38,291 nt of DNA from a virus. The DNA is taken from the IMG/VR virus record IMGVR_UViG_3300022752_000179, positions 1 through 38,291 of that record; one strand, written 5' to 3'. Shown piece after piece: positions 1 through 38,291 of the stretch (position 1 is the first letter of the stretch; every line of letters starts with the position of its first letter). Position numbers and translations under genes: made by a program. The notes under the pieces were generated by a model. The model did not search any database. It had not been told where the DNA came from and worked only from the letters and a program-made list of their open reading frames with translations.

Positions 1-162
1 GCCGTAAACGTATTGCAGCATGTCAAGAGCTTCTACGGATTGAACCCTTGTCCAAGTCTCCGCCCTGATGTATTCAACGCAGTGACCAATGCGAGGCAAC
101 TTAAAAGTAAGCCTGAATCGCATCGAGCCAGTGAACTCATGACGAACTTCAACTTTCATCAT
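1..162 (-). CDS. hypothetical protein, C-terminus beyond window
   Basis: The first 54 codons of a gene that runs off the left edge of the window; I do not recognise it. Two tandem ATGs (162 and 159) overlap the last codons of the upstream gene ending at 149, so translation is probably coupled. The visible part is basic and beta-like, with charged and aromatic residues (KVEVRHEF near the start, TWTRVQSVEALD further on). It is the third gene of the block downstream of the promoter at 641-669. Confidence 0.6.
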   Translation of the reverse strand, partial: MMKVEVRHEFTGSMRFRLTFKLPRIGHCVEYIRAETWTRVQSVEALDMLQYVYG

Positions 163-283
163 AATCCTCGTTTTCGTAAACATCAAATGGAAACTCTTCT
201 GTTGTCGAATCTGCCATGCAATCCGAATCAAGCCAAGGAAACAAGTGTGCTTCCATAGCCATCTCATCCCAATCAATGCTCAT
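149..283 (-). CDS. small acidic hypothetical protein (44 aa)
   Basis: A 44-residue very acidic protein starting MSIDWDEMAMEA and ending in a run rich in E, D and Y. ATG at 283 is preceded by GGGG about four bases upstream, a fair ribosome site. It lies 37 bases downstream of the 321-581 gene, and its 3' end overlaps the start of the next gene by 14 bases, as in an operon. No known family. Small acidic phage proteins include DNA mimics and anti-defence proteins, but nothing here proves such a role. Confidence 0.55.
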   Translation of the reverse strand: MSIDWDEMAMEAHLFPWLDSDCMADSTTEEFPFDVYENEDYDES

Positions 284-320
284 TTGACCCCATTACTTGT
301 TTGGTTAGAAATTAAATACC

Positions 321-581
321 TCAATCGTTTGCCCAGTTAAAAAGAACTTTTTCAAGCTTACTAAGGTTTTTGCTTACATGAGTGGTTGACTCGATTTGAC
401 AGTGAAGAACAAGTTGTCCATCTTTATTTACAAAGCACAAGATCCACCAATGATCTTCGTAAACATAAGCGCAGGCAAACTGATCCGGCTTTTGTGCGCC
501 ATCAAAAACGTCTGGAAATTTAACATTAAACTCCTCAAAAGAATGAGGTGTTCTTGTGGAAACAAAGTCGGCAATGTTCAT
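321..581 (-). CDS. hypothetical protein (86 aa)
   Basis: First gene of a minus-strand transcription unit. A near-consensus sigma-70 promoter (641-669) and a leader hairpin (607-632) lie just upstream. The ATG at 581 has no Shine-Dalgarno; it follows a CA-rich leader sharing an 11-base string (CTTTCACAAAC in transcript sense) with the leader of the 4092-4412 gene. The protein is soluble-looking, with an aromatic core (YVYEDHWWILCFVNKDGQL) suggesting a small alpha/beta fold. I do not recognise the family. Confidence 0.65.
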   Translation of the reverse strand: MNIADFVSTRTPHSFEEFNVKFPDVFDGAQKPDQFACAYVYEDHWWILCFVNKDGQLVLHCQIESTTHVSKNLSKLEKVLFNWAND

Positions 582-606
582 GTGTTGTGTTTGTGAAAGA
601 ACAACT

Positions 607-632
607 GCGGAAGAAGTTACACCCTCTTCCGC
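607..632 (-). promoter_or_regulatory. perfect 8-bp hairpin at the 5' end of the transcript
   Basis: GCGGAAGA at 607-614 pairs perfectly with TCTTCCGC at 625-632 across a 10-base loop. It begins about one base from the expected transcription start of the promoter at 641-669, so it would form the extreme 5' end of the mRNA. It lacks a following U-tract, so it is not a terminator. It may protect the mRNA from decay or bind a regulator; the 4432-4452 hairpin sits in the equivalent place of another unit. Confidence 0.6.
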
Positions 633-640
633 ATGACAGT

Positions 641-669
641 ATTGTAGCGTACTTTCAATGCTATGTCAA
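641..669 (-). promoter_or_regulatory. sigma-70 promoter P1 (minus strand)
   Basis: On the minus strand: TTGACA (664-669), exactly 17 bases, TACAAT (641-646). It lies between the stop of the 682-948 gene and the 321-581 gene, which it should transcribe with the two genes after it. The spacer begins TAGCATTGAA, very like the spacers of P2 and P3. Confidence 0.8.
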
Positions 670-681
670 GCCAATGATTGG

Positions 682-948
682 TTACCTTATTTTTATTGGC
701 TTTGCTGGTAAAATACGCTTTTTGCAAACATCGCAATCAAGGTCAAAAATGTCAAAATTAAGTGAATCGCGTCTAATTAACCATTGATCAAGTGTTGCAA
801 ATCTCCCCCTAAATGTGTGACAGCATTCCGCGCAAACAACAAAGCAGCCAGCAGTAACTGCATACCTGCTGCGATGAAAGCGATTTTCGCAAAGATGTTG
901 AACTGCAAGAATGTCGGCAATTCGCAGTGATGAACTCCTTGAACTCAT
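682..948 (-). CDS. Cys-rich putative zinc-binding protein (88 aa)
   Basis: ATG at 948 (MSSRSSSLRIADIL) gives 88 residues; the same frame stays open further upstream into a GC-rich island, but that extension looks non-coding. Paired cysteines (CFVVCAECC in the middle, CDVC near the C-terminus) suggest a zinc ribbon or knuckle, with a basic tail (KKRILPAKPIKIR). Such small zinc proteins are usually nucleic-acid or protein binders. No Shine-Dalgarno is evident. Function unknown. Confidence 0.55.
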   Translation of the reverse strand: MSSRSSSLRIADILAVQHLCENRFHRSRYAVTAGCFVVCAECCHTFRGRFATLDQWLIRRDSLNFDIFDLDCDVCKKRILPAKPIKIR

Positions 949-1087
949 TGACTTAAAGGTTTTTATACAAGTGTGATTGGCACCCCGGAGGCCCCTGAGA
1001 GCCTGTGAACTTAGGCGGCATGGCATCTGTCCAGTGGCCGGAAACAACGACCTTCCTGTGGCACAGGAAAGCCACTGGCGGCACGAG
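949..1087. repeat. GC-rich gene-free island with nested inverted repeats
   Basis: A 139-base stretch much richer in G+C than its neighbours, directly downstream (minus strand) of the methyltransferase-like gene. CCAGTGGC (1031-1038) pairs with GCCACTGG (1071-1078), and inside that arm TTCCTGTG (1053-1060) pairs with CACAGGAA (1062-1069). GGCGGCA occurs twice as a direct repeat (around 1014 and 1077). No U-tract follows on either strand, so it is not a simple terminator. It could be an RNA structure, a recombination site or a remnant of inserted DNA. Confidence 0.45.
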
Positions 1088-1702
1088 TCAGCCCCATTGA
1101 GCAGCCATCGCATCCGCGATGCCCTGAAAAGTACGAGAGCGATTCTTCTGTCTTTCCGGGCCAGGAGATTGCCAGTAAACCCTATCTGTTTCGGCTTGGT
1201 GAAGTCCAAATAACTGCTCCTCTACTTTATTTGTAATTTTTAGCCGTGAAAGATTCTTGAGCCATAGGCAAGTTGCTTTTCGCTCTAAGTGGCCAAAGTG
1301 ATAAGGCTGAACCTTTTGCTGATAGTGTGGCCTTATTAGTCTATTTTTTGCATAGCTGTGCATAATTGGATTTTCAATGCAAATCTTTTCGCAAGGGTGC
1401 GAAAGAAAAATGTTAAAAAAGTCAACCGCATTGAGCATTAAATCCCACCTTCCTGGACTCTTTTTCAGCCACTGAACTCCAGATTGAGCAAGATAAGTAC
1501 AGGGCGGGTGGGCAACAATAAGATCCCAGTCTTGACAAAGAATCTCCATTACGTCGCCAATGTGATGACTGCTATTGCTAGAGCACGGAAGTTCAGTTTC
1601 TAGTAGGTCACATGAAACTGAATAGTGACCACGTTTTGCAAATGCTTCGCGCACCCTGCCAGAAAACTCACAGGCGACAAGAACTTTCATTTGACCGCTC
1701 AT
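1088..1702 (-). CDS. short DNA cytosine-C5 methyltransferase-like protein
   Basis: 204 residues. The N-terminus VLVACEFSGRVREAF (7-21) matches the S-adenosylmethionine-binding motif I (FSG) of C5-cytosine methyltransferases. HPPCTYLA (65-72) is a motif-IV-like PPC loop with the candidate catalytic Cys68, and IENP (109-112) corresponds to motif VI (ENV). The family normally exceeds 300 residues with a target-recognition domain; this compact phage form lacks most of it. It may methylate phage DNA against host restriction, but base-modifying relatives cannot be excluded. The start overlaps the previous stop (ATGA), showing coupling within the 1088-4412 operon. Confidence 0.75.
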   Translation of the reverse strand: MSGQMKVLVACEFSGRVREAFAKRGHYSVSCDLLETELPCSSNSSHHIGDVMEILCQDWDLIVAHPPCTYLAQSGVQWLKKSPGRWDLMLNAVDFFNIFLSHPCEKICIENPIMHSYAKNRLIRPHYQQKVQPYHFGHLERKATCLWLKNLSRLKITNKVEEQLFGLHQAETDRVYWQSPGPERQKNRSRTFQGIADAMAAQWG

Positions 1703-1878
1703 AGTGTTGCCTTGATTCGTGCGTGAAGATCCTTGTAAGTAACTCTAGCTTCTTTCCAAGCTTTTTCATTTTCTTCCTGTGTACCATTTTTAACCATAGG
1801 AACATAGTGCTTTCCATAGTTGTGCATGAAAGAAATTGCGGCAAGCAAGGCTAGTTTTTCTTTTTTATTCAGCGCCAT
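1699..1878 (-). CDS. hypothetical protein (59 aa)
   Basis: Start chosen at ATG 1878 (MALNKKEKLALL) because GGAG lies five bases upstream; an ATG at 1905 in frame lacks a ribosome site. The ribosome site lies inside the end of the HTH gene that stops at 1865, so the genes overlap and are coupled. The 3' end overlaps the methyltransferase-like gene by ATGA. The protein is basic and helical (EENEKAWKEARVTYKDLH). No family recognised. Confidence 0.65.
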   Translation of the reverse strand: MALNKKEKLALLAAISFMHNYGKHYVPMVKNGTQEENEKAWKEARVTYKDLHARIKATL

Positions 1879-2521
1879 TTTTCTCCGCTGCCATTTTATA
1901 TCCATGCTCGGAGCACAGAAGTTCGATAATCTTTTTCTCCCTTGTTGTCATTTCCTTTGGGACAAGAATAAATTCACGATCAAGGGTGAAACGCTTTGGC
2001 GAAAGCATCATAAACGCCTCTTCCTTTGAATTGGCAATCGGTCGCCTTGGTGGAGCGTTAACAAAATTGCCAAGCTCAAATGGGCGATCAAGAATGCCAA
2101 TTAAATGAAGAAAGAAGTGCTCTTCTTTCCACCTAACAAAATCATCTGTGGTTATTGGCCTTGACTTTGAGATAACTTTTCTCAACTCAATATCCTTGAT
2201 TTCCAGTAAATCTTGTTTTACTAGATTTGCAATTCTGCTATTCACCTCTGCAATTTGAATAATTGTAATCGGTCTTAAGTGCATATTCTTTCCATTTTCA
2301 ATTGTTGACAAGTGGCCAGGTGGGGGAAACTTGAATCCCGCATACGACGCCCATTTATCAATTGTATATTGAGTCCAGTTATTTTGTCTTCGCCAAGCAA
2401 TAAGTGTTTTTCCAAATTCAACTACATTTTTCTGCAATCTAATTAGTCTTTTGTCGTGTTGCTCAAAATCCATTGTTTTTGTGTTGCAGTGTGAGTATTT
2501 TAGTTTTCGACTGGAATCCAT
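1865..2521 (-). CDS. XRE-like helix-turn-helix DNA-binding protein
   Basis: 218 residues. ATG 2521 has a good ribosome site (AAGGA, four bases) and lies inside the end of the previous gene. Residues about 35-95 (FGKTLIAWRRQNNWTQYTIDK, then GHLSTIENGK, then ITIIQIAEVNSRI) follow the Cro/CI (XRE) pattern of five helices with an inserted loop. The rest (RKVISKSRPITTDDF, then FELGNFVNAPPRRP) is not recognised. It could be a phage repressor or another early regulator; no operator can be assigned and no integrase is in the window. Part of the operon from promoter P2. Confidence 0.6.
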   Translation of the reverse strand: MDSSRKLKYSHCNTKTMDFEQHDKRLIRLQKNVVEFGKTLIAWRRQNNWTQYTIDKWASYAGFKFPPPGHLSTIENGKNMHLRPITIIQIAEVNSRIANLVKQDLLEIKDIELRKVISKSRPITTDDFVRWKEEHFFLHLIGILDRPFELGNFVNAPPRRPIANSKEEAFMMLSPKRFTLDREFILVPKEMTTREKKIIELLCSEHGYKMAAEKNGAE

Positions 2522-2784
2522 TTATCCTTCCAGTCAATAAATTCCTTAGCAATTTCCCTGAGTGTCTTCTCATCCAAAATATTCAGATCGAAAATCTCGG
2601 TCCCCGTTGTTTCGTAAAAAGTGTCGATGGCCTCCTGTTTGTTGATTGTTAGTTCACATAAAGCCGAAGCATACTCCGGCGGATCTTCCATTGTTTGACT
2701 GCCTGAAATGTAAATTGCATCATCAATGAGTGATGTAACTACAAGATCACCATCAGAACTGACTTCAACTTTTTCAATTTCCAT
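2500..2784 (-). CDS. conserved small acidic protein, paralogue of the gene at 21057-21344
   Basis: 94 residues. The core GDLVVTSLIDDAIYISGSQ then TMEDPPEYASALCELTI is strikingly like the plus-strand gene at 21057-21344 (GDIIVTSMVDDAVYIQGSQ then TLEDPPEYAAALFQLTI), so the phage carries two copies on opposite strands. The fold looks like a small beta-sheet followed by helices; no membrane segment. The start overlaps the previous stop (TAATG), with GGAGG about 15 bases upstream. Function unknown; two diverged copies suggest regulation at different times or binding different partners. Confidence 0.7.
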   Translation of the reverse strand: MEIEKVEVSSDGDLVVTSLIDDAIYISGSQTMEDPPEYASALCELTINKQEAIDTFYETTGTEIFDLNILDEKTLREIAKEFIDWKDKWIPVEN

Positions 2785-3119
2785 TACGCGGCAAGCCTCC
2801 TTTTTTCATCAAAAGCATTTTGCCATCTTTCATCTGCAGAAATTGCTGGCTCGCCACCAGTTTCGTCATACAGATACTGAGGCGTCGGATCAATGTCAAA
2901 GCTGATTTCTGTTTCGATTCCAGCTTCGTATGCAATCTGAACTTGATCGAGCAAGTCATCAAGTCCAGTACCACGCTCAATTGCATCTGGAACTTTCTTT
3001 TTTAGCTTAAAGTCCCAGTGAGATGCGAGTGTGATCACCCATGGACGATCAATCACTTGTTGGCTTTTCATTGTTAAATTCAGCGATGCAGGAAGAATAG
3101 AAAGCAGTTCCCGGTCCAT
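2784..3119 (-). CDS. hypothetical protein (111 aa)
   Basis: Acidic, soluble-looking protein with a well-formed amino-acid composition (RPWVITLASHWDFKLKKK, GLDDLLDQVQIAYEAGIE, SFDIDPTPQYLYDE). Not recognised. ATG 3119 overlaps the upstream gene by 71 bases; ATG 3071 (MKSQQVI) would reduce this to 23. Neither has a convincing ribosome site, so the start is uncertain. It ends TAATG into the paralogue gene at 2500-2784. Confidence 0.6.
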   Translation of the reverse strand: MDRELLSILPASLNLTMKSQQVIDRPWVITLASHWDFKLKKKVPDAIERGTGLDDLLDQVQIAYEAGIETEISFDIDPTPQYLYDETGGEPAISADERWQNAFDEKRRLAA

Positions 3120-3279
3120 AGCTTTTCACTATTTCGGGAAACGCTTCCAAGAGTCTGTTTCTGTTGCCCTGATCAGCATGACGAAGTGCTCGCCCAAGGT
3201 TCCTAAAAAAGTTACCACCGTAACGGTTTAGGGCTTCGGTTGTAACAAAAAATTCGCGGTCAGAGAGTTGATTATTCAT
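3049..3279 (-). CDS. hypothetical protein (76 aa)
   Basis: Helical, charged small protein (LSDREFFVTTEALNRYGG, FRNLGRALRHADQGNRNR). It lies six bases downstream of the 3286-3687 gene and overlaps the next gene, in the same minus-strand operon. No Cys motif, membrane segment or known domain. Confidence 0.6.
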   Translation of the reverse strand: MNNQLSDREFFVTTEALNRYGGNFFRNLGRALRHADQGNRNRLLEAFPEIVKSYGPGTAFYSSCIAEFNNEKPTSD

Positions 3280-3285
3280 TTGTTT

Positions 3286-3687
3286 TCAGAAGTAGATTTT
3301 ACCATCGTCGCCGATGTACGGCTCAATCTCTGGCTTGAGCTGTGATGTATCGGTCAGAATTTGACTGACCTTTTCATCCCAATCTCCATCCCAGAAGCCA
3401 GCTCCATGGTGATTCCTGGTCAGAATGTAATCATGTTCCAGTGGCAATCCTAGACGAGTAAGAAGAGAAAAGTCTTCAAGGTTGTCAAACTCGCCAAGTT
3501 TTTGTTGAATCAGTGATGTTGCTGTTTCAACAAAACTATTAAAGTCGGACTCAAGCTTTTTCAGGCACAAATCATCAACATCAAAAATGTCATGATTGTC
3601 ATCAAGCGGCTCGCATGTATCAGAATCGCTTGAGGACCGAAGCAGTGTTCGTACTAGCTGCTGCAGTGATTGACTGTAAGTTGTCAT
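3286..3687 (-). CDS. conserved phage protein with an LTRN-HGAGFWD motif
   Basis: 133 residues. The stretch HDYILTRNHHGAGFWDGDWD matches a motif I know from many small uncharacterised phage proteins (D-x-x-LTRNxHGAGFWDR). The N-terminal part is Ser/Asp rich, followed by an amphipathic helix. The start overlaps the previous stop (ATGA at 3684-3687). No function has been established for the motif family as far as I know; its wide spread suggests a general role such as host takeover or DNA metabolism. Confidence 0.7.
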   Translation of the reverse strand: MTTYSQSLQQLVRTLLRSSSDSDTCEPLDDNHDIFDVDDLCLKKLESDFNSFVETATSLIQQKLGEFDNLEDFSLLTRLGLPLEHDYILTRNHHGAGFWDGDWDEKVSQILTDTSQLKPEIEPYIGDDGKIYF

Positions 3688-3851
3688 GATTTGTTTGCGA
3701 ATTTTGTAGCGGTAAGTCTTGCTTCACGCCTTGTCATGTGCAATTGCTTGCAACCACTTGGCGTAACAAGAATCCAGCAACTTTGATCCTTGGGACGCAA
3801 AATCCTGCATCCATGCGCCGACTCTGAATAGGCGCAACTGAGAATCATCAT
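3684..3851 (-). CDS. small Cys-containing hypothetical protein (55 aa)
   Basis: A short gene (MMILSCAYSESAHGC...) of 55 residues that fills an otherwise empty gap. It starts at tandem ATGs (3851, 3848) seven bases after GGTGA and ends with an ATGA overlap into the next gene. The C-terminal half is basic (RREARLTATK). Four cysteines are spread over the first 34 residues, so metal binding is possible. No family recognised. Confidence 0.55.
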   Translation of the reverse strand: MMILSCAYSESAHGCRILRPKDQSCWILVTPSGCKQLHMTRREARLTATKFANKS

Positions 3852-3855
3852 AATT

Positions 3856-4095
3856 TCACCAAGTTTTTTGACGATGAGAGATGCCGATGCTATTCATGAA
3901 CTCCGTCAATTGCATTGGACCGGAAGGATTGCTCCTGCCTTGACCGTAGGATGCGTACCAACAAAGCTCATCAATTCTGAAAGTTTTCTTTGAAAACAGA
4001 AATGGATGCTCTTTGCGCTTGACCTTCTCGGCTTCAAGGTCAAGCCTTCCTTCGCTGTCGCGCACTTCAATGATCCATTCTTGGAAGTAGGTCAC
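3856..4095 (-). CDS. hypothetical protein, GTG start (79 aa)
   Basis: The GTG at 4095 overlaps the stop of the upstream gene (GTGA) and is preceded by GGGGA, so it is preferred over an ATG at 4188 lying deep inside that gene. The protein (MTYFQEWIIEVRDSEGRLD..., then a Gly/Ser/Asn-rich loop SYGQGRSNPSGP) is soluble and unrecognised. Confidence 0.55.
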   Translation of the reverse strand: MTYFQEWIIEVRDSEGRLDLEAEKVKRKEHPFLFSKKTFRIDELCWYASYGQGRSNPSGPMQLTEFMNSIGISHRQKTW

Positions 4096-4412
4096 GAAAG
4101 ATTCCCCAGTTTGAACTCTTGCATTTCGCTGTAAGCAATCCGCATGGAGGCTGCGGCAACAAATGACTGGTGCCTGGTGAAGAAGCAATCTCGATTAACG
4201 GCATACTTCGCCCAGTAAGTTGCTCGCCATCTTTCAACAAAGGTGGCGACACGAAAAACGGCTTTAGAGAGAAATTCCTCTTCGCCGCTCGCCGCAAGAT
4301 AGATTGCGCTCAGATCAGCCCTGAGTGCATTCCAGCTTTTTGCATCATTGTTTTCAAGAAACAAAACAAAGCAATTAAGTTCGTGATCAATCAAGGTGTC
4401 TGCTTGTGTCAT
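4092..4412 (-). CDS. hypothetical protein, first gene of the P2 operon (106 aa)
   Basis: Start set at ATG 4412 (MTQADTLID) because the in-frame ATG at 4439 falls inside the leader hairpin only about 13 bases from the expected transcript start. The leader carries the same CTTTCACAAAC string as the 321-581 gene. The protein is helical and rich in W, F and R (FVERWRATYWAKYAVNRDCF). It heads a run of about ten overlapping genes ending with the methyltransferase-like gene or the 682-948 gene. No known family. Confidence 0.6.
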   Translation of the reverse strand: MTQADTLIDHELNCFVLFLENNDAKSWNALRADLSAIYLAASGEEEFLSKAVFRVATFVERWRATYWAKYAVNRDCFFTRHQSFVAAASMRIAYSEMQEFKLGNLS

Positions 4413-4431
4413 GTAAAGTTGTGGTTTGTGA

Positions 4432-4452
4432 AAGCCCACTGCTTGTGGGCTT
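4432..4452 (-). promoter_or_regulatory. perfect 8-bp hairpin at the 5' end of the P2 transcript
   Basis: AAGCCCAC (4432-4439) and GTGGGCTT (4445-4452) form a perfect stem with a 5-base loop, beginning right at the expected transcription start of P2. Placement and arm length match the hairpin of P1 although the sequence differs, so structure rather than sequence seems to be kept. No U-tract follows. Confidence 0.6.
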
Positions 4453-4458
4453 GTTAGT

Positions 4459-4487
4459 ATTGTACAGCAGTTACAACGTTATGTCAA
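4459..4487 (-). promoter_or_regulatory. sigma-70 promoter P2 (minus strand)
   Basis: TTGACA (4482-4487), 17 bases, TACAAT (4459-4464) on the minus strand. It starts two bases after the stop of the 4489-4794 gene and should drive the long operon that begins at 4412. Confidence 0.8.
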
Positions 4488-4488
4488 G

Positions 4489-4794
4489 TCAATCTTCCTG
4501 CATTAGATTCATCATTTGCTCCATGGTGACAAATTCACCATCTTCGTCTCGCCCCTGAGCTTCCATGACTTTCTCGGCAATGCCTTTCAGCATTTCAGTG
4601 ACGGCAAGTGATCGCAGCGCATGATTGTACAGCTCATCATTAAGCTGCTTTCTTTTCCAAAACTGCAAGATTGTCATAATTGTATGCCTGCGATTAAGTC
4701 GCTTGATATTTTCTGCATTCTCATTGAGGCACAAGGTTGCACCACGCATGATGTAAATCAGTTCATCAAGATAGAACTCGCTTTGGATTTTCAT
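4489..4794 (-). CDS. hypothetical helical protein (101 aa)
   Basis: Second gene of the unit from promoter P3, 15 bases after the 4810-5271 gene. Predicted mostly helical (LNENAENIKRLNRRHTIMTI, then LAVTEMLKGIAEKVMEA), with a Met/Glu-rich C-terminus (VTMEQMMNLMQED). No membrane segment or known domain. Confidence 0.6.
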   Translation of the reverse strand: MKIQSEFYLDELIYIMRGATLCLNENAENIKRLNRRHTIMTILQFWKRKQLNDELYNHALRSLAVTEMLKGIAEKVMEAQGRDEDGEFVTMEQMMNLMQED

Positions 4795-4809
4795 TGAACT
4801 GTGTTTGAT

Positions 4810-5271
4810 TCAGGTGAAGAGATTAGCCTTGCCACAGAATACAAGATCCATGACAGAGTGAAAAGTAGCGGGAGAAATAACGCTACTGTAATCATCACTG
4901 CCTTTAGTGATGAAGTAATACTTGCAACTAGCTTTTGCATCCAGAAGAACTCTGGTTTGTGCTTTTGCAAAATGATCCTCCTTGAAAGCGCGAAGCATAT
5001 AAATCTCAACAGAAGTAAGCTTGTAACTTTCCTCTAGTTGAGTTTTTTGTGAAAGCTTGCAATACATTGGCAGAAACAAGCTACCAAGCTCCCAGATAAC
5101 CCAGAGCCTAGTATCTCCTGGACGCATTTCATCAATGATCTTGCGATCATGAATTGCAACGTCCGTCCAATTGTATTTAACAATGTTTTCGCTCTCAAAA
5201 CACATCCATTCGTGAAGTGTTTGATTGCGAAAAACTTTTTTGCAAGTTTCCTGTTGTGAAATGAGTTGCAT
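4810..5271 (-). CDS. hypothetical protein, first gene of the P3 unit (153 aa)
   Basis: The start is set at ATG 5271, preceded by GAGG four bases upstream; the in-frame ATG at 5295 lies inside the -10 box of promoter P3 and cannot be on the transcript. 153 residues with a cysteine/aromatic composition (HEWMCFESENIVKYNWTDVA, TRLWVIWELGSLFLPMYCK). One moderately hydrophobic stretch could be a buried helix. Not recognised. Confidence 0.6.
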   Translation of the reverse strand: MQLISQQETCKKVFRNQTLHEWMCFESENIVKYNWTDVAIHDRKIIDEMRPGDTRLWVIWELGSLFLPMYCKLSQKTQLEESYKLTSVEIYMLRAFKEDHFAKAQTRVLLDAKASCKYYFITKGSDDYSSVISPATFHSVMDLVFCGKANLFT

Positions 5272-5293
5272 ACACCTCGTCGAAGACTTGCTC

Positions 5294-5322
5294 ATTATAG
5301 ACGATCTTCAATGTTATGTCAA
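5294..5322 (-). promoter_or_regulatory. sigma-70 promoter P3 (minus strand, full consensus)
   Basis: TTGACA (5317-5322), 17 bases, TATAAT (5294-5299) on the minus strand: a perfect match to the bacterial housekeeping consensus. The spacer starts TAACATTGAA, almost identical to P1 and P2. It should drive the genes at 4810-5271 and 4489-4794 with a leader of about 16 bases. Confidence 0.85.
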
Positions 5323-5336
5323 GGTAAAGAATGCAA

Positions 5337-5882
5337 TCAAAATAAACTAACATCCAGATCGGGATAAATTACTTTGTTCATAAGTCGTGGTAAAATCTTT
5401 TTTGCTTCAGCGGCGGGAAGAAATGGTTCCTTTCTAACAAAGCCACACTTTGAATATGGGCAAACCCACTTTGCAACGTTATTACCGACGTAGATTCTTG
5501 GAAACTCTGAAAAACCTCCAATCCAGATGCACCCTTCGTCAATTGGCTGATGAGAATTAAACCTTGTGCGAACAAAAGGAAAAAATGCTCCAATTGGTGA
5601 TGAAATCTTATTGTAGTCAATGTATTTGCCGCCCCATGCAAGCTGACTAATCTGAAAATATCTTTCGGTAAACAAGTACATTTTATCTATATTGTGAATC
5701 GCGTTCTCTTCAATCTCTAAAAGACTTGAGTAAATATCTTTAACTCTGAGCGTGTATGCTTTATCATTTGATAGCGCCTCCTTGCAAAGTGCAAATCTTT
5801 TCTTTGTTTGCGCCTCAGTAAATAGAATGCTTCCATTCTCCGAATACTTGTAATGTAATTTCTTCGCTTGTTTTTGCTTCAT
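5337..5882 (-). CDS. hypothetical protein with a Cys pair (181 aa)
   Basis: ATG 5882 is close to AAAGG and a GAGG further upstream. The N-terminus is very basic (MKQKQAKKLHYKYS). The C-terminal third contains WVCPYSKCGFV, a CxxxxC pair that with nearby residues could hold a metal, after a Gly/Trp-rich segment (EGCIWIGGFSEFPRIYVGNN). No family recognised. It overlaps the preceding gene by 68 bases. Confidence 0.6.
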   Translation of the reverse strand: MKQKQAKKLHYKYSENGSILFTEAQTKKRFALCKEALSNDKAYTLRVKDIYSSLLEIEENAIHNIDKMYLFTERYFQISQLAWGGKYIDYNKISSPIGAFFPFVRTRFNSHQPIDEGCIWIGGFSEFPRIYVGNNVAKWVCPYSKCGFVRKEPFLPAAEAKKILPRLMNKVIYPDLDVSLF

Positions 5883-6330
5883 ACCTTTTTACCTCTGAAA
5901 GCATTGGCCGTCGAGTCACTATAAGCCCTCTTAAGTGTATGTGCAACTTCCATGAATAGTCAGTATCGTCAAGCTCAAACAACCAAATCAATATCTCAAG
6001 TGATCTTCTTTTGCACCAATACCAGTAATTCTTAAACTTAGTAGCATCTTGTTTGCGCGACATTGTTGCAACATAAAATGTCTCCTGACATAAAAATTCC
6101 CTTTCGCCAGGAACTCCAATTCTTGTAATGCAGTAGTTATTCCACCATCTCTGTTTTAACTTTATATCCGCTTTCAGAACCTGAAAGTAAAATCTCATCT
6201 TGATTGAATCTATGGCTCGCTTTTTCCATTCCACGGAGGCACTCTGCCTTTTGGCTGGTCCCTTGGGAGTGAACCCTTCCGGGGCAAGCTTAATAAGGTG
6301 CTTGAACGGCTTATGAATTGGATTCGGCAT
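5815..6330 (-). CDS. hypothetical basic protein (171 aa)
   Basis: Most upstream minus-strand gene of the left block, starting a few bases from the divergent plus-strand promoter candidate at 6338-6366. Basic and rich in W, Y and K (VEWKKRAIDSIKMRFYFQV, KFKNYWYWCKRRSLEILIW), suggesting nucleic-acid or membrane contact. No ribosome site, and no good minus-strand promoter was found for it. Not recognised. Confidence 0.55.
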   Translation of the reverse strand: MPNPIHKPFKHLIKLAPEGFTPKGPAKRQSASVEWKKRAIDSIKMRFYFQVLKADIKLKQRWWNNYCITRIGVPGEREFLCQETFYVATMSRKQDATKFKNYWYWCKRRSLEILIWLFELDDTDYSWKLHIHLRGLIVTRRPMLSEVKRYEAKTSEEITLQVFGEWKHSIY

Positions 6331-6337
6331 CGAGTCA

Positions 6338-6366
6338 TTGCAATGTCTGAAATCGAATGATACTAT
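6338..6366 (+). promoter_or_regulatory. candidate plus-strand promoter
   Basis: TTGCAA (6338-6343), 17 bases, TACTAT (6361-6366). It lies in the divergent gap between the minus-strand left block and the plus-strand replication block and is correctly oriented for the latter. Both boxes are imperfect. Confidence 0.45.
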
Positions 6367-6401
6367 GGAATCAGCCCTACAAAATCAATGCGGCACCAAC
6401 C

Positions 6402-6602
6402 ATGGAAGAGTTTTTCTACTGCGTAACGCTGCCAGAGACGATTCTCTCTGGCCGAATGAGCTGCGAAAGCGCCGTCAAAGCTTTGTGGCATCTGGAGCTG
6501 GCGCATCCAACTGCAGTTGAATTACACATTCGCAAACAAAAATTAAATGCAAGGAATCAAACCATCTGCAAGCGAGATCGAAACTATCAACAAATTGGTT
6601 GA
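6402..6602 (+). CDS. small hypothetical protein (66 aa)
   Basis: Starts MEEFFYCVTLPETILSG. Chosen over an overlapping frame because its composition looks more protein-like; the ATG at 6357 in the same frame would overlap the promoter. The basic C-terminus overlaps the next gene by 56 bases, more than usual here, so the true extent is uncertain. Unknown function. Confidence 0.4.
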   Translation: MEEFFYCVTLPETILSGRMSCESAVKALWHLELAHPTAVELHIRKQKLNARNQTICKRDRNYQQIG

Positions 6603-6840
6603 AGAAATTTCAGCATCAATGAAGGATGCAATTGCCAATGGCGAAAGCCTTTTACTTAAGCTTGATCAAGCCTTTCTTTGTATCGACTCAAATGGAGTAA
6701 ATACCATCAAAAGTGACTTTGACAAGATTGGATCATTGATTTGGAAGTTAAAAATTGCACAAGTTAAGATGAATGATTTTCAAGAAAGAATTGTCGGGTA
6801 TGCGCCATCCGTGGAGCATGAGGAATGGTGTGAATTTTAA
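6547..6840 (+). CDS. hypothetical helical protein (97 aa)
   Basis: Predicted largely helical (IETINKLVEEISASMKDAI, then IGSLIWKLKIAQVKMNDFQ), acidic at the C-terminus. It lies between the divergent promoter region and a second promoter candidate at 6859. No known family. Confidence 0.55.
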   Translation: MQGIKPSASEIETINKLVEEISASMKDAIANGESLLLKLDQAFLCIDSNGVNTIKSDFDKIGSLIWKLKIAQVKMNDFQERIVGYAPSVEHEEWCEF

Positions 6841-6858
6841 TGCTTTGATGCAAATTGC

Positions 6859-6887
6859 TTGACACTGTGCTGTAAAGATGTTAGAAA
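6859..6887 (+). promoter_or_regulatory. candidate plus-strand sigma-70 promoter
   Basis: TTGACA (6859-6864), 17 bases, TAGAAA (6882-6887). Perfect -35 and acceptable -10, upstream of the genes leading into the replication module. It overlaps the first codons of the next frame if that starts at 6878. Confidence 0.55.
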
Positions 6888-7156
6888 TCTGCTGCACACT
6901 GCACTCCCGCATCGTGACACCCACACGCAACTCGCTAAAGCCAGGTGACATTGTTTTCATTCGCTGGCAAGGAAGTATTCAATTTCAATTGATAGAAATA
7001 GTCGAAGGCGTTGAGTTTCCGCACTGGAAATGCAAAAGTATGCAGATTGGATCTGATGAAGTGTGGATGGTTCCGCAGATTCACATTTTTAAACAAAACA
7101 TCGCCTTTCTGGTTGGCGAGCATAATCGTAAACAGCTTTCCCTAGAAGTGGAGTGA
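6878..7156 (+). CDS. small beta-rich hypothetical protein (up to 92 aa)
   Basis: The body (LKPGDIVFIRWQGSIQFQL, then VWMVPQIHIFKQNIAFLVG) looks like a small beta-barrel (SH3-like) domain. ATG 6878 lies inside the promoter candidate at 6859-6887; if that promoter is used, translation more likely starts at GTG 6914. Function unknown. Confidence 0.5.
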   Translation: MLEICCTLHSRIVTPTRNSLKPGDIVFIRWQGSIQFQLIEIVEGVEFPHWKCKSMQIGSDEVWMVPQIHIFKQNIAFLVGEHNRKQLSLEVE

Positions 7157-7255
7157 CGAAGGCTGAGTATGAGTTTTCCGCCTTGATTGAATTACGTCAT
7201 TTTTTTGCAACCAGCTCAATCAACCATCAAAACACTAACACTGACTTTGAGGAAA

Positions 7256-7627
7256 ATGATTCAAGCACCTGATCCGACACTGTGCAACCTTCTCAATAGA
7301 GCCGTAAGAGCAAGAGAGATACTTGTAAGCACAAAAGAGAAGCACAAAGTTCTTGTCCAGAAAATTAAGGAGAAACGCAATCAGTTAATGATTGAAATGA
7401 CAAATGAAATTGATGGCTCTGAGGCTCAGTCAAAAATAGAAAGAGAAATTGACTCTATTGATCAAAGAGAATTTCAGCTACATCACGACTACAAAAAAGT
7501 TCTCCTTGCTGCCGACACAGAAATCAATGAAATCATCGGCGAGATCACAGAACGATTTGGACCCGGTTGGAATAGCGATAAATCTCCAAGAAATGCACAA
7601 GATGATGAACGAGGCGCAACTGAATAG
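7256..7627 (+). CDS. coiled-coil protein upstream of the replication initiator (123 aa)
   Basis: ATG 7256 (MIQAPDPTLCNLL) directly follows GAGGAAA, a good ribosome site. Residues about 20-100 have heptad-like spacing of L, I and V with many K and E (VLVQKIKEKRNQLMIEMTNE, IEREIDSIDQREFQLHHDYK), typical of a coiled coil. It overlaps the next gene. Perhaps a structural or DNA-replication accessory protein; no family is recognised. Confidence 0.6.
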   Translation: MIQAPDPTLCNLLNRAVRAREILVSTKEKHKVLVQKIKEKRNQLMIEMTNEIDGSEAQSKIEREIDSIDQREFQLHHDYKKVLLAADTEINEIIGEITERFGPGWNSDKSPRNAQDDERGATE

Positions 7628-7808
7628 ATCGAAGGATATCGAGTACAGCATTATCAAGCTTGCAACATTTAAGCTAAACATGATTGCAAGGCGGGATGCG
7701 GCTGGTTACAAAAGAATCTGCAAGCAGCAGATACAGGCTGCCATGGTAGGGCTTCAGATCATTACAGAACTGCAAAACCAATCACAGGAAACCATCAATG
7801 AGCAGTGA
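7593..7808 (+). CDS. small helical protein (71 aa)
   Basis: Starts at ATG 7593 (MHKMMNEAQL) or one of the ATGs at 7602 and 7605; overlaps the preceding gene by about 35 bases and the initiator gene by 11. Helical and basic (LATFKLNMIARRDAAGYKRI). The tight overlap suggests co-expression with the replication initiator. Not recognised. Confidence 0.5.
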   Translation: MHKMMNEAQLNRSKDIEYSIIKLATFKLNMIARRDAAGYKRICKQQIQAAMVGLQIITELQNQSQETINEQ

Positions 7809-8643
7809 ATTTCACAGCAGTTATCCATTCATTGGATTTCCAACGTGGATACTTAAAAAGCAAATAGACCAGCCAGACTGGCTATCAAGAAATGAAATGC
7901 TTGTCATTCTTGTGCTTCAGGCATTTGCTGATGGCATGAGAGCTGAGAGCAAAATTCAGACCAACCTTGAGATTCTTTCAAGGATGACCTCACTTAGTAA
8001 GCGTACAATTATTGAAACAACTCAGTTATTGCAGGACAAGGAGTTGCTTGAAAAGCAGTCAAAATACGTTGATGGAAAAAGAACCAATAACATCTATACG
8101 TTGAAAATATGGAACCTTGAGCCACCATCCAATCGGCGTGAGGATGGTGATACGGACGTACTAAGTGCGGATTCTGCACCTAGGGGCAGGGATGACCTAA
8201 GTGCAGATTCTGCACTAAGTCCTTATATGTCTAATAACTCTATAAACCCCCCTATATCCCCCCAACGGCCTTCGGCCTCCAGGGGGAAAGGACGCACAGT
8301 GGCAACCCCAGAGGCAATCCCTGGTGAACTGCAAAGTATTCATGAGCTGGTCTGCCTATTCTTTACCCACCACAAAGGAGGTGCAAAAACAAAGCGAGCA
8401 TTTGATGGCTTAATTCAGGAGCTACTGAAAATCAAGCAAGACAAACATGGCGGACTGGATGCTGTAAAAACGCAACTCAACGAAGCTATTGCAAAGTCAA
8501 GGATGGGTGAAAGAAAGTGGACTTCAATTACATATCAGAACTGGCAGAGATTTGGAATGAATCCTCAGCGAAATAATAATTCACGGAATGCACCTGGACA
8601 GCTACCATCAATATCTGCTACATTCGCCGATGATCTTGTTTAA
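7798..8643 (+). CDS. winged-helix replication initiator (lambda O-like)
   Basis: 281 residues. Residues about 30-105 (MLVILVLQAFADGMRAESKI, LEILSRMTSLSKRTIIETTQ, GKRTNNIYTL) form the helix-turn-helix-36 winged-helix domain of phage replisome organisers. A low-complexity linker (110-165: Ser, Asp, Pro, Arg rich, containing LSADSA twice) joins a C-terminal helical domain (IHELVCLFFTHHKGGAKTKR, WTSITYQNWQRFG) that probably contacts the helicase. The DnaB-like gene follows 18 bases later, as O is followed by P in lambda. The linker-coding DNA holds palindromic repeats (8161-8286) that may be the origin to which this protein binds. Confidence 0.75.
   Translation: MSSEFHSSYPFIGFPTWILKKQIDQPDWLSRNEMLVILVLQAFADGMRAESKIQTNLEILSRMTSLSKRTIIETTQLLQDKELLEKQSKYVDGKRTNNIYTLKIWNLEPPSNRREDGDTDVLSADSAPRGRDDLSADSALSPYMSNNSINPPISPQRPSASRGKGRTVATPEAIPGELQSIHELVCLFFTHHKGGAKTKRAFDGLIQELLKIKQDKHGGLDAVKTQLNEAIAKSRMGERKWTSITYQNWQRFGMNPQRNNNSRNAPGQLPSISATFADDLV
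8161..8286. other. candidate replication origin inside the initiator gene
   Basis: Two direct copies of CTAAGTGCRGATTCTGCAC (8161-8179 and 8197-8215), 36 bases apart. Each is itself an inverted repeat (GTGCAG-ATT-CTGCAC; the first copy has one mismatch). They are followed by an AT-rich stretch (8216-8257) and a nested hairpin (C-run 8258-8263 with G-run 8282-8286, enclosing GGCC-TTC-GGCC). Iterons then an AT-rich region within the linker-coding part of the initiator gene is the arrangement of the lambda origin. The repeats also encode LSADSA twice, so protein-level repetition is an alternative explanation. Confidence 0.55.
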
Positions 8644-8660
8644 CACAAACACTCACAACA

Positions 8661-10106
8661 ATGACACTTCTCGACATTGCCTCATTTGAATTAGCGGAAG
8701 ATTCAATCTCCATTGAAAAGCATTTTCTTGCTGCCGCCTATAATTACTTTTCTTTCACGACTGGCAATAATGACTGGATCTGTGAATTTATGGAACTCGT
8801 TAGATCAGAGGAAATGTTTTCTGATCTTTTCAATAGATGCGCCTATAAATGCTTGCAAGATGAATTTGCAAATTTCAGTCAAGCGCCAATTAACGATATT
8901 ACATTTGCATCACGCCTAAAGCAAGTTATTGGCTGTGAGCTTTCAACTGCAGAAGAATATGTACAAGATATTGCGAGCTATCCAGTTGAAAATGAAATTG
9001 ATGTTTGGAGGTTTACTGTTATTCCAATCTGGAGAACACAGGCATCAAGAAAGCTTGTAACTAAACACCTGAACAAATCACTGAGCTTAGTTGATGCAAC
9101 GTGCAGCTCAAAGGATGTAAAAGCTGCTCTTACTAACATCTTGTATGCCGCCGAATTGCTTGAAGGTGAGAAATTTATCGGGTCAGAGCAGCATCCACTT
9201 CTCATGTCAAGAGAAATTCTTACTGGCCCTAAGTTGCTTAAGCGTGTACTCAAAACAAGATTATCTGGATTGAACCATTGCCTTGGTGGTGGCATTCGTC
9301 ATCCAGAGTCAGCAGACAAAGGAAGGCTGATTGTTGTTGCAGGTCGTCCAGGAAGCGGAAAAAGTACATGGGCGATGAATCTTGCTCTTGATGTAGCAGC
9401 CAAGGACACAAAAGTATTGTATTACACGCTTGAAATGTCAGAAAAGGAAGTAAGCGATAGGATGATTTCTTGCCTTGATTATTTAGATTGCGTTTCTGGC
9501 AACAGTTCAGTTCCAAGCGAAAGAAGAACCCCGCTTTCTTATGGGCATATCATTCGCCAAGAAATCAGCAAAGATGATGCAAACAGGATCAACGGCATGG
9601 ATCTTGAATCTATTGCAAATAATATGATTTTTGCCAATACATACGAAGTAACACCCGATCAGGTTGTATCGAGGATTAAGACTGAGAAGCGGAGAAATAA
9701 AAGCCTTGGCCTTGTAGTTGTAGATTACCTTACATTGCTTGATCTTGATTCTGAAAAGGTTTCAAGCGAAAACAGAGCGCTTGCTGTTGGCAAAGCAACC
9801 AGGAGGCTTAAGACTGTTGCACTGCAAACTGGTGTAGATATTCTTGCAGTTTGCCAGCTTAATCGCGGTGTTGAAATGCGAGAGAACAAAAGACCGCAAT
9901 TGGCCGATCTTCGTGAATCTGGAAGAATTGAAGAAGACGCTGACGTTGTAATTATGAATTTTTGGCCTTACTATTACGACAAGGGCTGTGATCAAATGAG
10001 CTACGAGTATGCAGTTGTAAAAAATCGCCAAGGTCCAACTGGTGTATGCAATGCAATTTTTGCAGCACCGCATTATGCAATGCTTGATTCACTTAGCACG
10101 CTTTGA
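8661..10106 (+). CDS. dnaB: replicative DNA helicase, DnaB family
   Basis: 481 residues, the usual DnaB length. The N-terminal 120 residues resemble the helical DnaB N domain (EKHFLAAAYNYFSF, LKQVIGCELSTAEEYVQDI). The C-terminal RecA-type motor has Walker A GRPGSGKS (228-235), LYYTLEMSEKEVSDRM after it, Walker B LGLVVVDYLTLL (about 350) and the DnaB signatures CQLNRGVE and LADLRESGRIEEDADVVIM. It unwinds DNA at the fork, presumably loaded by the initiator encoded just upstream. The next gene begins two bases after its stop. Start at ATG 8661 (MTLLDIASFELAED); no Shine-Dalgarno, as for many genes here. Confidence 0.93.
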   Translation: MTLLDIASFELAEDSISIEKHFLAAAYNYFSFTTGNNDWICEFMELVRSEEMFSDLFNRCAYKCLQDEFANFSQAPINDITFASRLKQVIGCELSTAEEYVQDIASYPVENEIDVWRFTVIPIWRTQASRKLVTKHLNKSLSLVDATCSSKDVKAALTNILYAAELLEGEKFIGSEQHPLLMSREILTGPKLLKRVLKTRLSGLNHCLGGGIRHPESADKGRLIVVAGRPGSGKSTWAMNLALDVAAKDTKVLYYTLEMSEKEVSDRMISCLDYLDCVSGNSSVPSERRTPLSYGHIIRQEISKDDANRINGMDLESIANNMIFANTYEVTPDQVVSRIKTEKRRNKSLGLVVVDYLTLLDLDSEKVSSENRALAVGKATRRLKTVALQTGVDILAVCQLNRGVEMRENKRPQLADLRESGRIEEDADVVIMNFWPYYYDKGCDQMSYEYAVVKNRQGPTGVCNAIFAAPHYAMLDSLSTL

Positions 10107-10108
10107 TC

Positions 10109-10810
10109 ATGAAACATTCATCACGCCGCAATCCATGTCCAATTTGTGGAAGAGATAAGGATGATAAATGTAGATGGAATGATGAATTCATCCTTTGCTA
10201 CGCCGGTAATTCATTTGCACCGCCTGGCTACTTGAAAATTGGCGATAGGGTAAAAGTTAATGAGCAAAGTTTTGCGCTGTGCTCTGAATCATCCGGCTTT
10301 GCTGGTGCTTCTTACTGTTTTGCACTTGTCGATGATTTTAATTATAGATTTCTTCCTTATGAGGATAAAATTTTACATAGACGGCAATCGGTTAAAATTA
10401 CTAGAACATTTCTTAGGAAATATTCGCTTGCATACGAGATTATTAAAAATCTTGCAGATGAATCCGCGCTTTATGACATGACTTCTGATGAATTTTACAC
10501 AAATAAATTACACGTTAAGTGCGTAATTCCAGTGCTGAGTGAATTGGTTGAATACGCAAGCGCAAATAAACGATATATTGTTGATTACATTCAGCAGATC
10601 AAGCAAGTTATCGAAGCAACAAAAAATGTAAGAGAAAAGCTGGATTGTATTTACGGGTTTGAGCGTGACTTCTTGGCCTCGCCCAACCCGGAGCAGAGCG
10701 ACATGAGAGGCGCCCAGGGTCGTCCAGGAGAAGCCTCCGCCCCTTCGCTGGTGCCATTCCACGCCAAGCCACTTTCTGGCGGTTCTGCGGCGCTTCTGAG
10801 AGGCGCGTAA
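10109..10810 (+). CDS. zinc-ribbon protein following the helicase, possible primase remnant
   Basis: 233 residues from ATG 10109. The N-terminus NPCPICGRDKDDKC with a further Cys30 gives C10, C13, C21 and C30, resembling the zinc-binding domain of phage and plasmid primases; its position after dnaB fits. No TOPRIM or archaeo-eukaryotic primase catalytic motif follows, so a full primase is not supported. The middle part is helical. The last 45 codons (10674-10810) are abruptly GC-rich and encode a Pro/Ala/Gly/Ser tail unlike the rest, suggesting inserted DNA that extended the frame. Confidence 0.65.
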   Translation: MKHSSRRNPCPICGRDKDDKCRWNDEFILCYAGNSFAPPGYLKIGDRVKVNEQSFALCSESSGFAGASYCFALVDDFNYRFLPYEDKILHRRQSVKITRTFLRKYSLAYEIIKNLADESALYDMTSDEFYTNKLHVKCVIPVLSELVEYASANKRYIVDYIQQIKQVIEATKNVREKLDCIYGFERDFLASPNPEQSDMRGAQGRPGEASAPSLVPFHAKPLSGGSAALLRGA

Positions 10811-10821
10811 AAAATTGATAT

Positions 10822-10850
10822 TTGACAATAGCTGGCTTAACTGTTAGCTT
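10822..10850 (+). promoter_or_regulatory. candidate plus-strand sigma-70 promoter
   Basis: TTGACA (10822-10827), 17 bases, TAGCTT (10845-10850), in the 75-base gap before the PcfJ-like gene. Good -35, weak -10. Expected start about 10857, leaving a leader of about 30 bases. Confidence 0.5.
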
Positions 10851-10885
10851 TTTTCTGTTTCAAATCAACAAACCACAGGCAGGGC

Positions 10886-12364
10886 ATGACCTTCGACAAA
10901 GTAAAGGGGCAAAAGCCCTATATCAGTTTTCGCAAAATTGGAACATTTCGCCAGGGATTAAGGAAAACTAAAGATGGTGGAAGGACTTCAAGAAATAGCT
11001 ATACGCTTAACGCATTTGAGCACCAAGACGGAATTTCTTTTAGCTGTAGATCCAGAAATGCAGCAGCAAACGGAGAATCAAATTTTGAAGATCATTTTCT
11101 GTATAAGTTAAAAATGCGCACCAATAAGGCTGGGGAGAAGCGGTTTATTTTTTACAAAATAAGAAGGGGTGACGGCTTGGGTAGCGTAAAAACAAGCAAT
11201 CCAAATAAGATGCGTACAGACCTTGCAAAAATTTACAGTAACACAAACAGCAAGTACAAGAATCCACTAATAAAAAATGAGTTAGAGATATTTACACTTG
11301 GAATACCAAAGGCCCAGAGGGCTAGGCTGCTTTCTTTTGTAAGAAAGTTTTTAACTAAAAATGGAATAAAATATAGAAATCTCAGTAGTGATCCATTTTC
11401 GCTGATGTGCCAACTTTGTTATCCAGCAACAGTTAGGTTCGATGAAAAAACTATTCAATCTGTGAGTTTTGGATCATTTTTCTTAAGTGATCCGGTGAGG
11501 GCAGCAATGAAAACAAATGGAAAGAAAACAAAAAAACTTGTATTTGGTGCAATCAAGGCTTGCCCTTCATCAGCTCAAAGCATACTTAGAATTGCAAAAT
11601 ACATTAGATTGAGAGACTCCTTGGATCATGCTCAAAAATTTCTTGAGATGTTTGTTGATTCGCAGGAAAATGCAGTTGACGTAAATGGAATAATTATTGA
11701 TTGGAGATTTTTGATGTCTGATATAAGTGCATATAAATACTCTTATCACCGATTGACCGCAAAACAGCTCAAAGTTCTCGACAAACTAAGCATTGAGCAA
11801 ATAAAAGAGTCTTTTTCTGATTATCATATTACTAACGATACGTTTCACATGATAGAGCAGTTGGGCGCAAACAATGGATTTAATATTCAAGAAATGCAAT
11901 ATACATCAATCCGAGAATTGCATGATGCACTTGTAAATGTTAGGCGTCCAGCAAGAGGAAGAAATGCTTTTGTTGATTACGAGTTCAACAAAGAAGAGGT
12001 AAATATGCAACTCTGCGAGGCGCTTGAGAAAAGATTTCAGCACGAAGAATATTCGCTAACTTACGCAAAAAATACAGCAGAACTAAGAAAGCAGGCAGAA
12101 GTAATGCACAATTGCTCGTTCTATTATCACGACAAGATAAAAGCCGGAAATTATGCAATATTCTGTCTTTCTAGATTCAATAGACCAGAATACATGTTTG
12201 GCGTTTGGCTTCGTCCGTTGCCGTGGACGGTATTTTTGGATCAAGCTGTTGGAAAGTGCAACAGAGAAATAGACAAAGAAATGTTAAAGAGTTTTAGTGA
12301 TAAAATCATAAATGCCATTGAAGATTATGGCTATGATGTTGGTTATTCGTCCTGGAAAGTCTGA
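10886..12364 (+). CDS. PcfJ-like protein
   Basis: 492 residues. The C-terminal region (about 385-475: LRKQAEVMHNCSFYYHDKI, GNYAIFCLSRFNRPEYMFGV, DQAVGKCNREID) matches the PcfJ domain pattern: a Cys-containing helix, a strand with 'x-x-Leu-Arg/Ser', then Gln/Asn-rich turns. The N-terminal 350 residues are basic and unrecognised. PcfJ was named from an enterococcal conjugative plasmid and occurs in phages, usually near replication genes; its biochemical role is not known to me. ATG 10886 follows a CA-rich leader without Shine-Dalgarno. It overlaps the next gene (TGATG). Confidence 0.7.
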   Translation: MTFDKVKGQKPYISFRKIGTFRQGLRKTKDGGRTSRNSYTLNAFEHQDGISFSCRSRNAAANGESNFEDHFLYKLKMRTNKAGEKRFIFYKIRRGDGLGSVKTSNPNKMRTDLAKIYSNTNSKYKNPLIKNELEIFTLGIPKAQRARLLSFVRKFLTKNGIKYRNLSSDPFSLMCQLCYPATVRFDEKTIQSVSFGSFFLSDPVRAAMKTNGKKTKKLVFGAIKACPSSAQSILRIAKYIRLRDSLDHAQKFLEMFVDSQENAVDVNGIIIDWRFLMSDISAYKYSYHRLTAKQLKVLDKLSIEQIKESFSDYHITNDTFHMIEQLGANNGFNIQEMQYTSIRELHDALVNVRRPARGRNAFVDYEFNKEEVNMQLCEALEKRFQHEEYSLTYAKNTAELRKQAEVMHNCSFYYHDKIKAGNYAIFCLSRFNRPEYMFGVWLRPLPWTVFLDQAVGKCNREIDKEMLKSFSDKIINAIEDYGYDVGYSSWKV

Positions 12365-12567
12365 TGTACGACACTTCAAAAATGTCTGCACCGCTGCCAA
12401 ACTGGACTGCAATTTTTACGTTGCGACCAGAACTTGATCCGCCTGGATACGCGGAAACTGTTATTCACATCTTAGACAATCCGCGAGTCAATCCAAAGGA
12501 AGAGGAAAAGGAAAAAAAGAAAAAGAAAAAGAAAAAAACAAAACTAGGACGAAACGAAAACTTCTAA
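12364..12567 (+). CDS. small protein with a poly-lysine tail (67 aa)
   Basis: The stop of the PcfJ-like gene overlaps its ATG (TGATG). The conserved-looking core (PNWTAIFTLRPELDPPGYAE) is followed by a long Lys/Glu tract encoded by a purine run near 12500-12540. The tract could bind nucleic acid or vary in length by slippage. It converges with a minus-strand gene, overlapping its 3' end by four bases. Confidence 0.6.
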   Translation: MYDTSKMSAPLPNWTAIFTLRPELDPPGYAETVIHILDNPRVNPKEEEKEKKKKKKKKTKLGRNENF

Positions 12568-12857
12568 AAATCATCCCAATAGCAGTCCTTTTTGCTTTCA
12601 AGTTCGTCAAGTGTTACCTTTTCAAAATCAATTGGCGCTACTGGGATTCTTCTATTCATGCTTTTGTTACCTGAATTTTCACTTGTAGCAAGCCCGTTAA
12701 TTTCGCAATATTTTTCGTACCATTCCTGGATCATTCTTCTATCGACAAAGCCTTGCATAAAATTAGCTATCGCCTGGACGCTTTCACCCTTTTCAAACAA
12801 AAGATTGATAGTTACACGAAGGATTCTGTTGAGAGAGGTTGAGGCGCGTGTCGGCAT
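12564..12857 (-). CDS. hypothetical protein on the opposite strand to the early genes (97 aa)
   Basis: The only minus-strand gene seen between 6402 and 22624. Protein-like sequence: basic N-terminus (MPTRASTSLNRILRVTINLL), helix-rich middle (ESVQAIANFMQGFVDRRMIQ), acidic end (LDELESKKDCYWDDF). The N-terminal half could be a small DNA-binding helical domain, but no clear HTH can be assigned. It is divergent from the ERF gene; 14 bases separate its ATG from the ERF promoter's -35, so it could regulate that promoter. Confidence 0.55.
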   Translation of the reverse strand: MPTRASTSLNRILRVTINLLFEKGESVQAIANFMQGFVDRRMIQEWYEKYCEINGLATSENSGNKSMNRRIPVAPIDFEKVTLDELESKKDCYWDDF

Positions 12858-12871
12858 TACAGCTAAATGGG

Positions 12872-12901
12872 TTGACAGCTCATGCTAGACCATGCTACCT
12901 T
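12872..12901 (+). promoter_or_regulatory. promoter for the ERF gene with repeated CATGCTA operator-like sites
   Basis: TTGACA (12872-12877), 18 bases, TACCTT (12896-12901). The direct repeat CATGCTA (12881-12887 and 12891-12897), ten bases apart, lies within the spacer and -10 box, a spacing of one helical turn that suits a DNA-binding dimer. The promoter faces the ERF gene; a divergent small gene starts at 12857. Confidence 0.5.
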
Positions 12902-12926
12902 GAAAAGTGTCAACACCAATCACAGC

Positions 12927-13679
12927 ATGTCTGTTCACCAAAAACTGATGCAGGCTCGCATCAGCCTCCAGTCAAAAAAGCTTGCAAAAACCGGAAAAAA
13001 CAAGTTTGCTGGTTACAATTACTTTGAACTTGCCGACTTTCTTCCAACAGTTCAGGAAATCTTTGCCCAGGTAGGACTTTGTGGAGTTGTTTCCTATGGC
13101 AACGAGCAGGCAACCCTCACAATTTTCAATTCAGAGGATCCAGACGATTTGATTGAAGTTTGCAGCCCGATGAGCAGCGCTGCTCTAAAAGGTGCCCACG
13201 AAATACAGAACCTTGGCGCCGTACAGACATATCTTCGCCGCTATCTCTGGGTAACTGCTATGGAAATTGTTGAACACGATGCTTTGGATGCCGTGCTTGG
13301 TAGTGACGATTCACAATCCAGCAAATCCCAGCCTAGGCGAGCTACGGCGCCAGCAAGGGAGGTTTCAAAGCCAGCTCCGCAGGCAGCCCAATCACTGGCA
13401 AGTCAACTCAATCAGAAACTGCTTGAGCTTGGGATTATTCCCTACGGCATCAAGACTGTTCTTGCTATAACTGAGTCAGAAAGTATTGACTTGATTCCAG
13501 ACAATAAAGCTGCAGCACTCCTGAAAGCTGTTGGCCCTGATCACATCAAAATGTTCAACGAAGGCAAGAACAGCAAAGGAACTCAAATTATCCAGCTTCC
13601 CGTAAAGGACAAGATCAGCCAGGGCAGTTCTATTGATGAACTGGAACGAGCGGCGGAAGAAGCATTTGGCGAGGACTGA
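12927..13679 (+). CDS. erf: ERF-family single-strand annealing protein
   Basis: 250 residues from ATG 12927 (MSVHQKLMQARISLQSKKL); an upstream in-frame ATG at 12882 lies within the promoter. Residues about 20-130 (KNKFAGYNYFELADFLPTVQ, VSYGNEQATLTIFNSEDPDD, SAALKGAHEIQNLGAVQTYL) match the ERF superfamily, which anneals complementary single strands in phage recombination. A Ser/Ala/Pro linker and a helical C-terminal domain follow. It works with the exonuclease and SSB encoded next. It has its own promoter and is followed by a terminator (13695-13724), so it may be expressed separately. Confidence 0.85.
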   Translation: MSVHQKLMQARISLQSKKLAKTGKNKFAGYNYFELADFLPTVQEIFAQVGLCGVVSYGNEQATLTIFNSEDPDDLIEVCSPMSSAALKGAHEIQNLGAVQTYLRRYLWVTAMEIVEHDALDAVLGSDDSQSSKSQPRRATAPAREVSKPAPQAAQSLASQLNQKLLELGIIPYGIKTVLAITESESIDLIPDNKAAALLKAVGPDHIKMFNEGKNSKGTQIIQLPVKDKISQGSSIDELERAAEEAFGED

Positions 13680-13694
13680 GTTTTGATGTGGCCC

Positions 13695-13724
13695 GCCGAG
13701 GGCTTATCTCGGCATTCTTTTTTT
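13695..13724 (+). terminator. intrinsic terminator after the ERF gene
   Basis: GCCGAG (13695-13700) pairs with CTCGGC (13708-13713) over a 7-base loop, followed by ATTCTTTTTTT. It ends the ERF transcript 16 bases after the stop codon. Confidence 0.75.
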
Positions 13725-13755
13725 CACATAAATTAACAAAATTACCACAAAACCG

Positions 13756-13968
13756 ATGGATCCAACAGTAGCACTTGCTTATCTTAATTCTTCACTTCCA
13801 ATTTGCTATCGGCTAATTCGTCGCGGTGATGGCAATGGAAATATGGAACCAGTGCTTCAAGGAGCTTTTTTGGTAGAAGTTAACGGCAAGTTTACTCATA
13901 AATGGCGCGATCTGGAAACGCAAGACGAGCCATACACTGAGGATCATATTCCCTTTTTTAACAAATAA
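13756..13968 (+). CDS. small hypothetical protein (70 aa)
   Basis: Starts MDPTVALAYLNSSLPICYRL after an A-rich leader without Shine-Dalgarno. Beta-rich middle (GAFLVEVNGKFTHKWRDLET), acidic end. It lies 12 bases before the exonuclease gene, suggesting co-transcription with the recombination genes. No known family. Confidence 0.6.
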   Translation: MDPTVALAYLNSSLPICYRLIRRGDGNGNMEPVLQGAFLVEVNGKFTHKWRDLETQDEPYTEDHIPFFNK

Positions 13969-13980
13969 TGATACTGTAAA

Positions 13981-14796
13981 ATGGCACACCCAAAATCAGG
14001 TTTCTACAAAAAGGATGACCTTGAGTATGTATCGGTCAGCAGCGTTCTGGGAAGAACCATAGAGTTGTTTCATCCAGACAAACTAAAGGGCCTGCAAATT
14101 TGGCGCAATATTGAGCCGGATTGGCAAGAAATTATGGAAAGCTCTCAAAGAAGGGGAACGGTAATTCATGGTGAGATTGAAGCCTATTTTGGGGTAGACA
14201 CTTTCTCGGAGGATCGCAGGCTTGAAATACCAACAATGGATGAAATTATTACGTTGAATATTCACGAATATATTTCATATTTGCTTCCAACGCTTGAAAG
14301 TATTAAAGAACAGAACTTTGCAAACGAATTAAGCCATCCATCATTTTTAATGGAGCAAGAGCTTTTTTGCCATCTTGGTTGTGCTGGAACGCCAGACCTT
14401 AGATTAACCTTTGCTGCTATCGACAAGAAGACCAAAAAACTTCTTAAACCTCAATATACGATATGGGATTGGAAAAGTGCAAGGTCATACAAAGAGCTTG
14501 ATGCACATGGAAATGAAAGAAGAAAGGCCAAGGCAAAGTCACATTACAGTGAAGCATTCATCCAGCTTGGCGCTTATGCTCTTTTTCATAATCTTGCGGT
14601 AAAACGTGGAGAGCTTGACAAGGAGATCACACAGGGAGTAATCTGTGTTTGCTACGACTGGCGTGAACCACAATTTCATGTCCTTTCAAAGCCTGAGCTG
14701 AAAGCAGCAGCGCAAGAGTTCATCGAGCGCTTCAAGGCTTACTGCTCACTTGAAAAAACCCAATTCCCAAGACCGATTCAGCCATGTTCTCTGTAG
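13981..14796 (+). CDS. PD-(D/E)XK exonuclease (RecB/lambda-Exo-like)
   Basis: 271 residues with the motifs of the PD-(D/E)XK fold in order: RRGTVIHGEIEAY (about 57-69) with the motif-I Glu/His helix, MEQELFC (about 120), GTPDLR (about 137-142) with the metal-binding Asp, IWDWKSAR with D163 and K165, and QLGAYA (about 193-198). Such nucleases in phages resect double-strand ends for annealing proteins; the ERF and SSB neighbours fit. It overlaps the ssb gene by 13 bases. It could also be called Cas4/RecB-like, but no cysteine cluster is present, which argues against a Cas4-type iron-sulphur enzyme. Confidence 0.82.
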   Translation: MAHPKSGFYKKDDLEYVSVSSVLGRTIELFHPDKLKGLQIWRNIEPDWQEIMESSQRRGTVIHGEIEAYFGVDTFSEDRRLEIPTMDEIITLNIHEYISYLLPTLESIKEQNFANELSHPSFLMEQELFCHLGCAGTPDLRLTFAAIDKKTKKLLKPQYTIWDWKSARSYKELDAHGNERRKAKAKSHYSEAFIQLGAYALFHNLAVKRGELDKEITQGVICVCYDWREPQFHVLSKPELKAAAQEFIERFKAYCSLEKTQFPRPIQPCSL

Positions 14797-15158
14797 CAAT
14801 CACTGGTTACATCACAGGAGACGTAAAAGTTGAAGATACTGAATACGGTAAGCGTGGAATCGTGAGCCTTCGCGTCAAAAGCGGAAAGCAAGCTCACTAC
14901 TTCAACTGCACTTTCTTTGGCAAGAAAATTGATCTTGCTGAAAAATACATGCACGATGGACGGCAAGTTTCATTTGTTGGAACAGTGAGAAACGCAACCG
15001 GCAAAAAGAAAAAAGATGGAACCGAATATTGTGCATTTTACATGGATGTATCAGATTTCTCGTTTCCAGAAAAGCTTGATGGCGAGGAAAGCTATTCCAG
15101 GCAAAAGCCAGCGACAGCGCCAGAATCTGATCCGACTGACGACGAAATTCCATTCTAA
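14784..15158 (+). CDS. ssb: single-stranded DNA-binding protein
   Basis: 124 residues: an OB-fold pattern (MFSVAITGYITGDVKVEDTE, GIVSLRVKSGKQAHYFNCTF, GRQVSFVGTVRNATG, FYMDVSDFSF) and a disordered tail ending in the acidic tip DDEIPF that recruits SSB partners. Somewhat shorter than cellular SSB. It overlaps the exonuclease gene. It coats single-stranded DNA during replication and recombination. The candidate RNA and terminator lie immediately downstream. Confidence 0.9.
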   Translation: MFSVAITGYITGDVKVEDTEYGKRGIVSLRVKSGKQAHYFNCTFFGKKIDLAEKYMHDGRQVSFVGTVRNATGKKKKDGTEYCAFYMDVSDFSFPEKLDGEESYSRQKPATAPESDPTDDEIPF

Positions 15159-15378
15159 ATAGCTTTCCTGGCATGGTGCTTTCATAGGGAGCAATCTCAC
15201 ACCTCCCCAGCGCTTGATACTTTACTGCTCGGGCCATGCGGTAAGTGATGAAGTTAAAGCGCAAGAGTGGGGTCTTTTCAGGGAGCGAAGTGGTTCCATC
15301 TACTCCGAGTGGACTGTGGGCTTCGTCAAGGTGTGTCCTATAAGCCCAGGACAAGAGCTGCCTCACGGCAGCTTTTTT
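15159..15378 (+). ncRNA. candidate structured RNA between ssb and the MazZ-like gene
   Basis: A 220-base GC-richer, gene-free stretch ending in an intrinsic terminator. Several nested complementary segments are visible: CCCC near 15203 with GGGG near 15269, GCGCTT (about 15210) with AAGCGC (about 15258), and inside these TTACTGC (about 15223) with GCGGTAA (about 15239). Further 3' are GGAG/CTCC, GGGCTT/AAGCCC and TGTCC/GGACA, some mutually exclusive. It could be a small RNA released from the ssb transcript, or a leader/attenuator for the gene at 15410. No tRNA, tmRNA or known riboswitch signature was recognised. Confidence 0.45.
15356..15378 (+). terminator. intrinsic terminator
   Basis: AGCTGCC (15356-15362), TCAC loop, GGCAGC (15367-15372), then six T (15373-15378). 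It ends transcription from the ssb side 31 bases before the MazZ-like gene, so that gene needs read-through, antitermination or its own promoter; none was clearly seen. Confidence 0.8.
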
Positions 15379-15409
15379 GTGCTATGTTTTTTGTGCTTTA
15401 ACTTGTGTA

Positions 15410-15748
15410 ATGATCGAATTTTATCCAACTGGCATTGGTCAGCATCAGCCAGGAGCGAAGCTTGATGGCGGAAAACCAAGACCACATCTTGTTTTGGGCG
15501 GATTTAGTAACGCACTTGAGGCTGTTACTGTTGTCGGAACATACGGCGCAGTAAAATACACTGACAATGGATGGCGAGAAGTTCCCGGTGGAATTGAGCG
15601 ATATTCAGAGGCAATGATGCGTCACTGGCTGCAAGAATCTCAGGGAATTGATTTTGATGATCAAACTGGCTTTCTTCATGCTGCTCACATTGCTTGGAAT
15701 GCCTTGGCAAGACTTGAACTGATGCTTGGCGAACGTGCTAAAGGATAG
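15410..15748 (+). CDS. dATP/dGTP diphosphohydrolase-like protein (MazZ family)
   Basis: 112 residues from ATG 15410. It matches the family of phage dATP/dGTP diphosphohydrolases (MazZ-like, an all-helical MazG relative): KLDGGKPRPHLV near the N-terminus, VVGTYGAVKYTDNGWREV, RYSEAMMRHWL, and QTGFLHAAHIAWNALARLEL. MazZ turns dGTP into dGMP, which supplies PurZ for 2-aminoadenine (Z) DNA in some cyanophages, but relatives occur widely without PurZ, and no PurZ or DatZ gene is in this window. It more likely adjusts dNTP pools here. No Shine-Dalgarno. It overlaps the next gene. Confidence 0.75.
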   Translation: MIEFYPTGIGQHQPGAKLDGGKPRPHLVLGGFSNALEAVTVVGTYGAVKYTDNGWREVPGGIERYSEAMMRHWLQESQGIDFDDQTGFLHAAHIAWNALARLELMLGERAKG

Positions 15749-16463
15749 AGCTGACGAATTTTATGGTGCAAGACTTGTGGCCGATGCAAGGCTGCATCTT
15801 GGCGCAATCATTAACGGTCAATATTCGGAGCCATTCTTTGTGGCAATGTGCAAGATAATGAGCAATGAGACTTATCTTGGCTATAGAACATTCGCAAATA
15901 GAGAAGTAAAGCTTTCTGGAATAAAAGACTTCTTCTTTAATTCAAGTTATGGCCTTGGCCTGAAAAGGCAAGATATTAGCCTGTTTCTCGCTAATTGCAC
16001 AAAAGCTGCTGTAAAAGATAAATCGCAAAGTCAATACGCATTCAGATTTATTAAGTGGCTAAAAGAGCAAGATCCTGTATTTGATTTCCCCCAGGAGTAT
16101 TTTGAGTACAAGCGAATTAGGTTGTTTATAGCGACTAGATACAAAAAAGATAAACATGAGATGTGGAGGCAATTTCATATGGCAGAAAAGCTTTACACGC
16201 AATATCCACAGCTTCTTTGCGAGATTGGTGGTGGGCGCAAATATAAAAACGTAGAAGAGTGCTGCGATAAGGAAGGAATCAAGGAATCATCAAAAACGAT
16301 GAGACTTGATCTTTATTCAAGTCCTACAATATTTCAAGTACATAAAGTTGCTGAAAGACTTCACAGCAGGCTTGACTCACTGCATAGAAAAGCATTGATC
16401 GCTAAACTCATCGAGTTATACAGGCAATCACAGGCAGCAGAGAATGCGACTACTGGCAATTGA
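15735..16463 (+). CDS. hypothetical protein (about 242 aa)
   Basis: No ATG near the 5' end. GTG 15735 is taken as start; TTG 15726 is possible, and both overlap the MazZ-like gene. The protein is rich in R, K and aromatic residues (FFFNSSYGLGLKRQDISLFL, FRFIKWLKEQDPVFDFPQEY, RLFIATRYKKDKHEMWRQF) with a helical C-terminus (RLHSRLDSLHRKALIAKLIE). The basic character and neighbours (dNTP enzyme, resolvase) suggest DNA metabolism, but no known motif is present. Its 3' end overlaps the resolvase gene by 20 bases. Confidence 0.6.
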   Translation: MLKDRADEFYGARLVADARLHLGAIINGQYSEPFFVAMCKIMSNETYLGYRTFANREVKLSGIKDFFFNSSYGLGLKRQDISLFLANCTKAAVKDKSQSQYAFRFIKWLKEQDPVFDFPQEYFEYKRIRLFIATRYKKDKHEMWRQFHMAEKLYTQYPQLLCEIGGGRKYKNVEECCDKEGIKESSKTMRLDLYSSPTIFQVHKVAERLHSRLDSLHRKALIAKLIELYRQSQAAENATTGN

Positions 16464-16926
16464 TCCCGGTCCCGAAAAATCTGGTTATGTCATCTGGGAT
16501 GGCAAGCGAGTAATAGATTCTGGTCACGAAGAAAACAAAAAAATCAAAGAATACTTGATGGATGGATCCACGCATATAGCGATAGAGATGATTGCTTCAT
16601 ATGGTATGGCCGTTGGTGCATCAGTATTCAATACATGCGTAGAAATTGGAAAGTTTATAGAACATGCTAATATTTATGTGCCAAATGCTCCGGTTGAGTT
16701 AGTTTATAGGAACAATATTAAGGTATTTGTTTGCGGAACTTCAAAAGCAAAAGATACAAATATTCGTCAATCGCTGATTGATTCAATAGGAGTGGTTGGG
16801 ACAAAAGCCAATCCAGGACCGCTTTACGGCGTCAAAAGCCATGCTTGGGCGGCTCTTGCAGTTGCCGTAACGGCGACCAACGATGAACGGCTTCCAGGGC
16901 ACAGACCATTGCAGTCCGCCGCATAG
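16444..16926 (+). CDS. RuvC-like Holliday junction resolvase
   Basis: 160 residues with an RNase-H/RuvC fold: LLAIDPGPEKSGYVIWDG with the first catalytic Asp7, AIEMIASYG with Glu48, and YGVKSHAWAALAVAV near the C-terminus. RuvC enzymes usually have two more acidic residues around the last motif (HxxDA); here the segment is SHAWAA with His133 and no Asp, a variant seen in phage RuvC-like proteins to my recollection. Probable role: resolving branched replication and recombination intermediates before packaging. Its last codons overlap the promoter of the AbrB cassette. Confidence 0.78.
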   Translation: MRLLAIDPGPEKSGYVIWDGKRVIDSGHEENKKIKEYLMDGSTHIAIEMIASYGMAVGASVFNTCVEIGKFIEHANIYVPNAPVELVYRNNIKVFVCGTSKAKDTNIRQSLIDSIGVVGTKANPGPLYGVKSHAWAALAVAVTATNDERLPGHRPLQSAA

Positions 16927-16937
16927 TGTGCTATCTT
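16909..16937 (+). promoter_or_regulatory. promoter candidate of the AbrB cassette
   Basis: TTGCAG (16909-16914), 17 bases, TATCTT (16932-16937), 25 bases before the AbrB-like ATG at 16962 and overlapping the end of the resolvase gene. With the terminator at 17557-17583 it frames a one-gene unit. Confidence 0.55.
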
Positions 16938-16961
16938 TCAGAAGTCGATCACGAAACACAG

Positions 16962-17531
16962 ATGGCATCCAAACGCCGCACCGCTGACACTGCCAGCGAA
17001 TCCACCGTTGAAACCAACTCCCCCGAGGACATGACCGAAGCCACCATCGAAACCACTGAAGCCAAGAAGAAAGCCAAAACCCGCGAGGTTGGTACTCGCC
17101 TGACCGGCGAAGAGCTTCTTGCCTATACCGACACCAACGCTCCTGCTGGTAAAACTGCCGAAGAGCTTGCCCTTGGTGCTGGTTACTTCACCAAGCTGAC
17201 CGATACCGAAACTGGTGCCACAAACACCAAGATTCACGCAGCCGAATACTACAAGGCTGTTGCCGAAGCATCTCGCGGCATCACCATTGCCCCGAGCAAG
17301 CGCACCTATTCACCCCGTCGCAACCGCGCCCAGGTGATCACCGTTGGCGGCACGGGCAATTGTGTGGTCGGTGCCCGCTACACCGCTGTCGCTGGCTTTG
17401 GGCCTGGCTCCAAGGTGTCTGTGGTCGTAGAGGATGGTCGAGTGATCCTCTCGGCCTCCACGGAGGCTGCGGAGGCCCCTGCGGACGCCACAGAGGCCGC
17501 TGAGGGTGATTCGGACGACATGGACCTCTGA
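16962..17531 (+). CDS. AbrB-like transcriptional regulator of the cyanobacterial type
   Basis: 189 residues from ATG 16962. A Thr/Glu/Ala-rich N-terminus (1-40) precedes TRLTGEELLAYTDTNAP (about 45), LALGAGYFTKL and AAEYYKAVAEASRGI, the pattern of the AbrB-like domain found in cyanobacterial AbrB regulators (LTGxxLL, then GY, then F/YYxAxxEA). The C-terminal half (RNRAQVITVGGTGNCVVGAR, GSKVSVVVEDGRVIL) resembles a beta-stranded DNA-binding swap domain. Host AbrB proteins control carbon/nitrogen and other genes, so the phage copy may redirect host metabolism. Codons are clearly GC-richer than neighbours, and its own promoter and terminator suggest a recently acquired 'moron'. Confidence 0.8.
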   Translation: MASKRRTADTASESTVETNSPEDMTEATIETTEAKKKAKTREVGTRLTGEELLAYTDTNAPAGKTAEELALGAGYFTKLTDTETGATNTKIHAAEYYKAVAEASRGITIAPSKRTYSPRRNRAQVITVGGTGNCVVGARYTAVAGFGPGSKVSVVVEDGRVILSASTEAAEAPADATEAAEGDSDDMDL

Positions 17532-17556
17532 TCCATTCAGCACTATGCTGCACACG

Positions 17557-17583
17557 CCCCATCGAAAGATGGGGTTTCTTTTT
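17557..17583 (+). terminator. intrinsic terminator after the AbrB-like gene
   Basis: CCCCATC (17557-17563), GAAA tetraloop, GATGGGG (17568-17574), then TTTCTTTTT. A stable GNRA-loop hairpin closing the AbrB unit 26 bases after its stop. Confidence 0.85.
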
Positions 17584-17597
17584 GCGGATTCGACGGC

Positions 17598-17993
17598 ATG
17601 GCACTTCTTCAATCACAGGCAGCGGCCTGGCGTCAAGCCTTTGATGTTGAAAGTAATTCAAAAAAAGGATCGAATCAGTTCAATCTTCAAATTCACTTAA
17701 TTCAAGAGGAGTACGGGGAGGCGCTTGAGTCGCTCTTTCGACTTGATACAAGCAACGATGACAGCAAGGTTGCCGCACTGAAAGAGCTTGCTGATTTGGT
17801 TTTTGTTTGCTTCCAGGCAGCAGAAAATATGGGCTGGGATCTTGACGAGGCACTGCAAAGAGTATTTGTTAGCAATATGTCAAAACTTGATGACAATGGA
17901 ATGGCAGTTAGGGATAGCAAGGGAAAAGTTCTCAAGGGACCAAAGTATCAGCCTCCATATCTCCTCGACCTTGTTTGTAATGAAAAAAATTGA
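17598..17993 (+). CDS. MazG-like nucleotide pyrophosphohydrolase
   Basis: 131 residues, all-alpha. QEEYGEALE (E37, E38, E41) is the metal-binding EExxE motif, and ELADLVFV (E63, D66) is the ExxD partner, followed by MGWDLDEALQRVFVSNMSKL, and VLKGPKYQPP near the end, as in phage MazG-like proteins. The family hydrolyses dNTPs (or ppGpp, by proposal for cyanophage MazG) to monophosphate and pyrophosphate. With the MazZ-like and Dcd enzymes it probably adjusts the dNTP supply. It starts 15 bases after the AbrB terminator and overlaps the next gene by 14 bases. Confidence 0.82.
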   Translation: MALLQSQAAAWRQAFDVESNSKKGSNQFNLQIHLIQEEYGEALESLFRLDTSNDDSKVAALKELADLVFVCFQAAENMGWDLDEALQRVFVSNMSKLDDNGMAVRDSKGKVLKGPKYQPPYLLDLVCNEKN

Positions 17994-18150
17994 TCCCATT
18001 GATGAAAAAGAGATTGATTCAATCATCAGGCGCTACTGGCGTGATGATGCTTCTCTATCTAATAATCTCAGATTGATTGCAAGTGCCTCTATTCAGTATG
18101 GCCAGCGTCTTCTTATTTCAGAAACATGGAATCGCTTTCATAGATCATGA
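17980..18150 (+). CDS. small hypothetical protein between MazG-like and sigma genes (56 aa)
   Basis: Starts MKKIDPIDEKEIDSIIRRYW. It overlaps the MazG-like gene at its start and the sigma gene at its stop (ATGA), so all three are co-translated. Helical, with Arg/Trp-rich segments (RYWRDDASLSNNLRLIA). It could be a partner of the sigma factor (an adjacent small protein of an anti-sigma kind), but no evidence beyond position. Confidence 0.6.
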   Translation: MKKIDPIDEKEIDSIIRRYWRDDASLSNNLRLIASASIQYGQRLLISETWNRFHRS

Positions 18151-19016
18151 ACGAACAGGCATACCTAAACGAAATTGGGAGATACCCACTCCTCACAAAG
18201 AGCCAGGAAATTGTGCTTGGCACGCAAATTCAGGCATGGATGAAAATTGCAGATAAAGATGAGATGGATTACACGGATGACGAAAAAAGAATTGCAAAGG
18301 CTGGCAGGCGAGCAAGAAAAAAGTTTATTAACTGTAATTTAAGACTTGTTGTTGGAATCGCAAGAAAATACGCCCCATCATGCAATAATCTTGACTTGAT
18401 GGATTTAATTCAAGAGGGAAATATAGGCTTGGTTAGAGCAGTGGAAAAATTTGACCCAAAACTTGGTTATGCAATGAGCACGTATGCTTACTGGTGGATT
18501 AGACAGGCAATACAGAGAGGCATTCATTCAAACGAACATGCGATTAAAATTCCATCAAATATCCAAGAGTCTCTTAGTAAAATACGAAAAAGCATTGAAG
18601 TTCTTGAAAAGAAACTTTTGCGTGTTCCAAGTGCAGAAGAAATTGCAGAAAATTGCAATCTTGCCGTTGGTGAAATCCTGGCTGCCACAAATCTCCCAAG
18701 AGCGTGCGTAAGTCTTGATAGCTCAGCCATAGAAAGTCCAAACTCTACGGCTCTTGTGAATTTTATCTGCGATAAGTCTACAAGCAATTCTATTGAAGAT
18801 GCGGAAGAAAGAATTCAGCTTGAGTCACTGATGACAGCAATTGGAAATCTTGATGAAATTAGTAAGTTTATTCTTATAGAAAGAATGAAGACTCCACCAA
18901 CTTCGTGGAAAAAACTTGCAGCCTTGACTGGCATTGGATTGACCAAGTTGCAGCAAATTGAAATAACCGCAATCAATCGTTGCACTATGTTTATCAGCCT
19001 TGAGCGCCAGCTATAA
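18147..19016 (+). CDS. sigma-70 family RNA polymerase sigma factor
   Basis: 289 residues, like cyanobacterial group 2/3 sigma factors. Region 1.2 (AYLNEIGRYPLLTKSQEIVL), region 2 (NLRLVVGIARKYAPSCNNLD, DLIQEGNIGLVRAVEKFDP, MSTYAYWWIRQAIQRGI) with the core-binding and -10-recognition/melting elements intact, and region 3 (IKIPSNIQESLSKIRK, VPSAEEIAENCNL). Region 4 (LTGIGLTKLQQIEITAINRC, about 255-280) is shorter and diverged, lacking the usual YG...TLEEIG pattern, so -35 recognition may be altered or depend on a partner. It likely directs host RNA polymerase to a subset of phage promoters, perhaps the late tail and lysis genes. Confidence 0.9.
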   Translation: MNEQAYLNEIGRYPLLTKSQEIVLGTQIQAWMKIADKDEMDYTDDEKRIAKAGRRARKKFINCNLRLVVGIARKYAPSCNNLDLMDLIQEGNIGLVRAVEKFDPKLGYAMSTYAYWWIRQAIQRGIHSNEHAIKIPSNIQESLSKIRKSIEVLEKKLLRVPSAEEIAENCNLAVGEILAATNLPRACVSLDSSAIESPNSTALVNFICDKSTSNSIEDAEERIQLESLMTAIGNLDEISKFILIERMKTPPTSWKKLAALTGIGLTKLQQIEITAINRCTMFISLERQL

Positions 19017-19038
19017 AAAAACCTTATATCAGAAATGG

Positions 19039-19067
19039 TTGACAGTTCGCCAGGTTGTGTTTATTGT
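19039..19067 (+). promoter_or_regulatory. candidate promoter after the sigma gene
   Basis: TTGACA (19039-19044), 17 bases, TATTGT (19062-19067), just downstream of the sigma gene and upstream of a 26-codon ORF and dcd. Confidence 0.6.
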
Positions 19068-19095
19068 TAGTTGCCACCATCAATTTCAATCACAG

Positions 19096-19176
19096 ATGAC
19101 CGCACTACCCCCCGAAACCCTGGCCTGGTTGCGCCAGGGCGGCATAGACAACGACTCAACGCATTCAATTATCTAA
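19096..19176 (+). CDS. 26-aa small ORF before dcd
   Basis: ATG 19096 encodes MTALPPETLAWLRQGG and ends in HSII. The leader (AATCACAGATG) resembles those of the AbrB-like and ERF genes, and a promoter lies 29 bases upstream. Codons are GC-rich against AT-rich surroundings. It stops seven bases before the dcd start. It could be a leader peptide regulating dcd or a genuine microprotein; chance occurrence is possible. Confidence 0.45.
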   Translation: MTALPPETLAWLRQGGIDNDSTHSII

Positions 19177-19183
19177 AATAAAG

Positions 19184-19783
19184 GTGACTTTTCTTTCTGA
19201 TCGCTACATCTGCTCCCTTGCTAACGAGGGAATGATCACACCATTTGAATACAACAAAATTCGACAGATTGAGCGTAGTTCAATTCCAGATCAATACAGA
19301 AACTTGGTTAGCTATGGGATGAGTAGCTATGGCTATGATTTAAGACTTGCCGCGCATGACTTTCGGATTTTTCGTCATGTTCCTGGATTGATCGTTGATC
19401 CAAAGGCATTTGATGATCGCTGTCTCGTCAAGGCCAACCTTAATTGCGACGAAAGGGGCGATTACTTCATTCTTCCCGCTCATACCTATGCTCTTGGTGT
19501 GACTTTTGAGAGGCTTAAGCTTCCAAGAAATATAACAGCTTTATTTATTGGCAAAAGTACATACGCCCGCTGTGGAATCATTGTTAATACAACTCCAGGT
19601 GAAGCTGGGTGGGAGGGTTTTCTCACGCTTGAAATTAGTAATAGCAGTGGCGCAGATTGCATGATTTACGCAAATGAAGGAATTTGCCAAGCTCTTTTTA
19701 GCGAAGGAGCACCATGCAATTCTCCGTATGGAAATGGCAAATATCAAAATCAAGAACACGCAGTCACCCTTGCAAGGATTTAG
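19184..19783 (+). CDS. dcd: dCTP deaminase
   Basis: 199 residues, GTG start at 19184 (FLSDRYICSLANEGMITPF matches the LSDxDI start of Dcd). Signatures: SYGYDLRLA near residue 50, GKSTYARCGI from G123, TTPGEAGWEGFLTLEISN with the catalytic Glu140, and ICQALFSEG then YQNQ at the end. The enzyme converts dCTP to dUTP (the bifunctional form gives dUMP), feeding thymidylate synthesis. It is a common phage gene for dNTP balance. The trimeric fold is shared with dUTPase, but the TPGEAGWEG motif favours deaminase. It is followed by zinc-ribbon and DNA-binding genes. Confidence 0.88.
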   Translation: MTFLSDRYICSLANEGMITPFEYNKIRQIERSSIPDQYRNLVSYGMSSYGYDLRLAAHDFRIFRHVPGLIVDPKAFDDRCLVKANLNCDERGDYFILPAHTYALGVTFERLKLPRNITALFIGKSTYARCGIIVNTTPGEAGWEGFLTLEISNSSGADCMIYANEGICQALFSEGAPCNSPYGNGKYQNQEHAVTLARI

Positions 19784-19788
19784 TTTTT

Positions 19789-20049
19789 GTGTCAAGACTC
19801 AGTTGCAAAAACTGCGGAAAGCCGTCTACTATTGTGATGACAAGATTGAATCCAAGTGATGGAGGAAAAATTCGTCGCCATCATTGCAGCTATTGCGAAT
19901 TAAGATGGTGGTCCTACCAGCTACCGTCTCCACCAATTCAAGCTATCCCAGACTGGGTAATAGACTGGGTTGCAAGAGAACCATCAATTAACCAGGAATC
20001 ACTTAAGACGCACCTTTCATCCATCAAAAAAAATCAAAGCCATGGCTAA
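19789..20049 (+). CDS. NrdR-type zinc-ribbon protein
   Basis: 86 residues if it starts at GTG 19789, six bases after dcd; an ATG at 19714 in the same frame lies well inside dcd and is less likely. Residues 5-40 (SCKNCGKPSTIV, SDGGKIRRHHCSYCELRWWS) follow the zinc ribbon of NrdR (CPFC...DSR...IRRRRxCxxCGxRFTTYE): C6, C9, C33, C36. NrdR represses ribonucleotide reductase genes through this ribbon plus an ATP-cone; the ATP-cone is absent here, so it may be a free-standing DNA-binding ribbon. Its place among dNTP and transcription genes fits a regulator. Confidence 0.62.
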   Translation: MSRLSCKNCGKPSTIVMTRLNPSDGGKIRRHHCSYCELRWWSYQLPSPPIQAIPDWVIDWVAREPSINQESLKTHLSSIKKNQSHG

Positions 20050-20398
20050 ATTGCTAACCCAAGAGCAGCTTGTTGATAAAGTATCAAGAATTCTCTCTTA
20101 CCCGCCAATGGCTTCTCATGCTTCAATAGCAGCGGAAACAGGTTTTGATCGAGAAATCATCCGAAGAATCAGGTTTGGGATTAAATACAATCACATACTT
20201 CCTGAGCTGCCACGCATGGAGCAATCAGCGGCAAAGGTAAAATGCAGTCAATGTATTCAGTGGTACTTGCCAAAAGACGCCGAAGATGATAGATATGGTG
20301 ACTGTTCACTCGGAATCCCAGAGTGCAAGCTTCATGGGCAAAACTGGGCTCGGGGTTGCGGAGCTTTCTTGTCAAACGGAGGCGAAGATAATGACTGA
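20042..20398 (+). CDS. Cys-rich protein with HTH-like N-terminus (118 aa)
   Basis: From ATG 20042 (MAKLLTQEQLVDKVSRILSY). HASIAAETGFDREIIRRIRF looks like a helix-turn-helix (about 25-50). The C-terminal half has cysteines in CSQCIQW, GDCSLGIPEC and RGCGAF, probably a metal site. It overlaps the zinc-ribbon gene by eight bases and the alpha-CTD-like gene by eight. Probably a DNA-binding regulator; not assigned to a family. Confidence 0.6.
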   Translation: MAKLLTQEQLVDKVSRILSYPPMASHASIAAETGFDREIIRRIRFGIKYNHILPELPRMEQSAAKVKCSQCIQWYLPKDAEDDRYGDCSLGIPECKLHGQNWARGCGAFLSNGGEDND

Positions 20399-20702
20399 TT
20401 GGAAACTGATTTCAATTAAACTTAAAGATGCTTTGATGAAGACAGAAAAATGGTGGGAACACAAGGAATTATTGCAGCATGTTGAAGAACTGCTTGAACA
20501 AAACAATGAAGGCACTCCAATCAAGTGGCTTGGTCTTTGCGTAAGAATTGAAAATGCTTTAATGCGAAGTGGATGCAATACGATTGAAAAACTTGAAACC
20601 CTGAGAGAAGACCAAATTTTATCAATCCGTGGCCTTGGTCAAAGCTCAATTCCTGACATTAAGATATCACTTGCTAAATGGAATCGTTTACATATTAAAT
20701 AA
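20391..20702 (+). CDS. RNA polymerase alpha C-terminal domain-like protein
   Basis: 103 residues. ATG 20391 has a strong ribosome site (GGAGG, eight bases), rare on this strand. Residues about 50-95 (RIENALMRSGCNTIEKLETL, DQILSIRGLGQSSIPDIKIS) reproduce the alpha-CTD pattern: helix, 'L..aGI.Tv..L', then 'IrglG.ks..eI...L', a helix-hairpin-helix that binds UP-element DNA and activators. The N-terminal half is helical (WWEHKELLQHVEELLEQNN). It could imitate or replace host alpha-CTD at phage promoters. A non-RNAP helix-hairpin-helix DNA-binding protein is the alternative. Confidence 0.65.
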   Translation: MTDWKLISIKLKDALMKTEKWWEHKELLQHVEELLEQNNEGTPIKWLGLCVRIENALMRSGCNTIEKLETLREDQILSIRGLGQSSIPDIKISLAKWNRLHIK

Positions 20703-20788
20703 ACTTTTAGCCATGTCAAGATAGGTTTTGTCAATTTGCTTTTTACTTGGCTTGCTAGTCCACACGCACACGTTCTTCACCAGCAACC

Positions 20789-21052
20789 ATGGAATTTGCT
20801 CTTCCACAAAACCTGTCTCAGCACCTGATTTCTTACGATTCTGAGCTGAAAGCAGAAATTAAACGCCAACGCTCTCAAAATAGGAGCGCATCACCGCATA
20901 AACCACCTACCCATCCTCTCGGAAAAATTGATAATCTCTTTCCTGTAGAAGTAGTGGACAACGACACATTTTCTCGCGATGTTGACTATCTCAACGGCGA
21001 AGCCGCACCGCACAGGTACCGCCGCTACAGCAGCTTTCCATCCTTGGATTGA
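20789..21052 (+). CDS. hypothetical basic protein (87 aa)
   Basis: MEFALPQNLSQHLISYDSEL then a basic Arg/Ser/His/Pro-rich middle (KRQRSQNRSASPHKPPTHP) that looks disordered, and an acidic then Arg/Tyr-rich end. CA-rich leader without Shine-Dalgarno. It starts a block of six small genes. Not recognised. Confidence 0.55.
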   Translation: MEFALPQNLSQHLISYDSELKAEIKRQRSQNRSASPHKPPTHPLGKIDNLFPVEVVDNDTFSRDVDYLNGEAAPHRYRRYSSFPSLD

Positions 21053-21056
21053 TCTA

Positions 21057-21344
21057 ATGAACTACGACGAACTTGATGTCTCCGTCGACCCTTCCGGAGA
21101 CATAATCGTTACCTCCATGGTTGACGACGCGGTTTACATCCAGGGGAGTCAGACACTGGAGGATCCTCCGGAGTACGCTGCTGCTCTGTTTCAACTAACA
21201 ATCACCAAAGCAGAAGCAGCTGACTATGTCTTTGACACCGAAGGAGTGGATGTCGCAGACACAAATGATCTGCATGAGGACGTTATCAAAAATGTGGTCA
21301 TGCACTACGTTGACATAAAGGACAGCTGGTCGTTGGTTAAGTAG
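21057..21344 (+). CDS. conserved small acidic protein, paralogue of the gene at 2500-2784
   Basis: 95 residues from ATG 21057 (MNYDELDVSVDPSGDIIV), four bases after the preceding gene. It shares its whole length with the minus-strand gene at 2500-2784: GDIIVTSMVDDAVYIQGSQ and LEDPPEYAAALFQLTI are near-identical blocks, and both end in VDIKDSWS/IDWKDKWI. This copy has a higher GC content at third positions. Unknown function; duplication in one phage is unusual for so small a gene. Confidence 0.72.
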   Translation: MNYDELDVSVDPSGDIIVTSMVDDAVYIQGSQTLEDPPEYAAALFQLTITKAEAADYVFDTEGVDVADTNDLHEDVIKNVVMHYVDIKDSWSLVK

Positions 21345-21399
21345 TACTTGGTCCTGAGCACGACCTTAAACTGCTCCTGTTCCGCCACTCACCGCTGCC

Positions 21400-21690
21400 A
21401 TGAATCAGACTATTGTTCACGTTTACAAGATCAAAGCTGAAGACCAAGAGAATGCAACGTTGGTTTTGTCTCCAGCAGAACCTGTTCAGCCTTCTGTCAA
21501 GATTTCTGACGGTACGACAGAAGTTCATGTAACTGGTCTTTCCCAGAGCCAGCTGCAGGAAAGCATCTGTAAGTACATCAGCATGCTTAAGTACTTTCCA
21601 AAGAAGAACCAAGCAACAAAAGAGTGGCTCAAGGAACTTCACGCGGTTCTTTGCGACACAATTGAAGCCTTGAACGATAATAACGACTGA
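21400..21690 (+). CDS. hypothetical protein (96 aa)
   Basis: MNQTIVHVYKIKAEDQENAT; beta-rich first half with Pro/Val-rich turn, then a helical half (SQLQESICKYISMLKYFP, EWLKELHAVLCDTIEALND). Acidic. Preceded by a C-rich leader. No family recognised. Confidence 0.6.
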   Translation: MNQTIVHVYKIKAEDQENATLVLSPAEPVQPSVKISDGTTEVHVTGLSQSQLQESICKYISMLKYFPKKNQATKEWLKELHAVLCDTIEALNDNND

Positions 21691-21727
21691 TTATTATCAC
21701 TCAACCCTGTTCATTTTCCTAACAGCC

Positions 21728-22063
21728 ATGCAAACCTCTCTTTCGTCTATCGAAGTCAACGGCGTCACCTACGTTCCTGCAGGAACAGGTGGTGCAAATG
21801 TTCTGCCCAGTGGAAGCCGCAACGTGATCGTCATTGATCGCGGTTGGATCTTTGCCGGTGACACCACTTTTGATGAAGTGACCCAAGAGTACACCCTGTC
21901 GAACGCCGCCTGGGTGTTCCGCTGGGAATCCGTTGGTTTTGACGGCGTCATTTCCGATCCTAAGTCCAGTAAAGTGACACTGAAAAAGATGGCAAATCCA
22001 GTTGTGGTGCCAAAGGGATCCGTCATTTTCAAAGTGCCTGTAGACGCAAAGTGGGGCCTGTGA
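21728..22063 (+). CDS. conserved beta-rich phage protein (111 aa)
   Basis: VIVIDRGWIFAGDTTFDEV, YTLSNAAWVFRWESVGFDGV, SSKVTLKKMANPVVVPKGSV and a final VPVDAKWGL form a repeated strand pattern like small uncharacterised phage proteins of a DUF6948-like type (R-x-x-WxFAG then WVFRWxS); the family call is tentative. The stop overlaps the start of the Gly-Tyr repeat gene (TGATG), so the two are translationally coupled. Confidence 0.62.
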   Translation: MQTSLSSIEVNGVTYVPAGTGGANVLPSGSRNVIVIDRGWIFAGDTTFDEVTQEYTLSNAAWVFRWESVGFDGVISDPKSSKVTLKKMANPVVVPKGSVIFKVPVDAKWGL

Positions 22064-22395
22064 TGGCAACCATTGACACCGTGGGAGGTTCGCCTCCCAC
22101 TTTCTTCCCAGTAGGCAACAGCCTTGGCGACGGCTACGGCGACGGCTCCGGCTACGGCTACGGCTACGGCGACGGCTACGGCTACGGCTACGGCTCCGGC
22201 TACGGCAACGGCTACGGCTATGGCGACGGCTATGGCGACGGCTACGGCGACGGCTACGGCGACGGCTCCGGCTACGGCTACGGCTATGGCGACGGCTATG
22301 GCGACGGCTACGGCGACGGCTACGGCGACGGCTACGGCGACGGCTCCGGCTACGGCTTCGGCACTATCTCCACCCTGACAAAACGCTGGACATGA
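22063..22395 (+). CDS. Gly-Tyr-Gly-Asp tandem-repeat protein (110 aa)
   Basis: About 20 ordinary residues (MATIDTVGGSPPTFFPVGNS) are followed by roughly 80 residues made only of G, Y, D, S and rare N or F (GYGDGYGDGSGYGYGYGDG pattern), then GTISTLTKRWT. The frame is confirmed by coupling at both ends: TGATG with the upstream gene and ATGA with the downstream gene, whereas the alternative Ala-Thr repeat frame is not connected. Gly-Tyr repeats are typical of disordered, self-associating or sticky proteins. Function unknown; a terminator-like hairpin lies in its first codons. Confidence 0.65.
   Translation: MATIDTVGGSPPTFFPVGNSLGDGYGDGSGYGYGYGDGYGYGYGSGYGNGYGYGDGYGDGYGDGYGDGSGYGYGYGDGYGDGYGDGYGDGYGDGSGYGFGTISTLTKRWT
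22081..22107 (+). terminator. terminator-like hairpin at the start of the repeat gene
   Basis: GTGGGAGG (22081-22088), TTCG tetraloop, CCTCCCAC (22093-22100), then TTTCTT. The stem is perfect and very stable, the T-tract is short. It sits 18 bases inside the repeat gene, so it could end most transcription from upstream or act as an attenuator. Confidence 0.5.
22126..22362 (+). repeat. GGC-(T/G)AC hexanucleotide tandem repeat
   Basis: About 237 bases of six-base units GGCTAC and GGCGAC with interspersed GGCTCC, arranged in longer blocks (the pattern GDGSGYGYGYGDG recurs), so higher-order duplication has occurred. It encodes the Gly-Tyr repeat. Such tracts change length readily by slippage. 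Not a CRISPR array: no spacers. Confidence 0.85.
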
Positions 22396-22649
22396 GTTTC
22401 TTCAATAAATACGTCGCCCTTGTAGCGGATGCTACGGGAAGATACGCAACAGTGTTTGTGGAAGCCTCTAACTGGGGCGCTGCAATCTCTCAACTAGAAG
22501 ATCTCGGGTGTGAGGTTGTAGAGAATCAAACAGCTGGCTACGACTCAAATGACCTGCAAACCAAAGAAACCCGACAAGAAGTAGGTCTTATTGATATTGA
22601 CGATCTACTCACACAAACAGACTTCATTTCTCACGATTGCTATCTTTGA
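22392..22649 (+). CDS. hypothetical protein (85 aa)
   Basis: ATG 22392 overlaps the repeat gene's stop (ATGA). MSFFNKYVALVADATGRYAT and EASNWGAAISQLEDLGCEVV suggest a small alpha/beta domain; the C-terminus is acidic. Last gene of the plus-strand block; it converges with the minus-strand gene at 22624-22866, overlapping by 26 bases. Not recognised. Confidence 0.6.
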   Translation: MSFFNKYVALVADATGRYATVFVEASNWGAAISQLEDLGCEVVENQTAGYDSNDLQTKETRQEVGLIDIDDLLTQTDFISHDCYL

Positions 22650-22866
22650 GCACAAGCTCTACCTCAAGCTGCCTCACTCGTCCCAAGAGTAAGTTAATTG
22701 TTGCTTCGTGCTGATACCAGTCAACAATTAACTTATCCGCCAACTCTCCGATATCCTCTCGCTCAAGCTTCTTTGCCTTGTGCCTGTCCATCTCGCGCTC
22801 TAGCTGGGCAGTCAGACTGGGTTCGGGGATGAACCACTTGCCGCAACTCTCAAGAGGATCTGCCAT
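22624..22866 (-). CDS. coiled-coil small protein (80 aa)
   Basis: MADPLESCGKWFIPEPSL then a long amphipathic charged helix (LEREMDRHKAKKLEREDIGE, INLLLGRVRQLEVELVL). It resembles short coiled-coil proteins near lysis genes of cyanophage-like genomes, by recollection only. It starts divergently from the plus-strand gene at 22865, the two ATGs sharing a CATG palindrome. It could be a chaperone or spanin-like component, but it has no signal or membrane segment. Confidence 0.6.
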   Translation of the reverse strand: MADPLESCGKWFIPEPSLTAQLEREMDRHKAKKLEREDIGELADKLIVDWYQHEATINLLLGRVRQLEVELVLKDSNREK

Positions 22867-23062
22867 GACTCAGCCACAACTCAATCAGTCTAATGGACAT
22901 AGCAACATGCCATACGTTACAGTTGCAACAGATGAGCGTGGATCAGCTTGCTGGTTTGTTGTTGAAGGCGAAAAGAGGACTAAATTTATGTGCGGCAAGG
23001 AAGCATTTCATGTGCTTGGCTTGGCTATTAAGCGGCTTCCTGGAGAACAGAGATCCAAATAG
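22865..23062 (+). CDS. small hypothetical protein (65 aa)
   Basis: ATG 22865 preceded by AGAGGA at a good distance. YVTVATDERGSACWFVVEGE and FHVLGLAIKRLPGEQ look like a small beta-alpha domain. The start overlaps the divergent minus-strand gene by two bases and the end overlaps the end of the endolysin gene by 35. Antisense position makes it less certain. Unknown function. Confidence 0.5.
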   Translation: MTQPQLNQSNGHSNMPYVTVATDERGSACWFVVEGEKRTKFMCGKEAFHVLGLAIKRLPGEQRSK

Positions 23063-24038
23063 TTCCAAGACCAAGCAGCGGAAGAATACGCTCTCGTATA
23101 TCTTGATTATGCAATCGAATGCAGCCTTGAGTCGGATGCAATTCTTGCCTTGGATTCCAGGCACCTGGCCAGCCGCAGGCTGATCCTCCGCCGTGAATCA
23201 TGATTCCGTCTCGATATGGCCTGCTGGTTGGCCCCTCCTGTCCCTCCAGGCCCTCCAGGTCGAGCGAATACCAGCCATAGGCGCGACGATCAGGTGTGAA
23301 TTTTGCGGTTGGGTCTTGATCGTAATCCCTGTAAATACCATTTACGTTGATCCTGTAAAGCCCTGGAGGGGTATCGGTTCCGGGGCGATTCCACTCCGCC
23401 TCTCCCCCTTGTCCACGGCAAAGGCATGGAATACGCCATAGTCTTTTGCCATCATGCGTCCATGCAGTAAGCAGTTCGTTTACATCATTTGCAATCATGT
23501 GATGATCGCCAGGTTTTAGGTCTGGCTTCATTTTGGGGCCAACCATTCCAGGCGGCCAAACTGGTAAAGATGACTGCTGAGGCTGTTCAATAAAAAGCTT
23601 GACTTCTTCTGCGCGGCGGCGAATCAAACCAGGCAGTGCAACACTGCCAGCTTTATTCCAGCGTGGAAGTTCTTCTTTAATAACGATATCTTCATTCTCG
23701 CCATTAAGCAATCGCCGCCTAAGCGTGCTATCACTTACAGCTCCAAGTCCAACATTATATGCCCATGACACAATAGCTGCGGTTTTATTTGGTGACCATT
23801 TTTGAACAACAGGAATAAGCTTGGAAAGTTTTTGGCAAATCTTGGTAACTTCATTTTTTAGCAACAAATCGGCTTCTTGAGTTGAAATTGTATCTCCCTG
23901 TTTTACGGGAACACCATTGACAATTGTTGCCCCCCATCCAATTGTCCATACACCAGCAGGACAAATGTAAGCATCGAGCCTGCACCCCTCAAACCCTTTA
24001 ATAAATTTAGTTGCAATTGCAATTGCGTCGTTTGACAT
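23028..24038 (-). CDS. bimodular endolysin: GH24 lysozyme fused to L,D-transpeptidase (YkuD) domain
   Basis: 336 residues. The N-terminal domain (1-155) is a T4-type lysozyme: E17, C26 and T32 in FEGCRLDAYICPAGVWTIGWG have exactly the E-x8-D/C-x5-T spacing of the catalytic triad (Cys replaces Asp as in P1 Lyz); ALPGLIRRRAEEVKLF closes the fold. After a Pro-rich linker (PVWPPGMVGPKMKPD) a second domain has RLWRIPCLCRGQ, PGTDTPPGLYRI, then IMIHGGG (H282) and HPTQGCIRLHNQD (C306, R308), the Cys-His active site of L,D-transpeptidases. It would cleave glycan strands and may act on or bind peptide stems. No signal peptide, so it needs the holin. Confidence 0.85.
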   Translation of the reverse strand: MSNDAIAIATKFIKGFEGCRLDAYICPAGVWTIGWGATIVNGVPVKQGDTISTQEADLLLKNEVTKICQKLSKLIPVVQKWSPNKTAAIVSWAYNVGLGAVSDSTLRRRLLNGENEDIVIKEELPRWNKAGSVALPGLIRRRAEEVKLFIEQPQQSSLPVWPPGMVGPKMKPDLKPGDHHMIANDVNELLTAWTHDGKRLWRIPCLCRGQGGEAEWNRPGTDTPPGLYRINVNGIYRDYDQDPTAKFTPDRRAYGWYSLDLEGLEGQEGPTSRPYRDGIMIHGGGSACGWPGAWNPRQELHPTQGCIRLHNQDIRERILPLLGLGTIWISVLQEAA

Positions 24039-24206
24039 TTAATTTGAAAAAAGTTTTACTACGGTTAAATTTTGCCAGCCAAGCGCTTTTAGTTGTGCAA
24101 TTTTTGCTTCAACTTGACTTGGATCTAAATCAAAAACAACTTGCTCTCCGTCCTGCGTAATTGGAGTTGGATTTTCGCAGATAAGGCGAATAAGATGTGT
24201 TGACAC
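24039..24206 (-). CDS. small acidic protein between holin and endolysin, GTG start (55 aa)
   Basis: GTG 24206 gives STHLIRLICENPTPITQDGE, then QVVFDLDPSQVEAKIAQLKA and a C-terminal WQNLTVVKLFSN; its TAA directly abuts the endolysin ATG. The composition and exact fit in the lysis operon support it although it is short. The frame is also open further upstream without an ATG. Looks like a small alpha/beta protein; unknown role. Confidence 0.6.
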   Translation of the reverse strand: MSTHLIRLICENPTPITQDGEQVVFDLDPSQVEAKIAQLKALGWQNLTVVKLFSN

Positions 24207-24235
24207 TTGTATTCTACTCGCCAGGTCGTGAGATG

Positions 24236-24445
24236 CTATTGATCGAGTTTGTTTTCGCGCACGGCAACGCCAAGTGCTACGTTTGCTGCCCCAACCAAGG
24301 CTGTCATTGCATCTGTTCTGGACGCTTTACAGGCTGATCCACCGGAATATCGTAAGCATACAATCCAATCCATTACCCCTATACTCGCTCCTGCGATCAA
24401 GCAAGTTCCAGCAAATGCCAAACAATAGCCAAGATAGCGATTCAT
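24236..24445 (-). CDS. putative holin, two membrane segments (69 aa)
   Basis: Short protein with two hydrophobic stretches: LGYCLAFAGTCLIAGASIG (5-23, probably to about 32) and AMTALVGAANVALGVAV (46-62), separated by a charged loop with Cys, Arg and Lys, and a charged C-terminus (RENKLDQ). Size, topology and position just before the endolysin fit a class II-like holin. The ATG overlaps the previous stop (ATGA). Function is inferred from context only. Confidence 0.6.
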   Translation of the reverse strand: MNRYLGYCLAFAGTCLIAGASIGVMDWIVCLRYSGGSACKASRTDAMTALVGAANVALGVAVRENKLDQ

Positions 24446-24693
24446 TTTGCTTCAAGTCGTGTAACCCTTCGATCAATCGTAATCACGCTATTTTCAATTT
24501 TTTCAACCCTGCCCTCGACAGCAAGCTGCCTGCTTAGGATGGTTTTTTGATTTTCAAGAATCAAGTCGAGTTGGCGTGGTACGGTAAATCCGATATATCC
24601 AATTCCACAAACTGCGGCCAAGATTAGTCCTGCTGCAACCTGCTGCTCTACCTCGCGCCAAAAAGGTGGTTTTGGCTGATTATCGGAGGGCAT
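24442..24693 (-). CDS. membrane-anchored coiled-coil protein of the lysis module (83 aa)
   Basis: Start at ATG 24693 (MPSDNQPKPPFW), with AGGAG five bases upstream; an in-frame ATG at 24783 would add a GC-rich leader-like extension. A single membrane helix (VAAGLILAAVCGIGYIGFTV, about 18-37) is followed by a coiled-coil (LDLILENQKTILSRQLAVEG, VITIDRRVTRLEAK). This N-in/C-out plan resembles an inner-membrane spanin (Rz-like) or a holin-associated XhlA-like protein. No outer-membrane lipoprotein partner was found. Confidence 0.6.
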   Translation of the reverse strand: MPSDNQPKPPFWREVEQQVAAGLILAAVCGIGYIGFTVPRQLDLILENQKTILSRQLAVEGRVEKIENSVITIDRRVTRLEAK

Positions 24694-24718
24694 AAAAGCT
24701 CCTGGTGGTGCCTGATGC

Positions 24719-24789
24719 CCCCTGGCTGCAGGGGCCAACACGGATAGCATAGCTGCTGCAGCGATACTGTGATTCCACGGCAAATTATA
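24719..24789 (-). promoter_or_regulatory. possible late promoter element and leader hairpin of the lysis genes
   Basis: A perfect TATAAT lies on the minus strand at 24784-24789 between the fibre gene and the lysis genes, without a TTGACA at the usual distance; this could suit an alternative sigma factor. Downstream in the leader CCCCTG (24719-24724) pairs with CAGGGG (24729-24734). Weak evidence. Confidence 0.3.
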
Positions 24790-24802
24790 TGAATTTAATC
24801 TT

Positions 24803-26743
24803 TTATCCGCTTACTGCGTCCTGGATAGTGGTTGCGGTAGTATCAACTGTGCTGCAATTGGCCACCCTGGCAAGTTCAGGTGACAATTCTGTACGAACTT
24901 GAGCAGCGATAGCCGTTGTGGTTGGCGGAGTGGTTGGCGCAGTATAATTTGCAGCAGCTAAGCGAGTCGTTACTGGCGCATCCAAGCGAGCCAGTTCGGT
25001 GCTTAACTCAGTTCTAACTGTAGATGCAATATTCGCAGCACTAGGAACATTTGGACTATTTGTAAGTGTTGTTACTGTATCAACTAGAGTAACCCTAGCA
25101 AGTGTTCCCGAAGGTGATAAGCGAGTTGAGGTTGCAACGTCAATGCGACCCAATTCCGCCGACAGTTCTGTACGCACAGCCGTAGCAATGCTGGCGGCAC
25201 TGGGAACGTTTGGACTATTTGTAAGCGTCGTAACTGTGTCGGCAAGGGTGACGCGGGCCAATGTTCCAGCGGGCGCCAGCCTGGTAGATGTGGCCACATC
25301 AATCCGGCCCAGCTCAACGCCAAGCTCAGCGCGAACCTGAGAGGCGATGGCAGCGGCCGAGGGCACGTTTGGACTGTTTGTAAGAGTGTCCACAGTGCCG
25401 CCGGTAATGGTGCGCGTAACTGCCGACCACACAGCGCTGGCGATTGTTGCCGCCGAGGGCACGTTTGGACTGTTTGTAAGAGTGTCCACAGTGCCGCCGG
25501 TAATGGTGCGGACTGCGGCGCTCCACACCGCCGAGGCCACATCGGCAGCCGTAGGGATGGCAGTGGTAAGCGACCTGGTGGCTGCCGCCCACACCGCTGC
25601 CGGGATACCCGAAAATTGTGTATCCAGGTTGGCGCTGGCCAATCCCATAGCAGAGCGAACACTGGCAGCGGTTAGGATTGCGGTGCCGACCGTGTTGTCA
25701 GTCGCAACGCCAAGTGCTACCGACGATGGTGAAGGAACGGCCAGGGTGCCAGTGAACTCGCTCGATGGGCCGTAAACTGTGGACTGGCGAACATTGGCCA
25801 CAACGGGATAACCGCCGGTTGGCATGTTGTCTGCGGTGTATAAATTTCGCTTGGTTGAACCACCAGACGTTGCCACTTCCATGTAGGTGGGGATTTGTGT
25901 TGGCGCCCACCGCCATGATTGAGCCTGAACTGGGTTGATGTTGCCGCTTGCACCCAGTAGGAATGGGCCGGAAAGGCGGGTAGTTTGGGTGTTGGAACCG
26001 GCTCCGATGGCGGGCTGGGTTGACGATGATTGGCAAGTGCCATTTATGGTAAGAAAGCCAGTTGAAGTATTTATTGCCCCAGCTGCGTTTAATCCTAGAA
26101 CTGTTCCATTGATTGTGATAGTTCCCGATGACGAGCTATTTCTTACGCCGTATCCTTGACCCGACGTATCACCTGAGCTGCCGGTTACAGTACCAGTTAT
26201 GTTTACAGCTCCATTTCCACTTAACACAACTCCAGGGGATGTGCTCCCCCCCAAACCCCCAGCAACACTAATTGATCCAGTGTGGTTTAATGTACCTGTA
26301 CCTGAAATGTTGAAAAGTCCAGAACTGCGCCACGCGCTTTGAAGATTGCCCGTTGTGTTTAGGGTTCCACCTGAAGAAAAATTAAAAGTAGCTCCATTGC
26401 CAATGTCAAATGACCCGCCACTGCAGTTTGCAGCTATAAACGCACTTTGCCCTGCTAGCAATGATGATACCGTTATCAAATTATTGGTAACATTATTGAA
26501 AGGCATCACGAGGCCATTCGCGTTAGTGCAGGTCAAATTGCATCCATTTAGAATGCTGAACGTCCCCCCTGCCGTAATTCCAGTAGCGCTATCATTGCTA
26601 ATCGCCTGAACCGTGCGCGTATCGCTGATCGTTACCGTAAACGTATTGGCATAGGCAACATCACCAGAGCCAGGCACAACGCCACCGACCCATGTTGATG
26701 TAGCTGAAAAATCTCCGTTTTGTGCTGCTCGGATGTTAGCCAT
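24803..26743 (-). CDS. large repetitive tail fibre/adhesin-like protein
   Basis: 646 residues. The N-terminal 300 residues are Gly/Ser/Thr/Asn rich with short alternating strands (GGTLNTTGNLQSAWRSSGLF, NISGTGTLNHTGSISVAGG), like a right-handed beta-helix of a tailspike or fibre; WVGGVVPGSGDVAYANTFTV near the start occurs in other phage fibres. The C-terminal half has several tandem copies of a 30-40 residue unit containing TLTNSPNVPSAA and VRTEL..ELGRIDVATSTRL. The repeats are near-identical in DNA (25356-25510), implying recent duplication. It probably contributes to host binding. Confidence 0.72.
   Translation of the reverse strand: MANIRAAQNGDFSATSTWVGGVVPGSGDVAYANTFTVTISDTRTVQAISNDSATGITAGGTFSILNGCNLTCTNANGLVMPFNNVTNNLITVSSLLAGQSAFIAANCSGGSFDIGNGATFNFSSGGTLNTTGNLQSAWRSSGLFNISGTGTLNHTGSISVAGGLGGSTSPGVVLSGNGAVNITGTVTGSSGDTSGQGYGVRNSSSSGTITINGTVLGLNAAGAINTSTGFLTINGTCQSSSTQPAIGAGSNTQTTRLSGPFLLGASGNINPVQAQSWRWAPTQIPTYMEVATSGGSTKRNLYTADNMPTGGYPVVANVRQSTVYGPSSEFTGTLAVPSPSSVALGVATDNTVGTAILTAASVRSAMGLASANLDTQFSGIPAAVWAAATRSLTTAIPTAADVASAVWSAAVRTITGGTVDTLTNSPNVPSAATIASAVWSAVTRTITGGTVDTLTNSPNVPSAAAIASQVRAELGVELGRIDVATSTRLAPAGTLARVTLADTVTTLTNSPNVPSAASIATAVRTELSAELGRIDVATSTRLSPSGTLARVTLVDTVTTLTNSPNVPSAANIASTVRTELSTELARLDAPVTTRLAAANYTAPTTPPTTTAIAAQVRTELSPELARVANCSTVDTTATTIQDAVSG
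25356..25510. repeat. 59-bp exact direct repeat within the fibre gene
   Basis: Positions 25356-25414 and 25452-25510 are identical over 59 bases with a 96-base period (32 codons). Less exact copies of its core (GGAACATTTGGACTATTTGT type) recur near 25045 and 25200. In-frame period and identity indicate recent tandem duplication able to lengthen or shorten the fibre. Confidence 0.85.
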
Positions 26744-26748
26744 TTTTA

Positions 26749-27039
26749 CTACACCCTCTCATTGACGAAACGCTGTGCTGCGGCCTCCAGAATCCCGAGG
26801 AACCGCGCCAGGGCTGGATCATCTGCGGCCTGAGCAATCGCGTCTCCATAAACAAGTGTCTGCTTCCCTTCCTCCAAAATTTCCGGTCCTGCTTCACCAT
26901 TTCGATACGGTGTAAACGTCACCGCAATCGTGAGCTTCATCTGCTGCTGATGCACAATCGTGGACATTGCCAGTTGCACACCCAGCAAGTCATACGTTAC
27001 GCCGTCAATCTGGGGAGGTTGGGGGTTCTGAATTGCCAT
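26749..27039 (-). CDS. tail-associated hypothetical protein (96 aa)
   Basis: ATG 27039 (MAIQNPQPPQIDGVTYDL) is five bases after the previous stop. YDLLGVQLAMSTIVHQQQMK, KLTIAVTFTPYRNGEAGPEI and a helical end (FLGILEAAAQRFVNERV). Member of the operon between tail fibres; no family recognised. Confidence 0.6.
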   Translation of the reverse strand: MAIQNPQPPQIDGVTYDLLGVQLAMSTIVHQQQMKLTIAVTFTPYRNGEAGPEILEEGKQTLVYGDAIAQAADDPALARFLGILEAAAQRFVNERV

Positions 27040-27044
27040 GACGA

Positions 27045-27359
27045 TCAGGAGTAAGCGAGGTTGATGCGGTTGCTCCACGCACCTGTAGCGGTACCGGTGG
27101 CCAGCAAGACACCGGCAGCCGAAAAGGTGCGGCGCTTGATCGTCCAGACCGTGGCCGACTCGCTTGAGCCAGCCGAAGCGCGACCCACATAAACGGTTCC
27201 CGGCGTTGCCGCATCGGTGCGAATTGCGTAGACGGGGGCACTGGAGCCGGGAGGTCCTGGCGTTGCAACACGCACCACCCGAGGGCCGCTTGGCACTGTC
27301 AGGCGTGCCACGGAAGGCCCGCTTGGCACGGTCAGGCGAACGACTGCGGGACAGGTCAC
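27045..27359 (-). CDS. tail-associated protein with Pro/Ser-rich N-terminal repeats, GTG start (104 aa)
   Basis: GTG 27359 overlaps the upstream stop (GTGA) and has GGAGG six bases upstream. The N-terminus repeats RLTVPSGP; the C-terminal half (GTVYVGRASAGSSESATVWT, TATGAWSNRINLAYS) looks like a small beta domain of a fibre or decoration protein. Function unknown. Confidence 0.65.
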   Translation of the reverse strand: MTCPAVVRLTVPSGPSVARLTVPSGPRVVRVATPGPPGSSAPVYAIRTDAATPGTVYVGRASAGSSESATVWTIKRRTFSAAGVLLATGTATGAWSNRINLAYS

Positions 27360-27715
27360 GGATCCCTCCTGCTGCTTCTCAGGGCAACGACAACGGGGCC
27401 AGTTGCCAAGAAGTTGTCATCGGCTTGCGTGGCACCGGGGGGCACCATCAAGCAGTCGTAACGGTAACTGGTTTCAGGCTTAAGAGTATTAACAGTAGCC
27501 TCTGGAAGTATTAGCCTTACCCGTCCCTGTGTTGGATTTGTCTCTACAGTAACAACAAAAACTGTTTTTCCTTTTTCATCGCTAACGGTAGCATTTACGT
27601 CCCATCCAACAAACGACCAAGGAGTTGTTTGAGCTGTATCGGAAAACAATTCAAAAATCTTTAGAGCATCAACTCCCTGCTCCATGTTCCAGGTTTCATC
27701 TTCCACCCAGGCCAT
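27356..27715 (-). CDS. tail-associated beta-sandwich-like protein (119 aa)
   Basis: ATG 27715 (MAWVEDETWNMEQGVDALKI). The body (WDVNATVSDEKGKTVFVVTV, QGRVRLILPEATVNTLKPET, YRYDCLMVPPG) resembles the N-terminal Ig-like domain of phage baseplate/receptor-binding accessory proteins (BppU-type). Located between the fibre genes and ends GTGA into the next gene. Assignment by pattern only. Confidence 0.6.
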   Translation of the reverse strand: MAWVEDETWNMEQGVDALKIFELFSDTAQTTPWSFVGWDVNATVSDEKGKTVFVVTVETNPTQGRVRLILPEATVNTLKPETSYRYDCLMVPPGATQADDNFLATGPVVVALRSSRRDP

Positions 27716-27720
27716 GAAAA

Positions 27721-28122
27721 TTAAGCGACGGTAAATCCAACCCAAGCAGTACCATTGTAGCCCTCCCATCTCGTCAGACTGGAATTCCAGCGAATAGTGC
27801 CAGTCCCTGGACTTGATGGACGCTGAGCGGTAGTACCAGATGGAATAGTAATTCCGGCGGTTCCCGTAAATGAAGGATTTTCAATTGGTGCAAGACCAAG
27901 ATTTACAGCACTCAGCTTTCCAACCACAATCCAAGCAGTATTTGCTGCATTGCGAATTTTAAGCAAGTCATTAGTTGTGTCACCCCAAAGCTGATACGCA
28001 TACTTTGTTGATGGCTCAGCAGAACCACTATTTAGTGAAACGATGGCTGCAATAGCACTGTTGATATCCGCACGAAATGCAAGCCCAGTTGCGTTATCAA
28101 TTACATAATCGTGTTGAGCCAT
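27721..28122 (-). CDS. tail fibre protein (133 aa)
   Basis: MAQHDYVIDNATGLAFRADI and SLNSGSAEPSTKYAYQLWGD followed by LLKIRNAANTAWIVVGKL are hallmarks of a short tail-fibre family common in cyanobacterial phages. The C-terminus (GTIRWNSSLTRWEGYNGTAW) is the typical 'R-W-x-G-Y-N-G-T-A-W' fibre motif. A probable host-contact protein. It is separated from J by a plus-strand gene, so its transcript must cross that gene or start in the 28123-28239 gap, where no clear promoter was seen. Confidence 0.75.
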   Translation of the reverse strand: MAQHDYVIDNATGLAFRADINSAIAAIVSLNSGSAEPSTKYAYQLWGDTTNDLLKIRNAANTAWIVVGKLSAVNLGLAPIENPSFTGTAGITIPSGTTAQRPSSPGTGTIRWNSSLTRWEGYNGTAWVGFTVA

Positions 28123-28239
28123 TTTAGCCGGTATCGAGACTTCTTGATTTTAGGCCACTGGCCGGGAACCGGCGACTGCCTTCCTTAACCATCCACGGCT
28201 ACCATTCCTACGGGCCACTCAGAGCCCCAATCGAGTCCA

Positions 28240-28599
28240 ATGGACTTTGCTTTCTACGAGTTTGTAAAAAAACTCAACCACTCCGTTCATTCATTAACCA
28301 AAAAAATGTCTGTTCTTTCTGATCGCGTTGTTGCTGTCATTCAGTTTCTTCAGGCTGGAGAATCTTCTCTTCGGCAAGAACTTGCTGATGTGAAAGCTCA
28401 GCTTGCGGATGCCCTTGCAAAAGATGCCGCTGATGCTGAAACTGTTGCCAATGCTCAGGCTGAGGCCCAGTCGGCTCGCGCAGCAGCAGATGAATTTGCT
28501 GCCAAAGCAAACGAACTTCAGGCAATTGCCGATGCAGATACTGCGGAAGATGCGGCCATTACGGCGGCACTGGATGCAGTTGAAGGCGCTCCAAACTGA
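28240..28599 (+). CDS. coiled-coil protein on the opposite strand to the tail operon (119 aa)
   Basis: MDFAFYEFVKKLNHSVHSLT, then from residue 23 (MSVLSDRVVAVIQFLQAGES) a long Ala/Glu/Asp-rich coiled coil (ELADVKAQLADALAKDAADA, EAQSARAAADEFAAKANELQ) with an acidic end. It lies in antisense orientation between J and the fibre gene and has its own strong terminator, the layout of a 'moron'. Alternative start at ATG 28306. It could be a virion, lipoprotein-like or regulatory coiled coil; no signal peptide is seen. Confidence 0.7.
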   Translation: MDFAFYEFVKKLNHSVHSLTKKMSVLSDRVVAVIQFLQAGESSLRQELADVKAQLADALAKDAADAETVANAQAEAQSARAAADEFAAKANELQAIADADTAEDAAITAALDAVEGAPN

Positions 28600-28627
28600 A
28601 ACAAGCAATTAACAGGTTAATTGCAGT

Positions 28628-28653
28628 AACCACCTTGCAAAAGGTGGTTTTTT
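28628..28653 (+). terminator. intrinsic terminator of the coiled-coil gene
   Basis: ACCACCTT (28629-28636), GCAA tetraloop, AAGGTGGT (28641-28648), then TTTTTT. Strong plus-strand terminator placed between the coiled-coil gene and the stop of J. Confidence 0.88.
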
Positions 28654-28664
28654 ATTGGAATTTT

Positions 28665-31600
28665 TTACCCTACAATTCCACCGTAGCCAGTTGCTGAATA
28701 TGTAAACTGTCTTGATAGGTATGATCCACCTTGTTGAAATCCAATTGTAAAACCAGTTCTTGTAATATTGGTAACCGTATAATCATCAGCGTGATCCATA
28801 TTAAAAGATGTAATACTGATAGATGGCGGCTGATAAAATGGATGCAAAAAAGTAACGTCATACGGAGATGCGGAGCTAGTAAGTGTTTCTGATGCTTCAA
28901 CCCGCTGCTGAAGCTCTACGTCAACGCCAATCTCTGATACGGAAATACTCTGGCCAATATCTGTGCTTGACGCGGCAAGCTTAAATTGAAAACTGCGTCC
29001 AGTGACAACAGCATTCACAAACTCTCTCCACTCGCCCCACGCAAAAGTAGGACCAGCATCATTGCTTGCCCTTACATAAACAGAGGCATTGACTCGATCA
29101 CCAGAGCTACTTCCAGAGAAAACACTATCGCTCCACGTATCAATAGGAGAAGCATAATCGTCAATCGTGACATTGACTGTATAAGATGCTGTTTTCAAGA
29201 ATCGCTTAATACTTAAATCACACATCAAAGGCAAGGTAAGTGTCTCGCCGAAATCATATTCACCGGCTGTCGAAATACCACCAATACTATCAATAGCTGG
29301 AAGACCATCCCAGTTTCCGTCAACTGCCATTGAGTCAACTGTTTCCGTACCAATTAGTAAAATTTCATTCGCTGAAGCAGAGTACACCATATTTGTATAA
29401 GTTCCACTAAATGGTGGAGTTTCAAGATGCTCCCTGAACTGCTTGATCATCAATCTTGGCTGCATTGATGGCATAACAGCAGTTACACTTGCAGCATTAA
29501 CAGATCGAACTCCAAGGTTGTTTTCAAATTTTACTAAATATGTTCCAGCCAAGAGAGGAACTTGCTTTTCTACTTCTGAACCAGCAATGCCAGCAATAAT
29601 TTCTTGGCTATTTTCCCAAGCCACAGCGCCAATAGAGGAACTATGGCGTATCAATACTTTGCCATTTAGCAGAACACTAGGTGAGATTGACCTATCCCAT
29701 CTTATTCTTGCTGTTGACTGATCAATAGCAATGATGCTAACTCCAGTTGGTGTTTCTGGTGGTCTAGTTTCGCCAAATGCTTGATAGATGAGAACCGATG
29801 GTTTTGAAGCCTGGAGGACAGAATTTATGGATGCAACACTTATCTCATAAACACCAGGAACCGAGTCGATGATATCGTAATTATTTTGCTCAACAATTTG
29901 TGAGTTCCAGTTTCCACTATCAACCCTCCAGGAAACCTTGTACGAATTGGCGCCGAGAACAGAGGTCCAGCCAACTGAGATTTTGGATGAAATTCCAATT
30001 GCAGTTTCGTAAATAATTTGCGCTGCAACAATATCTTTTGGAGATGCCGGTCCAGCATTGAGGTAGGTTATTTTTCTTTGCTCAAGGGCAACATTCTGTT
30101 CGATGTAATTGTATTTTGATGGATTATGAGCAATACAGGTATAGCTATATTTGGTGCCACCGCTTCCTTCGTCTTCTTCAACAAGCAAAACACGCCACGT
30201 TGTTGATGTAACTAAATCGTTTTCAAAAACCCATACACTATTTTTATTTGGAATCGAAGAAAAACTTGATGCTAGTGTAACAACGTTTCCAGATATGCTG
30301 CTAACATCTCTACTTTGTATTGTGCCATCATAAAGAATTACCGAAAGTCTTGCGTTATTTCCAGCGATTAACGAAGTTGCATTGTCAACTGTAATAGTAT
30401 TTGCTGTCGCTGCAAACACCCTTCCTCCTCTACGAGAATTATTTTTTACGGAATCTTCAATCTTAATAATTGACCCCGGCCTTACAATTACACCAGAATC
30501 AATTGAGGAAACGAATTTGCAAACTTCTTTTTCGTTTTGCTCCGAATAAAGCAACCATTTACCTAGCCTATGCGCCTGTCCCCTGGACGTACAAGCAATT
30601 GCAACAATGTCTTGCCTGATTATTCCATACTTGGCAATGGCTTCAATATTTTCAACAACTTCGTAGCCGCTATCCCGTAACTCAAGATCAGTATATTGAA
30701 CAACCGCAACAGTTGGCCTTGTCTTTGAACTACTATTGGAATAGTTAAAGTCACCATTCTCAACACTTGCATTTGTAAATTGATAGACCGGATCACCTGG
30801 CTTATCCTGTCCAATCGAGATGGCGCCAGCGCTCCAGTAGGGCATAGCCCTAAAAACAGACGACATTTCATTGATAACATCATAAGCGTCCTTAGCTGAT
30901 TGTATGTTAATATTGCAAGAAAATCTTGGTTCAATGCCGCCAAATCCATCCGGCACAAGTTCAGAGCAATACTGAGATGCTGCAAAAAAAGACCACTTAT
31001 CTAGCTGATCGGCTTGGATATGATCGCCAAGTCCGTACCTCTTGCTTGTTAGAAGATCCCAAAGGCACCAAGCGGGATCGCTACACCATTGCGCCGCGCC
31101 AAATGTGCCATCCCAGGCTCCAATATAAGTAACTCTTCCATTATTTTGATGAACAAATGCGTTGCTAGGTAGCTTAACTTTTAAGCCTCTGATCAAATAT
31201 GATCTCTGCGGAGTTGAATTAAATTGCTCAGAGCTTACGCGAAGCGCAACTAGAGCTGTGTTTGGATAAGTTGTTCTTGCGTAAGTAATCTCTGAGTAGC
31301 TTGTCCAAGAAAAAGCATTAGACAGACTGGAAGAAGTGCTGTCTTCGGTTTCCCTGTAAACTCTAACATCAACGGGAAATGCGCCATCAATGCCTACACT
31401 ATATTGTCTTTGATATGGCTGAGATGTTTTTCCCTGGATGGTATCATCTATAATCGTCGAATAACCACCACCATTGTATTGCAATTGAATTTTAAGCCTG
31501 ACTTTTGCGCCAAGCAAGTCTCCGTTGCTTTTTATTTCCTGAAGTGCTGGAATTGTAATTAAAACTCTGACAGCATCAACAGCTTCATCTGTGATTGTCC

Positions 31601-31931
31601 TTACAATTGGCGTGCTTCTTTGAACGACTACACCAACCGATATTTCATTTGAAATATCATCAAAACCGGGTACATAGGATTGATCCTGTGTTCCATTCCT
31701 TGCCTCAAGGCTGACTCCACTAAAGTTTGCGGTGCCATCGGAGCCAAGCAATGGCGTATTGTCAATATAGATGGATTTAGCGCCATCTTTAAGTCCCTGA
31801 ATTTCGCCCTCACCAAGTAGGTCAATAATACTTACATAGGCAGTTGAAAACAGGTTGTCTTTGGTTTCGACTGGTTTCCTTGATTTGGGTGCTCCCTTTC
31901 CGCCGCCACCAGATCCCGTAATTTTTTTCAT
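28665..31931 (-). CDS. J: tail tip attachment protein, lambda J-like
   Basis: 1088 residues, like lambda J (1132). The Gly/Lys-rich start (MKKITGSGGGGKGAPKSR), then LFSTAYVSIIDLLGEGEIQG and KSIYIDNTPLL are the J hallmark; GAAQWCSDPAWCLWDLLTSK and YGLGDHIQADQLDKWSFFAA follow, then fibronectin-like modules (TPTGVSIIAIDQSTARIRWD) and a C-terminal beta domain (YQPPSISITSFNMD). It forms the tail tip fibre and determines host range at the receptor. It overlaps gene I (TAATG). The C-terminus diverges from lambda, as expected for another host. Confidence 0.93.
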   Translation of the reverse strand: MKKITGSGGGGKGAPKSRKPVETKDNLFSTAYVSIIDLLGEGEIQGLKDGAKSIYIDNTPLLGSDGTANFSGVSLEARNGTQDQSYVPGFDDISNEISVGVVVQRSTPIVRTITDEAVDAVRVLITIPALQEIKSNGDLLGAKVRLKIQLQYNGGGYSTIIDDTIQGKTSQPYQRQYSVGIDGAFPVDVRVYRETEDSTSSSLSNAFSWTSYSEITYARTTYPNTALVALRVSSEQFNSTPQRSYLIRGLKVKLPSNAFVHQNNGRVTYIGAWDGTFGAAQWCSDPAWCLWDLLTSKRYGLGDHIQADQLDKWSFFAASQYCSELVPDGFGGIEPRFSCNINIQSAKDAYDVINEMSSVFRAMPYWSAGAISIGQDKPGDPVYQFTNASVENGDFNYSNSSSKTRPTVAVVQYTDLELRDSGYEVVENIEAIAKYGIIRQDIVAIACTSRGQAHRLGKWLLYSEQNEKEVCKFVSSIDSGVIVRPGSIIKIEDSVKNNSRRGGRVFAATANTITVDNATSLIAGNNARLSVILYDGTIQSRDVSSISGNVVTLASSFSSIPNKNSVWVFENDLVTSTTWRVLLVEEDEGSGGTKYSYTCIAHNPSKYNYIEQNVALEQRKITYLNAGPASPKDIVAAQIIYETAIGISSKISVGWTSVLGANSYKVSWRVDSGNWNSQIVEQNNYDIIDSVPGVYEISVASINSVLQASKPSVLIYQAFGETRPPETPTGVSIIAIDQSTARIRWDRSISPSVLLNGKVLIRHSSSIGAVAWENSQEIIAGIAGSEVEKQVPLLAGTYLVKFENNLGVRSVNAASVTAVMPSMQPRLMIKQFREHLETPPFSGTYTNMVYSASANEILLIGTETVDSMAVDGNWDGLPAIDSIGGISTAGEYDFGETLTLPLMCDLSIKRFLKTASYTVNVTIDDYASPIDTWSDSVFSGSSSGDRVNASVYVRASNDAGPTFAWGEWREFVNAVVTGRSFQFKLAASSTDIGQSISVSEIGVDVELQQRVEASETLTSSASPYDVTFLHPFYQPPSISITSFNMDHADDYTVTNITRTGFTIGFQQGGSYLSRQFTYSATGYGGIVG

Positions 31932-32476
31932 TACGCATTCACCTGATCGAGATCAACGCCAATGCTAATCACAACAGAGCCAACCAGTGCCTCTCCATAA
32001 ACAATTGGAACTGGTGATCCCTGCCTAGATGTATTTTGTATCGAAGAAAAACTATAGTTTTTTCTTGGGTCGCCAGGGTCTGTTGATGATTTTGATAGTC
32101 TTGGGGCTGGCGTAAGTAGCTGGGAAATTCCACCAAGAAATAAACTTGCACCAATTGCGCCAAGAATTTGAAGGCCAGGAATGAAGGCAAGTCCAATCAA
32201 TACGGCGCCACCAATAATTCTCCCAACTGCTCCAGCACCCTGAATCACTGGAATGATCTTGATTTCAGCAATGCCGCACGGAAGGCCCACCTCCCGTTCC
32301 TCAATGTTTATATCACCAACGAATATCTTGTAGTCGTGATCAATCATGTGCTTCTCTACCGATGGAAAGTTTGCAATTAAAAACCTGACGGCTTCTGCAA
32401 CACTAGAAATGTCTGCTGTAAAAACTCGTTTACCAATAAACTTTGCAAGCTTTCCGTAAAGGCGAATTTTAGTCAT
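31931..32476 (-). CDS. I: tail assembly protein, lambda I-like
   Basis: 181 residues from ATG 32476 (MTKIRLYGKLAKFIGKRVFT). VAEAVRFLIANFPSVEKHMI and DYKIFVGDINIEEREVGLPC match the ubiquitin-like N-terminus of gpI; a Gly/Ala/Ile-rich hydrophobic middle (GGAVLIGLAFIPGLQILGAI) precedes the C-terminal PVPIVYGEALVGSVVIS. It assists assembly of the tail tip between K and J. Upstream ATG at 32542 would overlap gene K and lacks support. Confidence 0.88.
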   Translation of the reverse strand: MTKIRLYGKLAKFIGKRVFTADISSVAEAVRFLIANFPSVEKHMIDHDYKIFVGDINIEEREVGLPCGIAEIKIIPVIQGAGAVGRIIGGAVLIGLAFIPGLQILGAIGASLFLGGISQLLTPAPRLSKSSTDPGDPRKNYSFSSIQNTSRQGSPVPIVYGEALVGSVVISIGVDLDQVNA

Positions 32477-32499
32477 TGCGGCGATCCGGCCTCGTCTCT

Positions 32500-33201
32500 C
32501 TATTTTAGTCTTCCAACCCATCCGGTGCATTTCTGCAGCCAACCGCCATAGGTGTCCCTACCACTAAGCCTGTTGCGTAAGTGGTGAAGAATCATCTGGT
32601 CGTCAAGATAGACACCAATATGGTTGAGCTTGGTATTTCCGATGCTCATAAATACAGCGTCACCTCTCCTCATTTCACTTTCGTCAATCTTTTCAAAACC
32701 AGCCTCGGCCCAGCATCGCTCAAACATGGGATCAGCTTCAAAATCCTCCGGCGAAGGTGGGCGATCCCAGTCAGGCAGAAGGACTCCCTCAGCGGCGTAC
32801 CAGTCCCTCACCAGCGTCCAGCAGTCTGATACGCCCCATACCCATTCCCTCCCGATTAGGGGCTGCTCGTAGCCGCAGGGAGAGCACTCTCCCCACGCCT
32901 CCGTCTTGGGGTTGACAATCAGCCAGGGAAGACCGCTCTTTTCGCAACAAACGCGATCCGCTGGACTTGGATTAGGTGGCGTAACAGGATGAGAATGAAA
33001 AATAGCAACAACCTCTCCAATGTCTTCAGCAAATGCGTAATCGAGAGGATCAAGTGAAAAATGCTTCTCCGGCTCCGAGTTGATGTTTTTACACGGAAGA
33101 TATTTCTTTCTTCCCTTTATCACAACAATAACACCACAGGCTTCCTTTGGATCTTCTGCCTTTGCGTGATCAAGCGCAGATTGTAGATATTTTTTTATCA
33201 T
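32500..33201 (-). CDS. K: tail assembly protein with JAMM and NlpC/P60 domains, lambda K-like
   Basis: 233 residues from ATG 33201, which overlaps the stop of L (ATGA). The N-terminal JAMM metalloprotease domain has E20 (EACG), H69 and H71 (FHSHP), S79 and D82 (NPSPAD), the full metal-binding set. The C-terminal NlpC/P60 cysteine peptidase domain has C127 ([13 protein letters not shown]) and H194 (LNHIGVYL). Lambda K has the same two domains and is needed for tail tip assembly; the peptidase part may also act on the cell wall during entry. Confidence 0.93.
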
Positions 33202-33878
33202 GAGATGTAAGTTCCAACTCCAGGAAAACCACCAAATGGCAGTTGTGCCGAAGCACCAAAATGCGCCCGACAATCACTGAGAGTTTTTTTGCAGGTTTGC
33301 AGTGATCCAAGATAGCTGCATTCGGGACTTTTGTAAACCCACTGACAAATGCTGCTAATACACTGTCGCTTTGGAATTCTTATGCCTTGTAAATCATTTA
33401 CAGTGGCAAGTTCAAATTCAACCACATCTCTATTTTCATTTGCTTTTCTATCAATAATATAAACTTCACGCGGCATCTCTGCGGTTGGATCAGGTGTTCC
33501 ATATGGATTGGCATTTTCTGGAAAATTAGATGCGTCCAGATAGCGAAGAAGAGTGCGAATCCTGGTTACCTTTGCACCCTCAAGACCAGATGGAATACCA
33601 AGTAGAATTGACGTTATAGTTCCAAGTACATTAGAAACTTTTAGCGTCGGTCTTGGAAGCTGACCGTCTCCTGCATACTTAAAGCCAGAGGCTTGAATAG
33701 GAATTGCATCATACTCAATGCCGTTCCAGGTAAGATTTGTCTCTGGATATGTCAAGGTAGAATCGTAAAATTTATACTCCAGATCAGTTCCATGAATTTC
33801 CTGAATCAGTTCAAGCGAAAATAATTCAATAATTGAACTTGGGGCTACCTCTTGAAGATCAGAAAAGATTGAAACCAT
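33198..33878 (-). CDS. L: minor tail protein, lambda L-like
   Basis: 226 residues; ATG 33878 follows [46 protein letters not shown] and [11 protein letters not shown] match gpL. The C-terminus has C173, C178, C187, C196 and C203 ([30 protein letters not shown]), the cluster that in lambda L binds an iron-sulphur centre. Position between the M-like and K genes confirms it. Confidence 0.9.
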
Positions 33879-33911
33879 GCTCAGCTCCTTTTACCTGCTC
33901 TTACTATAGGG

Positions 33912-35645
33912 TCATGGCTGAGAGTAAAGCGTCCATGTTATTTGCGTAAAATCTTCTATTGTTACACTACTGCGATAGTCATCATTCTGAATAGCTGTTG
34001 ACAGTGTACTAGAAGATTGATTTGCGTTTGCAATGGCAGGAAAGGTGTCACTGGACGTATTTCTTGGCAGGTCGGTTGTTCTTTTTGCAACCTGCAATTG
34101 CCCAAGCCCGTTGATCTGCGTGATCCATGAACTAACGCCAGGATCAATTGACACAATAGTTTTAGAATTCTGAACCATAAATACATAGCGATCATTGGGC
34201 GGCACGCAACTGATCAAGTTGCCGAATCTTCCATCCAGGTATGGAGAGTTGTAAGTGTCCTGACCAATTCCCATGTTTTGCTCAGATACAACTTGGGTCA
34301 TGCCGCTATTTAACACAACCAATCCAGCAGCGCACCAGCTTGAGTAATTATATCCAAAGCCAGGAATATTTGAAATACCTGGATTTGTCAATAAGGCAAT
34401 AGTGCCGTCTACTCTTTCGTTGACATGAACTGCACCGCCGCCTTGGGCCTGAAGATGCAAGGAAACCACAGAAGTCATATTTGAGTTAAATTCAATAACT
34501 CCACTTCCAACTAAGAGCAAGATATTGCCATTTTGACGAACAGCTCCTGGCCTAATTCCTTGAAAAGTACCAGCAGTCGAGTCACCGATGGTAGTCAGTG
34601 CCTGCTGAATTGATCCATCTGCATTCAGCACAATATAAAATGAACCTCTAAATGCCGGATCCCACCAATACGGGCCACTCGGCCTTGCGTATGATCCAAT
34701 AAATGCAACGCTACCATCGACCAGGGTGATGCTGTTCCCAAAAGAGCTAAAAAAGTTACCAAAAATACTAAAAGATATATTTTTAATAACGTTGCCACCA
34801 GGATCAAGTGTTACTATATTCCATCCATTGTTGGTGCCAGATACAATATACGTTTGACCTGTATTGGCATTAACGTGTACTCCATTGAAGGGTTTTTCGC
34901 TTCCACTTGAGAGAGCCTTGGCCCATTTAAGTGAGCCAGTCGATGCGTCAAGACAAATAATTTTATTACATGCCGCTGAGGATTGATTCGCTGATTGGCC
35001 TGCAACAAGAATCAAGCCCTGCGGACCAATTCGTGAAATCCAATCGGATCCATAATCAATGTTGACAGAATTGCCAAATCCAGCAACTCTATTTAGATGC
35101 TTACTCCATACTATATTACCTTTCTTGTTTATTTTAATTGCAACCAGTGAAAGAACTGAATTAACGGAAACCCTGAAAATATAATAAATATTTCCTTTTC
35201 TATCTGATAGTATATTATTGAAAATACCATAAGATGTTTCCGAGGCCATTACTCCAGAGCCTAATGCGTATTGACGAGCCCAGGCAAATGACCTATTTGC
35301 TGCATTAGCAGCAATTCTTTGTTGAAATTTTGCGGTAAGCCTACTTGCATTGTAGTCAAATTTCTCTTTCTTCCATTCTTTACATATCCATCCATAGTCA
35401 GAATTATTTTCTGGTGTTGTCCATTCAAACAATTCTTGATCTAGCGCTCTAGCGCTAAGGAAAGCATCTATTTCGTCAATTTCAGCATCACTGCCAGTAA
35501 AGGTTAAGTCCCACTCTTGCGGCGTCAGAGCAAATCCAAATGAAAATCTTTGCTCATATCCATCTCCAAACTGAAATGGAACTGCTGGTGAAGTATCAGT
35601 TCTTTGCGCGGAATAAGCTGGTTTGTAATTGGGAAAGGAAACCAT
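33912..35645 (-). CDS. M: M-type minor tail protein fused to a beta-propeller-like domain
   Basis: 577 residues from ATG 35645 (MVSFPNYKPAYSAQRTD). Residues 1-115 are a tail-tip M-type domain (FQFGDGYEQRFSFGFALTPQ, FEWTTPENNSDYGWICKEWK, SRLTAKFQQRIA), about lambda M length (109). The remaining 460 residues show repeated four-strand blades (GNIYYIFRVSVNSVLSLVAI, KINKKGNIVWSKHLN, KIICLDASTGSLKWAKAL, NGWNIVTLDPGGNVIKNI), the pattern of PQQ-like beta-propellers. Such an extension on M is unusual; it may display a sugar-binding head at the tail tip. It is a paralogue of the 36150-37364 gene in the first domain. Confidence 0.78.
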   Translation of the reverse strand: MVSFPNYKPAYSAQRTDTSPAVPFQFGDGYEQRFSFGFALTPQEWDLTFTGSDAEIDEIDAFLSARALDQELFEWTTPENNSDYGWICKEWKKEKFDYNASRLTAKFQQRIAANAANRSFAWARQYALGSGVMASETSYGIFNNILSDRKGNIYYIFRVSVNSVLSLVAIKINKKGNIVWSKHLNRVAGFGNSVNIDYGSDWISRIGPQGLILVAGQSANQSSAACNKIICLDASTGSLKWAKALSSGSEKPFNGVHVNANTGQTYIVSGTNNGWNIVTLDPGGNVIKNISFSIFGNFFSSFGNSITLVDGSVAFIGSYARPSGPYWWDPAFRGSFYIVLNADGSIQQALTTIGDSTAGTFQGIRPGAVRQNGNILLLVGSGVIEFNSNMTSVVSLHLQAQGGGAVHVNERVDGTIALLTNPGISNIPGFGYNYSSWCAAGLVVLNSGMTQVVSEQNMGIGQDTYNSPYLDGRFGNLISCVPPNDRYVFMVQNSKTIVSIDPGVSSWITQINGLGQLQVAKRTTDLPRNTSSDTFPAIANANQSSSTLSTAIQNDDYRSSVTIEDFTQITWTLYSQP

Positions 35646-35708
35646 AAAATACAAGCCTAGCCTCCTGGTCAATTGTAGCGGTAGAGTGAACAAAGCAGCC
35701 TATTGACA

Positions 35709-36143
35709 GTGCCATTTTCTACTTACCTAGCAACAAGAACTCTTAACTGGCTTCGCGGTGTTGCTAATGGTGCATCAACCGGAATGCCTTCGGCGCCAGG
35801 AACGCTTTACATTAGCCTGCACAGTGCAAATCCAAGCTCGGCTGGAACAACGGCTGATGTAACAACAACTATTGCGTCTGGCCGTGGTTCAATTTCTGCG
35901 TCTAATTGGAGTTCCCCTGCTGCTGCAACGTCTCCAGCAACGGGATTTGAAATTAGCAACACAGTGGTAGTGCCGATTACATCAAACGCAATTGGAAGCG
36001 CAACTATTACAAATTTTGGTATCTGGGATTCGGCAACTGGGGGAAACTTTCTTGAATATGGATCACTAAGTAACCCACTGACTGTGGCTGCAGGAGATAT
36101 CGTCTCATTTGCAATTGGACAACTGATCCTAAGGCATATTTAA
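35709..36143 (+). CDS. tail fibre-like protein encoded against the tail operon (144 aa)
   Basis: Starts at GTG 35709 (PFSTYLATRTLNWLRG) or TTG 35703. GTLYISLHSANPSSAGTTAD, ITNFGIWDSATGGNFLEYGS and VAAGDIVSFAIGQL match a widespread phage tail-fibre/receptor-associated beta domain (LYxALhtadP...HFGIfDa..GG..L..g.L). It lies on the plus strand between two M-type genes read from the minus strand, so it is antisense within the tail operon; no promoter or terminator was found for it. A recent insertion or inversion is likely. Confidence 0.75.
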   Translation: MPFSTYLATRTLNWLRGVANGASTGMPSAPGTLYISLHSANPSSAGTTADVTTTIASGRGSISASNWSSPAAATSPATGFEISNTVVVPITSNAIGSATITNFGIWDSATGGNFLEYGSLSNPLTVAAGDIVSFAIGQLILRHI

Positions 36144-36149
36144 CTTTTG

Positions 36150-37364
36150 CTAGAGAATCGAATTAACAGAAGCGACATATGTTTCAGTTGCTTGTTTTAG
36201 CGCTGCTGCTTCGTCCGTTGTTAATCCATCAAATATTCCAAATGATTGACCGACTGATGTTGCAAAAGCAGCAGCAGTACCACCGTAGTTAAGTGCAAAA
36301 TAATAAACAGTCTGCGAACTACTAAAATCTGGATTTAGTGATGTTGTATTTGTAACAGTAGTTGAGTCAATTATCAAATAGGAAGAATTAGAGGAGGTTC
36401 TGCTACCAAGTGCAAATGTCGCTGCTGCTGAAGAGGAAATAACTGACATTTGAGATGGAACATTTGTGCCACTTCTGAAAGAGCGACCGCCAGCATAAGG
36501 TGAGCTTAGCTCGTCAAGCAATATAATTCTGCTGCTATCCAATCCAAACCAACCCGATAGCGCCAATTCGCCACTCCCAGACCTTATGCTGCCATAAAAA
36601 AATAGCGAATTAGCAGTTGCATTTAATGTATTTACAGCAGTATTGCTATTCAAGTATTTTGATGTATTTCCTGAATTGCCTAAGCCACCTTTTCTAGTAT
36701 AGTCACCAGATGTAAAGCCATTATTAGTTAATGCTTGCCCTTTTACTGGCACAAGCGCACCCTGTAGTGTCCTTGGCCCACAAGATAAGAATAACTGTCT
36801 GGTTTTGCTCCAAAGATTGCCGCTTAATTTAATTGTACCAAAATAAGTACGAACAGCCTCCTTAATTGCTGTTTCAAGTTGCTGTCCATCTGCGCTTTCA
36901 ACCGCTGAAACCCAAGCTATAAAATCATCATTGCTTTGAGCTGTTAGAGTTGCAACCGGAAGCGCCTGGCAATTTGCAACTCCAAATGCGCTCCAGTCTG
37001 TGGTTTGCGGTGGCTCAAAGCATTCAATAAAAGTTGCTGTTATCCGAACAGAATCATAATCAAAAATTTCCTTGTTAAAATCATTGCACTTCCACCTTTT
37101 CTGAAGAAGTGAATCTGGAGCCATCCAGTTAAATGATTTTCTATCAATTTTACGAGCAAGCAGAAAATCATAAATTTCCGATCCCTCTGATATTTTTTGA
37201 ACAAAAGTTAGATTCCATGTATCCCTATTAGTATTTATACCAAAGGCATTTCTTTGTTCGTATCCATATACGCCTCCACGCTGAAAAGATACGTTTCTTA
37301 CGCTTGGAGAAACAACTTTCTCGGCGGGGTAAACGGGTTTGTAGTAACTGGGGAAGGTAATCAT
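36150..37364 (-). CDS. second M-type minor tail protein fused to a lectin-like domain
   Basis: 404 residues; ATG 37364 overlaps the tape measure stop (TAATG). Residues 1-115 (ITFPSYYKPVYPAEKVVSPS, GVYGYEQRNAFGINTNRDTW, DFLLARKIDRKSFNWMAPDS, KRWKCNDFNKEIFDYDSVRI) align with the first domain of the 33912-35645 protein: same FPxYKPxYxA start, GYEQR, K.W.C/KE, FDY.S.R.TA.F. The rest (LFFYGSIRSGSGELALSGWF, YLIIDSTTVTNTTSLNPDF, FGIFDGLTTDEAAALKQA) resembles a LamG/concanavalin-type sandwich followed by a helix. Probably another tip-displayed binding module. Confidence 0.72.
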   Translation of the reverse strand: MITFPSYYKPVYPAEKVVSPSVRNVSFQRGGVYGYEQRNAFGINTNRDTWNLTFVQKISEGSEIYDFLLARKIDRKSFNWMAPDSLLQKRWKCNDFNKEIFDYDSVRITATFIECFEPPQTTDWSAFGVANCQALPVATLTAQSNDDFIAWVSAVESADGQQLETAIKEAVRTYFGTIKLSGNLWSKTRQLFLSCGPRTLQGALVPVKGQALTNNGFTSGDYTRKGGLGNSGNTSKYLNSNTAVNTLNATANSLFFYGSIRSGSGELALSGWFGLDSSRIILLDELSSPYAGGRSFRSGTNVPSQMSVISSSAAATFALGSRTSSNSSYLIIDSTTVTNTTSLNPDFSSSQTVYYFALNYGGTAAAFATSVGQSFGIFDGLTTDEAAALKQATETYVASVNSIL

Positions 37365-38291
37365 TACTTCGTCAAAATGCCTCCACTACGCTTCTGCTTG
37401 ATCAATTCCTGTTGAACCGCAACTGCAATCACACGCCCAAGCTCCGAAGAGCGCTTGTCGTCGCCTTCAACGCTACTGCCCTTCGCATCGACGTTCACCG
37501 TAACGTTCACCCCACCCCCAGAGCCGCTCGCATCGACGCCCAGGCGGCCCCCTGGCCCCCTTGTTAGCGGCATGATGGCCTCTGGCCCCGCTTCTCCCAT
37601 AACGCCGCTGCTGAGGGCTCCTCCGTTGGCGAACTTGAACAGGGTCGGCGAGGAGACAACTGAATTAGTGAAAACACCACCCCTTGCAAAGCCGTAGCCA
37701 CCTGTTGGCATAAAGGCTTGGCCTGGCATCTGGAAATTAGCTCCAGCTCCGCCAAGCGCATTAGCACCTGGGGTGAACAAATTCATTCCAAAACCAATCA
37801 GCTTAAGAACAAGTTGCTGCGTCAGCATCTGAGCAGCCATATCAAGGAAGTGATCGGACGTTCTTTGGAAGAAATTGGCAAGCGATTCTTGTGCTGTTGC
37901 TGAACCGGCTACGATGCCTTTGAAGCTATCGCTAAAAGCACCGCCAATTGCCTTGGCGCTTTCGGTGACTTGATAAGTTGGCTCTTGCAGCATCAGCAGA
38001 TTTTCGCGCATGGATACGATTTGATCGTTTACTTCATTCATTCTGGTTTGCCGAGCCTTCTCTGCTGCCTTTGCTGGATCGCCAGATCCAGTCGTAAGTT
38101 CTTGATTGTAAGCCTGTGCTGCTGCTCCAAAGAATCCGGCCTTGGCTCCAGCACCACGATTTTGAAACTCTAACTGCATCGCTGCCATTTCAGAGTTAAA
38201 ACGCATCTGCTGCTGTACTTGCAGCATTTGCCTGTCAACAGCAAGAGAGGCTTTTGCGTTTTCCAAGTAAATCCTAGTGGCTTCGGCAAGG
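37364..38291 (-). CDS. H: tail tape measure protein, C-terminal part (N-terminus beyond window)
   Basis: 308 codons visible; the frame is open to the right edge, so the N-terminus is missing. Helical Ala/Gln-rich region (MRFNSEMAAMQLEFQNRGAG), then SDSFKGIVAGSATAQESLAN, ANFFQRTSDHFLDMAAQML, and the glycine-rich end with GVMGEAGPEAIMPLTRG, the classic C-terminal signature of lambda gpH-type tape measures. It sets tail length and is ejected with the DNA. It is followed by the M-type genes as in lambda. Confidence 0.9.
   Translation of the reverse strand, partial: LAEATRIYLENAKASLAVDRQMLQVQQQMRFNSEMAAMQLEFQNRGAGAKAGFFGAAAQAYNQELTTGSGDPAKAAEKARQTRMNEVNDQIVSMRENLLMLQEPTYQVTESAKAIGGAFSDSFKGIVAGSATAQESLANFFQRTSDHFLDMAAQMLTQQLVLKLIGFGMNLFTPGANALGGAGANFQMPGQAFMPTGGYGFARGGVFTNSVVSSPTLFKFANGGALSSGVMGEAGPEAIMPLTRGPGGRLGVDASGSGGGVNVTVNVDAKGSSVEGDDKRSSELGRVIAVAVQQELIKQKRSGGILTK

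Follow-up and report, generated by a model that had tools for sequence, protein, structure and literature searches.

A phage gene for a detached RNA polymerase alpha C-terminal domain, a candidate promoter-binding accessory factor

Many bacterial activators, and UP elements as well, act through the C-terminal domain of the RNA polymerase alpha subunit (alpha-CTD). A 38.3 kb linear IMG/VR virus record, referred to here as the window (the whole stretch of DNA that was analysed), contains a short gene that was predicted from its sequence to encode a mimic of this domain. What is the encoded protein, and what could a phage do with an alpha-CTD that is separate from alpha? The gene and its immediate surroundings are as follows.

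Positions 20391..20702, plus strand: gene for a stand-alone alpha-CTD protein of 103 residues (open reading frame; Pfam PF03118, 42.4 bits; AlphaFold models).
Positions 20378..20382, plus strand: Shine-Dalgarno sequence GGAGG, 8 nt before the ATG of the alpha-CTD gene (sequence; pairing energy).
Positions 20042..20398, plus strand: preceding small gene, with distant relatives in L007 and L090 (open reading frame list).

The reading frame is intact from the ATG at 20391 to the stop codon at 20700-20702. A second in-frame ATG lies 5' of this, at 20286. Because that codon is deep within the preceding gene and the Shine-Dalgarno sequence favours 20391, we take 20391 as the start. The original prediction counted this Shine-Dalgarno sequence among the best on its strand; in fact, it is the strongest of the 24 plus-strand starts tested, with a pairing energy to the anti-Shine-Dalgarno of -11.5 kcal/mol (next best, -8.5 kcal/mol). 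The preceding gene overlaps the start of the alpha-CTD gene by 8 nt, and translational coupling between the two is possible.

The domain assignment was examined by sequence. Residues 36-95 match RNA_pol_A_CTD (PF03118) with 42.4 bits and an E-value of 5.7e-11 (cut-off 23.8), a region slightly wider than the residues of about 50-95 in which the alpha-CTD pattern had been noticed; identity to alpha-CTDs of this family is 30-37%. An independent HMM built from other alpha-CTDs gives 39.4 bits, and the maximum in 2000 shuffles is 12.0, so the match is far beyond chance. A sequence search of the PDB gave 25 matches at E up to 10, each of them an RNA polymerase alpha subunit. In Pfam, no generic helix-hairpin-helix family (HHH_5 and others) matches the protein at E up to 1, so that no such family outside RNA polymerase is the better match; Sigma70_r4 has no match in it, and PHROGs holds no family for it. 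The rpoA equivalog models are matched by their last part only, far below cut-off. NCBIfam NF005841 (PRK07758 hypothetical protein), a model of 95 positions that has an alpha-CTD-like match in common with the 103-residue protein, reaches 24.7 bits against a cut-off of 115, and the protein is not a member.

The AlphaFold prediction, made together with 11 phage alpha-CTD sequences, divides the protein into two parts.

Positions 20391..20510, plus strand: N-terminal residues 1-40, predicted two-helix hairpin (AlphaFold pLDDT about 78-80).
Positions 20511..20684, plus strand: alpha-CTD fold, residues 41-98 (structure superposition; residue alignment).

The pLDDT is 95-98 over residues 41-100. In this part, the model superimposes on alpha-CTDs with deviations of 0.9-1.7 Å. 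The alpha-CTD of Streptomyces coelicolor (7vpd_S) is matched at 0.9 Å over 57 residues (Z 11.3, 37% identity) and that of Synechococcus elongatus, solved with RpaA (9dvt_A), at 1.6 Å over 59 residues (Z 10.8, 30% identity). The N-terminal lobes of Rad51 and Dmc1 have the same helix-hairpin-helix arrangement and reach Z 9-10 with 12-20% identity; therefore, the family call rests on sequence and not on the fold alone. Profile, structure and residues (below) thus all support alpha-CTD identity; the domain is better described as homologous and detached than as a mimic. The helical N-terminus had been called unrelated, in agreement with the predicted hairpin, for which no Pfam family scores above cut-off in residues 1-40. 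The hairpin may be a partner-binding part of the protein. The N-terminal dimerisation and assembly domain of RpoA is absent, and the C-terminal domain is the sole Pfam match in the 103 residues. Without an assembly domain, the protein is unable to take the place of alpha in RNA polymerase and must act in trans.

Escherichia coli alpha-CTD contacts the minor groove through R265, N268, C269, G296, K298, S299, and E302. The original prediction hinged on these residues, and most of them are kept: in the residue alignment (E. coli numbering, verified against a Salmonella RpoA sequence), R265, N268, G296, and S299 correspond to R52, N55, G83, and S86 of the phage protein, and E302 is replaced by aspartate (D89). 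In contrast, C269 is changed to alanine and K298 to serine. Among the aligned phage sequences, conservation reaches at least 90% at residues V51, R52, N55, L57, G61, T64, and G83. The C-terminal domain carries 10 lysine or arginine residues and 6 aspartate or glutamate residues. The 261 determinant of E. coli alpha-CTD meets sigma region 4. In the phage protein, the acidic residues of this determinant (D259 and E261) are replaced by tryptophan and glycine, and the determinant is lost.

On the same strand, 1.4 kb upstream of the alpha-CTD gene, the phage has a sigma factor gene. In the window, replication and recombination genes run rightward up to sigma, and lysozyme and lambda-type tail genes run leftward in the right part.

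Positions 18147..19016, plus strand: phage sigma-70-type factor with regions 1.2, 2, and 3 and a divergent region 4 (Pfam, PHROGs, TIGR02997, clade alignment).
Positions 19714..20049, plus strand: zinc-ribbon protein, two genes upstream of the alpha-CTD gene (weak NrdR-type match).
Positions 19017..23027, plus strand: cargo that separates sigma from the convergent lysozyme gene (synteny; comparison with 23 junctions in relatives).

Against the cyanobacterial RpoD-like model TIGR02997, the sigma factor reaches 214.7 bits, below the cut-off of 384.5, and its best phage relatives are in Synechococcus phages S-CBS1 and S-CBS3 and cyanophage KBS-S-2A. The arrangement is shared by S-CBS1 and S-LBS1, where sigma is close to the convergent lysozyme gene. 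From these observations, the host is likely a cyanobacterium; a search of genome contigs with the sigma factor matched no cyanobacterial genome. Region 4 of sigma (18147-19016; L003-L038) is specialised and conserved in the clade. The Pfam region 4 model misses that of the window sigma factor, and the positions with which other sigma factors contact the -35 element appear to be altered. Promoter and terminator scans of 15700-23200 gave sites no more numerous than in shuffles.

Several neighbouring features were also observed. The zinc-ribbon protein matches PF22811 with 20.1 bits, below the cut-off of 27.2. The gene at 16926-17531 (plus strand) has a sub-threshold match to the AbrB-like regulator PF14250 and is conserved in the clade beside MazG and sigma. 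In the protein encoded at 23028-24038 (minus strand), a lysozyme is joined to an L,D-transpeptidase-type domain of the YkuD family; both parts exceed their cut-offs, with 123.1 bits for Phage_lysozyme and 37.3 bits for YkuD. A hexanucleotide array at 22126-22362 (GGCTAC, 39.5 copies, 81% matches) lies within an open reading frame for a Gly-Tyr-Asp-rich repeat.

Most of the three dozen closest IMG/VR relatives of the sigma factor have a common gene order: exonuclease, two small genes, AbrB-like, MazG-like, sigma, and convergent lysozyme. Of 23 junctions, 17 have a gap between sigma and lysozyme of at most about 14 nt, and the other 6 have one of 488-1344 nt. In the window, this gap is 4.0 kb and holds the genes for dCTP deaminase, the zinc-ribbon protein, the alpha-CTD protein, and others. 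None of the 23 equivalent junctions carries the alpha-CTD gene. Judging from this synteny, therefore, the gene is accessory, optional cargo. Conversely, sigma with its specialised region 4 is conserved in relatives without the gene, so sigma does not need it. We also considered whether the presence of the alpha-CTD gene goes together with a divergent sigma region 4. This was rejected, because relatives that yielded no alpha-CTD have a region 4 that is just as specialised.

A search for PF03118 in 50 records with sigma relatives, many of which are fragments, gave a single match, and the window genome is the only one found in the sigma clade with the stand-alone architecture. The match is in a 58.7 kb record (IMGVR_UViG_3300007177_000028, G035) and is a 156-residue protein (P0002; L083:1234-1704) that combines an NrdR-like zinc ribbon with an alpha-CTD, each above its Pfam cut-off. 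The motifs ALMRxGxxTI and DQILxIRGxG occur in both proteins. Unlike the 103-residue protein, the G035 alpha-CTD has lost R265 and N268 and is joined to its zinc ribbon. Synechococcus phage S-SRP02 has an unannotated open reading frame with a zinc ribbon similar to that of G035 and without an alpha-CTD.

No relative of the 103-residue protein itself was found in the viral or genome collections scanned. Pattern scans of viral contigs yielded 26 loci with VRxxNCLKRxGxxT and 3 with a second pattern. Ten of the proteins were scanned with Pfam: all ten pass the alpha-CTD cut-off, and eight (L106, L107, L112, L113, L117, L118, L127, and L131; the smallest, L106, has 115 residues) also pass that of sigma-70 region 4 in the same polypeptide. 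These fusions are located in phages other than that of the window. They likewise associate a phage alpha-CTD with sigma, but in one polypeptide, whereas the window has a separate gene for sigma. The window protein's layout, a short N-terminus followed by an alpha-CTD, recurs in tailed phages in L104 (99 residues), L115 (131 residues), Goe8 c00050, Morrill gp24, Mithril A0A5Q2WLP1, and uncultured Caudovirales A0A6J5L490; their N-termini differ from that of the window protein, and identity is about 20-35%. Sigma region 4 has no match in the L104 or L115 record. A further protein, L092, is alpha-CTD-like with 16.4 bits, below the Pfam cut-off. Among discarded candidates, L002 is a chance match (a terminase-like protein sharing NEGTPIKW), L105 looks like one (a 63-residue frame), and another pattern scan gave mostly portal-like proteins, its L093 being the G035 protein again.

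Among GenBank phages, Bacillus phage Goe8, Microbacterium phage Morrill, and Mycobacterium phage Marley1013 also have alpha-CTD domains. Entries already named RNA polymerase alpha C-terminal domain proteins exist in the viral structure library; the matches that Foldseek gave to viral proteins, with E above 0.001, serve only to show this naming. A literature search retrieved no study of a phage-encoded alpha-CTD and no paper that assigns such proteins a function. Phage alpha-CTD proteins are thus already named in databases, and the window protein adds another to an uncharacterised kind.

To place the domain among alpha-CTDs, we counted the positions of a 54-residue core that it has in common with others: 20 with G035, 20 with Goe8, 19 with Bacillus subtilis, 18 with the enterobacterial sequence, and 16-17 with cyanobacterial RpoA sequences, the last read from PDB alignments that were retrieved with a query used only as bait. 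The protein is no closer to cyanobacterial RpoA than to other alpha-CTDs, so a recent capture from the rpoA of a cyanobacterial host is rejected. The same comparison, together with the intact frame, the kept core residues, the protein's own start with its strong Shine-Dalgarno sequence, and its distinct N-terminus, makes it very improbable that the gene is a decaying fragment of a captured rpoA with no present function, even though the C-terminal domain occurs alone, within variable cargo, and the viral and genome collections yielded no close relative.

We tentatively favour the reading that the 103-residue protein is a trans-acting, promoter-binding accessory factor that enhances phage transcription. 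This reading fits the alpha-CTD domain with its kept DNA-contact residues and its excess of basic over acidic residues, the missing assembly domain, and the presence of a phage sigma gene upstream. The detached alpha-CTD would bind AT-rich upstream promoter DNA in trans, and the N-terminal hairpin would bind a partner, which may be the protein itself, RNA polymerase, or a phage factor. Host polymerase, perhaps with the phage sigma factor as a possible functional partner of the protein, would thereby be recruited to or stabilised at phage promoters. The protein would be an optional enhancer of phage transcription and not an essential part. The original prediction had already proposed that the protein may occupy UP elements or activator sites or tether another phage protein to promoters; new with respect to it are the nearby sigma gene, the accessory nature of the alpha-CTD gene, and the zinc-ribbon and sigma region 4 fusions of other phages. 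The changed K298 and C269, the lost 261 determinant, and the conservation of sigma in relatives without the gene weigh against an accessory factor, as do the restriction of the architecture to one genome of the clade and the occurrence of sigma region 4 fusions in other phages. It is unlikely that the phage has a split, two-part promoter system, in which its own sigma with the divergent region 4 and the trans-acting alpha-CTD would work together and the host core would use a non-covalent, phage-supplied UP-element arm.

The main rival to an accessory factor is a decoy for host shut-off, which we consider possible but rather doubtful: abundant free alpha-CTD would occupy UP elements or bind host activators, such as the response regulator RpaA, and uncouple them from host RNA polymerase during takeover. 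A protein that cannot enter polymerase, is made from a very strong Shine-Dalgarno sequence, as a competitor would need, and is encoded by an accessory cargo gene would suit this role. Moreover, its fold agrees with that of the cyanobacterial alpha-CTD in the structure with RpaA and kaiBC promoter DNA (9dvt), and phages do target the alpha-CTD surface, since T4 Alt and ModA ADP-ribosylate Arg265 of alpha during takeover (PMC2988021). However, with 16-17 of 54 core positions matching cyanobacterial alpha-CTD, a host activator may not recognise the protein. In addition, the alpha-CTD is fused to DNA-recognition modules in other phages, which suggests recruitment more than titration; these fusions, to sigma region 4 or to a zinc ribbon, lead us to favour promoter recruitment over a purely inhibitory role, only moderately. 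A role outside transcription initiation, for example with the hairpin tethering a recombination or packaging protein to DNA, is improbable. The fold in common with the Rad51 and Dmc1 lobes and the recombination genes in the early region point that way, but the sequence matches are specific to RNA polymerase alpha, identity to the Rad51-type chains is low, and the nearest annotated neighbours of the gene are sigma, dCTP deaminase, and the zinc ribbon.

The stand-alone, zinc-ribbon-fused, and sigma-region-4-fused proteins suggest that phages reuse the alpha-CTD as a module. If the phage supplies its own detached alpha-CTD to promoters, this would show that the alpha-CTD arm can act in trans, and a genome that pairs a sigma gene with an alpha-CTD gene lends itself to a clear biochemical test.
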